From Salinicola acroporae (lineage in GTDB: Bacteria; Pseudomonadota; Gammaproteobacteria; Pseudomonadales; Halomonadaceae), in assembly GCF_003206615.1 (NCBI RefSeq), contig NZ_PZJW01000010.1, positions 77,009 through 141,008 of the forward strand: a stretch of 64,000 bases of DNA, in the 5' to 3' direction. A program made the position numbers and the translations under genes. The notes under the pieces are model-generated. The model saw nothing but the letters and a program-made list of their open reading frames with translations. It did no database searches and was not told where the DNA came from. Shown here in pieces: positions 1 through 64,000 of the stretch (positions within the stretch are counted from its first letter, which is position 1; every line of letters begins with the position of its first letter).

Positions 1-180
1 GCGGGTCTCGTCGTTGGGTGGGGCGGTGTTGATGCCGACGCCGCTCGTTGACTGTGCTTTGTCCCCAACGGGCCAGCGCTCAGCCAGGCGGCGTCGACAA
101 TCGACTCGAGGGCCTACGGCTCTGCTGTTCGCCGATCTGCGCCTTGCCGGGTCATGGCCCGTCGGTTCCTCGGGCAGCAT
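1..180 (-). CDS. possible start of a further exopolysaccharide operon gene, cut by the window edge
   Basis: An ATG directly follows the stop codon of the AlgK-like gene (TGA then ATG), and 60 codons read to the window edge with no stop. The predicted start is Met-Leu-Pro-Glu-Glu-Pro and there is no signal peptide. The ribosome binding site is weak. By my count about 72% of codons end in G or C, so codon bias is only moderately coding-like. The next gene in alginate-type operons is often an outer-membrane porin, but nothing here identifies one. It may also be chance open frame in the 3' region of the operon. Confidence 0.3.
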   Translation of the reverse strand, partial: MLPEEPTGHDPARRRSANSRAVGPRVDCRRRLAERWPVGDKAQSTSGVGINTAPPNDETR

Positions 181-2931
181 TCAGGTTGTCTCGCCAGCGG
201 CATCGGCGACATCCGTGTCCTCGAGTAGATCCTGCAACGTTCTGATGGCGGTCTCGCTGTCGCTCTCCATCACGCCATCGAGCCAGATCATTGCCTGCTG
301 TTGATCGACGAACTCCACGCCTCGCGCCTGGAGGTAGGCCTGGGCCAGCGACACGCGGGCGGATCGGTGTCCCTGGCGTGCCGCATCGACCAGCAGTCGG
401 GCGCCCTTGTGGGTATCGCGCGGCAATACCTCGCCACTGAGATAGGCGCGACCGAGCGCTGCCTCGGCACCGGCGTGGCCGGTGTCGGCCGCTGTCGTCA
501 GCAGCTGCCTGCCGCGTGCCACGTCCTGGGCGATACCGCCTTGCCCCTCGAGATAAGCGGCGCCGAGCGCGGCTTTCGCAGAAACGTTGCCGTTGTCGGA
601 GGCGCGGGATAGCCACTCGATGGCCTGCGCCGAATCCTGACCGACGCCATTGCCCTCCAGATAGGCCTGTCCCAGGACACGCTGGGCGTTATCGTCGCCG
701 CGTTGCGCCGCGTGCTCCAGATAGCGCACGCCCTTGGCGGGGTCGGCGGCGACACCGGTGCCGTTCAGGTAGGCTTCTCCGAGGGTCACGCCGGCGGAGC
801 CGTGGCCGGCGTTGGCGGCCCGGGTCAGCAGCCTGATGCCGCGTCGTGGATCGGCGGTGACGCCGTCGCCGGTCAGCAGCATCTTGCCCAGGTCGGCTTC
901 GGCGCCGACATGGCCGGCGGCAATCGCACGTTCGAAATAGTTGGCGGCGCGCGCCTTGTCGACGCCGACCCCGAGACCGTCGGCATACATTCGGCCGAGT
1001 GAGGCGGTGGCGCCGGGATGGCCTTCGTCGGCGGCGTGTAACAACCATTTCTTGGCGCTGGCGTAATCGGCGCGAACGCCTTGACCACCAAGATAGGCGC
1101 GACCCAGGTCCGCCATGGCCGGCACCTGGCCCATCCGGGCGGCGCGAATCAGGTCATCGATGTTGCCCTGCTCGCCACTGGCGCGATAGGTGCGCGCCAG
1201 CGCCTGCTCAGCTGAAGGGTGGCCGGCGCGGGCGGCACGTTGCAGCCAGCGTTCGGCGCGATTCAGGTCCGGTGGCACACCGACCCCGTCACGGTAGGCG
1301 CGGCCGAGCACGACCATGGCGTAGGCGTCGCCCTGATCGGCGGCTTGCTCCAGCAGTCCGGCGCCCTGTTGACCCCTGCCGGGCAGCTTGCCCTCGAGGA
1401 TGCCCTGACCGAGCCGGGTCTTGGCGGTGGTATCGTCGGGGTCCTGCTCGACGGCTCGGTGCAGCCACCGCTGCGCCCTGGCTGGATCGCGCTGGACTTC
1501 CTCACCGTCCAGGTAGGCGATCCCCAGGGTACGGGCGGCACCGCTCTGATCCTGATCGGCCGCCTCGGTCAGTAGCGAGACGCCGCGTTGCGGGTCGGCC
1601 GGCGTGCCCTCGCCTTCGAGGTAGGCTTGGCCTAGGCGCGCCGTGGCGTAGGGATGCCCCAGTTCGTGGGCACGTTCGAGATATTCGATGCCCTGTCTCG
1701 GCTGAGCCCGGAGCCGATCTCCCTCGAGATAGAGATTTCCCAACAGCGCGAGGGCGTAGGCGTCGTCGTGCTGTGCCGCCCGCTTCAGCAGCGCGATACC
1801 ACGCTGGTGATCGGGCGGCAGGATGTCTCCCGTCACATAGGCCTGGCCCAGCGTGCGGGCGGCATCGAGCTGGCCCTGCTCGGCGGCGTCCGACAGCCAC
1901 TTTTCGGCGAGACCCGGATTGGGCTCGATCTGGTCTTGGCCCAGATAGGCCTGGCCCAGCCAGTAGGCAGCGTCCACATTGCCGGACTCCGCCGCACGCC
2001 GGAGCATATCGAGGCCTTGGGCAGGATCCTGATGCATCACCAGCAGATGGCCGGCGGCCGCCAGCGCCTGCGGGTCACCGCTGTCGGCGGCACGGATCAG
2101 CCACTGCTGCTGGCGTGCTGGCTGGGGCAGCGGACCGTCTTCGGCATAGACTCGCGACAGCGCCAGCATCGCGCCAACGTCGCCGCTCTTGGCGCGCGGC
2201 GTCATCACCTGGGCGTAGCGTTCGGCGTAGGCCCGCGACTGGCTCGGGTTGCTATCGAAAGCCCCGCCCGGCGCGTAGTTCTCGGCCAGGGCCTGGAGCG
2301 CACGGGGTTCATTCTGCGCCGCTGCCTGTTCCAACTGGCGGCGCGCTCCGTCGACGTCACGCGTGACGCCTTCTCCGGCCAGCTGCATTTCGGCGATCTC
2401 GATGCGCGCACTGGGATTGTCATCGTGGGCGATCGCCTGTTGAAACAGGTTCCACGCCAGGGCGGGGTCCTTCTTGACTCCGTCGCCGGCGCGATAGAGC
2501 CGGCCCAGTTTCAAAGAGGCGTTGTCGAGGCCGCTGAATTCGTAGGGAACGGCCTGGCGATAGTAGTGTGCCGCCATCGCCGGATCCCGGGGTACGCCGG
2601 TCGCGTCGTCGTAGATTCTAGCGAGCTCGTAGCTGGCCTCGGGATGGGTGACCGCCATCGGCTTGAGCAGCGCGATGGCCTCGAGGCTCTGTCCCTGGGC
2701 TTCGAGGCTGCGAATGTACTCCACCCGGTTCCAGTCGGTGGAGGGCATCGACTCGATGTAGTGATGGGCGAACAGCTCCTGGTCCTGGGCTGCGATCGGT
2801 TGCGTCTGGGCTGGTTGCTGGTTTGCACAGGCGGTCAGCATTACCACCGATGCCAGGCCCAGCATGAAACGACTGCTGGAGCGGCGCGTCGTTGCAAGTA
2901 AATGCCTCGCGTTGGGAGTCGATATCGTCAT
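181..2931 (-). CDS. AlgK-like outer-membrane lipoprotein with Sel1/TPR repeats (double length)
   Basis: Predicted periplasmic scaffold for export of an alginate-like polymer. I chose the ATG at 2931 because AAGGAG lies just upstream; the longer frame from 2988 lacks this. The 916-residue product opens with a basic, hydrophobic signal and a lipobox (Leu-Thr-Ala-Cys, Cys35). Almost all the rest is Sel1-like repeats of about 36 residues with recurring 'A..LG..Y..G.GV..D...A..W...AA..G' patterns. AlgK of Pseudomonas has the same design in roughly half the length (about 475 residues), so this protein has about twice as many repeats. It is the last complete gene of the operon in this window, 105 bases after the PL5 lyase gene. 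The repeat class is certain; the AlgK assignment rests on the alg8/alg44 context. Confidence 0.82.
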   Translation of the reverse strand: MTISTPNARHLLATTRRSSSRFMLGLASVVMLTACANQQPAQTQPIAAQDQELFAHHYIESMPSTDWNRVEYIRSLEAQGQSLEAIALLKPMAVTHPEASYELARIYDDATGVPRDPAMAAHYYRQAVPYEFSGLDNASLKLGRLYRAGDGVKKDPALAWNLFQQAIAHDDNPSARIEIAEMQLAGEGVTRDVDGARRQLEQAAAQNEPRALQALAENYAPGGAFDSNPSQSRAYAERYAQVMTPRAKSGDVGAMLALSRVYAEDGPLPQPARQQQWLIRAADSGDPQALAAAGHLLVMHQDPAQGLDMLRRAAESGNVDAAYWLGQAYLGQDQIEPNPGLAEKWLSDAAEQGQLDAARTLGQAYVTGDILPPDHQRGIALLKRAAQHDDAYALALLGNLYLEGDRLRAQPRQGIEYLERAHELGHPYATARLGQAYLEGEGTPADPQRGVSLLTEAADQDQSGAARTLGIAYLDGEEVQRDPARAQRWLHRAVEQDPDDTTAKTRLGQGILEGKLPGRGQQGAGLLEQAADQGDAYAMVVLGRAYRDGVGVPPDLNRAERWLQRAARAGHPSAEQALARTYRASGEQGNIDDLIRAARMGQVPAMADLGRAYLGGQGVRADYASAKKWLLHAADEGHPGATASLGRMYADGLGVGVDKARAANYFERAIAAGHVGAEADLGKMLLTGDGVTADPRRGIRLLTRAANAGHGSAGVTLGEAYLNGTGVAADPAKGVRYLEHAAQRGDDNAQRVLGQAYLEGNGVGQDSAQAIEWLSRASDNGNVSAKAALGAAYLEGQGGIAQDVARGRQLLTTAADTGHAGAEAALGRAYLSGEVLPRDTHKGARLLVDAARQGHRSARVSLAQAYLQARGVEFVDQQQAMIWLDGVMESDSETAIRTLQDLLEDTDVADAAGETT

Positions 2932-3036
2932 GTGCTTTATCTCCTTCTGGTCCGGCCTCCGTCCCTGGAGTGGGCCGGGAATCGGCATGGTTCGAGTCCG
3001 GAGCTCGAATGCGGATGTCGGGGGTTGACGGCGGTG

Positions 3037-4323
3037 TCAAGCGTCGGGCTCGAAGGCGGCAAGTTCCGTCCGGTCGGGTTCCGGCAATGCGCGAGACTGG
3101 GCCTGCGGATCCATGAAATAGAAGGTGACGTAGCCGCCGGCACTGCGGTTGTCGACGGGCCGCTTCTGGCTGACGTAGTGGGCGACTCTGTCGTCGTCGT
3201 GGTGCCTGAGATAGATCTCCATCCAGGCGAGATACTGCTCGTCGTCGAGGAAGCCGTAGTACTGTGCGTGGGTTGCCAGGTCCCCCAGTGCCGCCGGGTC
3301 GTCGAACGTATCCAGGGCGAACTGGACGGCGTCGTCGATGGTGTGGCCGTGGTATTCGAAGTCGAAGAGGTCGTAACCCTGGCGATAGGCGACCTGCATG
3401 ATGTTGACCAGATAGAGCAGGGCGTAGTTCTGGTAGTGGCTGGCGCGGCGGCCGCGAGCCATCTCGTGGGGCAAGGCGCCACGCGGGGTCAGATCGTTGA
3501 GCGCTGAGTAGACTGCACTGACGCCGAACTGGAACAGCTCGTCGTCGTTCGTCAGCACGCCGATCATGCTGGCGTAGAGCGCGCGACGATAGAAATGGTT
3601 GTTGCAACAGCTCGGATCCCCGCCACGGATGGAAGCATGCTTATGGGCCAGGGTGTTGAGCCAATGGTTGATACGCGCGATCGCCTCCGGGCGCCTGTCG
3701 GCGACCGCCGGACGCACGATCGAGTAGGCGAGCGCGGCGGCAAACATCATCGATTCGGTCGAGTACCAGCCCTGAGGCTCCAGGCGATCGTAGTAGAACT
3801 GGCTCAGCGCATCGTGAGTCGCCCACTTGTCCAGGAACTGAACCAGGCAATCGGCGTAGTAATCGTCACCGGAGGCGACGTACGAGCCGGCCAGATTGGA
3901 GACGGTATCCTCGAAGTCGAACAGCGGCTCGGAGGCCAGCTCCCACGCCTTGGGCTGCGGATAGTAGCCTGGGATCCGGATGACGCTGTCCAGCGCCGGC
4001 TTGGCGAGTTCCTGACGACAGCTCGGACCCTGCTCGAGTTGATCCCGGTTGTACTGCAGCAGGTCGTTGTCGGTGCGCTGCAGCAAGGCCATGCGTGCCT
4101 TGACGTCGAAATAGGACGCATCCGGATCGGTGACCGTGTACTCGGACAGATCCAGCCTCTGGCGCTGGGCGAAGCTCATCGTCTTGTCCGCCCCGGCGAC
4201 CCGGTCCGTCGCCGTCGGGTCGGCCGCCTGCGCCGACAGGATCGGACCTAGGGTCGCCAGACCCAGGACGAGAACGAGACTGTGACGCAGGCCGAATCGG
4301 CGTGAGATTGGCATCCGGTTCAT
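3037..4323 (-). CDS. PL5/AlgL-type polyuronate lyase, secreted
   Basis: Predicted beta-eliminating lyase of the alginate lyase (alpha/alpha barrel, PL5) type, acting in the periplasm on the polymer made by this operon. The ATG at 4323 has AGGGAG nine bases upstream; the longer frame does not. The 428-residue protein starts with a signal peptide ending near Ala-Gln-Ala-Ala (about residue 34). Motifs expected for AlgL-type lyases are visible: Asn241-Asn242-His243, the Gly-Arg-Arg-Ala-Ser stretch (291-295) and Tyr297 in His-Tyr-Gln-Asn-Tyr. AlgL clears misfolded or periplasm-trapped alginate in Pseudomonas. Some PL5 enzymes also accept polyglucuronate, which matters because this operon has a UDP-glucose dehydrogenase. 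It follows the PL14 gene after 29 bases. Confidence 0.82.
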   Translation of the reverse strand: MNRMPISRRFGLRHSLVLVLGLATLGPILSAQAADPTATDRVAGADKTMSFAQRQRLDLSEYTVTDPDASYFDVKARMALLQRTDNDLLQYNRDQLEQGPSCRQELAKPALDSVIRIPGYYPQPKAWELASEPLFDFEDTVSNLAGSYVASGDDYYADCLVQFLDKWATHDALSQFYYDRLEPQGWYSTESMMFAAALAYSIVRPAVADRRPEAIARINHWLNTLAHKHASIRGGDPSCCNNHFYRRALYASMIGVLTNDDELFQFGVSAVYSALNDLTPRGALPHEMARGRRASHYQNYALLYLVNIMQVAYRQGYDLFDFEYHGHTIDDAVQFALDTFDDPAALGDLATHAQYYGFLDDEQYLAWMEIYLRHHDDDRVAHYVSQKRPVDNRSAGGYVTFYFMDPQAQSRALPEPDRTELAAFEPDA

Positions 4324-4352
4324 GAGAATCGACTCCCTGTCGATAGGATGAA

Positions 4353-5249
4353 TCACCCCTTCGGGGTCATCAGCGTGAAATCGGCGAAATCGACGGTCTG
4401 GTTCCGCGGCGTACGCCAATCGCTGCCGTGGCCGCCGAAGAAGGTCGAGAACATCAGCCCGTCGATATGCACGTCATCCGTGGTGCGATAGACGATGTGC
4501 TGCTGTTCCAGTGTCGGCTGGCCGTCGATCCAGACTCGCGCAATGCCGTTCTCCCGCTCGGGGTCGTTGAGCACGATCTCCTCCTCGACGGTGACCCACT
4601 GTCCCGGCGTGAAGTGCCAGCGACCCCGGCCCACCGATTCGCCGTAGTCGGAGTCCTTGTTGACGACATACTCGTAGAGTTCGCCCTGTCCTTGCTCGCG
4701 CCACATGAAGCGCATCGAGAAGCCGTTCTTGCCGGTGACTTCGTCGCCGCCGGTAGGGCCATCGCCGCCGTACAGCCCCGGCAGCTTGCCACCCTTGACG
4801 AAATCGAAGCCGGCCGGGAAACGCACCCGGAAGCGCAGGCAGGCGCGATCGGCCTGGCGCAGCGCCGGCACCGGCACCACGAAACCGGCGCCGCCCTCTT
4901 CAGCGTCGCTGGGCGACGATGTGCCCGCGGGGTAGCTGACGCGCAGGGCAGGGCTGCCAAGACCGCTTTCGTTGCTGTCCAGGACCTGCAGGTTCTGCTC
5001 GCCCCAGCGACGCTGGCCGGCCAGGTCGTCCTTGACCCAGGCTTTGGGGTCACCATGGTCATTCATCGCCAGGGTCTGCACCGGTGCGTAGCGGGATGAG
5101 CAGGCGCTGACCTGCGGCTGGGTGAGCGAGTGGCCGCTGGCCGCCTGGGCAGGCAGCGAAGCCAGTGTCAATGCGCCCGCGACCAGAATCGCCGAACCCA
5201 GCGGGCGTAGCCGGCGAGGTTGGCTATTGTCGAGCTTGGCTGAAATCAT
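4353..5249 (-). CDS. PL14-family polyuronate lyase, secreted
   Basis: Predicted polysaccharide lyase of family 14 (beta-jelly-roll), a family known to cleave alginate and beta-1,4-glucuronan. The 298-residue protein has a signal peptide of about 36 residues (Leu-Pro-Ala-Gln-Ala-Ala). The family pattern is intact: Lys155 in Gly-Gly-Lys-Leu-Pro-Gly, Ser178-x-Arg180, and Tyr192-x-Tyr194, with spacing that matches the catalytic Lys/Ser/Arg/Tyr/Tyr set I recall for the Chlorella virus enzyme vAL-1. Phe-Ser-Thr-Phe-Phe-Gly-Gly-His near the C-terminus is also typical. AAGGAG precedes the start. It lies between the alg44-like gene and the PL5 gene, so the operon codes for two lyases of unrelated folds. 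Confidence 0.85.
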   Translation of the reverse strand: MISAKLDNSQPRRLRPLGSAILVAGALTLASLPAQAASGHSLTQPQVSACSSRYAPVQTLAMNDHGDPKAWVKDDLAGQRRWGEQNLQVLDSNESGLGSPALRVSYPAGTSSPSDAEEGGAGFVVPVPALRQADRACLRFRVRFPAGFDFVKGGKLPGLYGGDGPTGGDEVTGKNGFSMRFMWREQGQGELYEYVVNKDSDYGESVGRGRWHFTPGQWVTVEEEIVLNDPERENGIARVWIDGQPTLEQQHIVYRTTDDVHIDGLMFSTFFGGHGSDWRTPRNQTVDFADFTLMTPKG

Positions 5250-5314
5250 GTTGGTCTCCTTGGCGGTGATGGCGCTTCGGGAATGGCTTGGTGATGTCCG
5301 CGTTCATTGCACGA

Positions 5315-6754
5315 TCAGTTCATGGCGCTCTTCATGCTGTCGGTGGCGCGGCCCCACAGTGACTGAACGCCCTGAGCCATGGCACGGCCGGCCTGGTAGG
5401 TCCATTCGGCAGCGGTGTCGAGCATCGGCGCATCGGTGAAGCGCACGTCGACCGGGGTGCCGACAGTACTGGCCGGTAGCGGCGACTCCGGCACCAGCAG
5501 CACGCTGGCCACGTTCTGCTGTTGTCGCACCCAGTCGGGGAAGCCGGCGCGCGGTTGACGCTCGACATCGAGGGCGACGCTGCGTACGCGAGCAGGGATC
5601 GGCTCCGAGGCGTTGGGGAGGGCGATGTAGGCCTTCTGGTGGTTCTCGATATCGCCGATGTCGTCCATATGCACCAGCGCCTCGACCATCACGTCGTTGT
5701 TACGGGTGCTGACCAGTGTCATGACGCGATCGCCCTCGTTGACGTAGGTACCGCCGGCGGCGCTGAGCGCCCAGGCAACTTCGCAGTCGCAGGGGCTGTA
5801 GATGGTGTTGGCCGCGACCCGCGCCTTGTAGGCATCGATACGCGAACTCTCGTAGTCCCGGGCCGTTTCGAACTGCTCGACCCGGGTCTTGGCAATTTCC
5901 GGTGACAGGGTTTCAAAACCCAGTTCGCCGTTGGCGGGATTGGAGGAGGTGGCCACGCTGACCTTGCTGTTGCTGGCATCATCGAGGCTCTGCTGCAGGT
6001 TGTCGATCAGGCGCTTGTTGTAGTCGAACGAGGCCTGAGAGAGCAGCAGGTCGTTCTGCAGCTCGGCGTTGTTGACGTCGATCAGTGGCTGGTCGCGTTC
6101 GACCTTGTCACCGGCCTTGAGATCGAGATCCTTCAACTGGCCGGCGCCGGGGGCGAGGATGTCGGTGCGCGGTGCCGTCACCGCAGCGAAGCTCGGCTCG
6201 ATCAGGAAAACGTTGCGATAGATGGTCGCGGCGACGGCTGCCGTCAGCACGCCGGCGGCGACCAGCAGGGCCAGATAGCGGAACATAGGCACCCGGCGCT
6301 TGGGCCGGGTGGCCGGCGTCGCCACGTTGCTCCGGCGCTTGCGCGGCGTCTGGGCGTCCTGCGGGTCGATCAGGCCGTCGAGGCTGACATGACGGCCACT
6401 CATCTGGGCTCGAATTACCCGGCGCAGGATATCCCGCTGGCGGGATTCCATCCGGGTGAACTCAAAGGCGATGATTTGAGGACGATCTGCGCCGACTTCC
6501 CGCATTGGACGCGCCGTGGCGGAAAGCGCCAGTTCTACGCCGCTGGCGGTCAGCATCAGCGCCACGGGAATCTCGCGATGTCGCTCGAGTGGCATCGAGG
6601 TCTCCGCCGAGAAGCCGCCCATCGAGAGGTCGTGGCCCCTGGCCACATGGCCGTCGCCCAGACGCACATCGAAGGGCATCTCGACGCGAACGTGGCGGCG
6701 TTCGTCCCGGCGCTCGTGACGTAATTGGTCCGTGTCGTTGTGTTGATCTGACAT
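5315..6754 (-). CDS. alg44: Alg44-like c-di-GMP receptor and co-polymerase (PilZ-TM-HlyD)
   Basis: Inner-membrane partner of the synthase. Residues about 13-120 form a PilZ domain with the c-di-GMP motifs RxxxR (Arg16-Arg20) and Asp42-x-Ser-x-x-Gly47. One membrane segment follows (about 158-179), then a periplasmic HlyD/membrane-fusion region with a coiled-coil hairpin. In Pseudomonas alginate synthesis, c-di-GMP binding to Alg44 switches on the Alg8 polymerase; the same job is inferred here. At 479 residues it is longer than Pseudomonas Alg44 (about 389). The gene starts 28 bases after the synthase gene, so the two are surely co-transcribed. Confidence 0.88.
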   Translation of the reverse strand: MSDQHNDTDQLRHERRDERRHVRVEMPFDVRLGDGHVARGHDLSMGGFSAETSMPLERHREIPVALMLTASGVELALSATARPMREVGADRPQIIAFEFTRMESRQRDILRRVIRAQMSGRHVSLDGLIDPQDAQTPRKRRSNVATPATRPKRRVPMFRYLALLVAAGVLTAAVAATIYRNVFLIEPSFAAVTAPRTDILAPGAGQLKDLDLKAGDKVERDQPLIDVNNAELQNDLLLSQASFDYNKRLIDNLQQSLDDASNSKVSVATSSNPANGELGFETLSPEIAKTRVEQFETARDYESSRIDAYKARVAANTIYSPCDCEVAWALSAAGGTYVNEGDRVMTLVSTRNNDVMVEALVHMDDIGDIENHQKAYIALPNASEPIPARVRSVALDVERQPRAGFPDWVRQQQNVASVLLVPESPLPASTVGTPVDVRFTDAPMLDTAAEWTYQAGRAMAQGVQSLWGRATDSMKSAMN

Positions 6755-6782
6755 GATGAAATCTCCTTGTCGAGTCCCTGAC

Positions 6783-8744
6783 TTACTGGCTGTTCCGGGC
6801 CAGCGCTTGTGTTTTCTCGTGGGCTTCGCCGAGCGCCAGTGACAGCTTCGTCAGGCGGATCTCGCGTCCGCCAACCTGGAGTCGGCAGGGCCGCTGTTCG
6901 TCACACTGGAATCGGCCCGCCTCGGCGAGCGTGGTGCCGCCGGCAATGATCTGGGGGGCGAGATCGTCGGCGATCTGTAGCGTGGTCGGAGCGTCGGGGT
7001 CGCCGTAACCCTGAAGGCTGGCGCCGCGCATCCTGTCCAGCGAAGCGACCTGCTCGTTGAAGCCGGTATCGATCCGAAAGTGACCCGCCGGCAACTGCAC
7101 GCTGCCGTCCTGCGGGGCATCGGCCAACGTCAGCGCGAGCCAGCGATTGTCGTGACCGTCGCCGTGGTCGGTGGCCTCCGGCTGGGCGCCGACCATCGCC
7201 GCTAACGAGAGTCGATCCGCCGGTGCCATGATCCCGCCGAAGACGGCCAGCACGAAGATCAGCGCGCCAAAGTAGAGCGTGTGGATGAGGTGGCCGCCGA
7301 GGCGCTGGCGGCGCGCGGCGCGAGGGTCCTCCGGCTCACCGGCCGAAATGCCCTGACGCGACCACTTCTGGCGATTGAAGCGAAAGCTGACGTAGGTCTT
7401 GAGAATCGCGCCGCTGAGCTGGTTGTAGTAGAGCATCGGCACCCATAGCGCGCTCCAGCGGCCACGCTGCCATGCCAGCACCAGGCTGGTGATGCAGCGG
7501 GTCATCAGGATCCAGAGCAGATAGGCGAAGATGAACGACGGGCGTACGAACAGGGTCAGCAGAACGGCAATGCATGGGCCGATCAGGGTGGTCCACATCG
7601 AGAGCCGCTGATCGACGAGGCTCCACCAGGTGTAGAAACCCATTCGCCGCGGTCCGAGCGCAATCGCGCGGCCATTGGTGCGCAGCATGTTGCCGAACCA
7701 GCGGCGCATCAGGTCGAGCGTCGACTTGAAGAAGCGCCGGCGATCCGGCAGTTCTTCGAAGCCGGTGACGGTGACATCCGGCAGATAGAGCATCTTCCAA
7801 CGATGCTTGAGCAGCCAGAACCAGGTCGACTTGTCGTCGCCGGAGAGGAACTTGAAGTTACCGAAGCGCCAGTGATCGACATGGTCGTTCTCGACCAGTT
7901 CGATGAATTCGGGCTGGGTGGCCAGGTCGGCGCGGAAGGCGCTGTATCGGCCCGTCAGCACCAGCAGCCGTTCCGAGACGGAGGTCGAGCTCATGACCAG
8001 GTGGCGCTGGGCGTAGCGCAGGTCGTACCACTCCTTGGTCGCGTCGTTACCGATCACCACGGCGTTGTTGTTGGTGGTGATCGCGCCCAGATCCTCTTTC
8101 GCCAGGAAGAACGATAGCGAGCGCGCCAAGGTTCCCGGCTCGATGCGAATGTCGCCGTCCATGCTCACCAGCAGCGAACGGTGCGTCGGCATGCAGCGCG
8201 AGATGGCGCGTAGCACCTCGGCCATGGCCGAGCGTTTGCCATCGCCTTTCTGGAACATGTAGCGGACGTTGATATTGTCCGGCCAGCCGTGTTCATCCAT
8301 CACCTGATCGATGATGTCGACATCGCTGCGATCGGCGATCGCGGCAAACAGCGTGGTCGGCACGCCGTAGTCGGCGGCATCGCGAACCAGGGCGTCGTAG
8401 ACGGCGAAAGTGACTTCGGTATCGATTCGGAAAGACGTGCACAGGATGTAGAGCGCGTCCGGTGCCTCGGTGGCACCGACGGCATCGGCCTGGGCTCGTA
8501 GCCGGGGAAACATGCGGCGGTTGTACCAGACCGAACGGATCGCCTGGACGAACCACCATGAGTAGCGCCAGGCACCGATCAGGCCCACGGCGAAGATGAA
8601 GCTCTTCGAACCGGGATGGAAGACCTCGCCCGGCAGATGCGTTACCAGCAGCAGGACCAGTGTCGCGAGCAGCAGCATGACCGTGATTTCGGTTGCCACC
8701 GACGCCTTGCTGGGTCTGGCTCGGGTGTAGTTGATATCGCTCAT
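6783..8744 (-). CDS. alg8: Alg8-like family 2 glycosyltransferase (uronan synthase) with C-terminal extension
   Basis: Processive inner-membrane polymerase, predicted to use a nucleotide-uronate donor. The 653-residue protein has two N-terminal membrane helices (about 17-35 and 47-65). A cytosolic GT2 core follows, with Asp-Gly-Asp (196-198), Ser-Gly-Asp-Asp (301-304) and an Arg-Arg-Trp element (348-350). Further membrane helices lie at about 372-425 and 485-505. Pseudomonas Alg8 ends near 494 residues; here about 145 extra residues follow the last helix and look globular. The donor is uncertain: alginate synthases use GDP-mannuronate, but the neighbouring gene makes UDP-glucuronate. The next gene, alg44-like, is 28 bases downstream. 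Confidence 0.87.
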   Translation of the reverse strand: MSDINYTRARPSKASVATEITVMLLLATLVLLLVTHLPGEVFHPGSKSFIFAVGLIGAWRYSWWFVQAIRSVWYNRRMFPRLRAQADAVGATEAPDALYILCTSFRIDTEVTFAVYDALVRDAADYGVPTTLFAAIADRSDVDIIDQVMDEHGWPDNINVRYMFQKGDGKRSAMAEVLRAISRCMPTHRSLLVSMDGDIRIEPGTLARSLSFFLAKEDLGAITTNNNAVVIGNDATKEWYDLRYAQRHLVMSSTSVSERLLVLTGRYSAFRADLATQPEFIELVENDHVDHWRFGNFKFLSGDDKSTWFWLLKHRWKMLYLPDVTVTGFEELPDRRRFFKSTLDLMRRWFGNMLRTNGRAIALGPRRMGFYTWWSLVDQRLSMWTTLIGPCIAVLLTLFVRPSFIFAYLLWILMTRCITSLVLAWQRGRWSALWVPMLYYNQLSGAILKTYVSFRFNRQKWSRQGISAGEPEDPRAARRQRLGGHLIHTLYFGALIFVLAVFGGIMAPADRLSLAAMVGAQPEATDHGDGHDNRWLALTLADAPQDGSVQLPAGHFRIDTGFNEQVASLDRMRGASLQGYGDPDAPTTLQIADDLAPQIIAGGTTLAEAGRFQCDEQRPCRLQVGGREIRLTKLSLALGEAHEKTQALARNSQ

Positions 8745-8907
8745 CGGGATGTCCCTGAAATCTTCTTCTGGGGTCGCTTACGACGCGACGTTGCGGCGTC
8801 ATTCATCGACCCGGTCCCTTGCTCGTGACCACCGAGTCCTCATGGCAGACACGACGTTCCCGCGATCGACGCGGTGGCGCCGATCGAGATCGTGATCGAA
8901 AGGGGAG

Positions 8908-8928
8908 GTCGGCGGACCTGCCGCCGAC
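8908..8928 (-). terminator. hairpin between ugd and the synthase gene
   Basis: An 8-bp perfect stem (GTCGGCGG/CCGCCGAC) with a 5-base loop lies 12 bases past the ugd stop, followed on the minus strand by CTCCCCTTT. The T tract is short, so it could be a weak terminator, an RNA-processing stop or a 3'-end stabiliser separating ugd levels from the synthase genes. Confidence 0.4.
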
Positions 8929-8939
8929 GAGGCCGGGGG

Positions 8940-10349
8940 TTACAACGTGTAGGCGACGCTGGGACCGTTCTGCCCGACCCGGGCCTGCGGGGCGCCGTCG
9001 CCGCCGGGGAGCGGGATGCGCAGCGAGTCGGCACGACCTACCGCGAAATAGAGCAGGCCCGCGGCACGCACGCTCTCCGGGTTGAACAGGTTGCGCCCAT
9101 CAATGATCGCCGGGGTAGTGAGCTGCTCGCGCAGGCGCCGGAAATCGACCGTACGGAAGGCCTTCCATTCGGTGCAGATGACCAGCGCGTCGGCACCTTC
9201 CAGGGTGTCGTCGCGGCGCTTCGTCAGTGTCAGGTCGTCGCGCTCGCCGTAGAGGCGTCGGCACTCCTGCATCGCTTCCGGATCATAGGCCCGGACCTTG
9301 CCGCCGGCGGCCCAAATGGCTTCCATCAGCTCGCGGCTCGGCGCTTCGCGCATGTCGTCGGTATTGGGCTTGAAGGCGAGACCCCACACCGCGATGGTCT
9401 TGGCCTCCAGGTCGCCGTCGAGGGCCTGGGAAAGCTTGGTGAACAGGCTCGCCTTCTGGCGATAGTTGACCGACTCGACGGCGTTGAGTAGTTGAGCTTC
9501 GTAACCGACATCGGTGGCGGTGCGCGCCAACGCCTGCACGTCTTTCGGGAAGCAGGAACCGCCGTAGCCGCAGCCGGGATAGATGAAGCTGTAGCCGATG
9601 CGCGGATCGCTGCCGATGCCGCGACGTACGTTCTCGACATCGGCGCCGAGCCGTTCGGCCAGATTCGAGATCTCGTTCATGAAGCTGATCTTGGTCGCCA
9701 GCATGGCGTTGGCGGCGTACTTGGTCAGCTCGGCGCTGCGGATGTCCATGAACATCAGCTTTTCCTGGCGCCGGTTGTAGGGGGCGTAACATTCACGCAT
9801 CAGCGGTTCGACGCGAGACGAGTCGCAGCCGATGACGATGCGAGCGCCCTGGGAGAAATCCTCGACGGCCGAGCCCTCCTTGAGGAACTCCGGGTTGGAG
9901 CAGACGTCGAACGGGATATCGACGTCACGCTGATGGAGACGCTGGGCAATGGTCTCGGAGACGCGATCCGCCGTGCCTACCGGCACCGTGGACTTGTCGA
10001 TGACCAGCTTGTACTCCTGCATGTGCTCGGCGATGGTGTCGGCCACGCTGAGTACGTACTTGAGGTCGGCGCTGCCATCCTCGTCTGGCGGCGTTCCCAC
10101 GGCGATGAACTGCAGGGTGCCGAAACCGACGGCCTCGGCCGGGTCGGCGGTGAACAGCAAACGCTCCTCGGCGACATTCTGCTTGACCAGTGCTTCCAGG
10201 CCCGGTTCGTAGATCGGCACGATGCCGTTCATCAACCCGTTGATCTTGCGGCTGTCGACGTCCATGCACATGACTTCGTGACCGGCCTCGGCGAGGCAGG
10301 TTCCGGTGACGAGTCCGACATATCCCGTTCCAAAAATGGTGATCCGCAC
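8940..10349 (-). CDS. ugd: UDP-glucose 6-dehydrogenase
   Basis: Oxidises UDP-glucose to UDP-glucuronate with two NAD+. I chose the GTG at 10349, just before Arg-Ile-Thr-Ile-Phe-Gly, because AAGGAG lies close upstream; the longer frame from 10598 has 83 unrelated residues. The 469-residue protein shows the N-terminal Rossmann motif (Gly-x-Gly-Tyr-Val-Gly), Asn-Pro-Glu-Phe-Leu-Lys-Glu-Gly and the catalytic Cys266 in Tyr-Gly-Gly-Ser-Cys-Phe-Pro-Lys-Asp. These fit Ugd rather than AlgD (GDP-mannose dehydrogenase), which typically has Phe-Gly-Gly-Ser-Cys-Leu and Asn-Pro-Glu-Phe-Leu-Arg-Glu-Ser. It is the first gene of the polysaccharide operon, 195 bases ahead of the synthase gene. Confidence 0.93.
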
Positions 10350-10997
10350 GATGGCTCTCCTTGCTGGTTCGTGTCGTGATGCATTCTGTTTCAACGGCGT
10401 CAACCTGTCTCCGAGGGGGCAGGATTCCAGGGCCGACGACCCTGTTATCACATCCTCCAACGGTAGCGACCGGTTTACAGCCGATGACAAACAGCGTTTC
10501 CGAAAGTCGGGACAACGGTAGGTGCAAAGCTTACTTAGGTCCAATTCAGGAAATGCTGATGTAAGCGAGCGTGCGATATTTGTGTCGTCGTATTGCACAG
10601 GGCGTAGCCGATAGCGGACGCCGGGTGTCGCCGTATGGGGACGTGCCAGGCAAGCAAAACAGCCCTTTATGTAAATATATTTTTCTGAAGAGGTTCCTTG
10701 AGAACCAAGTGATTCTTTATTTTTCTTGTTGTTTCATTTTGTTTTTGCGTGATTTAACTACATGTTTTGGCTCTCGTGCCTGCCCCGCCGACATTCGGGG
10801 TGGTTGTCACCCATCGACGGTCGGAAGCCGTGATCCTTGGACAGTGAGATAGCCATGGCGAGGCCTTTGCCGCGGGTTCTCCAGCAGGTGCCGCGTCCCA
10901 AACCCGGGACACGCATGCCGATTGTTCGCCAGGGCATCCATATCGATGGGTCGCGATGGGGGTCGCCACCCGTTGTGGGTTCACAGCGTATGTAAAG
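10350..10997. promoter_or_regulatory. AT-rich leader region between the ugd operon and the SUF regulator
   Basis: No convincing gene lies here. About 10660-10765 is strikingly AT-rich compared with its surroundings. Inverted repeats seen: GCTTAC (10529-10534) with GTAAGC (10561-10566); GGTTC-N5-GAACC at 10692-10706; and GGGTG-N5-CACCC at 10798-10812. The ugd operon start at 10349 implies a long regulated 5' region reading leftward. I found no clear sigma-70 or sigma-54 promoter. The repeats are candidate operators only. Confidence 0.45.
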
Positions 10998-11014
10998 AGG
11001 ACTAAAATGGTCCT
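10998..11014 (+). promoter_or_regulatory. palindromic operator ahead of the SUF regulator (IscR type-I-like)
   Basis: AGGAC-N7-GTCCT, 37 bases before the regulator start. The core GACTAAAAT-x-GTC resembles the type I site bound by [2Fe-2S] IscR, and a TATATG hexamer abuts it on the right. Autoregulation by the Rrf2 protein encoded next is the simplest reading. Confidence 0.55.
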
Positions 11015-11050
11015 ATATGGCGGCTGTCAGGATCGAGAGGGCATCGGAAC

Positions 11051-11530
11051 GTGCTGAAGCTATCGAAATTGACGGACTATGCGGCGGTGATCATGGCGCA
11101 GATCGCGCGGGATCCGGACCAGGCCCACACGGCGTCGGAGTTGGCGGCGCGAGTGAAGCTTCCGCATCCGACGGTAGGGAAGACGCTCAAGATGCTGGCC
11201 AAGAGTGGGCTGCTCGAGTCCCGGCGAGGTTCGCACGGTGGCTATGTGTTGTCCCGCTCTCCGGCGGATATCACGGCCAGTGATCTCATCGCCGCGATCG
11301 AGGGGCCGATCGGCATGACCGAATGCAGCCATGCCGACGGTGAGTGTGGGCTGCTCGACTCCTGTGGCGTCGCCGACAACTGGCAGCGCGTGTCACAGGC
11401 GATCCGCACGCTGCTCGACGGGGTGACACTGGCGCACCTCGCGCAATCCAGCCCACTCAAGCTGCCGGTGCAGCTACCCATTCAAAGCGTGACGTTGCCC
11501 ACGGCAAGCGGGGCGTTGCGCGAACATTAA
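11051..11530 (+). CDS. Rrf2-family Fe-S-sensing regulator of the SUF operon
   Basis: DNA-binding regulator of the suf genes that follow. It starts with GTG, with GAGAGG about ten bases upstream. The first 80 residues are the Rrf2 winged helix (Leu-Thr-Asp-Tyr-Ala; Gly-Gly-Tyr-x-Leu). The cluster-binding loop has three cysteines in the pattern Cys-X6-Cys-X5-Cys, close to the Cys-X5-Cys-X5-Cys of IscR, so a bound Fe-S cluster is likely. At 159 residues it fits the gammaproteobacterial SUF regulator subgroup rather than IscR itself. sufB begins 106 bases downstream. Confidence 0.87.
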   Translation: MLKLSKLTDYAAVIMAQIARDPDQAHTASELAARVKLPHPTVGKTLKMLAKSGLLESRRGSHGGYVLSRSPADITASDLIAAIEGPIGMTECSHADGECGLLDSCGVADNWQRVSQAIRTLLDGVTLAHLAQSSPLKLPVQLPIQSVTLPTASGALREH

Positions 11531-11636
11531 GAAGGCATGGCGATGGCCGGCCCAGCGGTGGCGACATTCGTTGTCTCTGGCCCGGTCCGGGATTGTGCCT
11601 TCGTCATAAGGCTCTCGGTGGAGAGGAGAGAAGACC

Positions 11637-13079
11637 ATGGCTAGCGAAGAGATGGAGCAGTTGGTCCGTCGCGAATACAAGCAGGGGTTCGTCACCGACA
11701 TCGAAAGCGATACGGTACCGCCCGGCCTAAATGAAAGCACGATCGCTTTCATATCCCAGAAGAAGGGCGAGCCGCAGTGGATGCTGGAGTGGCGCCTCGA
11801 GGCCTATCATCAGTGGCTGAAGATGACGCCGCCCTCCTGGGCTCACTTGGATTACCCGCCAATCGACTATCAGGCGATCTCCTATTTCAGCGCGCCCAAG
11901 AAACCGGAGGATCGCCCCCAGAGCCTGGACGAGGTCGACCCCAAGCTGCTGGAGACCTACGAGAAGCTGGGTATACCGCTGCATGAGCGGGCGGCACTGG
12001 CTGGGGTCGCGGTGGACGCGGTATTCGACTCCGTCTCCGTCACGACCACGTTCAAGGAGAAGCTCCACGAGGCGGGCGTGATCTTCTGCTCTATCTCGGA
12101 AGCGATCCGCGAGTACCCCGAGCTGGTGCGTCAGTATCTCGGAACCGTGGTGCCCCAGGCGGACAACTACTTCGCCGCGCTCAACTCCGCGGTATTCACC
12201 GATGGCTCTTTCGTCTACGTGCCCGAGGGCGTGAAATGCCCGATGGAGCTCTCTACCTACTTCCGGATCAACGCCGCCAATACCGGCCAGTTCGAGCGCA
12301 CCTTGATCGTCTGCGACAAGCAGGCGCAGGTCTCCTATCTCGAGGGGTGTACCGCGCCGATGCGCGACGAGAACCAGTTGCACGCGGCCGTGGTCGAGCT
12401 GGTGGCGCTGGATGATGCTTACATCAAGTATTCGACGGTCCAGAACTGGTATCCGGGCGATGAGGATGGCAAGGGCGGCATCTATAACTTCGTCACCAAG
12501 CGAGGCGATTGCCGCGGTGATCGCTCCCGGATCAGTTGGACCCAGGTCGAGACGGGCTCGGCGATTACCTGGAAATATCCCTCCTGCATGCTGCGCGGCA
12601 AGGAGAGCATCGGCGAGTTCTACTCCGTCGCGGTGACCAACGGCCGACAGCAGGCCGATACCGGCACCAAGATGATCCATATCGGCGAGGGCACGCGCTC
12701 GACCATCGTCGCCAAGGGCATCGCCGCCGGTCGCAGCGATCAGTCCTACCGCGGGCTGGTCAAGATCGGGCCGCGGGCCAAGGGCGCGCGAAACTACACC
12801 CAGTGCGATTCGTTGTTGATCGGTGACCAGTGTGGTGCGCACACCTTCCCTTATCAGGAGATCGGCAACAGCACCGCAACCGTCGAGCACGAAGCCACGA
12901 CTTCCAAGATTGCCGATGACCAGCTGTTCTACTGCCGTGCCCGGGGCATCGACGAGGAAGATGCCGTGAGCATGATCGTCAACGGCTTCTGCAAGGACGT
13001 CTTCCAGGAACTGCCGATGGAGTTCGCGGTCGAGGCCGAGGCACTGCTCAACGTCACGCTGGAAGGCTCGGTGGGCTGA
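11637..13079 (+). CDS. sufB: Fe-S cluster assembly scaffold SufB
   Basis: Core of the SufBC2D complex, on which Fe-S clusters are built from persulfide sulfur. The 480 residues match the usual length. Visible family blocks include Gly-Cys-Thr-Ala-Pro, [11 protein letters not shown], and a C-terminal Phe-Tyr-Cys-Arg-Ala-Arg-Gly-Ile with the conserved cysteine. A purine-rich ribosome binding site (GGAGAGGAG) precedes the ATG. It is the first structural gene of sufB-C-D-S-T. Confidence 0.96.
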
Positions 13080-13151
13080 TCTGTCGCCATTGCCGAAATC
13101 ATTTCATTCGGGAGGCTGCGTCGGCGGTCTCTCTCGTTTCAAGGGTTTCAC

Positions 13152-13904
13152 ATGCTCGAAGTCAAAGATCTTCATGTCACCGTCGAGGACAAAGCGATCC
13201 TCAATGGGCTCAACCTGACCATCAATGCCGGCGAGGTGCACGCCATCATGGGGCCGAACGGCGCCGGCAAGTCGACGCTGTCGGCCGTGATCGCCGGCAA
13301 GGACGGCTATGAAGTCACCCAGGGTACGATTCTGTTCGAAGGTCAGGACATCTTCGAAATGGAGATCGAGGAGCGTGCTCGCGCCGGGCTGCTGCTGGGC
13401 TTCCAGTACCCGATCGAGATTCCCGGGGTCAAGAACATCTATCTGCTCAAGGCCGCGCTCAATGCGCAGCGCGCCGCCCGTGGCGAGGGCGAGATTCCGG
13501 CGCCGGAGTTCATGAAGCTGGTGCGCGAGAAGAGCGCCGAGATGAAGATGGATCCGAGCTTCCTGCAGCGTGCGGTCAACGAGGGTTTCTCCGGCGGTGA
13601 GAAGAAGCGCAACGAAATCCTGCAGATGCTGGTGCTGCAGCCGAAGCTGGCCATGCTCGACGAGATCGATTCCGGTCTCGACATCGATGCCATGAAGGTC
13701 GTCGCCAGCGGCGTCAACTCGCTGCGCAGCGCCGATCGCGCCATCCTGCTGGTGACCCACTACCAGCGCCTGCTCAACCATATCGAGCCGGATCGCGTTC
13801 ACGTGCTGGTCGACGGCCGCATCGTCAAGAGCGGCGACAAGGAACTGGCACTGGAGCTCGAAGCCCGCGGTTACGATTGGGTGCTGGAGGAGTCTGCTGC
13901 ATGA
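13152..13904 (+). CDS. sufC: Fe-S cluster assembly ATPase SufC
   Basis: ABC-type ATPase of the SufBC2D complex. It has Walker A Gly-Pro-Asn-Gly-Ala-Gly-Lys-Ser-Thr (34-42), signature Phe-Ser-Gly-Gly-Glu-Lys-Lys (146-152) and Walker B Leu-Ala-Met-Leu-Asp-Glu (166-171). Length is the usual 250 residues. Its stop overlaps the sufD start (ATGA), so the two are translationally coupled. Confidence 0.97.
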   Translation: MLEVKDLHVTVEDKAILNGLNLTINAGEVHAIMGPNGAGKSTLSAVIAGKDGYEVTQGTILFEGQDIFEMEIEERARAGLLLGFQYPIEIPGVKNIYLLKAALNAQRAARGEGEIPAPEFMKLVREKSAEMKMDPSFLQRAVNEGFSGGEKKRNEILQMLVLQPKLAMLDEIDSGLDIDAMKVVASGVNSLRSADRAILLVTHYQRLLNHIEPDRVHVLVDGRIVKSGDKELALELEARGYDWVLEESAA

Positions 13905-15238
13905 GTGCACCGGAACGCTTTCTCGAGCGTCTGACCTTGCGGCGCACCGACGACCCGAGTTGGGTCGCGGCGAGGCGCCAGGCTGGCGCGGCGCGATTCG
14001 AGGCGATGGGCTTCCCGACCCGGCGTGACGAAGCGTGGAAGTATACGGACGTGCGTCGTATCGCCGAAGGCGACTTTGCGCTGGCGAGCGACGCCGATTT
14101 CGATGCGGCCCGCTTCGAGGCACAGCGGCTGGATATCGACGCCTACCGGCTGGTGCTGGTCGACGGTGTGTTCAGCGAGGCGCTCTCCGAGCTCGAGGGC
14201 TTGCCCGATGGCGTCCAGGTAGAGCCGCTTTCGCGAGCCCTTTCTGTCAATCATGAAGCGGTGGGTGGCGCCCTGGGGCGTCTGGCGGGCGTCGATTTCT
14301 CGCCCTTCACCGCGTTGAACACCGCCTTTGCCGACGAAGGTGTCGTCGTGCGCCTGGCCCCCGGTGCGGTGGTCGACAAGCCGATCTACGTGCTGCTGCT
14401 GTCGCGTGCCAACGGGCAGGCGGTGATGAGTCACCCCCGCGTGCTGATCGAGGCGGGAGCCCGCAGTGAAGCAACGGTCATCGAGCACTACTCGGGTGAA
14501 GCCGAAGCGGCCAACTTCACCAACGTGGTGACCGAGTTGCTGCTCGATCGCGGTGCCATCGTCGACCATTACAAGCTGCAGGAAGCCGCACTGACGGATC
14601 TTCACGTGGCCAGCATCCACGTCGACCAGAGTCGCGACAGCCGCTTCAACTCCTACAACCTGAATCTCGGCGGCGCGCTGGTGCGCACCGACCTGGTGAC
14701 CGATCTCAACGGTGAGGGTGCCGAAGCCGCCTACAATGGACTGTTCTTCGTCCAGGGGCGACAGCACGTCGACAATCACACCCTGGTCAATCACAACTCG
14801 CCACGGACGTTCTCCAACGAGAACTACAAGGGCGTTCTCGATGATCGTGCCCATGGCGTGTTCAACGGCAAGGTCTTCGTCAAGAAGGATGCGCAGCAGA
14901 TCGAGGCGTATCAGAACAATGCCAACCTGCTGCTGTCCGACCGCGCCGAGATCGACACCAAGCCGGAACTGGTGATCTACGCCGACGACGTCAAGTGCTC
15001 CCACGGCGCCACGACCGGTCAGCTCGACGAGGATGCCGTCTACGCCCTGCGCAGTCGTGGCATCGACGAGCCGATGGCGCGGGCGCTGCTGACCCTGGCC
15101 TTCGTGGGCGAGGTGATGGACAAGGTGCGACTCAACGTCATTGCCGAGCGCGTCGAGCGGGCCGTTGCCGGTCGCTTGCCGGAGCGCTTCAATCTGGCGG
15201 ATCTGGTCGAAACCGCCGAGGCGATCCAGGAGGCCTGA
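13901..15238 (+). CDS. sufD: Fe-S cluster assembly protein SufD
   Basis: SufB paralogue that completes the SufBC2D scaffold. I placed the start at the ATG overlapping the sufC stop, giving 445 residues; the eight extra upstream residues belong to sufC reading. It shows the SufD-type beta-helix core (Phe-Asn-Ser-Tyr-Asn-Leu-Asn-Leu-Gly-Gly) and the conserved His in Cys-Ser-His-Gly-Ala-Thr-Thr-Gly near the C-terminus. sufS begins two bases after its stop. Confidence 0.95.
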   Translation: MSAPERFLERLTLRRTDDPSWVAARRQAGAARFEAMGFPTRRDEAWKYTDVRRIAEGDFALASDADFDAARFEAQRLDIDAYRLVLVDGVFSEALSELEGLPDGVQVEPLSRALSVNHEAVGGALGRLAGVDFSPFTALNTAFADEGVVVRLAPGAVVDKPIYVLLLSRANGQAVMSHPRVLIEAGARSEATVIEHYSGEAEAANFTNVVTELLLDRGAIVDHYKLQEAALTDLHVASIHVDQSRDSRFNSYNLNLGGALVRTDLVTDLNGEGAEAAYNGLFFVQGRQHVDNHTLVNHNSPRTFSNENYKGVLDDRAHGVFNGKVFVKKDAQQIEAYQNNANLLLSDRAEIDTKPELVIYADDVKCSHGATTGQLDEDAVYALRSRGIDEPMARALLTLAFVGEVMDKVRLNVIAERVERAVAGRLPERFNLADLVETAEAIQEA

Positions 15239-15239
15239 C

Positions 15240-16481
15240 ATGACGTCGATCACCGATCTGACGCTGGACCTGGCGGCGGTACGCCGGGACTTCCCGATTC
15301 TCGAGCGGGAAGTCCACGGCAAGCCCCTGATCTATCTCGATAACGCGGCAACCAGCCAGACGCCGGTGGCCGTCATCGATAGTCTCGGCGACTACTACCG
15401 TCGTTACAACGCCAATATCCACCGCGGGCTGCATACCTTGGCCGATGAGGCGACCGCCGCCTTCGAGGGCGTTCGCGCGACGGTGCAGCGGCACCTCAAC
15501 GCCTTCGAGCCGCGCGAGATCGTCTTCACCCGCGGGACCACCGAGGCAATCAATCTGGTGGCCAACAGCTGGGGCCGGGCCAATCTGCGTGCCGGTGACG
15601 AGGTCGTGGTGTCGCTGATGGAACATCACTCCAATATCGTGCCCTGGCAACTGCTCGAGCGCGAGTTGGGTATCGTGATCAAGGTCATCCCGGTCGATTC
15701 GCGCGGCGTGCTCGACCAGCAGGCCTATCGCGAGCTGCTGGGCGAGCGGACCAGGCTGGTCTGCGTCAACCATGTCTCCAACGCGCTGGGCACGATCAAC
15801 CCCATCGCCGAGATGGCGCGCGACGCCCACGCCCACGGCGCCTTGATCCTGGTCGACGGCGCTCAGGCTGTACCGCACCAGGCCGTCGACGTGCAGGCCC
15901 TGGATGCCGACTTCTACGCCTTCTCCGGCCACAAGGTGTATGGCCCATTGGGTGCCGGTGCGCTCTATGGCAAGGCCTCCATTCTCGAGGCGATGCCCCC
16001 TTGGCAGGGGGGCGGGGAGATGATTTCACACGTCTCCTTCGAGCGTGGCACCGAGTTTGCCGCCGTTCCCCACCGCTTCGAGGCGGGCACCCCGTCGGTG
16101 GCTGACGTGATCGCCATGGGCGCGGCCCTCGACTGGGTCAACGCGCTCGGAATCGAGCGCCTGTCGGCCTGGGAGCAGTGGCTGCTGGATCACGCCACGC
16201 AGAAGCTCGAACAGATCGACGGCTTGACGATCATCGGCACGGCGCCGCAGAAGGCGAGCGTGATCTCGTTCGTCGTCGATGGTGCACATGCGCAGGATAT
16301 CGGGCTGCTGATCGACCAGTTGGGCGTGGCGATCCGCACCGGGCACCACTGTGCCCAGCCGGTGTTGAACCACTTCGGTGTCGAGGCAACCTGCCGTGCC
16401 TCGCTGGCGGTCTACAACACCCCGGAAGAGGTCGACGCTTTCGCCGAGGCGTTGCAGCGCGTCCTGGGGATGCTGCGTTGA
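15240..16481 (+). CDS. sufS: cysteine desulfurase SufS
   Basis: PLP enzyme that takes sulfur from cysteine as a persulfide for SufBC2D. The start next to the sufD stop gives 413 residues, the normal size. The PLP lysine is Lys232 (Ser-Gly-His-Lys-Val-Tyr-Gly), and the persulfide cysteine is Cys371 in Arg-Thr-Gly-His-His-Cys-Ala-Gln-Pro, with the short surrounding loop of group II desulfurases. Such enzymes usually need a SufE or SufU partner, and none is encoded beside it. Confidence 0.95.
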   Translation: MTSITDLTLDLAAVRRDFPILEREVHGKPLIYLDNAATSQTPVAVIDSLGDYYRRYNANIHRGLHTLADEATAAFEGVRATVQRHLNAFEPREIVFTRGTTEAINLVANSWGRANLRAGDEVVVSLMEHHSNIVPWQLLERELGIVIKVIPVDSRGVLDQQAYRELLGERTRLVCVNHVSNALGTINPIAEMARDAHAHGALILVDGAQAVPHQAVDVQALDADFYAFSGHKVYGPLGAGALYGKASILEAMPPWQGGGEMISHVSFERGTEFAAVPHRFEAGTPSVADVIAMGAALDWVNALGIERLSAWEQWLLDHATQKLEQIDGLTIIGTAPQKASVISFVVDGAHAQDIGLLIDQLGVAIRTGHHCAQPVLNHFGVEATCRASLAVYNTPEEVDAFAEALQRVLGMLR

Positions 16482-16533
16482 GCCGGTCAAGGCGCCCGAC
16501 CGGTTCGGGTCGACAACTCTGTCAGGAGCGACG

Positions 16534-17097
16534 ATGGATCCGTTGAGCCAGGTCTACAAGGGGCAGGAGATGCCGCTGCAGCGTGATGTCGATGCCATCT
16601 CGATTCCGTTCGGCAAGACGGTCACGCTGGTCGAGGACAGCACGGTCGTGGTGATGCAGGCCAAGGGCAGTTCGATCAGCGTCAGCTACGAAGGTCGCCT
16701 CTATCTGATCGAAGGGCATGATCTCGACTCGCTGGGTCTCGACGCCCTCGAGCGTCCCACGCTGGACCCGGGCGCGAGCGAGGAAGAGATGGAGGCTTTC
16801 GTCTGGGCGCAGCTGCGCACCTGCTTCGACCCGGAGATACCGGTCAATATCGTCGACCTGGGGCTGGTCTACGGCTGCCGCATCGAACGCCTCTTGACCG
16901 GCGAGTGCATGGTGACAATCCGCATGACGTTGACCGCGCCGGGGTGCGGGATGGGCGATGTCATCGCCGAAGACGCGCGCCGCAAGATACTGGGCGCGCC
17001 GCAGTTCTCCAAGGTCCACGTGGAAATCGTTTTCGATCCCCCTTGGAGCCGTGAGATGATGAGCGAAGAGGCGCGTCTTGAACTGGGAATGTTCTAG
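16534..17097 (+). CDS. sufT: SufT, MIP18/DUF59-family Fe-S assembly factor
   Basis: Auxiliary maturation factor ending the suf operon. The ATG at 16534 has AGGAG five bases upstream and gives 187 residues. The C-terminal half carries the DUF59/MIP18 core: Asp-Pro-Glu-Ile-Pro-Val-Asn-Ile-Val-Asp-Leu-Gly-Leu-Val-Tyr, and later Thr-Ala-Pro-Gly-Cys-Gly-Met with the conserved cysteine. The N-terminal half matches the extra region of SufT proteins found in suf operons. A terminator-like hairpin follows. Confidence 0.9.
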   Translation: MDPLSQVYKGQEMPLQRDVDAISIPFGKTVTLVEDSTVVVMQAKGSSISVSYEGRLYLIEGHDLDSLGLDALERPTLDPGASEEEMEAFVWAQLRTCFDPEIPVNIVDLGLVYGCRIERLLTGECMVTIRMTLTAPGCGMGDVIAEDARRKILGAPQFSKVHVEIVFDPPWSREMMSEEARLELGMF

Positions 17098-17128
17098 GGA
17101 CTTTACAGACGGAGCCTGACGAACGTTT

Positions 17129-17148
17129 CCGGCTTGCACAGCCGGTTT
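17129..17148 (+). terminator. terminator-like hairpin after sufT
   Basis: A 6-bp stem CCGGCT/AGCCGG with a 5-base loop, followed by TTTCT. It sits 32 bases after the sufT stop. The T run is short. Confidence 0.45.
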
Positions 17149-17256
17149 CTGGCAGAGCAACGAACGCGATATGCTGATCGACATCTCAACGCGCCACCGG
17201 GTTTCCGGTAGAGGCCCTCGCTGGCCGCTTCCCGTCAATCGACCTTGTTTTTCCCC

Positions 17257-17913
17257 ATGTTCCGGCTGCTGAAGGGCGTGTTCAAGGCGCTGCTGGCCAG
17301 CCTGTCGCTGGTGGCTGTCGGTATCGTGGTGATCAACCTCTGGATACTGCAGAAAACTCACGCGCGCATCGAACACGAGGTACCGCTGTGCACGGTGCAG
17401 CCTGTCGGCCTGGTCTTTGGCACTTCGCAGTGGTTGCGTCAGGGCGGTTCCAATCCCTACTACCAAGCCCGGATGGAAACCTCGGCGGAACTGCTGCGGT
17501 TGCACCGTGTCCAGCACCTACTCCTCTCCGGCGACAACCGCACCCGCTACTACAATGAACCGATCAGCATGTGGCGCTCCTTGAAGCATCGCAATGTCGA
17601 CGATACCCACATGACCCTCGACTATGCCGGTTTCAGCACCTTCGACAGCGTGGTACGGGCCAAGGAGGTCTTCGGCGCTGACCGGCTGATGCTGATCTCG
17701 CAGGATTGGCACCTGCCTCGCGCGCTATTCATTGCCGACGCACTGGGCATCGAGGCAACCGGATGTGCCGTGCCCGACGACGGCATCAAGGGAGAGTGGC
17801 GATTGCGGTTGCGAGAGTGGCTGGCCCGCGCGGCGACGTTCGGGGATCTTTATTTCTGGGGGCGCGAACCTTACTTCCTCGGGCCTCTCGAGCCGATCCG
17901 GCTATCGTCATGA
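17257..17913 (+). CDS. SanA-like DUF218-family membrane protein
   Basis: Envelope protein of the SanA/YdcF (DUF218) family; E. coli SanA affects vancomycin exclusion at high temperature. I used the ATG at 17257 rather than the in-frame TTG at 17245; neither has a clear ribosome binding site. The 218 residues start with a membrane anchor (about 10-32). The DUF218 fold follows with Val-Phe-Gly-Thr-Ser, Leu-Leu-Leu-Ser-Gly-Asp-Asn, Asp-Tyr-Ala-Gly-Phe-Ser-Thr-Phe-Asp-Ser and Gln-Asp-Trp-His-Leu-Pro-Arg-Ala. It stands alone between the suf operon and a convergent gene. Confidence 0.82.
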   Translation: MFRLLKGVFKALLASLSLVAVGIVVINLWILQKTHARIEHEVPLCTVQPVGLVFGTSQWLRQGGSNPYYQARMETSAELLRLHRVQHLLLSGDNRTRYYNEPISMWRSLKHRNVDDTHMTLDYAGFSTFDSVVRAKEVFGADRLMLISQDWHLPRALFIADALGIEATGCAVPDDGIKGEWRLRLREWLARAATFGDLYFWGREPYFLGPLEPIRLSS

Positions 17914-17940
17914 GCTCGGCGGGGTGCCAACCGTCCTCTC

Positions 17941-18381
17941 TCAGCGTTGGCGCTGCTGGAGCTTGTTGATTTCCCTGATCAGCGCCCGGCAATTCTTCCA
18001 GCAGCGTTCCAGTGGCGGCTCGAGCGCTTCCGGCAGGGGATGGGTGAAGGCCGTGCCCAGCGCCTGCATCAGAACGCGCTCCTGTTCGAGCAGTTCTCCC
18101 AGCAGCACGGCGCTGTCGTTGCCGACGAAACTCTTGATGCGGCTCCAGAGCCAGAGGTAGTCGTCGCGTTCGACGTCGGCATCCCGTGGCAGGATGTCGA
18201 GATGCTCCCGCACCAGTTGCTGGAGTTCATGCATGGCAGCCCCACGTTCCTCGTAATGGGGTTTCAGGGCATTACGCAGCGCCGGACGCAGGCGATCGAG
18301 ATTGTCCTGAAAATAGTCGAGACTGTCGGCCAGCGCTTCGAGCACGCTGTCCATCGCCACTTGGCGATTGTCGAGAAACAT
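17941..18381 (-). CDS. hypothetical helical protein
   Basis: I do not recognise this 146-residue protein. The start at 18381 is well supported by AGGAGGTG nine bases upstream. It has no signal peptide or membrane segment, is rich in Leu, Arg and Glu, and looks fully alpha-helical, possibly a bundle. It ends in a basic tail (Lys-Leu-Gln-Gln-Arg-Gln-Arg). It lies 111 bases downstream of rimK on the same strand and may be co-transcribed, though its own strong ribosome binding site allows separate expression. Confidence 0.7.
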   Translation of the reverse strand: MFLDNRQVAMDSVLEALADSLDYFQDNLDRLRPALRNALKPHYEERGAAMHELQQLVREHLDILPRDADVERDDYLWLWSRIKSFVGNDSAVLLGELLEQERVLMQALGTAFTHPLPEALEPPLERCWKNCRALIREINKLQQRQR

Positions 18382-18492
18382 GTGCGGCCACCTCCTGAGG
18401 TGACACAAATTGTGCGGCCGGAAACACTGTTTTGCTACCCCTGGGGGCAGAAAAATTTAGTATTTCCGGCTATTTGTTCCCTTTCTTCTGGC

Positions 18493-19401
18493 TCAGCCCT
18501 TGGGCTTCGGCGGTGCCTTGCGTGGCGTGCTGGCATTTTTCTCCAGATGCTCGACGATCAGTCCGGCGATATCCTTGCCGGTCGCCGTCTCGATACCTTG
18601 TAATCCGGGCGAAGAGTTTACCTCCATGATCACCGGGCCGTGGTTGGAGCGCAGCAGGTCGACACCCGCCACGGACAATCCCATGGCCTTTGCCGCTCGA
18701 ATGGCGGTGGAACGTTCTTCCGGGGTGATGCGGATGACGCTGGCGGTACCGCCACGATGCAGATTGGAACGAAATTCGCCATCGGCGGCCTGGCGCTTCA
18801 TCGATGCCACGACTTTGTCGCCAATGACGAAGCAGCGGATGTCGGCGCCCTTGGCCTCCTTGATGTACTCCTGCACCATGATGTTCGCTTTCATGCCCAT
18901 GAAGGCCTGGATGACCGATTCCGCCGCCTGATTGGTTTCTGCCAGGACCACGCCGATGCCTTGGGTTCCCTCCAGCAGCTTGATCACCAGCGGCGCCCCC
19001 TTGGCCATGGTGATCAGGTCGGGGATGTCATCGGGCGAGTGGGCGAAGCCGGTTACCGGAAGCCCCAGGCCCTTGCGCGACAGCAGTTGCAGCGAGCGCA
19101 GCTTGTCACGGGACCGGGTGATGGAGACTGAGTCGTTGAGTACGTAGGTACTCATCATTTCGAACTGGCGCAGTACGGCGCAGCCGTAGAAGGTCACCGA
19201 CGCCCCGATGCGCGGCACGATCGCATCGAAGGACTCGAGTTCCGCGCCCTTGTAGTGGATCGAGGGGCGGTGCGACGCGATATTCATGTAGCAGCGCAGC
19301 GTGTCGACGACTCTGACACTGTGGCCACGCTGCTCGGCGGCCTCGATCAGGCGGCGCGTCGAGTATAGGTTGCGATTGCGTGACAAGATGCCGATATGCA
19401 T
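18493..19401 (-). CDS. rimK: RimK, ribosomal protein S6 glutamate ligase
   Basis: ATP-grasp ligase that adds glutamate residues to the C-terminus of ribosomal protein S6; in Pseudomonas it also tunes the proteome and its activity is influenced by c-di-GMP. The 302 residues match E. coli RimK (300). Typical blocks are the N-terminal Met-His-Ile-Gly-Ile-Leu-Ser-Arg, [10 protein letters not shown], Val-Gln-Glu-Tyr-Ile-Lys-Glu and the metal-binding Glu-Val-Asn-Ser-Ser-Pro-Gly. It follows the retropepsin-like gene by 48 bases. Confidence 0.93.
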
Positions 19402-19449
19402 GCGCGAGAGGCTCCGAGGCGTGGTGTGAAGGCGGTGGCGAGAAAAACG

Positions 19450-19887
19450 TCAGGGTTCACCGTGAAGGAACGCGGCGCCCGGGGCAACCAGGAGCCGACG
19501 CATGGCGCGTCTTCCGAGCAGCATGGGATGACGCATGTTGCTGCGATCGGTCAAGGTCAGTTCGATGGGAAAATCCAGGCCCCCGAGGAGGAGGCGGGTA
19601 CGGATGACATAGCGCCACTCCTGCTGCCCGTTGGAACTCCTGACTCGCCGCCGGTCGTGCAGCGGCAACTGGCACTCGTGATGCGCGATGGGTTGCCCGC
19701 TCGAGCGGGTGATGAACCGAACCCATGGGTGTCCACTCTCTTCGTAGGGCTCGATCTGTTCGGCATGCAGCGCCGAGGTGCGGGCCCCGGTATCCGCCTT
19801 GCAGCATAGAGTCATCTGCAGGTCGGGGAGCGTCACCATCTCGCGTCGGCCGATGATCGCCTGGACCTGATAGGGCATTGCTTTCAT
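19450..19887 (-). CDS. retropepsin-like ATP-grasp-associated protease (RimB/RloA2 type)
   Basis: Protein of the DUF785/PF05618 group of small aspartic-protease-like enzymes that sit beside rimK genes. The pepsin-type active-site motif is Asp32-Thr-Gly-Ala in Ala-Asp-Thr-Gly-Ala-Arg-Thr-Ser-Ala-Leu-His. The C-terminal Leu-Leu-Gly-Arg-Arg block is also typical. At 145 residues it has one retroviral-protease-like lobe, so it probably acts as a dimer. Related Pseudomonas RimB modulates RimK activity; I infer the same here from the spacing (48 bases) and strand. It lies four bases after the DUF3549 gene. Confidence 0.85.
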   Translation of the reverse strand: MKAMPYQVQAIIGRREMVTLPDLQMTLCCKADTGARTSALHAEQIEPYEESGHPWVRFITRSSGQPIAHHECQLPLHDRRRVRSSNGQQEWRYVIRTRLLLGGLDFPIELTLTDRSNMRHPMLLGRRAMRRLLVAPGAAFLHGEP

Positions 19888-19891
19888 GAAA

Positions 19892-20926
19892 TCACACGTT
19901 CCGTTGTCTGACGAGCCGGCCCAGGGAGGAGTCCATCGGTGCCTGACGTAGCATCATCAATATGGGCAGCCGCAGGCGCGGGATCAATGCCAAATCACGC
20001 ACGACGGGACGAAAGTCGACCTCCGGACTCTCGGCCAGGCGCTGCAGAAACCGTTTGAGGCGGGCCTCGTGCTCGAGATGGTGCCAGCCCCGGGCGGCAA
20101 TGGCGGCAAGACAGTCGGCGGCCATCAGGGCGTCGTCATCGAGAATGCGGTCCAGCCACTCCCCGACCCTGGCGTTCTCGCTGCCCAGCAGGGCTCTCAA
20201 CAGGGCGCAGAAGACTTCGATATCCCGTCTCTCGCGAGCGCTATCGAGCATACTCCATAGTCTCGGCAGCAACTCGTCCGGGGTGTCACCATGTTCCAGC
20301 AGGTAGCAAAGCGCTAGAATCACCTCCCGCGGCATGGCATCGAGGCCTGCCACCAGCGCCCCGACCACCTCAGGATCCTTGGCGACAACCTGGTCGGCCA
20401 ATCCCTGGAGACCCAGCATCTGCCAGTCGAGCGACTCATCGCCGAGGAGATAGCGGCGAGTCATGTCGGAGAAGGCCGAAGGGGGCTGGCCGAAATGACG
20501 AGACAGGCGGGCGTGCAGCAGCGCCCGCTGGTGTAGCTCCGGTTCGAAGGCCAGCGGATTGTCCTGCATCAGATTGTCTGGCGCCAGATCCTCGTTCGAG
20601 GATGCCGCGCGGGCGCTCAGGGTCTGCAGCAGACGGTCGAGGAACGCATCGCGAGGGGCGGGCACCAGTTGGCCCTGCTCATCCAGGGGTAGGGAAAGGA
20701 ACCAGATGGCCGGGTCCGTTTCGAGTTCGGGCCAGCTCAACGCACAGGCGACCTGGGCACGGCCGTTCCAAGGGAGTGGCCAGGGCGTCTGCTCCCGCTC
20801 GAATGCAGCGAAAGCGGCCTGTTCCATAGGGGTGACGCGACGGCCCAGGGTCGATAGCACGACCTCCGCGCCGCTGCCCGAGAAGAAATCGCTGAGCGTT
20901 TGCATGATAGGTGTCGCCGTCTCCAT
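19892..20926 (-). CDS. DUF3549-family protein
   Basis: Conserved gammaproteobacterial protein of unknown function. The family signature is the N-terminal Thr-Leu-Ser-Asp-Phe-Phe with Leu-Gly-Arg-Arg-Val shortly after. I placed the start at 20926 (344 residues); an ATG at 20905 is equally possible and neither has a strong ribosome binding site. The rest is helical and Leu/Ala-rich, with HEAT-like stretches. It heads the minus-strand group with the retropepsin-like gene and rimK, and is divergent from yqcC. Confidence 0.75.
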   Translation of the reverse strand: METATPIMQTLSDFFSGSGAEVVLSTLGRRVTPMEQAAFAAFEREQTPWPLPWNGRAQVACALSWPELETDPAIWFLSLPLDEQGQLVPAPRDAFLDRLLQTLSARAASSNEDLAPDNLMQDNPLAFEPELHQRALLHARLSRHFGQPPSAFSDMTRRYLLGDESLDWQMLGLQGLADQVVAKDPEVVGALVAGLDAMPREVILALCYLLEHGDTPDELLPRLWSMLDSARERRDIEVFCALLRALLGSENARVGEWLDRILDDDALMAADCLAAIAARGWHHLEHEARLKRFLQRLAESPEVDFRPVVRDLALIPRLRLPILMMLRQAPMDSSLGRLVRQRNV

Positions 20927-21109
20927 CGAGGCGCGCACTGTAACTTGCCGCGCCGGCGCTGGATAGGTCCTGGCCAAAAATTGATCAGCCCGCGCCGAGA
21001 CATGCATTACGCTGCATCAGGATAGGTGTCCCAAGTTTATCCACAGGCTCCTTCAGGTTTTCTGTGAGCAATCGGAACAGTTTCCACATCCACCATTTCA
21101 GGAGGAACA

Positions 21110-21436
21110 ATGACCTCGCACGACAGATTGGCTCACGCCTTGCGTGAATTGGAAGCGACGCTGATGGACGTCGGTTTGTGGGAGGCCTCGCAACCGCAAC
21201 CGTCTGCGTTCGAGAGCCAGCAGCCATTTTGCGTCGATACCATGTCCATGCCGCAGTGGCTGCGCTACGTATTCATCGCTCGGCTTCAGGCGCTGGTCGA
21301 TGCCCGTGCCACCTTGCCCGCGACTTGCGCCGTTGCCCCGGCGATGGAGGTCTGGCTCAAGGATGAGCCGGCTTCGACGAGGGATCCGGTAGTGCGTGAG
21401 CTTGCCACTGTCGATCTTATCGTCACCCAGGCATGA
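21110..21436 (+). CDS. yqcC: YqcC-family protein (DUF446)
   Basis: Small conserved gammaproteobacterial protein of unknown function, 108 residues. The pattern Leu-Glu-Ala-Thr-Leu-x-x-x-Gly-Leu-Trp and the block Phe-Cys-Val-Asp-Thr-Met-Ser-Met-Pro-Gln-Trp-Leu-Arg-Tyr-Val-Phe-Ile are characteristic. AGGAGG lies five bases ahead of the ATG. It is divergent from the DUF3549 gene and convergent with the OmpW gene. Confidence 0.88.
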   Translation: MTSHDRLAHALRELEATLMDVGLWEASQPQPSAFESQQPFCVDTMSMPQWLRYVFIARLQALVDARATLPATCAVAPAMEVWLKDEPASTRDPVVRELATVDLIVTQA

Positions 21437-21474
21437 CCGATCGCGATCCAGCCCCGCTGGCCGAATTCGAGGCA

Positions 21475-21503
21475 CAAAAAAACCGGGCCCTTGGGCCCGG
21501 TTT
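21475..21503 (-). terminator. intrinsic terminator of the OmpW gene
   Basis: A GC-rich perfect stem AACCGGGCCC/GGGCCCGGTT with a 2-base loop, followed on the minus strand by a run of T. It lies 22 bases past the ompW stop and could also slow transcription arriving from yqcC. Confidence 0.88.
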
Positions 21504-21524
21504 CCGATATCGACTGTCGTTCGC

Positions 21525-22079
21525 TTAGAAGCGAGCGGTGACACCGGCACCGACGGTGACCGGGTCGAGATCGATGTCGCGACCGCCACTGATGTCGGCG
21601 CTCACGTCGGTGTACTGAGCGAAAGCGTTGAAACCGAAATTGTCGGTCACGTTCAGATCAACACCCAGTTGGCCCGCCGCGCCCCAGGAGTCGTCGACGC
21701 TACCGACACCGCTTTCATCAGAGAACGTGGTGTAGTTGACACCGACGCCGGCATACGGCTGGACGCGAGAGTCGAGACCACCCAGCGGATAGTACTGCGC
21801 CATCAGGTTGATCGGAACCTGCTTGAAGGTACCGCCTTCAGCGTGGACCTTGGTCTCGGTCATGGAGCTCAGTTCGACGCCGATCTTGTCGTGAACCATG
21901 TAACCCAGGCCCAGGTAGGCGCCCTTGTCGTTGTCATCGGTATAGCCGGTGTCAACGTCAGTCTTGGCTACGCCCAGGCGGCCATAGAAGTCGCCAGCAC
22001 CGTAGGCGAATGCGGCTTGAGTTCCGAATGCGCAAGCGCCGGCGACTACCATTGCGGAAAACAGTTTGGTCTTGGTCAT
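21525..22079 (-). CDS. ompW: OmpW-family outer-membrane beta-barrel protein
   Basis: Eight-strand outer-membrane barrel of the OmpW family, linked in other bacteria to uptake of small hydrophobic molecules and osmotic response. The 184-residue precursor has a signal peptide of about 25 residues ending Ala-Phe-Ala. Typical blocks are Pro-Ile-Asn-Leu-Met-Ala-Gln-Tyr-Tyr, Val-Gln-Pro-Tyr-Ala-Gly-Val-Gly-Val-Asn-Tyr and a C-terminal aromatic Arg-Phe for BAM recognition. AGGGAG lies upstream of the start and a strong terminator follows. Confidence 0.88.
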   Translation of the reverse strand: MTKTKLFSAMVVAGACAFGTQAAFAYGAGDFYGRLGVAKTDVDTGYTDDNDKGAYLGLGYMVHDKIGVELSSMTETKVHAEGGTFKQVPINLMAQYYPLGGLDSRVQPYAGVGVNYTTFSDESGVGSVDDSWGAAGQLGVDLNVTDNFGFNAFAQYTDVSADISGGRDIDLDPVTVGAGVTARF

Positions 22080-22333
22080 GATAAGTACTCCCTTTCTTTC
22101 ATCATGAAGCCGTGTTACCGGCCTTCACATTCTATGAGACAACGTCGCTATGATAGGAAACGGTGTTTTTTATGTCCAGTAAAATTTTGAAACAGCGTTT
22201 TTTTACACTCCAGCAGCATATCCGCCTGTCTGTGCGCAGTCGCCTTTCTACCGCTAGGATTACCCTAGTCGCTGATGGATGACGTCGCCAGCCTAGGGTG
22301 AGCCGACGACATTGACCTAGGAGAGGAGCCCCC

Positions 22334-23338
22334 GTGGAGAGACACCGAAAGGATTGGATGTTGTCGATCGTGGTACCGGTCATGAACGAGGAGGATGCGA
22401 TCGACCGGTTTCTGCAAGCGGTGGACCGAGAGCTGGGCGACAGACTTCCGGCACTGGAGATACTATTCGTCGACGACGGCTCCACCGACGCCACGCTCGA
22501 GAGGCTGCGCGCGAGTTCGCTCCGGGATCCTCGGGTTCGGGTTCTGTCCTTGACGCGGAATTTCGGCAAGGAAGCTGCCATGACCGCCGGGCTCGATCAC
22601 GCTCGCGGAGATGCCGTCGTGCCAATGGATGTCGATCTGCAGGATCCCCCGGCGGTGATCCTGGAATTCATCCGGCTGTGGCAGGACGAAGGGTACGACA
22701 TGATCTACGGCATTCGTGGCTCCCGAGACGAGGACACCCAGGCCAAGCGGGCCTCCGCCGGCCTTTTCTATCGCTTTTTCAACCATCTGGCCGAAACGCA
22801 CATCCCCAGCAATGCAGGGGATTTTCGGCTGATGGATCGCCGTGTGGTGGATGCCATCAAGCGGTTGCCCGAGCGCAACCGTTTCATGAAAGGCCTGTTC
22901 AGCTGGCCGGGGTACCGCTCCATTGGTGTCTACTACGATCGGCCGGCGCGGGAAAGCGGGGAGAGCAAGTTCAATTTCTGGAAGCTGTGGAATTTCGCCA
23001 TAGACGGGTTCGTCAGCTTTTCTACCTGGCCATTGCGTATCTGGATGTACTTCGGCGCCGTCATTGCCGGGCTCGCCTTCCTTTATATCCTGCTCCTCGT
23101 CGGACGCGTGATCGTGGTGGGCAATGACCTGCCTGGCTATGCGTCGTTGATGACCGCGATCCTGTTTTTCGGCGGCATGCAGCTGTTGTCCGTCGGTATC
23201 CTGGGCGAGTACGTCGGGCGTCTTTTCATCGAGACCAAGCAGCGACCGCTCTACCTGGTCGCCGAGGATAGCCTGATCGACCGGGAGGGGCAGGTCGGTG
23301 AGGGCGGCGGGGCCCGCCACGGGTCTGACGCCTCGTGA
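22334..23338 (+). CDS. GtrB-like polyprenyl-phosphate glycosyltransferase (GT2)
   Basis: Membrane-linked GT2 enzyme of the DPM1/GtrB type, predicted to move a sugar from a nucleotide donor to undecaprenyl phosphate. The GTG at 22334 follows GAGGAG; an internal ATG at 22358 is possible. Residues 45-51 (Phe-Val-Asp-Asp-Gly-Ser-Thr) and Asp-Val-Asp-Leu-Gln-Asp-Pro-Pro form the GT-A active site. Two membrane helices lie near the C-terminus (about 235-260 and 270-295). The next gene, gtrA-like, overlaps its stop (GTGA), so the two proteins probably make and flip a lipid-linked sugar. Confidence 0.88.
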   Translation: MERHRKDWMLSIVVPVMNEEDAIDRFLQAVDRELGDRLPALEILFVDDGSTDATLERLRASSLRDPRVRVLSLTRNFGKEAAMTAGLDHARGDAVVPMDVDLQDPPAVILEFIRLWQDEGYDMIYGIRGSRDEDTQAKRASAGLFYRFFNHLAETHIPSNAGDFRLMDRRVVDAIKRLPERNRFMKGLFSWPGYRSIGVYYDRPARESGESKFNFWKLWNFAIDGFVSFSTWPLRIWMYFGAVIAGLAFLYILLLVGRVIVVGNDLPGYASLMTAILFFGGMQLLSVGILGEYVGRLFIETKQRPLYLVAEDSLIDREGQVGEGGGARHGSDAS

Positions 23339-23727
23339 AGCGCCGGCTCAAGCGTGAGGCGAAGACTGCCGCCCGGTTCGGGCTGGTGGGGTGTGTGGCG
23401 ACGGCTGCGCACCTGACGATTGCGGCTATCCTCAGCGCCCTGTGGCCGGCGCTGTCGGAATTCGTGGTCAATCTGTGTGGCTTTCTGGTTGCTTTCCAGA
23501 TATCGCTGATCGGTCACCGACGCTTGACGTTTCGGCGTCGGGGGAAGGCCAGACGTTTCTTCACACTGGCCCTGCTGGGGTTCGTTCTCAATAACGGTGT
23601 CCTTGCCATGCTGCTGGCCTCGACACGCGTGTCTGGATTCTGGGCCATCGGCATTGCCACGCTTACCGTGCCAGTGATCACCTACGTCGGCTCACGACTG
23701 TGGGCGTTTCGCGAGCATCATCGCTGA
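23335..23727 (+). CDS. GtrA-family membrane protein (putative lipid-linked sugar flippase)
   Basis: A 130-residue, four-helix membrane protein. Gly-Leu-Val-Gly-Cys near the N-terminus and Arg-Leu-Trp-Ala-Phe-Arg near the C-terminus are typical of GtrA, thought to flip undecaprenyl-phosphate-sugar. The GTG start overlaps the stop of the GtrB-like gene. No serotype-specific GtrC-type transferase is next to it, so the final acceptor is unknown. Confidence 0.85.
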   Translation: MKRRLKREAKTAARFGLVGCVATAAHLTIAAILSALWPALSEFVVNLCGFLVAFQISLIGHRRLTFRRRGKARRFFTLALLGFVLNNGVLAMLLASTRVSGFWAIGIATLTVPVITYVGSRLWAFREHHR

Positions 23728-23827
23728 CAGTTCGCGATTGGTGGGCGCAGGCGTCGGCGGCGATGGAACCGATGGGGGGGTCGACTTTCTTCCTACGGTC
23801 GCGGTGGTCGACGCCTTGGCAGGCATG

Positions 23828-23852
23828 AAAAAGGGCTCCCGCAGGAGCCCTT
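23828..23852 (-). terminator. intrinsic terminator of putP
   Basis: A 9-bp stem AAGGGCTCC/GGAGCCCTT with a 4-base loop, then five T on the minus strand, 24 bases past the putP stop. Confidence 0.88.
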
Positions 23853-23875
23853 GATCTTGGTGGTCTGAGCAGCGC

Positions 23876-25366
23876 TCAGCGTGTGATCTGACGGTACTCG
23901 CCAGCGTCGCTGGTCATGCGGCTCACCAGCACGATGGCGACGAAGGAGGCGATGAAACCAGGGATGATCTCGTAGACGCCCGGGCCGCCCAGGAACGAGC
24001 TGCTGAAGCCCAGCGCGATCCATACGATCACCGTCAGTGCGCCCACCACCATGCCGGCGATGGCGCCGGCGCCGTTGGTCCGCGACCACATCAGCGACAG
24101 CAGGATCAGCGGGCCGAAGGCAGCGCCGAAGCCGGCCCAGGCGTTGCTGACCAGGCCCAGCACCTGGGAGTCGGGATTGGAGGCGATGATCGCTGCCACC
24201 ACGCCGACCGCGACCACGCTCAGACGACCGATGGTGACGGTCTCCTTCTCGCTCGCTTCCTTGCGCAGGAACAGGCGGTAGAAGTCCTCGGTGAGCGACG
24301 AGGAGGCCACCAGCAGCTGGCTTGAGATGGTGCTCATGATCGCCGCCAGCAGCGCCGCGTAGAGGAAGCCGGTGATCAGCGGATGGAACAGCAGGTTGGA
24401 GAGGATGATGAAGATCGTCTCCGGGTCCTGCACCTCGAGGCCGTTGCGGATCGCATAGGCGCGGCCGAAGATGCCGACCGAGATCGCGCCGACCAGCGAG
24501 ATGAACATCCAGGTCATGCCGATGTTACGTGCCGTGGGTACGTCCTTGACCGAGCGGATCGCCATGAAGCGCACGATGATGTGCGGCTGGCCGAAATAGC
24601 CCAGGCCCCAGGTGACCGCGGAGAGCCAGCCGACGATGGTCAGGCCGTCGGTCCACGAGAGCAGGGTGGGATCGACCTGATTGAGCGTCTGCTGGGCCTG
24701 GCTGAAGCCGCCGCCGCCCTCGCCGAAGAGCACCACCGCGGGCATGATCACCAGCGCCAGCATCATGATGCAGCCCTGGACGAAGTCGGTCATGCTTACC
24801 GCCAGGAAGCCGCCGACCACGGTATAGACCAGCACCACCCCGAGCGTGAGGACCACGCCGGTGGCGTAGTCGCTCAGCCCGCCGATATCGATGACGCCGG
24901 AGAAGGCGCTCTCGAACAGCTTGCCGCCGGCCACGAGACCCGAGGCGGTGTAGACCGAGAAGAACACCACGATGACGATGGCCGAGACCGTGCGCAGCGA
25001 CAGCGCGCGGGTCGGGAAGCGGTTGGCCAGGAACGCCGGAATGGTGATGGCGTTGCCGTAATGCACGGTCTGCTCGCGCAGCCGTGGCGCCACCAGCAGC
25101 CAGTTGAAGAAGGCGCCGACGAACAGGCCGATCCCGATCCAGGCCGAACCCAGGCCGGAGACGAACATCGCCCCGGGCAAGCCCAGTAGTAACCAGCCAC
25201 TCATGTCCGAAGCGCCGGCCGACAGGGCCGCGACCTGAGGGCTGAGCGTTCTTCCGCCCAGCATGTAATCCTCGGAAGTGGCGGTGGAAGTGCGCATGGC
25301 GTAGAGGCCGATGGCGATCATGAGCACGAAGTAGGCGATGAGGCTTATCCAGACACCGATAGCCAT
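23876..25366 (-). CDS. putP: sodium/proline symporter PutP
   Basis: Na+-coupled proline uptake carrier of the solute:sodium symporter family, inner membrane. At 496 residues with about 13 hydrophobic helices it matches E. coli PutP (502). Conserved blocks include Leu-Ser-Ala-Gly-Ala-Ser-Asp-Met-Ser-Gly-Trp-Leu and Gly-Tyr-Phe-Gly-Gln-Pro-His-Ile-Ile-Val-Arg-Phe-Met. GAAAGGAG precedes the start. It follows putA on the same strand after about 200 bases and supplies its substrate. Confidence 0.95.
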   Translation of the reverse strand: MAIGVWISLIAYFVLMIAIGLYAMRTSTATSEDYMLGGRTLSPQVAALSAGASDMSGWLLLGLPGAMFVSGLGSAWIGIGLFVGAFFNWLLVAPRLREQTVHYGNAITIPAFLANRFPTRALSLRTVSAIVIVVFFSVYTASGLVAGGKLFESAFSGVIDIGGLSDYATGVVLTLGVVLVYTVVGGFLAVSMTDFVQGCIMMLALVIMPAVVLFGEGGGGFSQAQQTLNQVDPTLLSWTDGLTIVGWLSAVTWGLGYFGQPHIIVRFMAIRSVKDVPTARNIGMTWMFISLVGAISVGIFGRAYAIRNGLEVQDPETIFIILSNLLFHPLITGFLYAALLAAIMSTISSQLLVASSSLTEDFYRLFLRKEASEKETVTIGRLSVVAVGVVAAIIASNPDSQVLGLVSNAWAGFGAAFGPLILLSLMWSRTNGAGAIAGMVVGALTVIVWIALGFSSSFLGGPGVYEIIPGFIASFVAIVLVSRMTSDAGEYRQITR

Positions 25367-25398
25367 GAGGACGTCTCCTTTCTCTTAGTTATTGGATG

Positions 25399-25521
25399 TC
25401 ACCGGCCCGGACACGATACTGCCGGAGCTGGAGTGTTCACGCGGCCCGGCGCAGCGGCGGCTCGCGCCGCGGATGGCTGGCGAGGGGGCGTTAGCCCACT
25501 GTTGATATTGTTTTCGGTCAT
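25399..25521 (-). CDS. possible 40-residue small protein between putA and putP
   Basis: An ATG eight bases after AAGGAA opens a 40-codon frame ending 33 bases before the putP start. The predicted peptide is rich in Ala, Pro and Arg, with no membrane segment and no family I know. It may be a real small protein, a leader that adjusts putP translation, or chance. The good ribosome binding site is the main support. Confidence 0.35.
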   Translation of the reverse strand: MTENNINSGLTPPRQPSAARAAAAPGRVNTPAPAVSCPGR

Positions 25522-25564
25522 GCAGAACTTCCTTCAGCTTGTTGTCGTTGATGACGAGTGGGGA

Positions 25565-28500
25565 TTACTCGTCTCCCATCGCTAGCAGCGAAGCATTCCC
25601 GCCCAGCGCGGCTGTGTTGATGGTGCGAGTCTTCTCGGTGGCGAAGCGCAACAGGTAGTGTGGCCCCCCGGCTTTCGGACCGGTACCGGAGAAGCCTTGG
25701 CCGCCGAATGGCTGCACGCCGACGACGGCGCCGATGATATCGCGATTGACGTAGACGTTGCCGACGCGGATGCGGCTGGCGACATGCTGGGTGAAGCTCT
25801 CGTTACGGCTGTGGACGCCGAACGTCAGGCCGTAGCCCTTGGCGTTGATGGCGTCGATGACGTCTTCCAACTGGTCGGCTCGATAGCGCGCGATGTGCAA
25901 CAGAGGCCCGAACTGCTCAGCTTCCATCGATTCGATGCCGTCGATGGCGAAGGCCATGGGCGCCACGAAGGTGCCGTTGTCGGTCTGTGCCGGATCGAGC
26001 TTGGCTTCGGCGAGCACGCGCCCCTCGGCCTTCATCTTCTCGATATGGGCGAGCAGTCCTTCGCGAGCTTCCTCGTCGATGACCGGGCCGACGTCGGTGC
26101 CGAGATCGCGGGGATCACCGATCCGCAGCTCTTCCATGGCGCCACGCAGGATCTCGATGACGCGATCGGCAATATCTTCCTGCAGGTAAAGAACGCGGAG
26201 GGCGGAACAGCGCTGGCCGGCACTCTGGAACGCCGAGTGGACGACATCCGCGACGACCTGCTCGGGCAGGGCGGTAGAGTCGACGATCATCGCATTCATG
26301 CCGCCGGTCTCGGCGATCAACGTGGGCAGGGCGGCGTTCTCTCTCGCGGCCAGTGCCCGGTTGATGATTTGCGCGGTGTCGGTGGAGCCAGTGAAGACCA
26401 CGCCAGTAATGCGGGGGTCGCTACTCAAGACGCTGCCCACGGTGGGGCCGTCGCCCGGCAGCAGCTGGACCACATCGCGTGGCATGCCGGCCTCGAACAG
26501 CAGTTCGATCACCCGGTTGGCGACCAGCGAGGTCTGCTCTGCGGGTTTGGCCAGCACGCTGTTGCCGGCCACGGCGGCTGCTACCAACTGCCCGGTGAAG
26601 ATCGCCACCGGGAAGTTCCATGGGCTGATGGCGGCGAACACGCCCTTGCCCCTCATCATCAGCTCGTTGGACTCGCCGGTCGGCCCTGGCAGGGCGGTTG
26701 GCTCGGCGAACAGCTCGCGGGCGCGGGCGGCATAGTAGCGGCAGAAATCCACTGCCTCGCGAATCTCGTCGACGCCATCGGTGAGCAGCTTGCCGCCCTC
26801 GCGTGAACAGAGCGTCATCAATTCCGGCAGATGGGTTTCCATCAGATCCGCGTGGCGCTCGAGGATCGCTGCTCGCTCCTCGACCGGGGTCTCGCTCCAG
26901 CGGGGAAAGGCTTTCCAGGCAATATCGACGGCCTGTTGGGCGTGCTCGCGTGTCGCCCACTGGACGCTGCCCACCGGCTGACGGCGGTCGTAGGGGCTGG
27001 TGACAGGCTGGCGCTGGCTGTCGTCGTTGGCGATGTCGATACCCAATAGTGGCTTGGCGTGATATTCACGGTCCATGAACTCCGCCATGCGGTCGACGAG
27101 CGGCTGGTATTGACTGTTGATGTTCAAGTTGACGCCTTTGGAGTTCTTGCGTGCCGGACCGTAGATGTCCTTTGGCAGCGGAATTTTGGGATTGGCGAAG
27201 GTCGGGTAGGGCTTGAGTGTGGCGATCGGATGGACGCAGAGAGATTCGACCGCCACCCGCGGGTCGACCAGTTGGTGGACGAACGACGAGTTGGCGCCAT
27301 TTTCCAGCAGCCGGCGGACCAGGTACGGCAGCAGGTCCTTGTGCGCGCCGACGGGGGCGTAGATGCGGCAGTAGGTGCCTCGCGGGGCGCGCTTGAGCGC
27401 CGCGTCATAGAGCGCCTCGCCCATGCCATGTAGTCGCTGGAACTCGAAGGCGCGATCGGCATCGTTGGCCAGCTCGAGAATGCTCGTGATGGTGTGAGCG
27501 TTGTGCGTCGCGAACTGGGGAAAAATGCGGCCCCGGGTATTGTCGGAGAGCAGGAATCGGGCGCAGGCGAGGTACGCCACATCCGTGCAAGCCTTGCGGG
27601 TATAGACCGGGTAGCCGTCGACGCCGAGCTTTTGCGATTCCTTGATCTCGGTATCCCAGTAGGCGCCCTTGACCAGCCGCAGGGGGATCTCGTCGCCCTG
27701 CTGATCGGCCAGGCGATTGATGTAGTGCAATACCGGCAGGCAGCGCTTGGCATAAGCCTGAACCACCAGGCCGAAGTGACCCCAGCCGCGGCAGACATCG
27801 CTCTCGAAAACCGCGCGGAAGACCTCGAGCGAGAGTTCAAGGCGGTCCACCTCTTCGGCGTCGACAGTCAGCGCCACATGGCGCTCCCGAGCCAGCTCCA
27901 CGAGCTGCTTGACGGTGCCGACCAGTTCTTCGAGCACCTGGCTGCGGCGACCGAACTCGTAGCGTGGATGCAGAGCGGAAAGCTTGATCGAGACAGACGG
28001 GGCCGGCGTGCTGGCGTCCAGCTTGAGGCTGGTTTCACCGACCTGGCGGATTGCCGAGGCGTAGTCGTCGAAATAGCGCTTGGCGTCCTGACGGGTGCGG
28101 GCCGCTTCGCCCAGCATGTCGTAGGAGTAGGTATAGCCCTTGTTGAACAGCGGCTTGGAGCGCTTGAGCGCCTCGTCGATCGTGCGGCCCAGCACGAACT
28201 GCTGGCCCATGATCTTCATCGCCTGGTACATGGCGCTGCGAATCACCGGCTCGCCCATGCGATTGACCATGCGGTTGATGAAATTGGCCGGCTTGCCCTC
28301 CCTTGGCTTGTCCATCTGGATGACGTTGCCCGTCATCAGCAGGCCCCAGGTCGAAGCGTTGACGAACCACGACTCGCTCTGTCCCAGGTAGCGCTTCCAG
28401 TCGGCGACGCCCAGCTTGTCCTCGATCAGGGCATCAGCGGTGGCTTTGTCGGGAATACGCAGCAGTGCCTCCGCCAGACACATCAGCAGCACGCCTTCCT

Positions 28501-28756
28501 GGGTGTCGAGACTGTACTGCTGGAGCAGTTCGTCGATGGAGTCGACGGCGGTGTCCATGGTGCGAACATCGCGGACCAGCTGCGCCGTCTTGTCGCCGAT
28601 GCGTGCGAAATCCGCCTCATCGGCGTCCAGCATGGCGCACAGCTGCTCGAGGTAGGCGTCCTCGTCAACCACATAGTGGTCGCTGATCCTGGCGAACAGC
28701 GTCGCCAGCGAGGTCTGCCAGGTAGCGGCATCCAGCATTTGGTCGGCTTTTAGCAT
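25565..28756 (-). CDS. putA: bifunctional proline dehydrogenase / glutamate-semialdehyde dehydrogenase PutA
   Basis: Two-step oxidation of proline to glutamate. The first 500 or so residues form the helical arm and FAD-binding proline dehydrogenase barrel (Leu-Val-Lys-Gly-Ala-Tyr-Trp-Asp; Ala-Thr-His-Asn-Ala-His-Thr). From about residue 540 comes the NAD+-dependent aldehyde dehydrogenase with Ser-Pro-Trp-Asn-Phe-Pro and the catalytic cysteine in Ser-Ala-Gly-Gln-Arg-Cys-Ser-Ala-Leu-Arg. At 1,063 residues it lacks the N-terminal ribbon-helix-helix domain that makes E. coli PutA a repressor, so regulation must come from elsewhere, most simply the AraC-type gene just upstream. Confidence 0.96.
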   Translation of the reverse strand: MLKADQMLDAATWQTSLATLFARISDHYVVDEDAYLEQLCAMLDADEADFARIGDKTAQLVRDVRTMDTAVDSIDELLQQYSLDTQEGVLLMCLAEALLRIPDKATADALIEDKLGVADWKRYLGQSESWFVNASTWGLLMTGNVIQMDKPREGKPANFINRMVNRMGEPVIRSAMYQAMKIMGQQFVLGRTIDEALKRSKPLFNKGYTYSYDMLGEAARTRQDAKRYFDDYASAIRQVGETSLKLDASTPAPSVSIKLSALHPRYEFGRRSQVLEELVGTVKQLVELARERHVALTVDAEEVDRLELSLEVFRAVFESDVCRGWGHFGLVVQAYAKRCLPVLHYINRLADQQGDEIPLRLVKGAYWDTEIKESQKLGVDGYPVYTRKACTDVAYLACARFLLSDNTRGRIFPQFATHNAHTITSILELANDADRAFEFQRLHGMGEALYDAALKRAPRGTYCRIYAPVGAHKDLLPYLVRRLLENGANSSFVHQLVDPRVAVESLCVHPIATLKPYPTFANPKIPLPKDIYGPARKNSKGVNLNINSQYQPLVDRMAEFMDREYHAKPLLGIDIANDDSQRQPVTSPYDRRQPVGSVQWATREHAQQAVDIAWKAFPRWSETPVEERAAILERHADLMETHLPELMTLCSREGGKLLTDGVDEIREAVDFCRYYAARARELFAEPTALPGPTGESNELMMRGKGVFAAISPWNFPVAIFTGQLVAAAVAGNSVLAKPAEQTSLVANRVIELLFEAGMPRDVVQLLPGDGPTVGSVLSSDPRITGVVFTGSTDTAQIINRALAARENAALPTLIAETGGMNAMIVDSTALPEQVVADVVHSAFQSAGQRCSALRVLYLQEDIADRVIEILRGAMEELRIGDPRDLGTDVGPVIDEEAREGLLAHIEKMKAEGRVLAEAKLDPAQTDNGTFVAPMAFAIDGIESMEAEQFGPLLHIARYRADQLEDVIDAINAKGYGLTFGVHSRNESFTQHVASRIRVGNVYVNRDIIGAVVGVQPFGGQGFSGTGPKAGGPHYLLRFATEKTRTINTAALGGNASLLAMGDE

Positions 28757-28897
28757 TGTTTAACCCCGTGATAATCGGCGTCGGCGGTGGTGACCGCTTG
28801 CCGGAAGCGTACGGTGAACTGCGCCAAGGGATAGGCGTGGTGGCTGACTCTATCGTGAAACAGGTGGGCGGTACTTGCCAATTATCCGGGGGTATTT

Positions 28898-28919
28898 GCG
28901 AAAAAGGCCGGCTTTTCGC
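28898..28919 (-). terminator. hairpin after the AraC-type gene
   Basis: An imperfect inverted repeat, GCGAAAA...TTTTCGC around GGCCGG, begins one base past the stop of the regulator gene. On the minus strand it ends CCTTTTTCGC. It is a plausible intrinsic terminator that would separate the regulator from putA. Confidence 0.45.
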
Positions 28920-28920
28920 G

Positions 28921-29691
28921 CTAACGAGAGGGGCGTCGCAGCTGCATGGGAGGATGGCCGTAACGACGACGGAAGGCGTTGCTCAGGGCGCTTTGATTGG
29001 CGAATCCCGTACGTTCCGCGATATCCGCCAGTGGCATGTCGGTCAACGTGGTCAATTCACGAGCCCGGTTCAAGCGCAGCCGCATCACGAACTGATAGGG
29101 AGTGATGCCGGTCTGTTCGCGAAATCGTTCGGCGAAGTGTGCTTCGCTCAGACAGGCCAGTCGGGCCAGGTCAGAGACGCTCAGGCGCCGGTCCAGCCGT
29201 TCGAGAACGAACTGCTCGAGCCGCTGGACGTCGAGTGCTCGACTGGCTCGCTTGGCCAGCGAGGATGAGACGAGCGGCGCGTTCAGGCGGGCGTGCAGTG
29301 AACTGAGTAGGGTGGCGACCAGTAGATCCCCGGGCGCGTGACTGGCTTGGCCCATCTCGTTGATCAGGAACTGCAGGTAGTGCTGTAGTGATTCATCGAG
29401 AGAAAAATACCCCGGACGATCGAACAAGGCCCTCAATCGCCGATTCATCCCGGTCAGGGCAGAGGCATCGTCCGGCAGATCGATGATCAACTGGCGGTTG
29501 TCTCCGATGCCCTCGTAGTAATGTTCGATATTGGCGGGCACGAGGCAGCCCGAGAGTGGCGCCACGACACCTCCCTGGCCGGCGATCTCGAATTCCGCGT
29601 AACCGGACAGCCCGATCACGAGTTGGTGATAGTCGTGGTGGTGGTGCTGGATGGTATTGTCGAGTGGGGCCAGCCGGATCGTGTCGGTCAT
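28921..29691 (-). CDS. AraC-family regulator, probably of proline use (PruR-like)
   Basis: Transcription activator of 256 residues. The N-terminal half is a cupin-like sensor with a His-rich stretch (His-His-His-His-Asp-Tyr-His). The last 100 residues carry the two AraC helix-turn-helix motifs (Ser-Val-Ser-Asp-Leu-Ala-Arg-Leu-Ala; Ile-Ala-Glu-Arg-Thr-Gly-Phe-Ala-Asn-Gln-Ser). It is directly upstream of putA on the same strand. In Pseudomonas aeruginosa the AraC-type PruR next to putA-putP activates them with proline; the matching layout and the lack of a DNA-binding domain in PutA suggest the same role. Confidence 0.85.
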   Translation of the reverse strand: MTDTIRLAPLDNTIQHHHHDYHQLVIGLSGYAEFEIAGQGGVVAPLSGCLVPANIEHYYEGIGDNRQLIIDLPDDASALTGMNRRLRALFDRPGYFSLDESLQHYLQFLINEMGQASHAPGDLLVATLLSSLHARLNAPLVSSSLAKRASRALDVQRLEQFVLERLDRRLSVSDLARLACLSEAHFAERFREQTGITPYQFVMRLRLNRARELTTLTDMPLADIAERTGFANQSALSNAFRRRYGHPPMQLRRPSR

Positions 29692-29715
29692 GGTGTTCGT
29701 CGCGACTTGACGTGT

Positions 29716-30087
29716 TCAGGCATGATACTCACTTCCGTGAAGCGCCTGATGGGCAGCCAGGTGATCGCGCAGTGCCATCAGCTCTTCCCGGCCTCTGCGA
29801 GAGAAGAGCGATCCGCCCTGGGCCGCTTGCCAAGGGCGGCCGTGTGTTTCCATCAGATGCTGGCTACAGCGGCGCAGGTTTTCCAGGTAAGCATCGTGCC
29901 GTATCGGGTAGCCGATCAAGGTATGCCAGCGTGCTTCACTGGCGCGGTTGTCCAGTACCGCGTCGAACAGGTCTAGAAGATCCTGTGACTGCGTTCGATA
30001 ACGGGGGGTACGCGACAGCATCAGCGCCGCCACGGTGGCCAGGCTGATCAGCAGGCAGACGAGGAAGACCACGAAGAATAGTGGCAT
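29716..30087 (-). CDS. hypothetical membrane-anchored protein
   Basis: A 123-residue protein I do not recognise. The ATG at 30087 has GGAG eight bases upstream; the longer frame from 30117 does not. It starts with one strong membrane helix (about residues 2-24), leaving a soluble, charged, His- and Arg-rich tail of about 95 residues. It ends 24 bases before the AraC-type gene, on the same strand, and may share a transcript with it. Confidence 0.65.
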   Translation of the reverse strand: MPLFFVVFLVCLLISLATVAALMLSRTPRYRTQSQDLLDLFDAVLDNRASEARWHTLIGYPIRHDAYLENLRRCSQHLMETHGRPWQAAQGGSLFSRRGREELMALRDHLAAHQALHGSEYHA

Positions 30088-30344
30088 GCAGAGGCTCCGG
30101 GGCGCGGCAATCGGCACAGTTTACCATGCTGGCGGTGGCGCCCAAATGTCGCTGACACGCCGTTGGGCCAGGCACATCCGGCCCGATGTCGATCGCGCAG
30201 AGGTCGAAATGGAGGAAAGCGGAGCCGCCCGGGTGTCATGAGACCGTCATGCGGGGACGGTCGACCTCGGCGGCGGTCGCGCTGGCAACCGGCTGGAGAG
30301 GATTACGGGCTTGGCGGTGATCGTGCCTATCGCTGCCGTCCGCA

Positions 30345-30371
30345 TAAAAAAACGCCGCGCAGGGCGCGGCG
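30345..30371 (-). terminator. intrinsic terminator downstream of the hypothetical gene at 30518
   Basis: An 8-bp stem CGCCGCGC/GCGCGGCG with a 3-base loop and at least seven T on the minus strand. It lies 146 bases past the annotated stop at 30518 but only 46 bases past the stop of an alternative frame at 30418. Confidence 0.88.
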
Positions 30372-30517
30372 ATAACGATCTTTACAGTAAGCTCGAGAAT
30401 CCTGTAGCGACTGCTATTCAGTATCTCTTGAGCGTTATGAGTCGTTGTCGGTGAAAAAGTTCCTTGACGCGACCGAAGCTGCGGAACAGCTCGCGCTGGA
30501 GTCGGTATTTGCCCGCG

Positions 30518-30958
30518 TCAAGGCAATGCTCTGGCGCCGGAAGCAGTGGATATGTTCGGGTCCCATTGCCTGACCTGGCCGTTCTCGGCTACCCAGAACA
30601 CGGTGACGCCCTGGCGTAGGCAGAACTCCTTCATCCCGGCCATCCGGCGGCGAAAATCGGAGGTGTCGGGAAGCGCCAGCGATACCTGGGCCGTCTCATC
30701 CGGCATTTCGCTGTCCTGGATGAGATAGAAGAAGGCTTGGGTGATCTCCATCCAGGGGTCCTGGCCGACATCGAGGCCGAGCTCTCCCCGGCAGTCGACG
30801 ATCAGGCGCCGTTGCCCGAACACGGCCGTGGCTTCGAGATCGATTTCCGGTCGCGTGCCCAGCCGGCTGGCCCCACATCGATAGCCATTGCTGGCAAGCC
30901 AGTGGGACATCGCTTGTACGACATGAGTATGAGTTATGGTTGCCATCGTTTTTGTCAT
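30518..30958 (-). CDS. hypothetical protein with nuclease-like core, possibly frameshifted at its end
   Basis: I do not recognise this 146-residue protein. The segment Arg-Pro-Glu-Ile-Asp-Leu-Glu-Ala ... Leu-Ile-Val-Asp-Cys-Arg-Gly-Glu has the strand pattern of restriction-endonuclease-like (PD-(D/E)xK) folds, but the usual lysine is an arginine, so activity is doubtful. No ribosome binding site is seen before either Met1 or Met5. After the stop, a second minus-strand frame stays open to 30418 with a coding-like sequence (for example Asp-Ala-Gly-Lys-Tyr-Arg-Leu-Gln-Arg-Glu-Leu-Phe), and a strong terminator follows it. The upstream 500 bases are AT-rich. Confidence 0.65.
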   Translation of the reverse strand: MTKTMATITHTHVVQAMSHWLASNGYRCGASRLGTRPEIDLEATAVFGQRRLIVDCRGELGLDVGQDPWMEITQAFFYLIQDSEMPDETAQVSLALPDTSDFRRRMAGMKEFCLRQGVTVFWVAENGQVRQWDPNISTASGARALP

Positions 30959-31486
30959 GAATTTAATTAATGTTATGAAATGACGCGATTAGCTTCTAGT
31001 TTGATATTTCAATGATAAGATTAACATAGACTCGTTTCCGGACAGATGCATAGTTCGTATAGGGTCACTCCGGTTCTGCATGGCCCGACGCGAGCAGCGC
31101 TTTCGTCTGTGAGTGGCGCCTTGAAGGAGGCATTTCAGTGAACTCTGTTGCCATGGCCATGGTTTTTTCCCGCCCGATGAAAAGTTGAAAAAAGATCAAC
31201 AGGCCGCGTGATTGCCTGAATCAGTGACCGGAGTTGGCTATCCCTCATAGTTAAGATACTTCTATTTTAATATTAAAGTTCTAGTTTGATACGCGCGTTC
31301 GATAATGGCTGCCTGATACGCCAAGGCGCTGTGGCAAGTCCGTGACTTGAGGCGTCATCTTTCAGTCGGGGCGGCCGCAGTCTTTACCGAACATCTGCAA
31401 GAATATTGCTGGCCAACGGTTCCCATACCGCGGGCTAGCGTGAATAATCGCAGACCAATTCCGTTAGACTAAAGTAGGAGGTGGTC
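30959..31486. promoter_or_regulatory. AT-rich intergenic region ahead of the MFS gene
   Basis: About 530 bases between divergent genes, clearly more AT-rich than the rest of the window. It holds a 13-base direct repeat (TTCTAGTTTGATA at 30994-31006 and 31279-31291) and a short frame with a strong ribosome binding site (listed separately). No assignable promoter was found. Confidence 0.5.
31138..31188 (+). CDS. possible 16-residue leader peptide upstream of the MFS gene
   Basis: AAGGAGG (31124-31130) lies seven bases before GTG, opening a 16-codon frame (Met-Asn-Ser-Val-Ala-Met-Ala-Met) that stops at 31188. Its ribosome binding site matches the consensus closely. The MFS gene starts 298 bases later, so a leader controlling the exporter is possible. 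A chance Shine-Dalgarno match cannot be ruled out. Confidence 0.3.
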   Translation: MNSVAMAMVFSRPMKS

Positions 31487-32680
31487 GTGGCTGACGCTCA
31501 CTCGACCGACGCAGCAAGGCCCGCCCGACGGTATGCGTTGCTGATCGAAATGGCGCTGGCCGTGGGAGGATTCGCCATTGGCGTGGGCGAATTCACGATC
31601 ATGGGGCTGATGCCGGACGTGGCCCAGGCTTTGAATATCTCCGAGCCGCAAGTGGGGCACGTCATCAGCGCCTATGCGCTGGGTGTCGTCGTGGGGGCAC
31701 CATTGATTGCCGTCATGGGCTCGCACTTCTATCGGCGTCATCTGCTGCTGATGCTGATGGCCTTTTTCGCCCTCGGCAATATCGCCAGCGCCTTGGCACC
31801 GGATTATCACACCCTGATGGTCTTTCGCTTCATCTCCGGGTTGCCTCACGGCGCCTATTTTGGCGTCGCCTCCCTGGTCGCGGCTTCACTCGTACCCTCG
31901 CACAAGCGGGCTCAAGCGGTGAGCCGGGTCATGTCCGGCCTGACTATCGCCATGCTGATAGGTAACCCGCTCGCTACTTGGCTGAGTCAGATGATGAGTT
32001 GGCGTCTGGCCTTTGCCCTGGTCGGTGGCATTGCCGTCTTGACGGTCATTCTGGTGTTCATCTACCTACCCTTGAACCGACAAGAGAAGCGCAACAGCCC
32101 AGCCCAGGAACTCACCGCCCTCAAGCGTTCTCAGGTCTGGTTGACGCTGGGTGTCGGCGCGATCGGCTTCGCCGGCATGTTTTGTGTCTTCGCCTACCTG
32201 GCCCCGGTTCTCGTCAACGTGACGCAGGTATCGCCGTACTGGATTCCCGTGGCCCAAGCGGCGTTTGGTGCTGGCGCCATCATCGGCAATATCGTCGGCG
32301 GTAGGTTGTACGATCGCATGCAGCTCAAGGGGGTGGGCTGGTTGCTGGTCTGGTGCATCGCCATCCTGTTGCTCTTTCCGTTGGCGGCGCAGTCGCTATG
32401 GTCGATTCTGTTGATCTGCGTGGCGGTCGGTACCATGGTCTCGCTGTCACCGGCGCTGCAGACACGACTGATGGATGTGGCTGCGGATGCCCAAACGCTG
32501 GCTGCCGCTTCCAATCACGCCGCTTTCAATGTGGCCAACGCGCTGGGGCCATGGCTCGGCGGCATGGCCATCAGCGCCGGGCTGGGCTGGACCGTGACCG
32601 GGTACGTCGGTGCGGCGACAGCTGCAGCGGGGCTGGTCGTATTCTTCTTCGCCTATCGCCAACAGCGTCGGCACGGCTGA
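31487..32680 (+). CDS. MFS transporter, AraJ/YdhP-like drug or sugar exporter
   Basis: Major facilitator with 12 predicted helices, 397 residues. I chose the GTG at 31487, five bases after AGGAGG; the GTG at 31481 overlaps that site. Typical blocks are Gly-Val-Gly-Glu-Phe-Thr-Ile-Met-Gly-Leu-Met-Pro-Asp in helix 1 and Gly-Leu-Pro-His-Gly-Ala-Tyr-Phe-Gly-Val-Ala in helix 4, as in AraJ/YdhP proton-driven exporters. Substrate unknown. A perfect inverted repeat follows the gene. Confidence 0.85.
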   Translation: MADAHSTDAARPARRYALLIEMALAVGGFAIGVGEFTIMGLMPDVAQALNISEPQVGHVISAYALGVVVGAPLIAVMGSHFYRRHLLLMLMAFFALGNIASALAPDYHTLMVFRFISGLPHGAYFGVASLVAASLVPSHKRAQAVSRVMSGLTIAMLIGNPLATWLSQMMSWRLAFALVGGIAVLTVILVFIYLPLNRQEKRNSPAQELTALKRSQVWLTLGVGAIGFAGMFCVFAYLAPVLVNVTQVSPYWIPVAQAAFGAGAIIGNIVGGRLYDRMQLKGVGWLLVWCIAILLLFPLAAQSLWSILLICVAVGTMVSLSPALQTRLMDVAADAQTLAAASNHAAFNVANALGPWLGGMAISAGLGWTVTGYVGAATAAAGLVVFFFAYRQQRRHG

Positions 32681-32723
32681 GTGCGGTGGGATCGAGTCGA
32701 ATCGAATCGGTGAATCGGATAGG

Positions 32724-32749
32724 GTCCTGACCCGGCTGGGTCAGGACCG
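32724..32749. terminator. strong hairpin between the MFS and zinc-ribbon genes
   Basis: A perfect 11-bp stem GGTCCTGACCC/GGGTCAGGACC with a 4-base loop lies between two convergent genes (stops at 32680 and 32770). No T tract follows on either side, so it may act as a transcript end or barrier rather than a classic terminator. Confidence 0.5.
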
Positions 32750-32769
32750 TCAAGCGCGGTACACGGGAA

Positions 32770-32970
32770 TCAAACGGTCTCGGTGACGGCGTCCGTGGGG
32801 GCGGGAACGGCAACGTATGCGTCCTCGCTGGGACAGCGTTCGCACTTGATACTGACAGCCGCCTGTTCTTCTGCGTCAGGGGATGTCATCGGTAACGGCT
32901 GCTCATGCCCACAAGCACGACAGCATGCCATCAATGAACTTTCGGATTGCTTGACCGTGAACATTTCCAT
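32770..32970 (-). CDS. small zinc-ribbon protein
   Basis: A 66-residue protein whose start at 32970 is fixed by AAGGAG six bases upstream. The longer frame adds about 96 residues of non-coding character. Two cysteine pairs, Cys-Arg-Ala-Cys-Gly-His and Lys-Cys-Glu-Arg-Cys, look like one four-cysteine zinc ribbon; another cysteine stands next to the first pair. The tail is Ala/Val/Thr-rich. The function is unknown. Confidence 0.7.
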   Translation of the reverse strand: MEMFTVKQSESSLMACCRACGHEQPLPMTSPDAEEQAAVSIKCERCPSEDAYVAVPAPTDAVTETV

Positions 32971-33268
32971 CGGGTTCTCCTTAACCATGAGGTGCGGCGC
33001 GTGCTCCGCAAATCCTGTACGACTATAGTCTGACACTAACTGTATAGCCGAGCACGGGAAATGCAAGATCGGGCAGTGGCGAAGAGCCCGAAAGCTCACC
33101 ATGGCAGCGGCGACGAGGTCGGGGCATTGAATGCCGCCGGTGCGCCGGCCCTCTCGGGATTTTGCCCAACTCCTTGGCTTGTTGCGCCGTTTTTCTCCAT
33201 GGCGCGAGCCCGGGGCTGCAGCCGTTCGTCGATCGGCCGGCCACTTTCCTGACGGCAAGGGGCGGCTT

Positions 33269-33877
33269 TCACTGACGGCTCCAACGTGCCCTGATGTAGC
33301 CGACGATGCGAAACGGCGGATGACGAACGCTCTCCACGGTCACCCCGTGAAGCTGCTCTCCGCTGACGCGCATTCTGCCGGAGGCCAGGTGCTCCAGATA
33401 TTGGATCTGTAGAATCCCTTCCCGTTCGAGCAGATAGAGGCCGTCCTGCTGAAACTTGTCGCACGGCAGGACGGCGGCCAGATCCCCCTCGAACAGGAAA
33501 TCAAACGATTCGTTTTCTGCCGGTGTCACCAGATGACAATCCTGGGTCAGCAACTGGAGCGTCGACATCGCGTCAGGCTCCGCCTGCTGTTGCTCCCAGG
33601 GAGCCGCCAGATGCGAGTGGATGCTCAAGACGGCTCGGCTCGACATCTGTGAGTCGACCGCCATCGCATTGAGAACGTCATCGTCGAGGAGCTGCTTGAT
33701 CGAACAGCTCAAGGCCGAGGTGAGCGCCACGAGACGCTCATGGCCGATCTGCTTGATGGTGCCTGACTCCCAATAGGAAATCGTGACGTCAGAGACGCCC
33801 ACCCGTCTTGCCAGTGCAGCTTTGCTCATTCCTGCCTGAAGGCGGAGTTGTTTGATTCGTGGTCCTAACCCGTCCAT
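33269..33877 (-). CDS. XRE-family regulator with degenerate S24/LexA-like domain
   Basis: A 202-residue transcription regulator. Residues 4-60 form a Cro/CI helix-turn-helix (Ile-Lys-Gln-Leu-Arg ... Met-Ser-Lys-Ala-Ala-Leu-Ala-Arg-Arg-Val-Gly-Val-Ser). The C-terminal half has the layout of a LexA/CI S24 domain (Phe-Glu-Gly-Asp-Leu-Ala-Ala-Val; Asp-Gly-Leu-Tyr-Leu-Leu). The usual Ser-Met and Lys catalytic positions are not recognisable, so self-cleavage is unlikely. I used the ATG at 33877; an in-frame GTG at 33919 lacks a ribosome binding site. No phage genes surround it. Confidence 0.8.
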   Translation of the reverse strand: MDGLGPRIKQLRLQAGMSKAALARRVGVSDVTISYWESGTIKQIGHERLVALTSALSCSIKQLLDDDVLNAMAVDSQMSSRAVLSIHSHLAAPWEQQQAEPDAMSTLQLLTQDCHLVTPAENESFDFLFEGDLAAVLPCDKFQQDGLYLLEREGILQIQYLEHLASGRMRVSGEQLHGVTVESVRHPPFRIVGYIRARWSRQ

Positions 33878-34162
33878 CCATGAATCTCGCCTGCGTATTG
33901 GTGCTGTGAGGATATCCACTCATTACCGAAGTATGTTTCGGGTTGCGAGCTTGTTGTCGTATGTTTGTCTAATTTTACGATCCAAGCGTTGGCGCGAAGC
34001 GAAGAATCGTCAAGGCACAATTTCATTGCCTCGGTGGGTTCCGGTTTCCCGATGCTCGTTCCCCCCTACGTCTCCACACGCAGGGTAGGGACAGCCAGCG
34101 CTGCAGCCTCCCCCCGGGAAGGCGTACAATTACTGCGCTCGTTCATCAACGGAATGGAATTC

Positions 34163-35641
34163 ATGACGGTACGCACGCGCATCGCGCCTTCGCCTACTGG
34201 CGATCCCCATGTCGGCACAGCTTACATCGCACTCTTCAATCTCTGCTTCGCTCGCCTGCACGGCGGCCAGTTCATTCTGCGGATCGAAGATACCGATCGT
34301 CAGCGCTCCACGGCCGAGTCGGAGAAAATGATTCTCGACTCCCTGCGCTGGCTGGGGCTGGACTGGGATGAAGGGCCGGATATCGGTGGACCTCACGGCC
34401 CTTATCGGCAAAGTGAACGGGGCTCCATCTACGCTCAGCACGCCGAACGGCTGCTCGAGGATGGGCATGCCTTCAAATGCTATCGCACCAGCGAAGAGCT
34501 GGACGCGCTGCGTGAAGAGCGAAGGGCGGCGGGGCTGCATCTGGCGTTGAAACCTCACGACCTGGCGCTGGATCCCGAGGAGCAGCGCAGACGGGAGGCG
34601 GCCGGCTATCCCTACGTCATTCGATTGCAGGTGCCTTCCGAGGGGGTCTGTGTCGTCCAGGACATGCTTCGTGGTCAGATAGAGGTCGATTGGGCCCAGG
34701 TCGACGCGCAGATCCTCATGAAGTCGGACGGTATGCCGACCTACCATCTGGCCAATGTAGTCGATGACCATCTGATGGGGATCACCCACGTCCTCAGGGG
34801 CGAAGAGTGGATCAACTCCGCGCCCAAGCATCAATTGCTCTACGAATATTTCGGCTGGCCGATGCCGGAGCTGTGCCACATGCCGTTGCTGCGCAACCCG
34901 GACAAGTCGAAGTTGTCCAAGCGCAAGAATCCGACCTCGATCAACTACTATCGCCGGATGGGGTTCCTGCCGCAGGCGGTCACCAACTACCTCGGGCGGA
35001 TGGGATGGTCGATGCCGGACGACCGCGAGAAGTTCAGTCTCGATGAGATGATGGCTCACTTCGACCTTCAGCGGGTCTCGTTGGGTGGCCCGGTTTTCGA
35101 TCTGGACAAATTGAGCTGGCTCAACGGTGTCTATATCCGTGAAGACCTGGACGATGCGGCGCTCCTGGAGGCGTTGCGCGAGTGGGCTTTCAACGAGGTG
35201 TATGTCGGACAGATCCTGCCCCAGATTCGCCCGCGGATCACCACGCTCTCCGATGCGATGCCGCTGGCCGGCCATTTCTTCGCCGGCCTACCTGCAATCG
35301 ACGAGAAGAGCTTCGACAGCGTCAACCTCGAACGCGAGACGCTGGTGGCGCTGCTGCAGTTCCTGGTATGGCGGCTGGAGACCGTTGCGCGCTGGGAAAA
35401 GGACAAGCTGCTGGAGCAGGTCAAGCTGCTGGCGGGATACTTCGAATTGAAGATGAAGGCTTTTCTGGCGCCCGTGTTCATCGCGGTGACGGGAAGCTCC
35501 CACTCGACCTCGGTACTCGATGCCATGGCGATTCTTGGCTCGGACGTCACGCGGGCGCGCCTTCGCCATGCGATCGAGGTGCTCGGCGGTGTTTCCAAGA
35601 AGCAGGCCAAGCGTCTCGAGAAGCAGTATCGCGAGCTGTAA
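34163..35641 (+). CDS. gltX: glutamyl-tRNA synthetase
   Basis: Charges tRNA-Glu with glutamate. The ATG at 34163 starts the family's N-terminus ([12 protein letters not shown]); the 66 upstream in-frame residues are not coding-like. The 492-residue class I synthetase has the HIGH-type motif His-Val-Gly-Thr and the KMSKS-type motif Lys-Leu-Ser-Lys-Arg. The C-terminal anticodon-binding helices are intact. It lies just ahead of tRNA-Ala and tRNA-Glu genes, so enzyme and substrate RNA are neighbours. Confidence 0.96.
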
Positions 35642-35690
35642 CTCGGTACCCGACATGTCAGGGCCGATGTGATTTTTTCTGTCTAAAGCG

Positions 35691-35719
35691 TTGACTTATC
35701 AGTGGGATGGCCGTATATT
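35691..35719 (+). promoter_or_regulatory. sigma-70 promoter of the tRNA-Ala/tRNA-Glu operon
   Basis: TTGACT, 17 bases, TATATT. A GC-rich discriminator (CGCCCCG) follows, as expected for a stable-RNA promoter under stringent control. The first tRNA begins 18 bases after the -10. Confidence 0.85.
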
Positions 35720-35737
35720 TCGCCCCGTTCTTGGAAC

Positions 35738-35813
35738 GGGGCCTTAGCTCAGCTGGGAGAGCGCAACACTGGCAGTGTTGAGGTCAGCGGTTCGATCCCG
35801 CTAGGCTCCACCA
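35738..35813 (+). tRNA. tRNA-Ala (anticodon GGC)
   Basis: A 76-nt cloverleaf. The acceptor stem GGGGCCT pairs with AGGCTCC (one G-U), the D-arm is AGCTCAGCTGGGAGAGC, the anticodon loop holds GGC, the T-arm is GCGGTTCGATCCCGC, and CCA is encoded. Confidence 0.96.
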
Positions 35814-35842
35814 CAAGAACCGACCTCTGCGTCGTCTTCAGC

Positions 35843-35918
35843 GTCCCATTCGTCTAGTGGTCCAGGACACCGCCCTTTCACGGCGGTAACAGGGGTTCGA
35901 ACCCCCTATGGGACGCCA
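35843..35918 (+). tRNA. tRNA-Glu (anticodon TTC)
   Basis: A 76-nt cloverleaf. The acceptor stem GTCCCAT pairs with ATGGGAC, anticodon stem CCGCC/GGCGG encloses a loop with TTC, the T-arm is GGGGTTCGAACCCC, and CCA is encoded. It is 29 bases after tRNA-Ala and shares its promoter. Confidence 0.97.
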
Positions 35919-36252
35919 CTTCTTTTCTGCTCCATTCCCTCTACCGATATCCAGCTTCGTGGGTTTTCACGACTGTTGATAACTGTTCGGTATCGATCCT
36001 TCCGGGCTTGACATTCTGCCGGCTTTTCCACCGTGCGCGATTCGCGGCTTCCTTGACGCCGCTAACTTACTGAAAATAGGTAAACGAAATTTTTCTCTAT
36101 AAAAATCAACAGCTTATTTGTGGTTAAAAATTAAGCAATCTGTTGGCAGCGCGCTTCTGGAGGCGGTTTGGTGACATTATCGAGGGGTTTTGAACAGGCT
36201 TATCCACAGGAAGTGTGGAAATCTTTGCCGCCCGCGGGCCGGGCATGAAAAA
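35919..36252. other. intergenic region between tRNA-Glu and gltA
   Basis: No gene seen. It includes an AT-rich part (about 36065-36140) and one TTATCCACA DnaA-box match (36200-36208). It separates the plus-strand tRNAs from the end of the minus-strand gltA gene. Confidence 0.5.
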
Positions 36253-36273
36253 GCCGCCGGTCGTTCCGGCGGC
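36246..36273 (-). terminator. intrinsic terminator of gltA
   Basis: An 8-bp stem GCCGCCGG/CCGGCGGC with a 5-base loop, then five T on the minus strand, 31 bases past the gltA stop. Confidence 0.9.
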
Positions 36274-36303
36274 ATCGGGTTGGGTCGCTGGTGCGCTGCT
36301 GGG

Positions 36304-37590
36304 CTATTTCTTCGGGTAATCCCGCTTGTCGTAGCCAGTGTACAGCTGGCGCGGACGGCTGATCCGGTAGCCGTTGGTGATCATCTCGTTCCAGTGGGAG
36401 ATCCAGCCGACGGTGCGTGCCATGGCAAAGATCACCGTGAACATGTTGGTTGGAATGCCTATGGCCTTGAGGATGATCCCGGAGTAGAAGTCGACGTTGG
36501 GATAGAGCTTGCGCTCGATGAAATATTCGTCCTCCAGCGCGATCTGCTCCAGGCGCTTGGCGATCTGCAGTTGTGCGTCGTCGCCGACCCCCAGCTCTCC
36601 GAGGACCTCGTCGCAGGTCTCCTTCATCACCTTGGCGCGGGGATCGAAGTTGCGGTAGACCCGGTGGCCGAAGCCCATCAGCTTGAACGGATCGTCCTTG
36701 TCCTTGGCCTTGTCGATAAAGCGCTGGATATTCTCTTCCGAGTCGTCGCCGATCTCGTCCAGCATCGCCAGTACCGCCTCGTTGGCGCCGCCATGCGCCG
36801 GCCCCCAGAGTGCGGCGATGCCGGCGCTGATGCAGGCAAAGGGGTTGGCGCCGGTGGAACCGGCCAGGCGCACGGTGGAGGTCGAGGCATTCTGCTCATG
36901 ATCGGCGTGCAGCATGAAGATACGATCCATCGCCTTGGCGATGACGGGATTGACCTCATAATGCTCGCACGGGTTGCCGAACATCATGTGCAGGAAGTTT
37001 TCGGAGTAATTGAGGTCGTTGCGCGGATACATGAATGGCTGGCCGATGTTGTACTTGTGACACATCGCTGCCAGCGTCGGCATCTTGGCGATCAAGCGTA
37101 TGGCGCTGACGTGACGCTGATCGGCCTGAGTGATGTCCAGGTTGTCATGATAGAAGGCAGCCAGCCCGCCGACGACGCCGCAGAGAACGGCCATGGGGTG
37201 TGCGTCACGGCGAAACCCCTTGTAGAAGTTGACGATCTGCTCGTGAACCATGGTGTGACGACCGATGGTATCCCTGAACTTCTCGTACTCCTCGGAGGAG
37301 GGGAGTTCGCCGAACATCAGGAGATAGCAGAGTTCGACGTAGTTGGAGTTCTCGGCCAGTTGCTCGATTGGGTATCCACGATGGAGCAGCGTGCCGGCGG
37401 CGCCGTCGATATAGGTGATGCTGGACTCGCACGAAGCGGTGGCGACGAAGCCAGGGTCGTAGGTGAACAGGCCTTCTGCAGTCAGGCTGCGGACGTCGAT
37501 GACATCGGGGCCGACGGTACCGGGGTATACCGGCAATTCGATGGTGTTGTCGACACCATCGACCGATAGTTTCGCTTTTCTGTCAGCCAT
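36304..37590 (-). CDS. gltA: citrate synthase
   Basis: Joins acetyl-CoA and oxaloacetate to enter the TCA cycle. The 428 residues match the NADH-sensitive hexameric type of gammaproteobacteria. Catalytic blocks are [10 protein letters not shown], Gly-Phe-Gly-His-Arg-Val-Tyr and Asn-Val-Asp-Phe-Tyr-Ser-Gly. AAGGAGG precedes the ATG. It is divergent from sdhC, so both arms of the TCA cluster can be controlled from one intergenic region. Confidence 0.97.
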
Positions 37591-37658
37591 GTAGGCCTCC
37601 TTTATCGTGACATAAGCCTTTGTCTTTACTGCCTGCGGGCGGAAAAAAGAGTTTGCCC

Positions 37659-37686
37659 ACTATAGATTTCCGCGGGGGTTTGTCAA
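37659..37686 (-). promoter_or_regulatory. sigma-70 promoter of gltA
   Basis: On the minus strand: TTGACA, 16 bases, TATAGT. The gltA start lies about 70 bases downstream of the -10. Confidence 0.78.
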
Positions 37687-37925
37687 TTCGCCTAGGTCGC
37701 GTTGACACCGTGGTTGCGGCGTTTGTCCCGGATTGTAGAAGAGGTGGCGGGGTGCCGGGGGTAAGGAATGGCACCGGGGATGCTCGGACCGAGTCACCAT
37801 CATACCCATCGATGGGGTCGAGCCGACAGCGACAAAAGAAATTTCGTTCGACTGTCGACAACCTGCGAGCCGATGGCGACGGGGAGCAGGCGGACATTTT
37901 TCCCGTGGGTGGCCTGTGTGATGAT

Positions 37926-37954
37926 TTGTCATACCGTTACCCAAACCCTATAAT
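37926..37954 (+). promoter_or_regulatory. sigma-70 promoter of sdhCDAB
   Basis: TTGTCA, 17 bases, TATAAT. The leader to the sdhC GTG start is about 130 bases, leaving room for regulation at the RNA level. Confidence 0.82.
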
Positions 37955-38089
37955 CTGCAACCGCACGATATGGCATCGTCAGCCGGTTGGGGCCGCATCG
38001 GAACTGCATCTTGCGACCGTGTCCAGCTTCTAAAAACCACCGCCCTGAACGGGCACGACCCGTTTGGGTTAAGAGAGTGTTTAAGAGCC

Positions 38090-38467
38090 GTGAATAGCAA
38101 ACGTCCAGTAAACCTCGACCTGTCCACCATCCATTTTCCACTTCCCGCACTCACCTCTATCGCACATCGCATCACAGGCGTCATCCTTTTCGTCGGGCTG
38201 ATCTTCGGCTTCTGGGCGCTGGATGCTTCGCTCTCCTCTCCCGAGGGATTCGAATCGGTGCGTGATGCGTTGGCGCACAACGTGTTGGCGAAGCTGGTTG
38301 CCTGGGGCCTGCTCTCGGCACTCGGTTTCCACTTTGTCGCGGGGATCAAGCACCTGCTGATGGATACCGGCTACGGTGTCGATCTCGAGGGTGGCAATCT
38401 CAAGGCGCAGATCACCGTTGTGATCAGTGCCGTTCTGGTGGTTCTGGCAGGAGTCTGGGTATGGTAA
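38090..38467 (+). CDS. sdhC: succinate dehydrogenase cytochrome b556 subunit
   Basis: Membrane anchor of complex II carrying heme b and part of the quinone site. I chose the GTG at 38090, preceded by AAGAG, giving 125 residues that start with the family's Asn-Ser-Lys-Arg-Pro-Val-Asn-Leu-Asp-Leu. Three membrane helices are seen. Ser-Ile-Ala-His-Arg-Ile-Thr-Gly carries the quinone-site residues, and His in Gly-Phe-His-Phe is the likely heme ligand. Its stop overlaps sdhD by seven bases. Confidence 0.93.
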   Translation: MNSKRPVNLDLSTIHFPLPALTSIAHRITGVILFVGLIFGFWALDASLSSPEGFESVRDALAHNVLAKLVAWGLLSALGFHFVAGIKHLLMDTGYGVDLEGGNLKAQITVVISAVLVVLAGVWVW

Positions 38468-38808
38468 CCAATATCACGAATCTGGGCCGCAGTGGCTTGT
38501 CCGACTGGCTGATCCAGCGTGTTTCCGCGGTGGTGCTGGCGCTCTATGCGCTGTTCGTCGTGGCCTACCTGCTGTTTCATCCGAACCTGGACTACGTCAC
38601 CTGGAGCGGCCTGTTCTCCCAGACCTGGATGCGCATCTTCTCCTTGCTGGCCTTCATATCCATGGCTGCTCATGCCTGGGTTGGTCTGTGGACGGTCTCC
38701 ACCGACTATCTCAAGCACACCGGTGTTCGCTTCGCCTTCCAAGCCGTCGTGATTCTCGCCATCTTCGTTTTTCTGGTTTGGGGCGTTCAAGTCCTCTGGG
38801 GAGCCTGA
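38461..38808 (+). CDS. sdhD: succinate dehydrogenase membrane anchor subunit
   Basis: Second membrane subunit of complex II, 115 residues with three helices. Asp-Trp-Leu-Ile-Gln-Arg-Val-Ser-Ala near the start, and His-Ala-Trp-Val-Gly-Leu-Trp with the heme-ligand histidine, are typical. It lies between sdhC (overlapping) and sdhA (three-base gap). Confidence 0.94.
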   Translation: MVTNITNLGRSGLSDWLIQRVSAVVLALYALFVVAYLLFHPNLDYVTWSGLFSQTWMRIFSLLAFISMAAHAWVGLWTVSTDYLKHTGVRFAFQAVVILAIFVFLVWGVQVLWGA

Positions 38809-38811
38809 TCC

Positions 38812-40584
38812 ATGTCAACCATGCGTAACCTGACTTTTGACGCCATCATCATCGGCGGTGGCGGTTCCGGCCTGAGGGCGGCGCTCGAGCTGGCCAAATC
38901 CGGCAAGAAGACAGCGGTGCTTTCCAAGGTTTTTCCGACGCGGTCGCATACCGTTTCCGCGCAGGGCGGCATTACCTGTGCCATCGCTTCCGCCGACCCC
39001 AATGACGATTGGCGCTGGCACATGTACGACACCGTCAAGGGCGGCGACTATATCGCCGACCAGGACGCGGCCGAGTACCTCTGCTCCGAGGGGCCGAAGG
39101 CAGTGTTCGAACTCGAGCACATGGGGCTGCCTTTCTCGCGTTTCGACAACGGGCGTATCTACCAGCGCCCATTCGGCGGTCAATCCAAGGACTTCGGCAA
39201 GGGTGGTCAGGCGGCACGCACCTGCGCCGCGGCCGACCGTACCGGCCACGCGTTGCTGCACACGCTCTATCAGAACAACCTGAAGAACAATACGGTGTTC
39301 CTTGACGAGTGGTACGCCATCGACCTGGTCAAGAATGCCAACGGCGATGTCGTCGGCTGCATCGCGCTGTGTATCGAGACCGGCGAGATCGTGCATGTCA
39401 AATCCAAGGCGACCGTATTGGCGACCGGTGGTGCGGGCCGTATCTATGCCTCGACGACCAATGCCCTGATCAATACCGGCGATGGCATCGGCATGGCGCT
39501 GCGCGCCGGCTTCCCGATGCAGGACATGGAGATGTGGCAGTTCCACCCGACCGGTATCTACGGTGCCGGTACGCTGGTGACGGAAGGCTGTCGCGGCGAG
39601 GGCGGCTACCTGATCAACAAGGACGGCGAACGTTTCATGGAGCGCTACGCGCCCAACGCCAAGGATCTGGCTGGCCGCGACGTCGTCGCCCGGTCCATGG
39701 TCATGGAGGTACTCGAGGGCCGCGGTTGTGGCGAAAATGGCGACCACGTCATGCTGAAGCTCGATCACCTGGGCGAAGAAGTGCTGATGAAGCGCCTGCC
39801 GGGTATCGTCGAGCTGTCCAAGACCTTTGCCCACGTGGATCCGGTCAAGGAGCCGATCCCGGTCACGCCGACCTGTCACTACATGATGGGCGGGATTCCG
39901 ACCAACGTGCACGGCCAGGCCATCACCCAGGATGGCGATGGCAACGACCAGATCGTCAACGGTCTGTTTGCCTGCGGCGAGGCGGCCTGCGTCTCGGTGC
40001 ACGGCGCCAACCGCCTGGGTGGCAACTCGCTGCTCGATCTGGTGGTGTTCGGTCGCGCTGCCGGGATCTATATCGACAAGGCGCTCAGCGATGGTATCGA
40101 GTATCTCGATGCCTCGGCGTCGGACATCGAGCGTGCTACCAGTCGGCTGGCGCGCTGGAATGAGTCCAGCGGTGGCGAGTCCGTGCCCGAGCTCAAGGCC
40201 GAGTTGCAGAACACCATGCAGAATGCTTTCGGTGTCTTCCGGCAGGAAGACAACATGCAGGAAGGCGTCAAGAAACTGGCGGAACTGCGCGAGCGCATCG
40301 GACAGGCCCATTTGGGCGACAAGTCCGATGTCTTCAACACGGCGCGCGTCGAAGCCCTGGAACTCGACAACCTGCTGGAGGTGGCCGAGGCTACCGCGAT
40401 CGCGGCGCTCGATCGCAAGGAGAGTCGAGGTGCTCACTCGCGCTACGACTATCCGGATCGCGACGACGTCAACTGGCTCAAGCACTCGCTCTTTCATCCG
40501 GGCGACAAGACTGTGACCAAGCGTGATGTCAATTTCACGCCGAAGACGGTCGATACTTTCGAGCCGAAAGTCCGTACCTACTAA
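38812..40584 (+). CDS. sdhA: succinate dehydrogenase flavoprotein subunit
   Basis: Catalytic FAD subunit of complex II; oxidises succinate to fumarate. It has 590 residues with the dinucleotide fold Gly-Gly-Gly-Gly-Ser-Gly and the covalent-FAD histidine His46 in [10 protein letters not shown]. The substrate blocks His-Pro-Thr-Gly-Ile and Arg-Gly-Glu-Gly-Gly are present. Part of sdhCDAB. Confidence 0.97.
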
Positions 40585-40598
40585 GGGGGTTGTCAACG

Positions 40599-41309
40599 AT
40601 GTCCAATCTGCAGGTTTCCGTTTACCGCTACAACCCTGAAACCGATTCCGCTCCCTACATGCAGGAGTTTCAGATCGATACCCAGGGGCGCGATCTGATG
40701 GTTCTCAATATCCTGACCATGATCAAGGACCAGGATAGCTCGCTGGCTTTCCGTCGCAGCTGTCGCGAGGGTGTGTGCGGCTCCGACGGCATGAACATGA
40801 ACGGCACCAACGGGCTGGCCTGCATCACGCCGCTGTCGGACGTGGTCAAGGACAACAAGCTGGTGCTGCGCCCGCTGCCCGGGTTGCCCGTGATGCGCGA
40901 TCTGGTGGTCGACATGGGGCTGTTCTACAAGCAATACGAGCGCATGCAGCCGTACTTGCAGAACGATACCGCGGCGCCGGCCATCGAGCGTCTGCAGTCG
41001 CCGGAGGAGCGCGACAAGCTGGACGGGCTCTACGAGTGCATTCTATGTGCCTGTTGCTCGACGTCGTGCCCGTCCTTCTGGTGGAATCCGGACAAGTTCG
41101 TCGGTCCGGCCGGCCTGCTGCAGGCCTATCGCTTCCTGGCGGATTCACGCGACAACGCCACCCAGGCGCGGTTGGCCGAGCTGGAAGACCCGTTCAGCCT
41201 GTTCCGTTGCCGCGGCATTATGAACTGCGTCGCCGTCTGTCCGAAGGGGCTGAATCCCACCCGGGCGATCGGCAAGATTCGCGAAATGCTGTTGTCCAAC
41301 GCGACCTGA
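40599..41309 (+). CDS. sdhB: succinate dehydrogenase iron-sulfur subunit
   Basis: Carries electrons from SdhA to the quinone site. I chose the ATG at 40599 (236 residues) over an in-frame TTG at 40590 because of the GGGGG site upstream. All three cluster motifs are seen: Cys-Arg-Glu-Gly-Val-Cys-Gly-Ser-Asp-Gly for [2Fe-2S], Cys-Ile-Leu-Cys-Ala-Cys-Cys and Cys-Arg-Gly-Ile-Met-Asn-Cys for the others. Confidence 0.96.
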   Translation: MSNLQVSVYRYNPETDSAPYMQEFQIDTQGRDLMVLNILTMIKDQDSSLAFRRSCREGVCGSDGMNMNGTNGLACITPLSDVVKDNKLVLRPLPGLPVMRDLVVDMGLFYKQYERMQPYLQNDTAAPAIERLQSPEERDKLDGLYECILCACCSTSCPSFWWNPDKFVGPAGLLQAYRFLADSRDNATQARLAELEDPFSLFRCRGIMNCVAVCPKGLNPTRAIGKIREMLLSNAT

Positions 41310-41417
41310 TCGTCAAAGGCGGCATCTACGACTTAAATCGTAGCGCTGGGCTTGTTATCATACCGCCACGCTACTGGCTGCGACTCGATGTCGCAGCCGG
41401 CCAGAGCTCAAGATGTC

Positions 41418-41443
41418 AGCCGGTGCCTAGTGCACCGGCTTTT
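41418..41443 (+). terminator. intrinsic terminator between sdhB and sucA
   Basis: A 9-bp stem AGCCGGTGC/GCACCGGCT with a 5-base loop and a short T run (TTTT), 109 bases after sdhB and 123 before sucA. A small hairpin CTACGA/TCGTAG lies at 41326-41343. It should separate sdh from suc expression or act as an attenuator. Confidence 0.72.
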
Positions 41444-41566
41444 AACGATCATGGAGACGCCTTGAAGGGCATGGTCGTTGGCCGTCTCGCGACGGTTCCG
41501 GAGTGACGCCGAGGCGCAGCTGCGACCGGCGCCGACAACACCCCATCAGTGTAGGGTGAACGAGAG

Positions 41567-44398
41567 ATGCAAGAAGGCATAATGGAGTTGATGTGGCGCA
41601 CTTCCCACATGAGCGGCGGCAACGCCCACTATGTGGAAGCGCTCTACGAGCAGTACCTGGATGATCCCGCGACCGTTCCCGATGAGTGGCGCCAAGCTTT
41701 CGAGCAGTTGCCACGTCTGGAAGGCTCTCCCTCCCAAGATGTTCCCCTCAGCCCGATACGGGAGCAGTTCTATCAACTGTCGCGCGAGCGTCGCGCCCCG
41801 GCGACCGCCGCCACCGGCAGTAGCGAGAACCGCAAGCAGGTCAAGGTTCTTCAGCTGATCAACGCGTATCGATTCCGAGGCCATCAGCGCGCGAACATCG
41901 ATCCGCTCGGCTTGCGTAAGCCCGACACGGTCCCCGATCTCGATCTCTCCTTTCATGACCTGACTCAAGCCGACATGAACACCGAGTTCCAGACCGGTTC
42001 GTTCTTTCTGGGCAAGGAGGAAGCGTCCCTCAAGGAGATCGTCGAGGCGCTCGAGCAGACTTACTGTCGCTCGATTGGCTGCGAGTTCATGCATATCGTC
42101 AACACCGAGGAGAAACGCTGGCTGCAGCAGCGCTTCGAGTCGGTCCGTTCCAAGCCGAAATACAGTCAGAGCGAACGCGAGCACCTGCTGGAGCGCCTGA
42201 CCGCGGCCGAGGGGCTGGAGAGCTATCTGGCTTCCAAGTATCCGGGCACCAAGCGCTTCGGTCTGGAGGGTGGGGAGTCCTTCATCCCGATGATGGACGA
42301 GGTGATCCAGCGCAGCGGCAATTATGGCGTCAAGGAAGTGGTGATCGGCATGGCCCACCGCGGACGCCTCAACCTGCTGGTGAACATCCTCGGCAAGAGC
42401 CCGTCGGAATTGATCGACGAGTTCGACGGCAAGAAGCAGATCGAGCAGGGCTCCGGCGATGTCAAGTATCACCAGGGCTTCAGTTCCAACGTCATGACCC
42501 CCGGTGGCGAAGTCCATCTGGCGCTGGCGTTCAATCCCTCGCATCTGGAGATCGTCTCCCCGGTTGTGGAAGGCTCCGTACGAGCGCGCCAGGATCGCCG
42601 CCAGGACGACGAGGGCCAGCAGGTCCTGCCGGTGGTGGTCCACGGCGACGCCGCCTTCGCCGGCCAGGGCGTGGTGATGGAAACCTTCCAGATGTCGCAG
42701 ACCCGCGGTTACAAGACCGGCGGCACGCTGCACATCGTGATCAACAACCAGGTCGGTTTCACCACCTCGCGTGCCGACGATGCCCGTTCCACCGAGTACT
42801 GCACCGACATCGCCAAGATGGTTCAGGCGCCGATTCTGCACGTCAACGGTGACGATCCGGAAGCGGTGCTTCACGCGACCCAGGTTGCCGTGGACTATCG
42901 CAAGGAGTTCCAGCGCGACGTCGTGATCGACCTGGTCTGCTACCGTCGGCGTGGCCACAACGAGGCCGACGAGCCCTCCGGCACCCAGCCCCTGATGTAC
43001 TCCAAGATCAAGTCGCACAAGTCGACGCGGACGCTCTACGTGGAGCAACTGATCAAGGAGGGCGTGCTGAACGAGGAGCAGGCCAAGCAGATGGGCGAGC
43101 AGTATCGGGACGATCTGCTGGCCGGCAACCATGTCGCCAACGCGCTGGTGAAGCAGCCCAACACCGGATTGTTCGTCGATTGGACGCCGTATCTGGGGCA
43201 TGAGTGGAGCGGCGACACCGATACCAGTTGCGATCTCGATCAGCTGACCCAGCTGGCGCAGAAGATGAGCGAGATCCCCAACGGCATCGACGTCCAGCGC
43301 CAGGTTGCGCGGGTCTACGAGGAGCGGCGCAAGATGCTGGCCGGCAACCAGCCGCTCAACTGGGGATTCGCCGAGACCCTGGCCTACGCCACCCTGGTCG
43401 ACGCCGGACATCCGGTGCGCCTGACAGGGCAGGATACCGGCCGAGGCACGTTCTCTCATCGGCATGCCGTGGTGCACAACCAGGCCGATGCCTCGACCTA
43501 TGTCCCGTTGCAGCATATCAAGGACGACCAGCCCGCCTTCGCCATCTACGACTCCTTCCTGTCGGAAGAGGCCGTCCTGGCATTCGAATACGGCTACGCC
43601 ACGACCGCGCCCAACTCGCTGATCATCTGGGAAGCCCAGTTCGGCGACTTCTTCAACGGTGCTCAGGTCGTGGTCGACCAGTTCATCTCCTCGGGCGAGT
43701 CGAAATGGGCACGTCTCTGCGGTCTGACGCTGTTGTTGCCGCATGGCTATGAAGGGCAGGGGCCGGAGCACTCCTCCGCGCGCCTCGAGCGCTTCCTGCA
43801 GCTGTGTGCCGAGCACAACATGCAGGTCTGCGTGCCGACCACGCCGGCGCAGATATTCCATCTGCTGCGTCGTCAGGTGATCCGACCGCTGCGCAAGCCG
43901 CTGATCGTGATGTCGCCCAAGAGCCTGCTGCGCCACAAGGATGCCACCTCGACCATGGAAGAGCTGTCGGAAGGGCGCTTCCAGATGGTCATCCCCGATG
44001 TCGGCGAACGGGATCCCCAGCAGGTCAAGCGAGCCGTGCTCTGCTCGGGCAAGGTCTACTACGATCTCGCGACCTACCGGTCCGAAAACGAGCGTGACGA
44101 CACGGCGATCATTCGTGTCGAGCAGCTCTATCCTTTTCCCAAGGACGAGCTGTGGGAGGCGCTCAAGACCTATCCGAACCTGGAGCAGGTCGTCTGGTGT
44201 CAGGAGGAGCCTCTCAACCAGGGCGCCTGGTACCAGAGTCAGCACCATCTGCGCCTGGTGGCGGGTATGGTGCGAGAGGGATTGGATCACAGCCTCAAGT
44301 TCGCGGGTCGTCCGGCTTCTGCCGCGCCAGCCGCGGGCTACATGTCTGTCCATGTGGCCCAGCAGAGCCAACTGGTCGACGACGCTTTCAACGCGTAA
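41567..44398 (+). CDS. sucA: 2-oxoglutarate dehydrogenase E1 component
   Basis: Thiamine-diphosphate decarboxylase of the 2-oxoglutarate dehydrogenase complex. The 943 residues match the family. Visible blocks: N-terminal Ser-Gly-Gly-Asn-Ala-His-Tyr-Val-Glu; Gly-Met-Ala-His-Arg-Gly-Arg-Leu-Asn; the ThDP motif Gly-Asp-Ala-Ala-Phe-Ala-Gly-Gln-Gly; and Arg-Arg-Gly-His-Asn-Glu-Ala-Asp-Glu. It starts the suc operon with sucB 51 bases downstream. Confidence 0.97.
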   Translation: MQEGIMELMWRTSHMSGGNAHYVEALYEQYLDDPATVPDEWRQAFEQLPRLEGSPSQDVPLSPIREQFYQLSRERRAPATAATGSSENRKQVKVLQLINAYRFRGHQRANIDPLGLRKPDTVPDLDLSFHDLTQADMNTEFQTGSFFLGKEEASLKEIVEALEQTYCRSIGCEFMHIVNTEEKRWLQQRFESVRSKPKYSQSEREHLLERLTAAEGLESYLASKYPGTKRFGLEGGESFIPMMDEVIQRSGNYGVKEVVIGMAHRGRLNLLVNILGKSPSELIDEFDGKKQIEQGSGDVKYHQGFSSNVMTPGGEVHLALAFNPSHLEIVSPVVEGSVRARQDRRQDDEGQQVLPVVVHGDAAFAGQGVVMETFQMSQTRGYKTGGTLHIVINNQVGFTTSRADDARSTEYCTDIAKMVQAPILHVNGDDPEAVLHATQVAVDYRKEFQRDVVIDLVCYRRRGHNEADEPSGTQPLMYSKIKSHKSTRTLYVEQLIKEGVLNEEQAKQMGEQYRDDLLAGNHVANALVKQPNTGLFVDWTPYLGHEWSGDTDTSCDLDQLTQLAQKMSEIPNGIDVQRQVARVYEERRKMLAGNQPLNWGFAETLAYATLVDAGHPVRLTGQDTGRGTFSHRHAVVHNQADASTYVPLQHIKDDQPAFAIYDSFLSEEAVLAFEYGYATTAPNSLIIWEAQFGDFFNGAQVVVDQFISSGESKWARLCGLTLLLPHGYEGQGPEHSSARLERFLQLCAEHNMQVCVPTTPAQIFHLLRRQVIRPLRKPLIVMSPKSLLRHKDATSTMEELSEGRFQMVIPDVGERDPQQVKRAVLCSGKVYYDLATYRSENERDDTAIIRVEQLYPFPKDELWEALKTYPNLEQVVWCQEEPLNQGAWYQSQHHLRLVAGMVREGLDHSLKFAGRPASAAPAAGYMSVHVAQQSQLVDDAFNA

Positions 44399-44449
44399 GA
44401 CGCCTTGCCGCTGAGACAGGCGCGAGAGAAAAGAGACTAAGGATACGAC

Positions 44450-46027
44450 ATGGCTACTGATATCAAAGCGCCGACTTTTCCCGAATCCGTTGCCGAGGGA
44501 ACGGTCGCCACTTGGCACAAGAAAGTGGGCGACAGCGTCGAGCGCGATGAACTGATCGTCGAGATCGAGACCGACAAGGTCGTCCTCGAGGTGGTGGCGC
44601 CCGAGGCCGGCACGCTCTCCGAGATCAAGATCGAAGAGGGCGACACCTGCGAATCCGAGCAGGTGCTGGGTGTTCTCGGCGCGGCTTCGGAAGGCGGCAA
44701 GAGTGAAGAGAAGCCGGCCGCCGAAGAGAAGTCCGACGGCAAGGACAAGTCGGGCAGCGAGAAGCCGGCGGCCAAGCCTGCCGCGTCCGGCAAGAGTTTT
44801 GAGGTCAAGGCGCCGAGCTTCCCTGAATCCGTGCAGGAAGGCACCGTCGCCAGCTGGACCAAGAAAGTCGGTGAAGCGGTCAAGCGCGATGAAGTCCTGG
44901 CCGAGATCGAGACTGACAAGGTCGTGCTGGAAGTCGTCGCCCCGGCCGACGGCGCGCTCTCCGAGATCAAGGTCGAGGAAGGTGAGGTCGTCGAATCCGA
45001 GGCGCTGCTGGCCGTCTTCTCCGAGGGGGCAGGTGGCGAGGGCGACGGTGGGGCTTCCGCCGAATCCGCCGACGATCAGGATGAGGCACCTGCCGCCGAT
45101 GGCGAAGAAGACACCAAGGTGGATGGCAAGATTCTGGCCCCTGCTGCGCGCAAGCTGGCGGCCGAGAACGATCTCGATGTCAGCAAGATCGAGGGCACTG
45201 GCAAGGGCGGTCGGATATTGAAGGAAGACGTGCAGAAGGCGGTCAAGGATGGCTCGGCGAAGAAATCCGCCAAGCCGGCTGCCGCTTCCGCACCGAAAGC
45301 GGCTGCAGCGCCGGCGGTCGAGGGCGAGCGTCCCGAGCAGCGTGTGCCGATGAGCCGCCTGCGCCAGACCATCGCCAAGCGCCTGGTCCAGGCCCAGCAG
45401 ACCGCGGCCATGCTGACCACCTACAATGAGGTGGACATGAGCGCGGTGATGGCGCTGCGCAGTGAATACAAGGACACCTTCCTCAAGGCGCACGACGTCA
45501 AGCTCGGTTTCATGGGCTTCTTCGTCAAGGCGGCGACCGAGGCGCTCAAGCGCTTCCCCGACGTCAACGCCTCCATCGATGGCACCGACATCGTCTACCA
45601 CGGCTATCAGGATATCGGTGTCGCGGTCTCCACGCCGCGCGGTCTGGTGGTGCCGGTGCTGCGTGACACCGACAGCATGAAGCTGGCCGATGTCGAGAAG
45701 GCGATCGGCGACTTCGGCAAGCGCGGTCGCGAGGGCAAGCTCGGCATCGACGACATGCAGGGCGGCACCTTCACCATTACCAATGGCGGCATCTTCGGCT
45801 CGCTGATGTCGACGCCGATCCTGAACCCGCCGCAGACCGCGATCCTGGGAATGCACAAGATCCAGGAGCGTCCGATGGCGGTGAACGGCAAGGTCGAGAT
45901 TCGCCCGATGATGTATCTCGCCGTCTCCTACGACCATCGCATGATCGACGGCAAGGACGCGGTCCAGTTCCTGGTGGCGATCAAGTCGCTGCTGGAAGAC
46001 CCGGCGCGCCTGCTGCTGGATATCTGA
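44450..46027 (+). CDS. sucB: 2-oxoglutarate dehydrogenase E2 with two lipoyl domains
   Basis: Succinyltransferase core of the complex. Unlike E. coli SucB (405 residues, one lipoyl domain), this 525-residue protein has two near-identical lipoyl domains. The lysines are Lys43 and Lys157, each in [10 protein letters not shown], and an Ala/Lys/Glu-rich linker joins the domains. A peripheral subunit-binding domain follows (about 225-260). The catalytic domain ends in His-Arg-Met-Ile-Asp-Gly. Both repeats and the acyltransferase motif look functional. Confidence 0.95.
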
Positions 46028-46099
46028 TGACCGGGGCCCGGGCCTCTCGCGTCCGGGCCAGCGGATATTCGCACCGTCGCACACGAATTCGAAGACTGA

Positions 46100-47581
<1,482 letters not shown>

Positions 47582-47607
47582 TCGTTCTCCAGCGTTTCCT
47601 GCACTAG

Positions 47608-47631
47608 GTGCCATTCCCATGGGAATGGCAC
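47608..47631. repeat. perfect 24-bp palindrome between lpdA and sucC
   Basis: A complete 12-bp inverted repeat with no spacer, starting GTGCCATTCC and centred on CCATGG, 26 bases past lpdA. No T tract follows, so it is not a classic terminator. It may be an RNA-processing hairpin or a protein-binding site. Confidence 0.6.
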
Positions 47632-47698
47632 GGGGGCGACGGGCCGATTGACCGGCTCGTTGCCATTCGAGTCACATGCAACCTAATGGCATGAATCG

Positions 47699-48865
47699 AT
47701 GAACCTTCACGAGTATCAGGGCAAACAGCTGTTTGCCGATTATGGTCTTCCCGTTTCCAAAGGCTTCGCCGTCGACACGCCGGACGAAGCCGCGCAGGCC
47801 TGCAAGAAAATCGGTGGCGACAAGTGGGTCGTCAAGGCCCAGGTTCACGCGGGCGGCCGCGGCAAGGCCGGCGGCGTCAAGCTGATCAAGAGCCCGGAAG
47901 AAGCCAAGGCATTCGCCGAGCAGTGGCTGGGCAAGAACCTGGTGACCTATCAGACCGACGAGAAGGGTCAGCCGGTCGCCAAGATCCTGGTCGAAAACTG
48001 CACCGATATCGCCAGCGAGCTCTATCTGGGCGCGGTGGTCGATCGTGCCACCCGTCGCGTGGTCTTCATGGCCTCGACCGAAGGCGGTGTCGAGATCGAG
48101 AAGGTCGCCGAAGAGACGCCCGAGAAGATCCTCAAGGCCGAGATCGACCCGCTGGTCGGCGCGCAGCCGTACCAGGCCCGGGAGCTGGCTTTCCAACTGG
48201 GCCTGAACAAGGATCAGATCAAGCAGTTCACCAAGATCTTCCTGGGTCTCTCCAAGCTGTTCCACGACAAGGATCTGGCGCTTCTCGAGATCAACCCGCT
48301 GGTGATCACCGACGAAGGCAATCTTCACTGCCTCGACGCCAAGATCAATCTCGACGCCAATGCCATGTATCGCCATCCGGATCTGCAGGCGATGCGTGAC
48401 CCTTCGCAGGAAGACGAGCGCGAGGCCCACGCCCAGGAGTGGGAACTCAACTACGTCGCCCTCGACGGCAACATCGGTTGCATGGTCAATGGCGCCGGTC
48501 TGGCCATGGGCACCATGGACATCGTCAACCTCAACGGTGGCAGCCCGGCCAACTTCCTTGATGTCGGCGGCGGCGCGACCAAGGAGCGAGTGGCGGAGGC
48601 GTTCAAGATCATCCTCTCCGACACCAATGTCAAAGCCGTACTGGTCAACATCTTCGGCGGCATCGTGCGCTGTGACATGATCGCCGAAGGCATCATCGGT
48701 GCCGTCGAGCAGGTCGGCGTCAACGTGCCGGTCGTGGTACGTCTGGAAGGTAACAACGCCGAGCTGGGTGCCGAGAAATTGGCCTCCAGCGGTCTGAACA
48801 TCATCGCTGCTACCAGCCTGACTGACGCGGCTCAGCAGGTCGTCAAAGCGGCGGAGGGCAAGTAA
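47699..48865 (+). CDS. sucC: succinyl-CoA synthetase beta subunit
   Basis: ATP-grasp subunit; makes succinate and ATP or GTP from succinyl-CoA with SucD. The 388 residues match the family exactly. Blocks: Met-Asn-Leu-His-Glu-Tyr-Gln-Gly-Lys, [12 protein letters not shown], and Phe-Gly-Gly-Ile-Val-Arg-Cys. The ribosome binding site is weak. Its stop overlaps the sucD start by one base. Confidence 0.96.
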
Positions 48866-49737
48866 TGAGCATCCTGATCGACAAGAGCACCAAGGTCATC
48901 TGCCAGGGCTTCACCGGTGGCCAGGGGACTTTCCACTCCGAGCAGGCGATCGCCTACGGCACCAACATGGTCGGCGGTGTCACGCCGGGCAAGGGTGGCC
49001 AGGAGCACCTGGGCCTGCCGGTGTTCAACACCGTCAAGGAAGCGGTCGAGAAGACCGGCGCCGAAGCGTCCGTCATCTATGTTCCGGCTGCCTTCTGCAA
49101 GGATTCGATCCTCGAAGCCGCCAATGCCGGCATCAAGCTGATCGTCTGCATCACCGAAGGTATCCCGACGCTGGACATGCTCGACGTCAAGGTCAAGTGT
49201 GACGAGCTGGGCGTGCGCCTGATCGGCCCGAACTGCCCCGGAGTGATCACTCCGGGTGAGACCAAGATCGGTATTATGCCGGGTCACATCCACAAGCCGG
49301 GCCGTGTCGGCATCGTGTCGCGCTCCGGCACCCTGACCTACGAAGCGGTCAAGCAGACCACCGATCACGGTTTCGGTCAGTCCACCTGCGTGGGCATCGG
49401 CGGCGATCCGATCCCGGGTTCCACCTTCATCGACATCCTCGAGATGTTCGAAAAGGACCCGCAGACCGAGGCGATCGTGATGATCGGCGAGATCGGCGGT
49501 ACTGCCGAAGAGGAAGCCGCAGCCTACATCAAGGCCAACGTCTCCAAGCCGGTGGTTTCCTACATTGCCGGTGTGACCGCCCCTCCGGGCAAGCGCATGG
49601 GCCATGCCGGTGCGATCATCTCCGGTGGCAAGGGCACCGCGGACGAGAAGTTTGCCGCGCTGGAAGATGCCGGCGTCAAGACCGTGCGTTCGCTGGCCGA
49701 GATCGGTGACGCGCTGAAGGCCGTGACCGGCTGGTAA
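48865..49737 (+). CDS. sucD: succinyl-CoA synthetase alpha subunit
   Basis: CoA-binding subunit that carries the phosphohistidine. The 290 residues match the family. [10 protein letters not shown] is the CoA-binding start; the active-site histidine lies in Gly-His-Ala-Gly-Ala-Ile. It overlaps sucC by one base (TAATG) and is the last gene of the TCA cluster. Confidence 0.97.
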
Positions 49738-49774
49738 GCCACGTCGCCCTCCTTCGAGACGTAGAGTCTCGGCA

Positions 49775-49815
49775 ACGGCCCGCCAGGTTTGCCTGGCGGG
49801 CCGTCGTCGTTTTGG
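49775..49815 (+). terminator. intrinsic terminator after sucD
   Basis: A perfect 13-bp stem ACGGCCCGCCAGG/CCTGGCGGGCCGT with a 4-base loop, then CGTCGTCGTTTT. It ends the suc operon. Confidence 0.85.
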
Positions 49816-49885
49816 CCGAGAGTATTGCCCGGCGAGAGTCTTGCTGCGATCGATGGTCCTGTCAGTGTCTCGCCGCTGGCGCCCG

Positions 49886-50662
49886 TCAGCCAGCCAGTCG
49901 ATAGCTGTTACGGCCTTCTTGCTTGGCGTCCATCAGGACGCGGTCGGCCCGATTGACCGTATCCTGCGGCGCCTCCACCATCGAATGTTCGGTGACGCCA
50001 ATGCTCACGGTGATCGAGACGGGGATGTCGGTCACGGCAAACGTCAGATTGCGCAGATATTCGATGAGCCTGGCGACGATCTGACCTGCCTGCTCGAGAG
50101 AGGTGTTCTGCATCAGCAGCACGAACTCCTCGCCACCCCAGCGGCCACAGAGGTCTCCTGCGCGCATCTGGTCGCGCAACGAGTTGGCCAGGCTGACTAG
50201 GATGCGATCGCCGCCATCGTGGCCATAGCGGTCGTTGATCTGCTTGAAATGATCGATATCCAGCATCGCGACGCAAAACGGTTTGCCGCCTCGCACCGCG
50301 TCTACGCCAGCCTGGATCAGCCGCTCGTCCATGAGACGTCGATTGGCCAGGCCGGTCAGCGGATCGTGGGTGGCGGCGGTCTTGAGTGCCTGATTGCGTT
50401 CGCGCATTAGCTGCTGGTAGCGATCCGAGATGCGCGACAGCTTGCGCTCCTTGTTGAGCTGGCGCTCGTACTGATGCTTGAGGTTGGCCAGGTCCGCCTG
50501 GGTGAACTGCTGGTAGCCGTCGGCGATGTTCAGCAGTCGTTCCAGACGCTTCTGCTCATCGACATGGAGGCGGTAGAGCTGACCCAAGGCGGCATGCAGG
50601 GGATGGTCCCTGTGATCCGGCGCTGCCAGCAAGGCTTCGATCTGCTCGAGCAGGGGATGCAT
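49886..50662 (-). CDS. siaD: SiaD-type diguanylate cyclase
   Basis: Makes c-di-GMP from two GTP. The ATG at 50662 gives 258 residues, close to Pseudomonas SiaD (about 259); a GTG overlapping the siaC stop is an alternative start. A coiled-coil N-terminal part (about 35-95) leads to a GGDEF domain with intact active site Gly-Gly-Glu-Glu-Phe. The inhibitory I-site Arg-Ala-Gly-Asp lies five residues before it. No membrane segment. In Pseudomonas the unphosphorylated SiaC protein binds SiaD and switches it on, driving aggregation; the gene order here supports the same circuit. Confidence 0.9.
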   Translation of the reverse strand: MHPLLEQIEALLAAPDHRDHPLHAALGQLYRLHVDEQKRLERLLNIADGYQQFTQADLANLKHQYERQLNKERKLSRISDRYQQLMRERNQALKTAATHDPLTGLANRRLMDERLIQAGVDAVRGGKPFCVAMLDIDHFKQINDRYGHDGGDRILVSLANSLRDQMRAGDLCGRWGGEEFVLLMQNTSLEQAGQIVARLIEYLRNLTFAVTDIPVSITVSIGVTEHSMVEAPQDTVNRADRVLMDAKQEGRNSYRLAG

Positions 50663-50670
50663 CGCACTGG

Positions 50671-51060
50671 TCACGACGTCGCCTGCTTCGGTTCGATCGC
50701 GAACGGGAAGGTGCAGTCCTCGCGAAACTCCTCGGCCAGCTCGGCAATGCGCTCGTTCTCGGCATGGTAGCGCCAGTCGACGCTGACCTGCCTGCCTTGC
50801 CGATGGGCCCCCTCGAGAAGATCGAAGATGTCCATCATGGCCTTGACTGAACTGGTATTGAGGTAGACCAGATGTAGCTCGAGCCGCAGCGGCAACCGGT
50901 TCTGTTCGAGGAATACGCCGATCCAACGGATGATCTGGTCGAATAGCTCGAACGCGTTCTCTGGGTAGGAGTCGCCCTGCATGGTCAGGCATCCCGTCCC
51001 CCAGTCTCCACGGACGGTGGGTGTCGACTGGGTGCCTGAAATCTGGATATCGGAATTCAT
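50671..51060 (-). CDS. siaC: SiaC-type phospho-controlled activator of the diguanylate cyclase
   Basis: A DUF1987/SiaC protein of 129 residues, starting at the ATG at 51060. The Leu-Asn-Thr-Ser-Ser-Val-Lys stretch contains the threonine that SiaB phosphorylates and SiaA dephosphorylates in Pseudomonas. It lies between siaB (end at 51075) and siaD. Its stop overlaps a possible GTG start of siaD. Family identity rests on this block, the length and the four-gene order. Confidence 0.88.
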   Translation of the reverse strand: MNSDIQISGTQSTPTVRGDWGTGCLTMQGDSYPENAFELFDQIIRWIGVFLEQNRLPLRLELHLVYLNTSSVKAMMDIFDLLEGAHRQGRQVSVDWRYHAENERIAELAEEFREDCTFPFAIEPKQATS

Positions 51061-51074
51061 GGCGGTGGTCACGA

Positions 51075-51608
51075 TCAAACGGTGGCAGTCAGGCTGAAGA
51101 ATGCCTGACCGTTGGGCAGCGGTTGGAGGCGGGCTTGCAGGGGCAAGCTCGACTTGCGTGCCATATCGAGTAGCCCCAGCCCGGCACCGCGCGTCGAGTT
51201 GGTATCGCGTGGCTGGCGCAACTGGCGTTTGTAGGCTTGCTTGAGCTCGGTCTTGTCGAGTTCGCCGATCTCTTCGATCATCTTGGCCAGTTCGCGGCCA
51301 TCGTCCGCTTCCACGAGGTTACCGGCGGAAACGGTGTAACGACCGGCGTCGTCTCGCCCCACGGCGACGATGGCAGTCGCGTCGCGCTCTCCATACTGCC
51401 GTCGGCGTGAATAATGGCGGATGTTCTGCGTCATCTCGATATAAATCGCGAAGACATCCATCGACGACGACAGTGCCGCCTGCTCGCTGTCGAGGTAGTT
51501 GCGCAGCGCATTGCCGATCTCCTCGATCAGGCTGCGCGAAATCGGGCCGTTGAAGCAGAGCATGACGCGCTGCTGCTGATAGCTCTCCCGCATCGCTAAT
51601 AGATCCAT
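51075..51608 (-). CDS. siaB: SiaB-type kinase of SiaC
   Basis: A 177-residue protein with an HATPase-like region (Glu-Met-Thr-Gln-Asn-Ile-Arg-His-Tyr-Ser; Gly-Ala-Gly-Leu-Gly-Leu-Leu-Asp-Met-Ala), as in the SiaB family (DUF6272). In Pseudomonas, SiaB phosphorylates SiaC and so lowers SiaD activity. It is in the same order and strand as the classic siaABCD operon. Confidence 0.86.
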   Translation of the reverse strand: MDLLAMRESYQQQRVMLCFNGPISRSLIEEIGNALRNYLDSEQAALSSSMDVFAIYIEMTQNIRHYSRRRQYGERDATAIVAVGRDDAGRYTVSAGNLVEADDGRELAKMIEEIGELDKTELKQAYKRQLRQPRDTNSTRGAGLGLLDMARKSSLPLQARLQPLPNGQAFFSLTATV

Positions 51609-51666
51609 GGTCCCTCCGAACGTGAGGTCGAGTATAAAGCGAATGGCAGCTCGAGGGCGGACCGAC

Positions 51667-52539
51667 TCATGTCGGCCTGCCGCCTGGGTCGGGTTGAAAC
51701 ACCAGCAGGGTGATATCGTCGCGCTGCGGATGAGTACCGCTATAGGCCGCCAGCTCTTCTGCGAACGCGGCGACCTGGTCTTTCGGCGTCAGCCTGGCGT
51801 GGCGCGTCAGCATCTCGGCGAAGCGCTGACGGCCAAAGCCGAAACCGCGCTCGCCTCCCGCCTGGTCCAGGAAGCCGTCACTGCAGAGCGTGTAGCTCGC
51901 CCCGGGTTGCAGAGCCAGCTCGAGATTGGCATAGCGCATCCGGCGCTTCTGCATCAACGCCCGGCGCCCGCCCGGATGAGACTCGAGGCGCTCGCCGTCG
52001 GCGACGTGAAGCGCCATCTTGGCGCCGGCGAAACGCATCCGGCGCTGGCGGTCGTCGATCCAGACCAGTCCCATGTCGATATCGGTGGCGAGGTTGGCGG
52101 TGAGCGCTTCGCGCTGCAGCAACTCGCGACACCGCGCGTCGACGTCGTCGAGGATGGCAGCCGGGTCGGTGGCGCCGAGCCGCAGCACGGCATGATCGAT
52201 GCTCGCCTTGACCAGCATGGTCATCAGCGCACCGGGCACGCCATGGCCTGCGCAATCGACGACCCCCAGCAGGTAGCCGGCCGGCGTGGCATGGAAGATG
52301 AAGATGTCTCCGCCGACCTGGTCGCGTGGCCGCCACATGACCCCGTAGCGGTTGCCGAGTCGGGCGTCCAGAGTCTCGCCCGGGAGAATGGCGCGCTGTA
52401 TCAGGCTGGCGTAGGCGAGTGACGACTCGATCTGGCGATGAGCCTGGGCCATTTCCTGGTTGGTCGCCTCCAGTGCTGCGGTGCGTTGGCGAACAGTGGC
52501 TTCAAGCTGCTGGGTATGACGCTCCACCTGCGCCGCCAT
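51667..52539 (-). CDS. siaA: C-terminal part of SiaA: PP2C phosphatase domain
   Basis: The first Met after the amber codon opens 290 residues: the end of HAMP, a coiled coil, then an SpoIIE-type PP2C domain. Metal-binding blocks are intact: Val-Gly-Gly-Asp, Asp-Cys-Ala-Gly-His-Gly-Val-Pro-Gly, Ser-Asp-Gly-Phe-Leu-Asp and Arg-Asp-Asp-Ile-Thr. In Pseudomonas this domain dephosphorylates SiaC and so activates SiaD. There is no ribosome binding site at 52539, so independent translation would be poor. Confidence 0.75.
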   Translation of the reverse strand: MAAQVERHTQQLEATVRQRTAALEATNQEMAQAHRQIESSLAYASLIQRAILPGETLDARLGNRYGVMWRPRDQVGGDIFIFHATPAGYLLGVVDCAGHGVPGALMTMLVKASIDHAVLRLGATDPAAILDDVDARCRELLQREALTANLATDIDMGLVWIDDRQRRMRFAGAKMALHVADGERLESHPGGRRALMQKRRMRYANLELALQPGASYTLCSDGFLDQAGGERGFGFGRQRFAEMLTRHARLTPKDQVAAFAEELAAYSGTHPQRDDITLLVFQPDPGGRPT

Positions 52540-52623
52540 GTCGGCGAACGCGCGTGACAGCTCACCGATCTCATCGCCCTGCTGAACCGGTAGTCGGGAG
52601 TCGTACCTGCCGTCGGCAATCGC

Positions 52624-53682
52624 CTACGCCGACTGTTTCAGCCGACGCAGCGGCGCCAGGATCAGGCGCTCGCTGGTATAGATGAAGCCGGCCAGCAGCA
52701 ACATCATGAGCACGACGGCGCCGAGACTCAGCGGCCACAGCCAGTGCGTCGCGATCAGTTGAGCGCTTTGCCGATCCAGTACCGTGACCATCAGCCAGTC
52801 GAGCTGGGGGACGTACCCTACCGAAAGCAGGCGGGGCTGGCCGTCGAGATGGGCGGTCAGCATGTATACGTCGTCGGGGTCGGCGACGGCGCGTTGGATC
52901 ACCTCATTGAGCTCGGCACGTTCGTCCTCATCACCGAGGAAGGTGGCCAACTGCTGTCCTCGAGCGAGGTCACCGTTATCCGCTTGCGCGTTGAACGCGA
53001 TCCGTGATGCATCCGGATAGGCAAGTAGCGCCCCCTGGCGGTTGACGATCATCGGCGTGATGCCGTGGGCGCGGGTGCGAATGAACGCATCCAGGAAGCG
53101 GCTCAGGTCGAGCCCGGTGCCGGCGATGCCCAGCGGCCGACCGTCGTCGCGGATCACCACGTTGATCCACACCTTGGCTTCCTTCAGTTCGCGGTCGATG
53201 TTGACGTTGAGCGTGTAGGATTGGTCGCTGGTGATGAGATGCGAGTACCAGTTGTCGTCGGGGTCGTCTGCACTCAGTCGGTAACGGGGTTGGCGATCGG
53301 TGGGCTCGTCGTCGCTGCTGAAGTAGTAATCACCACTGGCGTTGACCACGGCGAAGTAGGTGTGGGCCGCGAAACCCTGCCGATAACTCTCGGCCTCGTT
53401 GAAGAAGCGCTGGCGTTTGGCGGGATCTTGTTCGTCGGCCAGCCAGTCACGGGTGACCGAGGATTGGGCGAAGCGCTCGGCGAGTGCCAGTTCGCGGGAA
53501 ATCGGTGCCAGGATGCGCTGCATCTGCAGCAGGGTGAAGTTTTCGGCATAGGCCTGGGAGAACTGCTGGCGCACGGCGTCGACCGCCAGCCAGCCAATCA
53601 GCAAGGCGGGTACCAGTGCCACCAGGCAAGCCGTCAACAGCGCGAGCGCTGATTTGCCACGTAATCCCCAACGAACACCCAT
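52624..53682 (-). CDS. siaA: N-terminal part of SiaA: membrane sensor, ends at TAG in HAMP
   Basis: The 352 residues before the amber codon hold a membrane helix (about 12-34), a large periplasmic dCache-like sensor, a second helix (about 312-335) and the first half of a HAMP domain. Alone it would sense but could not signal to SiaC. Confidence 0.75.
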   Translation of the reverse strand: MGVRWGLRGKSALALLTACLVALVPALLIGWLAVDAVRQQFSQAYAENFTLLQMQRILAPISRELALAERFAQSSVTRDWLADEQDPAKRQRFFNEAESYRQGFAAHTYFAVVNASGDYYFSSDDEPTDRQPRYRLSADDPDDNWYSHLITSDQSYTLNVNIDRELKEAKVWINVVIRDDGRPLGIAGTGLDLSRFLDAFIRTRAHGITPMIVNRQGALLAYPDASRIAFNAQADNGDLARGQQLATFLGDEDERAELNEVIQRAVADPDDVYMLTAHLDGQPRLLSVGYVPQLDWLMVTVLDRQSAQLIATHWLWPLSLGAVVLMMLLLAGFIYTSERLILAPLRRLKQSA

Positions 53683-53879
53683 TGCTATCCTCGATCGACG
53701 ATCCGCACGGGGCTTGTGCGACTGTCCAGTGGCGGAGAATCACAGCGATAGGCGGCGTCATGGAGCATCGAGCATGGCAGAAACCACGCCATGACCAAGC
53801 ATCGATTGATGCGGGTTTACACGCGCTATTGGCGGTTTTGGAAAGGCGCCGCAGGGTCGTGGATCCTGCCAACCGAGGT

Positions 53880-54887
53880 TCAGCGCGTCGATGAGGCGCG
53901 CTGCTTGTTCATCATGCGCAGAAACGCTTTGCCTGCCGTGGCAATGAACAACGGAAAACCGGCCAGCAAGTAGAAATAGTAGGTGACGAAACGCCAGATC
54001 AGGACGGCGGCGGCCGCGCTCTGCGCGCCAATCAGCGGCGTTAGCAGTGCCGAGGAGGTGAGTTCCGCACCACCCGCGCCGCCGGGAAGGAAGCTGAGCT
54101 GGCCGGCAGCCATCGAGACCATCTGCACCAGGAACGTCCACGCCCAATCGATGTGCTGGCCGAGCCCCTGGACCACCAGATAGAGAATGCTGTAGCGGAT
54201 CAGCCAATGCGCGCAGCAAAGCAGGAACACGGCGAGTAGCAGCCAGCGCGGCAGTCGCAGCGTCTCCACCAGTGAGTTCCGGAAATGCAGCAGGCGGCGG
54301 GCAAAGCCGAACCGTGAGCGGCGCTTGACGTTGAGCCTGGCCAGCCAGCGCCCCGTGATATGCATGACCCGTGCGTAGTGGGTCAGCGTCAGCCACAGCA
54401 GGACGAGAGCGGTGACCAGCAAGAGCGTGGGCAGTCCGACCAGCCAGCCGAGCTTCAGGTCAACCGCTTCGATCAGCACGTAGAGCGCGACGCCGATCAG
54501 GCCGGAGAGGAAGAACAGCAGGTCGGTCAGCTGATCGACCGCGAAGATCGCCGACGCCTGCGCCGGGCGGACGCCGCGCCGGGCCAGCAGACCGAGCAGG
54601 GTGAGCGGGCCGCCGGTACCTCCCGGCGTGGCACAGATGGCGAACTCGGTGGCCATGACGATGGAGAACGCTCGGACCTGGGAGAGCTTTCCCGCGCGTC
54701 CGGCCAGCAGCAACCTCAGGCGCAAGGCGTTGACGTTCCAGCAGATCACGATCATGCCCATCATCAGCAGCAACTGCGAGGTAGGAAACCCCCGCAGTTC
54801 GGTGACGATGCCGCGCCCGCCAACCAGGATGGGTATTGCCAGCGCCGCCACCAGACCCAGCGCGAGTAGCCACAGGATGCGCTTCAT
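53880..54887 (-). CDS. LPG-synthase-TM family membrane protein (UPF0104)
   Basis: An integral membrane protein with about eight helices, 335 residues, of the lysylphosphatidylglycerol synthase TM region family (PF03706). Signature blocks are Thr-Pro-Gly-Gly-Thr-Gly-Gly-Pro and Leu-Pro-Gly-Gly-Ala-Gly-Gly-Ala-Glu. No aminoacyl-transfer domain is attached, so it is a lone membrane module, seen elsewhere next to glycosyltransferases. Its start overlaps the deacetylase-like gene by four bases. Confidence 0.85.
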   Translation of the reverse strand: MKRILWLLALGLVAALAIPILVGGRGIVTELRGFPTSQLLLMMGMIVICWNVNALRLRLLLAGRAGKLSQVRAFSIVMATEFAICATPGGTGGPLTLLGLLARRGVRPAQASAIFAVDQLTDLLFFLSGLIGVALYVLIEAVDLKLGWLVGLPTLLLVTALVLLWLTLTHYARVMHITGRWLARLNVKRRSRFGFARRLLHFRNSLVETLRLPRWLLLAVFLLCCAHWLIRYSILYLVVQGLGQHIDWAWTFLVQMVSMAAGQLSFLPGGAGGAELTSSALLTPLIGAQSAAAAVLIWRFVTYYFYLLAGFPLFIATAGKAFLRMMNKQRASSTR

Positions 54888-55699
54888 GCCGCGGAGCGAT
54901 CCTTGTTCGCCGACCCGGCGAGGTTGTCTGGGGCGAGATCGGGAGCGGCCTGGTCGAGCCAGGTCTGCTTGGTCAACGGTTGCCTCCCCATCTCCAGCAG
55001 ATGCTCCACGAGATGCAGCCAGTAGTCATGGGAGGCGCGGTGGCGCATATCCACGGGATGCAGAGCCAAGCGCAACAGCTGAGCGTGCTGAAAGCGGCGG
55101 TACTGGAGTGCGCTGACCACCCTAGACATGCCGCGGCGCCAGGCGCTCCGGGCGCTCCATACGATACTGGGCGCGTCCAGCGGCGCCAGCGATGGCAAGC
55201 GATAGAGGTGCTGCAGGTCGCTGGTGTAGGTGAACGGGCGTTGCTGCAACGCCTTTCGGGTACCTTCGCTCATCAGCCAGGCGGGGGCGACGAAACCGCC
55301 ATGCGGCCAGCCGCAGGCGTCGAACTGGGCCATGCCCTCGTCGAGCAGGGCGCCGGCACGATCCTGGTCGAGGGTGTAGAATTCCCCCTCCCAAGTGTAG
55401 ATCCGGCGCATGTAGAAATCCCGCAACGAACGGGGCGCCGGGGCATCGTCCCGGTGAAAGTAGCCATGCAGCGTCAGTTCGTCGCCTCGCGCCAGGCGAT
55501 CATCGAGAACCCGGCGCAGCAGCTCGCTGTCGCGGCATTTGCCCCGGCCATGGAAGTCGGGAACCACGAGCCAGGTCATGGGAATGCGCTGTCCGAGCCG
55601 TTCGCCGAGACGGTCGATCGACTCGACGAACGGCTGGTAATCGGGCCAGGTTTCGGGGGCGATGTCGTGGAGTACCAGCGCGAACTGCGACTTATCCAT
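54884..55699 (-). CDS. DUF2334-family polysaccharide deacetylase-like protein
   Basis: A 271-residue protein with a carbohydrate-esterase-4-like start (Val-Leu-His-Asp-Ile-Ala-Pro) and a later His-Gly-Tyr-Phe-His block, which would supply metal ligands. Ala-Leu-His-Pro-Val-Asp near the end fits the family. No signal peptide, so it would act in the cytoplasm. It overlaps both neighbours: the GT4 gene by eight bases and the LPG-synthase-like gene by four. A role in trimming acetyl groups from a sugar lipid is an inference. Confidence 0.8.
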   Translation of the reverse strand: MDKSQFALVLHDIAPETWPDYQPFVESIDRLGERLGQRIPMTWLVVPDFHGRGKCRDSELLRRVLDDRLARGDELTLHGYFHRDDAPAPRSLRDFYMRRIYTWEGEFYTLDQDRAGALLDEGMAQFDACGWPHGGFVAPAWLMSEGTRKALQQRPFTYTSDLQHLYRLPSLAPLDAPSIVWSARSAWRRGMSRVVSALQYRRFQHAQLLRLALHPVDMRHRASHDYWLHLVEHLLEMGRQPLTKQTWLDQAAPDLAPDNLAGSANKDRSAA

Positions 55700-56825
55700 G
55701 CTGGGAACCCTGCTGGGCTTCTCCCGCGCCTTCGGTGGCGCTGGTCAGCCGTCGATAGTGGGAGAGCAGGCCGTCGATGACGACATCCCAGTCGTGGTTG
55801 CGCTCCACGTAGCGTCGCGCGCGGCGCCCGGCTTGTGCGGCGTCGTGGTTGGCGAACAATTCCTTGACCGCGCGAGCCATGTCGGCGGGCGAATGAGGTT
55901 CGCTCAACAAGCCACAGCCGAGCGGCACGTTTTCGGCCAGTGCCCCCGCCCGGGCGGCGACCACGGGAATGCCGCTGGCCATGGCTTCCAGTGCCACCAG
56001 GCCAAAGGTTTCCTGAGTGCCTGCATGGACCAGCGCATCGCTGGAAGCCAGCCAGCTCGCGACCTCTTCGGTCGGGGTGTAACGGTCGATCACGCTGACA
56101 TTGTCCGGCACCTGGCTGGGCATGCTCGGGCCGACCAGCAGCAAGTGGTAGCCCTTCCCCAGCAGCCGTGCGGTCTTCAGCAAATCGTGGAGGTTCTTCT
56201 CGCGCGAGCCGCGGCCGACGAAGATCAGCAGTTTCGTGGTCTCGTCGAGATTCAGTCGCTCGCGCAGGGCCGCGTTCCGACGGCTCGGGTGGAACGTCTC
56301 CAGGTCGACGCCCAGCGGCTGGATGGCGACCCGCTCGATGCCGAGTCGGGTCAGGCGCTCTGCCATGACGCGGCTCGGTGCGAGGACCTGATCGAAGCGG
56401 CGATAGAGCTGATAGACGTAGCGCTCGATCAGCTTGTCGGTGCCTTTGCCGAGTCGGTTGCTGATCAGCCGAGGCAGATCCGAGTGGTAGAAGCCGACCA
56501 CCGGAACGTCCAGCTTGCGTCCGGCGCGAAGCGCCGCCCAGCCGGTGACGTAGGGATCACCGGCCTCGATGATGTCCGGTGACAGGCGTACCAGCTCTCG
56601 TTCCCAGCCGCGGCGCCGCAGGGGAAAGCGGTAACCTTGGCTGAACGGCAACGGCGGTGACGGTACCTCGTGAATGCCGTTGTGCGTGAAGAGCTGGGAG
56701 CCGGGGATCAGCAGACTGCAGGTGACGCCAGGCAGCTTGGCGAGGCGCCGATGCTTGGCATCGAGATAAGTACGAACCCCGCCACTGGCGGGGGCATAGA
56801 ACATCGTAACGTCGGCAATGTGCAA
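55692..56825 (-). CDS. family 4 glycosyltransferase
   Basis: A GT-B fold retaining glycosyltransferase, 377 residues. I set the start at a TTG at 56825 because AGAGGAG lies seven bases before it and the protein then begins Leu-His-Ile-Ala-Asp-Val-Thr-Met-Phe-Tyr, as relatives do; the ATG at 56867 has no spaced ribosome binding site. The glycine loop (Ala-Ser-Gly-Gly-Val-Arg) and the donor block Gly-Leu-Val-Ala-Leu-Glu-Ala-Met-Ala-Ser-Gly are clear. It leads a three-gene overlapping operon and may glycosylate a lipid. Confidence 0.86.
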   Translation of the reverse strand: MHIADVTMFYAPASGGVRTYLDAKHRRLAKLPGVTCSLLIPGSQLFTHNGIHEVPSPPLPFSQGYRFPLRRRGWERELVRLSPDIIEAGDPYVTGWAALRAGRKLDVPVVGFYHSDLPRLISNRLGKGTDKLIERYVYQLYRRFDQVLAPSRVMAERLTRLGIERVAIQPLGVDLETFHPSRRNAALRERLNLDETTKLLIFVGRGSREKNLHDLLKTARLLGKGYHLLLVGPSMPSQVPDNVSVIDRYTPTEEVASWLASSDALVHAGTQETFGLVALEAMASGIPVVAARAGALAENVPLGCGLLSEPHSPADMARAVKELFANHDAAQAGRRARRYVERNHDWDVVIDGLLSHYRRLTSATEGAGEAQQGSQHG

Positions 56826-56938
56826 CGAGCCGCTCCTCTTGAAGACTTCCCTGTCGATACGGCGCATTCCTGAGAATGGCGATGACTACATTGCAGTATA
56901 TCGTTTTACTGCCACAGGGCGTTCACACCAAAGTGGTA

Positions 56939-56970
56939 GCCTGCCAGCGCCGCTTACGGCGACGGCAGGC
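56939..56970. terminator. nested hairpin after rnb
   Basis: GCCTGCC/GGCAGGC enclosing a second GC-rich stem-loop, 12 bases past the rnb stop. No T tract on the minus side. Confidence 0.4.
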
Positions 56971-56981
56971 CGTTACCGCAT

Positions 56982-58922
56982 TCACTCGGCGGGCGCGGCC
57001 ACCAGCGAACGCGTCGCTTCACGGGCTTCGACGAGCTTGACGCGCAGTGAGCCGCCAAGTTGGTAACGCAGCTCGCCGTCGATCCGAATGCGGCCTTCCT
57101 TGTCGTCGATGGCCAACTGGTTGCGGTCGCTGTGAATCAGCGGTGCCGGCACGAACGCGGTAGCACCGTTGGCCGTCAAGCGGACGCGCATGCCACCACG
57201 GCGGATGTCGATGATATCGGCGTCGAAAACTTCACCCTTCTCGATGGTGGCGCCCAGATAGCGTACGTAAAGCCAGTCTTTGACGTCGCGCTCGGCCATT
57301 CGGTTCAGTCGGCGGCGTTCGGTCAATTGCTCCGTGAGCTGCTGGGTAGCCTCGGCCGGTGCCGCTTCGGACTTCAGCACGCGCTTGATCAGGCGATGAT
57401 TGACCATGTCGCCGTACTTGCGAATCGGCGATGTCCAGGTGGCGTAGGCGGGAAGCCCCAGGCCGAAATGCGGTCCGGGTCGTGCCGACATGTTGGTGTA
57501 ACCCTGGAAGCGGCGCAGGCGCGCATCCAGCCAGGCATCCTCGCGTGCGTCGAGCTCGCGGCGGAACTCGCGATAGCGAGGCAGTTCGGCAAGCTGTTCA
57601 CGCTCGGCAGGGATCTCCTGCGCGGCGAGGAATTCCAGCGCCTGGTCGATCTTTTCCGGCTCGAAGGCGTTGTGAACGTTGAAGATACCGTGACCGATCT
57701 CCTTGGCCAGCAGATCGGCGCAGCAGGCGTTGGCAACGATCATCGCCTCTTCGATCATGCGCTGACCGATGCGACGCTCTTCGATCACGATGCCCAGCAC
57801 ATTGCCGGCGTCGTCGAGGTCGAACGCATAGTCCGGACGATCCTTGAACACCAGCGTGTTGGCTTCCCGCCAGGCCGCACGAGCCCGGGCGAGGTCGGCC
57901 AGCGCCTTGAGCTGCTCGGCGATGGGGGCAGCCGGCGCCTCGATGCCGGACCGCTCCTCGAGCCAGTCGGAGACGTCGTCGTAGGCCAGGCGGGCCTGGG
58001 AGCGAATCGTGGCGGCGAAAAAGCGGTACTCGCCCAGCGTGCCGTCGCGACCGACCTGCAGCCGGCAAGCCAGTACCGGGCGATCCACGTCCGGTTTCAG
58101 CGAGCACAGGTCGTCGGCCAGCGCTTCCGGCAGCATGGTGATGTTCTGGCCCGGCAGGTAGACCGTGAAGGCGCGGGTGCGGGCCTCCTTGTCCGCCGGG
58201 TGGGACTCGCTGACGTAGGCGGTGGGGTCGGCGATCGCGACCGTCATCGTCCAGCCGTCGTCGGTCGCTTCCACCCGCAGCGCATCGTCCATGTCGCGCG
58301 TCTTCTCACCATCGATGGTGAAGAACGGCTCGGCGGTGAGGTCCTCGCGCACCAGGCCCTCGTCCTGCAGCGGCCACTCATCGGCCGCCGGCGGACACTC
58401 CTGCTCGAGCGCGTGGCGCGCCAGGGTGACGCGCCACGGCACAGCCGGATCGTCGCTCTTGACCACCAGCTCGTCGATCTGAGTGAAGAACCCCCTGTCG
58501 TCCGGGCGCAGCGGATGGCGAATCAGGCGCGCGACGATCCAGTCGCCGTCGGCGATGTCGGACTCTTCCAGCGAGCGCTTGAGACGTGCCTTCAGCGACA
58601 GGTTGATAGAGGGGTGGTCCGGAACCACGGCGAGCCGCCCGTCGCGTTTCTGCACGCGAGCCACGAAGCGATCCAACGATGCCTCGATCAGTGTCTCGGG
58701 GTCGGCCTGTTTCTTGTCGCCATCCTCCTTGATCACCGCTTCGATGCGGTCGCCGTGAACGACCTGCTTCATGGCGGGCGGCGGAATGAAGTAGGAAGTG
58801 CCGTCTTCGGCTTCGAGAAACCCGAAGCCCTTGTCGGTCGCCTTGATAGTGCCCTGGACACGCGGCGTATTGGCGCGGATGTCCTGCTTCAGCTGGGCCA
58901 GAAGAGAGTTGTTCTGCAGCAT
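56982..58922 (-). CDS. rnb: exoribonuclease II
   Basis: Degrades RNA from the 3' end. I chose the ATG at 58922 because the product then matches E. coli RNase II from the first residues (Leu-Leu-Ala-Gln-Leu-Lys-Gln; Lys-Gly-Phe-Gly-Phe-Leu-Glu; Tyr-Phe-Ile-Pro-Pro-Pro), giving 646 residues versus 644. Cold-shock domain, RNB catalytic domain (Thr-Arg-Asp-Met-Asp-Asp-Ala with the catalytic aspartates) and C-terminal S1 domain are all present. It is divergent from the nag operon. A nested hairpin follows at 56939-56970. Confidence 0.94.
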   Translation of the reverse strand: MLQNNSLLAQLKQDIRANTPRVQGTIKATDKGFGFLEAEDGTSYFIPPPAMKQVVHGDRIEAVIKEDGDKKQADPETLIEASLDRFVARVQKRDGRLAVVPDHPSINLSLKARLKRSLEESDIADGDWIVARLIRHPLRPDDRGFFTQIDELVVKSDDPAVPWRVTLARHALEQECPPAADEWPLQDEGLVREDLTAEPFFTIDGEKTRDMDDALRVEATDDGWTMTVAIADPTAYVSESHPADKEARTRAFTVYLPGQNITMLPEALADDLCSLKPDVDRPVLACRLQVGRDGTLGEYRFFAATIRSQARLAYDDVSDWLEERSGIEAPAAPIAEQLKALADLARARAAWREANTLVFKDRPDYAFDLDDAGNVLGIVIEERRIGQRMIEEAMIVANACCADLLAKEIGHGIFNVHNAFEPEKIDQALEFLAAQEIPAEREQLAELPRYREFRRELDAREDAWLDARLRRFQGYTNMSARPGPHFGLGLPAYATWTSPIRKYGDMVNHRLIKRVLKSEAAPAEATQQLTEQLTERRRLNRMAERDVKDWLYVRYLGATIEKGEVFDADIIDIRRGGMRVRLTANGATAFVPAPLIHSDRNQLAIDDKEGRIRIDGELRYQLGGSLRVKLVEAREATRSLVAAPAE

Positions 58923-59075
58923 CGGATCGGATCGGTCGGTGGACGAGAGCGACACTATACGGATTCCGGGTTGGCCACGCCAATCACACGCCGCCGTCCC
59001 AGGTGCGGTTGGGCGTTGCAAGCTCGGCCACAAGGAGGCTTGAGACCAAAGTCGACGCCCATGGGACTGGCAGAT

Positions 59076-59113
59076 TGGTATTCGACTGGTTATGTTGGTG
59101 GTATTGAACTGGT
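59076..59113 (+). promoter_or_regulatory. tandem operator-like repeats ahead of the GntR/nag operon
   Basis: Two copies of TGGTATTnnACTGGT at 59076-59090 and 59099-59113, on the same face of the helix (23-bp period). They lie 32 bases before the GntR start. TGGTATT elements fit my recollection of sites for GntR-type repressors of GlcNAc use (NagQ/DasR type), so autorepression of this operon is likely. Confidence 0.6.
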
Positions 59114-59145
59114 ATCAGCTCCCCATCACTTCGGAACCGATTTTC

Positions 59146-59880
59146 ATGGCACCGACGCTATCGCGACTCAAGCTGGATGCGGGCCGGTCGACGCCGCTCT
59201 ATCGCCAACTGGCCCAGCAACTGGTCGAGGCGATCGAGGCGGGGGACTGGGAGACCGGCGAAGCCTTGCCCTCGGAACGGGTCCTGGCAGAGTCGCTCAA
59301 CATCTCGCGCATCACCGCGCGCAAGGCGCTGGACCGACTGGTGGCGCTGGGCTTGATCCAGCGCACCCACGGCTCCGGGACGTTCATCGCGCCGCGACTC
59401 AACCAGTCGCTGACGCGGCTGACCAGCTTTACCGAGCTGCTGGTTCAACGTGGCCACCGGCCTAGTTCGCGCTGGCTGAGTCGCTGCTCCGGGACGCCCA
59501 CGGTGGAGGAAAGCCTGCGCCTCGGCTTGAACGCCGACCAGCAGGTCTCGCGGCTCCGGCGTCTGCGGCTGGCGGACGACGTGGTGGTCGCGGTCGAGGA
59601 GAGCTGCCTGCCGAGCCGGGTCCTGCCCGACCCCGAGAGCGTCACCCATTCGCTCTATCGCCACCTCGACGACCTGGGGACGCCGATCGTACGCGCCCTG
59701 CAGCACGTCTCGGCGGTCAACGCCGACGCCGAGCTGGCACAACTGGCGGAGGTGCCTCCCTCCCAGGCGCTGTTGATGATGACGCGCCTCGGCTATCTGG
59801 CCGACGGCCGCCCCGGGGAGTTGACGGTGACCTACTGTCGGACCGATTACTACGACTTCATGGTGGAGTTGACCCAATGA
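59146..59880 (+). CDS. GntR/HutC-family regulator of amino-sugar use
   Basis: Predicted repressor of the nag genes downstream. The start at 59146 leaves the repeats outside the gene and gives 244 residues. An N-terminal winged helix (Pro-Leu-Tyr-Arg-Gln-Leu; Leu-Pro-Ser-Glu-Arg; Gly-Ser-Gly-Thr-Phe) is followed by a UTRA effector domain with the usual Tyr-Arg-Thr-type tail (Tyr-Cys-Arg-Thr-Asp-Tyr-Tyr). Effectors in this group are glucosamine-6-P or GlcNAc-6-P. nagA begins 22 bases later. Confidence 0.88.
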   Translation: MAPTLSRLKLDAGRSTPLYRQLAQQLVEAIEAGDWETGEALPSERVLAESLNISRITARKALDRLVALGLIQRTHGSGTFIAPRLNQSLTRLTSFTELLVQRGHRPSSRWLSRCSGTPTVEESLRLGLNADQQVSRLRRLRLADDVVVAVEESCLPSRVLPDPESVTHSLYRHLDDLGTPIVRALQHVSAVNADAELAQLAEVPPSQALLMMTRLGYLADGRPGELTVTYCRTDYYDFMVELTQ

Positions 59881-59902
59881 GATCGCACGAGCGGGAGACG
59901 GC

Positions 59903-61072
59903 ATGCTCTACGGCAATATTCTGACCCCTGGGGGGTGGCGCCTAGGGACGCTGACATGGCGCGAGGGCCGGATAGCCGCCATCGACGGAGAGTCGGTCGA
60001 TCCGGCCACCAACACGCATCCTCGGTTGCTGCCGGGGTTCGTCGACCTCCACGTGCACGGTGGCGGCGGGGCGGACGCCATGGAAGGGGGCGACGCCGCG
60101 GCGGTCATGGCGCGGACTCACGTCCGTTTCGGCACCACCAGTCTGCTGGTGACCACCATGACGGCGCCGCTGCCCGACATTCGTCAGGCGCTGCGGGACA
60201 TTGCCCGCATCATGGCTCGGCCTCCCTCCGATGCGGCGCGGCTGCTGGGCGTTCATCTCGAGGGACCCTATCTCAATCCCGGCAAGCTGGGGGCGCAGCC
60301 GCCGTATGCCCACCCCGGCGCGATCGCCGACGTCGCGGCACTGATGGAACTGGCGCCGATCCGGCTGCTGACGCTGGCGCCCGAGCTTTCCGGCCACGTC
60401 ACGCTCATTGGTCAACTCCGCGAGCGCGGTGTCCGCGTGCAGATGGGCCATACCCTGGGCAGCTACGAGGAAGGCGTGGCCGGGCTCGAGCATGGTGCCC
60501 ACGGCTTCACCCATCTGTTCAATGCCATGACCGGGCTCCACCACCGCAAGCCCGGCATGGTCGGGGCGGCGCTGGCACACGCCGACTATGCCGAGATCAT
60601 CCCCGATCTGCTGCACGTGCATCCGGGCGCCATCCGCACGGCGCTGCGCTGCATCCCCCATCTTTTCGGCGTCACCGATTCCACGGCCGCCGCCGGCATG
60701 CCCGACGGCGAATACCGTCTCGGCGAGCAGCATGTCACCAAGTGCCTGGGCGGTGTTCGCCTGGCCGACGGCACCCTGGCGGGCAGTACGCTGACCATGG
60801 ACCAGGCGTTGCGAAATCTGGTCCAGATCGGTCTCGAGCTGGACGACGCCTCACGGCGACTGTCGCAATATCCCGCCGATTTCCTCGGTGAGACCGAAAT
60901 AGGACGGATCGATGTCGGCTGTCGGGCCGATATCGTGGTCATGGATGCCGGCCTGGAGATCGATTCGGTCTATGTCGGAGGCGAGCAGGCCCATCGCGGC
61001 CCGTCGGCCTCGAATCTGCCGCCGGCATCAAAAGCGACCGGCGCGTCGCAGGAGAAAAACCGATGTCGTTGA
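59903..61072 (+). CDS. nagA: N-acetylglucosamine-6-phosphate deacetylase
   Basis: Removes acetate from GlcNAc-6-P to give glucosamine-6-P. The 389-residue amidohydrolase has metal and substrate blocks: His-Val-His-Gly-Gly-Gly-Gly, His-Leu-Glu-Gly-Pro-Tyr, Met-Gly-His-Thr, His-Leu-Phe-Asn-Ala-Met and the catalytic aspartate in Val-Thr-Asp-Ser-Thr. Its end overlaps the next gene by ten bases. Confidence 0.94.
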   Translation: MLYGNILTPGGWRLGTLTWREGRIAAIDGESVDPATNTHPRLLPGFVDLHVHGGGGADAMEGGDAAAVMARTHVRFGTTSLLVTTMTAPLPDIRQALRDIARIMARPPSDAARLLGVHLEGPYLNPGKLGAQPPYAHPGAIADVAALMELAPIRLLTLAPELSGHVTLIGQLRERGVRVQMGHTLGSYEEGVAGLEHGAHGFTHLFNAMTGLHHRKPGMVGAALAHADYAEIIPDLLHVHPGAIRTALRCIPHLFGVTDSTAAAGMPDGEYRLGEQHVTKCLGGVRLADGTLAGSTLTMDQALRNLVQIGLELDDASRRLSQYPADFLGETEIGRIDVGCRADIVVMDAGLEIDSVYVGGEQAHRGPSASNLPPASKATGASQEKNRCR

Positions 61073-62082
61073 TGCTTCAAGAAGCGCAGAGCGCCCCGAA
61101 TTGCCTGCGAGCCCAATGGCAGGCCAATGCCGCCATCCTTGCTGAACTCGGCGGCGCCCTGCGCGGGGCGGACCTGCATGGGGCGCTGACGGTGGCCCGC
61201 GGCAGTTCCGATCATGCCGCTGCCTACTTCGCCTATCTCGGCATGAAGCACCTGGGGTTGCCGATGGCCTCGGTGCCACCCTCGCTGACCACCGTTGCCG
61301 ACACGCCGTGGCGGGTTCGCGGGCAACTGGCGGTGGCGATCTCGCAGTCCGGCGCCAGCCCCGATCTCATCGCGACACAGCGGGCCCTGATCGATGGCGG
61401 CGCGCGCAGCGTGGCGCTGGTCAACACGCCGAATTCGCCGCTGGGCGAGACTTCGGAGCACGAGATCGCGCTGCACGCCGGCGTCGAGAAGAGCGTCGCT
61501 GCCACCAAGAGCTATCTGGCCACGTTGGCCGCCTGTGCGCACCTGATCGGCGCCTGGGCGGAGGACGACACGCTGCTGGCGGCGTTGAAAGCGCTGCCGT
61601 CGGCGCTCGAGACCGCGGCACGGCAGAACTGGCGGCCGGCGGTGGACGCACTGGTCGATGTCGACAGATTGCTGATCATCGGTCGGGGCGTGGGCCTCGC
61701 CGTCGCCCAGGAGGCTGCGCTCAAGTTCAAGGAGACCTGTGCCATCCAGGCCGAGCCGTTCAGCGCCGCCGAGGTCCGTCACGGCCCGATGGCGCTGATC
61801 GGCCCGGGCTATCCGGTACTGGTGTTCGCGCCACCGGGTCCGGACCAGCCCGGGCTGCTGGAGCTGGCCGAGTGGCTGGAGGGGATCGGCGCGAAGGTGC
61901 TGCTGGCCGCCGACGAGAGCATCGCGGCGCGCCAGTTGACGCTGGTCGACGCCGGTCACGACGACCTCCAGCCACTATCGGTGATCCAGAGTTTCTATGT
62001 GATGGCGGCCGAGCTGGCCGTCGCCCGTGGCGGCGATCCGGATCAGCCTCGTCACCTGCAGAAAGTGACGAGAACACTGTGA
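61063..62082 (+). CDS. SIS-domain glucosamine-6-phosphate deaminase (NagB-II type)
   Basis: Two SIS domains (Arg-Gly-Ser-Ser-Asp-His-Ala; Ile-Ser-Gln-Ser-Gly-Ala-Ser-Pro-Asp; Gly-Arg-Gly-Val-Gly-Leu-Ala), 339 residues, like the isomerase half of GlmS without the amidotransferase part. Next to nagA this points to the NagB-II deaminase that turns glucosamine-6-P into fructose-6-P and ammonia. The nagA overlap means translational coupling. Confidence 0.88.
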   Translation: MSLMLQEAQSAPNCLRAQWQANAAILAELGGALRGADLHGALTVARGSSDHAAAYFAYLGMKHLGLPMASVPPSLTTVADTPWRVRGQLAVAISQSGASPDLIATQRALIDGGARSVALVNTPNSPLGETSEHEIALHAGVEKSVAATKSYLATLAACAHLIGAWAEDDTLLAALKALPSALETAARQNWRPAVDALVDVDRLLIIGRGVGLAVAQEAALKFKETCAIQAEPFSAAEVRHGPMALIGPGYPVLVFAPPGPDQPGLLELAEWLEGIGAKVLLAADESIAARQLTLVDAGHDDLQPLSVIQSFYVMAAELAVARGGDPDQPRHLQKVTRTL

Positions 62083-62184
62083 GTCGCCACTGAGGTCCTG
62101 TTTCGCCGCGAGTCGCCGCCTGCCCTGAGTCGCGCTACGTGACGAGTCGGCCGGGATTGGAACAACAACAAGTCGGGAGTCTTC

Positions 62185-64000
62185 ATGTCATCTACATCAC
62201 GGTTTCTCTGCGCCCCGCTGCGCGGGGTAGTGGTCCCGCTCGGCGAGGTGCCGGATCCGGCCTTTGCCCAAGGCGCCCTGGGGCCCGGTGTCGCCATCGA
62301 TCCGCTGGGCGAGACGCTGCATGCGCCTTGTGACGGAGAGGTCATCCAGTGTGCCCGGACCGCCCATGCGCTCACGCTGCGCGACGATCACGGCCATGAA
62401 TGGCTGTTGCACATCGGCATCGATACCGTCGACCTGGGCGGGGAAGGATTCGAGCTGCTGGTGGCGACCGGTGAGCGTGTCGCCGTCGGTGATCCGCTGT
62501 GCCGGTTCGATGTCGATGGGCTGGCACGGCGTGCCAAGGCCCTGGTCACGCCGATCGTGATGACCAACGCCCCGGACCTCTCCCTGGAAACGCTGGTCAC
62601 GCCGGGGATGATCGTCGACAAGGGCGAGGCGTTGCTGCAATGGCAGGCCCCGGGCCCGGCAGCGGAGGCCGTCGGCCGGAGTGCCTCTTCCGAAGCGTCC
62701 GCCCGCGGCGAAGCAACGATCGCTGCCGCCCAGGGCCTGCATGCCCGCCCGGCGTCGAGGCTAAGGACGCTCGCGCACAACCACGCCGTCGAGCTGAGGC
62801 TGGCGCGAGCCGAGGAGGCCGGTGAAGGCCGATCCGATGTCGACGGTGCGAGCGTCGCTAGTCTGAGCGCACTGCTCAATCTGGGCCTGGTCCAGGGTGA
62901 CCGGGTCCGGGTCACGGCGCGGGGAGCCGCGGCCCAGGCCGCGGTCGACGCGGCCATCACGCTGCTGGAGACGCCCGAGCACGAGTCCGGCCGGGCCGAT
63001 GTCTCCGCCGAACCAACTGCTGCTCCCGCCGAGGCGTCAATGCCGGGTACGTTGAACGGCCTGTCGGCGAGCCCGGGCCTCGCCGTCGGCCCGCTGGTTC
63101 GCTACCGGGTCGCATTACCCAGCGTTGCCGACACCGCCAACGATCCCGAGCGGGAGCGCAGAGCGCTGGACGCCGCCGTGGCCGAAGTGGATGCCGACCT
63201 GGAGCGGTCGAGGCGCGCGGCCGAAGCGCGGGGACAACAGGCCGAGGCGGATATCTTCGAGGCGCACCGGGCCTGGCTGGACGACCCCGATCTGCGGGCG
63301 GCGGCGGAATCGAAGATCGTGGAGGGTGCCAGCGCCGGACGCGCCTGGCACCTGGCCCTCGAGACCGAGATCCAGCGCCTGCGCGGTAGCGGCAATACGC
63401 TGCTGGCCGGGCGGGCCGACGATCTCCACGATCTGCAGCGCCGGGTCATGCAGCGTTTTGCCACCCAGGAGGCCGTTGCCACCACCGGGCTCGAAGGGGC
63501 GATCCTGGCTGCGCGCGAGATGACCCCCTCGCAGTTCGTCGAGGTGGCAGAGCAGATTGCCGGGCTGTGCCTGGCGGGCGGCGGTTCGACCTCCCACGTC
63601 TCGATTCTGGCTCGGGCGCGAGGGTTGCCCTGCCTGGTGGCGATGGGGGATGCCCTGCTGGAAGCCAGCGGCGATCGGGTCTGCCTCGATGCCGATCAAG
63701 GGCGGCTGGAGCTGGCGCCCGACGAGCGTCGCCTGGCGGCGGTCGAGGCCGAGCAGGCACGCCAGCGTCAGCGGGCCGAGGCCGATCTGGCCGCCGCCTC
63801 CGAGCCGGTGACGATGCGTGACGGTCGCCGTCTTCATGTCGCCGCCAATATCGCCGCCGGCGGGGAAGCGCAAGGTGCCCTGGATGCCGGAGCGGATGGG
63901 ATCGGGCTCATGCGCAGCGAGTTCCTGTTCCTGGCGCGGCAGACCGCGCCGGATCTCGCCGAACAGCAGGCCGAGTATCGCGCCGCCGTCGAGGCGATGG
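62185..64000 (+). CDS. PTS EIIA-HPr-EI fusion protein for GlcNAc uptake (partial)
   Basis: Phosphate relay for sugar import, cut by the right edge after 605 codons. The first part is EIIA of the glucose class, with phosphohistidine His76 in Leu-His-Ile-Gly-Ile-Asp-Thr. Then HPr, with His186 in Gly-Leu-His-Ala-Arg-Pro-Ala. Then enzyme I, with His471 in Gly-Gly-Ser-Thr-Ser-His-Val. This is the NagF layout seen in nag operons; the membrane EIIBC (nagE) probably lies just past the edge. It follows the deaminase gene after 102 bases. Confidence 0.92.
   Translation, partial: MSSTSRFLCAPLRGVVVPLGEVPDPAFAQGALGPGVAIDPLGETLHAPCDGEVIQCARTAHALTLRDDHGHEWLLHIGIDTVDLGGEGFELLVATGERVAVGDPLCRFDVDGLARRAKALVTPIVMTNAPDLSLETLVTPGMIVDKGEALLQWQAPGPAAEAVGRSASSEASARGEATIAAAQGLHARPASRLRTLAHNHAVELRLARAEEAGEGRSDVDGASVASLSALLNLGLVQGDRVRVTARGAAAQAAVDAAITLLETPEHESGRADVSAEPTAAPAEASMPGTLNGLSASPGLAVGPLVRYRVALPSVADTANDPERERRALDAAVAEVDADLERSRRAAEARGQQAEADIFEAHRAWLDDPDLRAAAESKIVEGASAGRAWHLALETEIQRLRGSGNTLLAGRADDLHDLQRRVMQRFATQEAVATTGLEGAILAAREMTPSQFVEVAEQIAGLCLAGGGSTSHVSILARARGLPCLVAMGDALLEASGDRVCLDADQGRLELAPDERRLAAVEAEQARQRQRAEADLAAASEPVTMRDGRRLHVAANIAAGGEAQGALDAGADGIGLMRSEFLFLARQTAPDLAEQQAEYRAAVEAM

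Follow-up and report, generated by a model that had tools for sequence, protein, structure and literature searches.

A candidate operon for a c-di-GMP-gated polyglucuronate, related to alginate operons, in Salinicola

The alginate operon of Pseudomonas and Azotobacter has the order algD-alg8-44-KEGXLIJFA. The locus reported here, from Salinicola (Halomonadaceae), resembles it in bringing together an Alg8-type GT2 synthase, an Alg44-type PilZ/HlyD protein, a repeat lipoprotein and a PL5 lyase. It departs from that plan in that Ugd replaces AlgD, a PL14 lyase is added, and the synthase falls in a separate clade. Further, in the 43 loci of this type that we searched, queries for AlgA, AlgE, AlgG, AlgJ, AlgI and AlgF found no match.

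Other systems invite comparison. Class I hyaluronan synthases (Chlorella virus, Xenopus) appear, from a structure model, to have a fold similar to that of the Salinicola synthase at about 14% identity; neither phmmer nor a profile search gave a sequence match to them at E<=0.01, and we know of no PilZ partner for these enzymes. The polymer that we propose would be the same beta-1,4-D-glucuronate as the glucuronan made by Sinorhizobium meliloti M5N1CS and by Peteryoungia rosettiformans; S. meliloti is also known to have a glucuronan lyase. In 2023 a passage of PMC10180729 described the genes for bacterial glucuronan as unknown. Alginate-like loci that lack algKE or modification genes occur in deep-sea bacteria, according to parts of PMC7112194, in whose main text the terms Halomonas, dehydrogenase and glucuron- have no occurrences. 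Finally, the "Alg8" and "alginate lyase precursor" of Halomonas smyrnensis AAD6 are very likely part of the operon described here (locus L075). Sections of PMC4523562 note those genes as predicted and read them with alginate in view; its main text contains neither "UDP-glucose" nor "glucuron".

Layout and conservation of the locus

The window, that is, the whole stretch of DNA that was analysed (64,000 nucleotides), contains six co-directional operon genes, all on the minus strand. They and two associated features are as follows.

8940..10349, minus strand: Ugd, UDP-glucose 6-dehydrogenase (UDP-glucuronate supply); Pfam, NCBIfam and PDB matches; GTG start with AGGAG upstream
6783..8744, minus strand: Alg8-like processive GT2 synthase, 653 aa; Pfam Glyco_tranf_2_3, clade, signature residues and structure model
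6783..7163, minus strand: beta-rich extension at the synthase C-terminus (about residues 528-653)
5315..6754, minus strand: Alg44-like c-di-GMP receptor and membrane fusion protein; Pfam PilZ and HlyD_3; RxxxR and DxSxxG
4353..5249, minus strand: PL14 polysaccharide lyase; Pfam Polysacc_lyase_14, 218 bits; signal-like N-terminus, judged by eye
3037..4323, minus strand: PL5 (AlgL-like) lyase; Pfam Alginate_lyase/PL5, 134 bits; signal-like N-terminus, by eye
181..2931, minus strand: Sel1-repeat lipoprotein, AlgK-like in position; Pfam Sel1, 11 stretches; lipobox LTAC, by eye
10350..11050, no strand: intergenic region, presumed promoter, preceding a divergent SUF regulator gene

From Ugd to the Sel1 gene, the intergenic gaps are 195, 28, 65, 29 and 48 nt. 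The Sel1 gene is drawn from the ATG at 2931, which has the better upstream AGGAG; an alternative start lies at 2988. The intergenic region 10350..11050 gave no Rfam match. An initial annotation had supposed that the left edge of the window cuts the operon and that missing genes might lie outside it. This proves not to be so. The stop codon of the Sel1 gene is at window position 181, and purA (named from its sequence), convergent with the operon, stops 41 nt short of window base 1; the operon is therefore complete.

The Alg8-like gene, the Alg44-like gene and the two lyase genes of that annotation are all recovered by Pfam. Its AlgK-like gene stands in part: the repeat type, the lipobox and the position agree with AlgK, whereas the NCBIfam AlgK model, which has a cut-off of 700 bits, scores 140, and the likeness is limited to those three features. 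Relatives keep the same gene order, which makes a chance grouping untenable. Among 43 loci with distinct synthases, the other five genes are present in every one and Ugd in 42, the sole exception being L039.

The synthase and its sugar-nucleotide supply

The operon's only sugar-nucleotide enzyme had been called Ugd-type, and this assignment is borne out. The gene encodes three Pfam UDPG_MGDP_dh domains, and its product scores 539 bits to the UDP-glucose dehydrogenase 2y0e versus 202 bits to the GDP-mannose dehydrogenase 1mfz. The NCBIfam model TIGR03026 is matched above its cut-off (451 bits); the TuaD model, whose cut-off is 700 bits, gives 495 and so falls short of it.

AlgD, the expected supplier for alginate, was absent from all 275 Halomonadaceae genomes at E<=1e-75, while the synthase was present in 89 of them. 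In a control set of 19 genomes, the AlgD query scored 384-981 bits in the five AlgD genomes and at most 206 in the 14 genomes of this synthase clade; the best score in the Salinicola genome itself was 190. None of the 43 loci has a frame best matched by AlgD, AlgA, AlgG, AlgE, AlgI, AlgJ or AlgF (AlgJ and AlgF were searched at the loci only), in agreement with the earlier remark that algG and acetylation genes are not seen inside the window. In the Salinicola genome as a whole, no AlgI-type MBOAT protein was detected (controls positive), nothing exceeded the AlgE cut-off, and the AlgG query, in a search without a positive control, had no match; blastp with this query does recover AlgG from alginate loci.

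With Alg8 of AlgD loci the synthase shares 36-41% identity and the invariant motifs common to both groups. Its clade nevertheless stands apart from AlgD-linked Alg8 (99/96, 51 rows) and has its own signature, F164/S172/N226/V262. Column 226 is E in 53/53 AlgD-linked synthases versus N in all 48 that have Ugd or GalU as a neighbor; at column 262 the former have T and the latter V. AlgD-linked synthases do not always have R164 (7/53 have Q). Among 40 loci fetched after the signature had been noted, AlgD accompanies neither of the two with N226 and 34 of the 38 with E226. Three Rhizobium plasmid loci combine AlgD with E226, and 10 loci whose stretch lacks AlgD also have E226. The N226 synthases constitute one clade, and the signature columns could reflect shared ancestry. 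In the structure model (pLDDT 86), the closest solved folds are hyaluronan synthases and PcManGT. The C-terminal beta-rich extension is carried by only part of the family and has no clear known fold.

Members of the synthase clade adjoin varied genes for UDP-glucuronate supply, either Ugd or GalU. In Caenispirillum, the Ugd groups with alphaproteobacterial Ugds (99/98) and the synthase lies inside the halomonad clade. A GalU that passes the GalU cut-off adjoins the synthase at L132, and the N226 synthase of L220 has two genes of another Ugd class alongside it, one clear and the other diverged. At four further N226 synthases (L039, L134, L135 and L198) a supply gene is absent from the stretch. 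Judged by these neighbors, the synthase appears to have a dedicated supply of UDP-glucuronate.

Partner protein, lyases and export

The motifs RxxxR and DxSxxG, which we take to be the c-di-GMP motif of PilZ, are kept in at least 95% of 50 Alg44-like rows. The catalytic motifs of the PL5 lyase (N-H, R, Y) are likewise conserved in at least 95% of 51 rows. Its top PDB match is the mannuronan lyase A1-III, which scores above Smlt1473, a PL5 enzyme that cleaves poly-beta-D-glucuronate at pH 7 (according to a passage of PMC8511899). Alginate is the best-known substrate of both lyase families, a fact that counts against a glucuronan reading.

A dedicated outer-membrane pore was not identified in the Salinicola genome or at the 43 loci. 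The single Alginate_exp-like porin of this genome is encoded outside the locus and scores 21.6 bits against a cut-off of 25.2. Porins of this kind do not track the synthase: they occur in 16 of the 89 genomes with the synthase and in 23 of the 186 without it.

The proposed pathway and its alternatives

We consider it probable that the locus is an alginate-type, synthase-dependent exopolysaccharide operon in which a c-di-GMP-gated synthase polymerizes UDP-glucuronate into polyglucuronate. Ugd would oxidize UDP-glucose to UDP-GlcA. Once c-di-GMP occupies the PilZ domain of its Alg44-like partner, the Alg8-like membrane GT2 would polymerize GlcA and carry the chain across the inner membrane. The partner's HlyD part and the Sel1 lipoprotein may guide the chain across the periplasm, and PL5 and PL14 could trim or clear it. 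UDP-glucuronate is a well-supported candidate for the donor; we infer its use by the synthase, as we do the linkage, the homopolymer nature, the c-di-GMP gating and export. The polymer made is most likely glucuronan, a beta-1,4-polyglucuronate and as such the C2 epimer of polymannuronate. The suggestion of a glucuronan or mixed uronan thus finds support, at the level of sequence, in the lack of AlgD, the separate clade and the varied UDP-glucuronate suppliers.

It seems very improbable that the locus makes mannuronan or ordinary alginate from GDP-mannuronate produced elsewhere, with Ugd a bystander. A part of PMC9181867 places PL5 and PL14 among the alginate lyase families, and the synthase has the identity to Alg8 given above; yet AlgD is absent from this genome and its 275 family genomes with positive controls, Ugd is kept in 42 of 43 loci and is a different one in Caenispirillum, and the synthase motifs differ. 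A less remote, though still unlikely, product is a heteropolymer in which the synthase adds a second sugar besides GlcA, as in hyaluronan, or a polymer epimerized later. The closest folds include hyaluronan synthases, which use UDP-GlcA and UDP-GlcNAc, and UDP-GlcNAc would require no dedicated gene; the related L132 locus also encodes a beta-helix and RTX protein, which presumably resembles secreted C5-epimerases. Against this stand the 43 loci without a frame best matched by AlgG, AlgA or AlgD, the AlgG result in the Salinicola genome (with its uncontrolled search), and the PL5 lyase and kinship with Alg8, which point to a uronan homopolymer.

The same polyglucuronate might instead be kept in the periplasm of these halophiles as an anionic glycan, or be released as oligosaccharides by the two lyases, a variant to which we give a similarly small chance. 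The lack of AlgE-matched frames, the sub-threshold porin that does not follow the synthase and the signal-like N-termini of both lyases are consistent with it. However, the Sel1 lipoprotein in the AlgK position suggests delivery to the outer membrane, an unrecognized porin could be encoded elsewhere, and AlgL is periplasmic in normal alginate secretion also (a passage of PMC8829089).

The locus is a complete six-gene candidate for glucuronan in culturable strains of Salinicola, Halomonas and Modicisalibacter, and so offers a candidate for bacterial genes described as unknown in that 2023 passage (PMC10180729). More speculatively, it might be the first glucuronan system to be defined genetically: a distinct, c-di-GMP-gated class split from alginate synthases by few active-site changes (E/N 226, T/V 262, R or Q versus F 164), with UDP-glucuronate supply re-acquired several times and no AlgE-type pore, its polyanion perhaps periplasmic in halophiles and turned over by two lyases. 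The residue signature may distinguish synthases that use UDP-glucuronate from those that use GDP-mannuronate in cases where either may be named Alg8, and the two groups provide a natural comparison of how a synthase chooses between C2-epimeric sugars. If our reading is true, some "alginate" annotations in halophiles, such as those of H. smyrnensis (as given in PMC4523562), would need revision.

Architecture and conservation of the operon

All six genes noted in the initial annotation are present in the window, and all run in one direction on the minus strand, successive genes being separated by 195, 28, 65, 29 and 48 nt.

Genes of the operon, in order of transcription
8940-10349, minus strand: Ugd, GTG start
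6783-8744, minus strand: Alg8-like GT2 synthase
5315-6754, minus strand: PilZ and HlyD protein (Alg44-like)
4353-5249, minus strand: PL14
3037-4323, minus strand: PL5
181 to 2931 or 2988, minus strand: Sel1-repeat lipoprotein

Compared with solved structures, the operon dehydrogenase scores 539 bits to UDP-glucose dehydrogenase (2y0e) and 202 to GDP-mannose dehydrogenase (1mfz). The operon had been thought to be cut by the left edge of the window; this is contradicted by the 19 kb inspected beyond that edge, where the last gene, named purA from its sequence, ends 41 nt before the window and points to the operon. To the right lie a divergent SUF regulator and then the suf genes. The host genome (4.37 Mb, 32 contigs) is 99.99% complete. 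Among named relatives, the closest that was found, Salinicola lusitanus CR50, has a synthase 95% identical to that of the window.

The synthase was found in 89 of 275 Halomonadaceae genomes (E<=1e-15); three genomes (G134, G206, G207) hold two copies each. A named collection gave 37 loci, 36 from Halomonadaceae and one from the alphaproteobacterium Caenispirillum salinarum. In a set of 43 loci limited to distinct synthases (our own, the 37 named and 5 more), the synthase, Alg44-like, PL14, PL5 and Sel1 genes are each present in all 43, and Ugd is present in 42. Gene order is identical to the window's in 30; the deviations are a second PL5, PL14 or Sel1 gene, split frames (L061, L070, L072), Ugd elsewhere (L057) and no Ugd (L039). 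Two PL5 and two Sel1 genes occur together in four loci, three from Modicisalibacter and one from Halomonas (L051, L052, L077, L078).

Search for alginate-type genes

Across the 43 loci, AlgD, AlgA, AlgG, AlgE, AlgI, AlgJ or AlgF was the best match (at least 60 bits) of no frame. The genome search proposed in the initial annotation likewise recovered no algD, algG or algI in the host: the MBOAT (AlgI) profile and the AlgG query, the latter run without a positive control, gave no match, and Alginate_exp gave a sub-threshold match only. Six host proteins match PF03721; three are strong (211-224 bits) and Ugd-like, two seem to be of Trk/Ktr type, and the last, ~426 aa long, is a diverged relative. 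With a true AlgD as query, none of the 275 Halomonadaceae genomes matched at E<=1e-75, in a run with no control inside. In a separate control run of 19 genomes, five AlgD-bearing genomes scored 384-981 bits, and 12 Halomonadaceae and 2 alphaproteobacteria with this synthase clade scored at most 206 bits, which is Ugd level.

A porin-like protein with a sub-threshold Alginate_exp match is encoded at L079:1111-2529 (minus strand), beside a transporter that is MATE-like by sequence. This type is present in 39 of 275 family genomes, and its distribution does not follow the synthase.

The system works in the manner of alginate synthesis; because AlgD was looked for and not found, we do not class it as an alginate member. 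Nothing recognised as describing it appeared in the literature searched, most subscription papers lying outside that search. One paper states that glucuronan biosynthesis genes are still unknown (PMC10180729), and another mentions an H. smyrnensis "Alg8" and "alginate lyase precursor" without further interpretation (PMC4523562).

Signature residues of the synthase clade

The window's synthase is 36-41% identical to the Alg8 proteins of AlgD loci, the latter drawn from Gammaproteobacteria, Roseobacteraceae and Rhizobium. In a first tree the Ugd-linked synthases split off with support of 76 for the group as labelled, the unlabelled L039 falling within the same clade. When 53 AlgD-linked synthases are set against 48 that are linked to Ugd or GalU, residues are disjoint at 12 of 439 gap-free columns, two of which are invariant on both sides: column 226 is E in the AlgD-linked proteins and N in the others, and column 262 is T and V, respectively. 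R164 was ruled out as a strict AlgD-linked mark, being Q in 7 of the 53. The candidate columns were fixed before 40 further loci were collected. Among these, E226 occurs in 38, 34 of them with AlgD within the stretch, and N226 in two (L220, L198), with AlgD in neither. In the final tree a single branch (support 99/96) divides all 21 N226 synthases from 30 others. Since the N226 synthases form one clade, the residues alone are inseparable from ancestry.

Several other E226 loci are of note. Alg8-like synthases without AlgD in the stretch occur in L041, L144, L145, L147, L148 and L149, several adjoining PilZ/HlyD-like partners; those of L148 and L149 are long (~880-890 aa), and L145 has a PL14 gene nearby. 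Three Rhizobium plasmids (L099, L102, L104) carry AlgD, an E226 Alg8-like synthase and an AlgG-like gene, whose product is ~1250 aa in L099 and L102, in a region where the plasmid gene table has no gene.

Supply genes beside the N226 synthases

The supply gene next to the synthase varies within the single N226 clade. The Caenispirillum synthase nests inside halomonad sequences, and the Ugd of that locus occupies a different operon position, shares 42% identity with the Ugd of the window and clusters with alphaproteobacterial genomic Ugds (99/98). In a tree of 32 chosen rows with several weak forks, the Salinicola operon Ugd clusters with a paralogue of its own genome (95/91) and lies away from the Ugds of other halomonad operons. 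At L132, GalU (338 bits, cut-off 326.8) lies immediately upstream of the synthase, Alg44-like and PL5 genes then follow, and a Ugd-level gene lies ~20 kb away. At L220 the Klebsiella/Streptococcus Ugd class is represented by a tandem pair, one gene clear and the other diverged; they score 517 and 255 bits, respectively, with NCBIfam NF011631, in each case under the cut-off of 757. The first reaches 490 bits with a solved UDP-glucose dehydrogenase and 135 with GDP-mannose dehydrogenase.

After PL5 in the AlgD-less L132 locus, a gene at 13649-16012 encodes a protein with a beta-helix and RTX repeats. We take this protein to resemble secreted C5-epimerases, and it is a possible candidate for a glucuronate C5-epimerase.

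Against UDP-glucuronate as donor, a supply gene is absent from the stretch in L039, L134, L135 and L198; Ugd-level genes were found at other places in the L039 and L134 genomes, and L198 has PL5. At L134 and L135, where no lyase or supply gene was seen at the locus, the N226 synthase lies beside RND-efflux-like genes, and in L134 an HlyD-domain protein overlaps or adjoins it. The supply genes of Caenispirillum, Salinicola, L132 and L220 all lead to UDP-glucose or UDP-glucuronate and none to GDP-mannuronate. Such apparently repeated recruitment of UDP-glucuronate supply is the strongest evidence for this donor.
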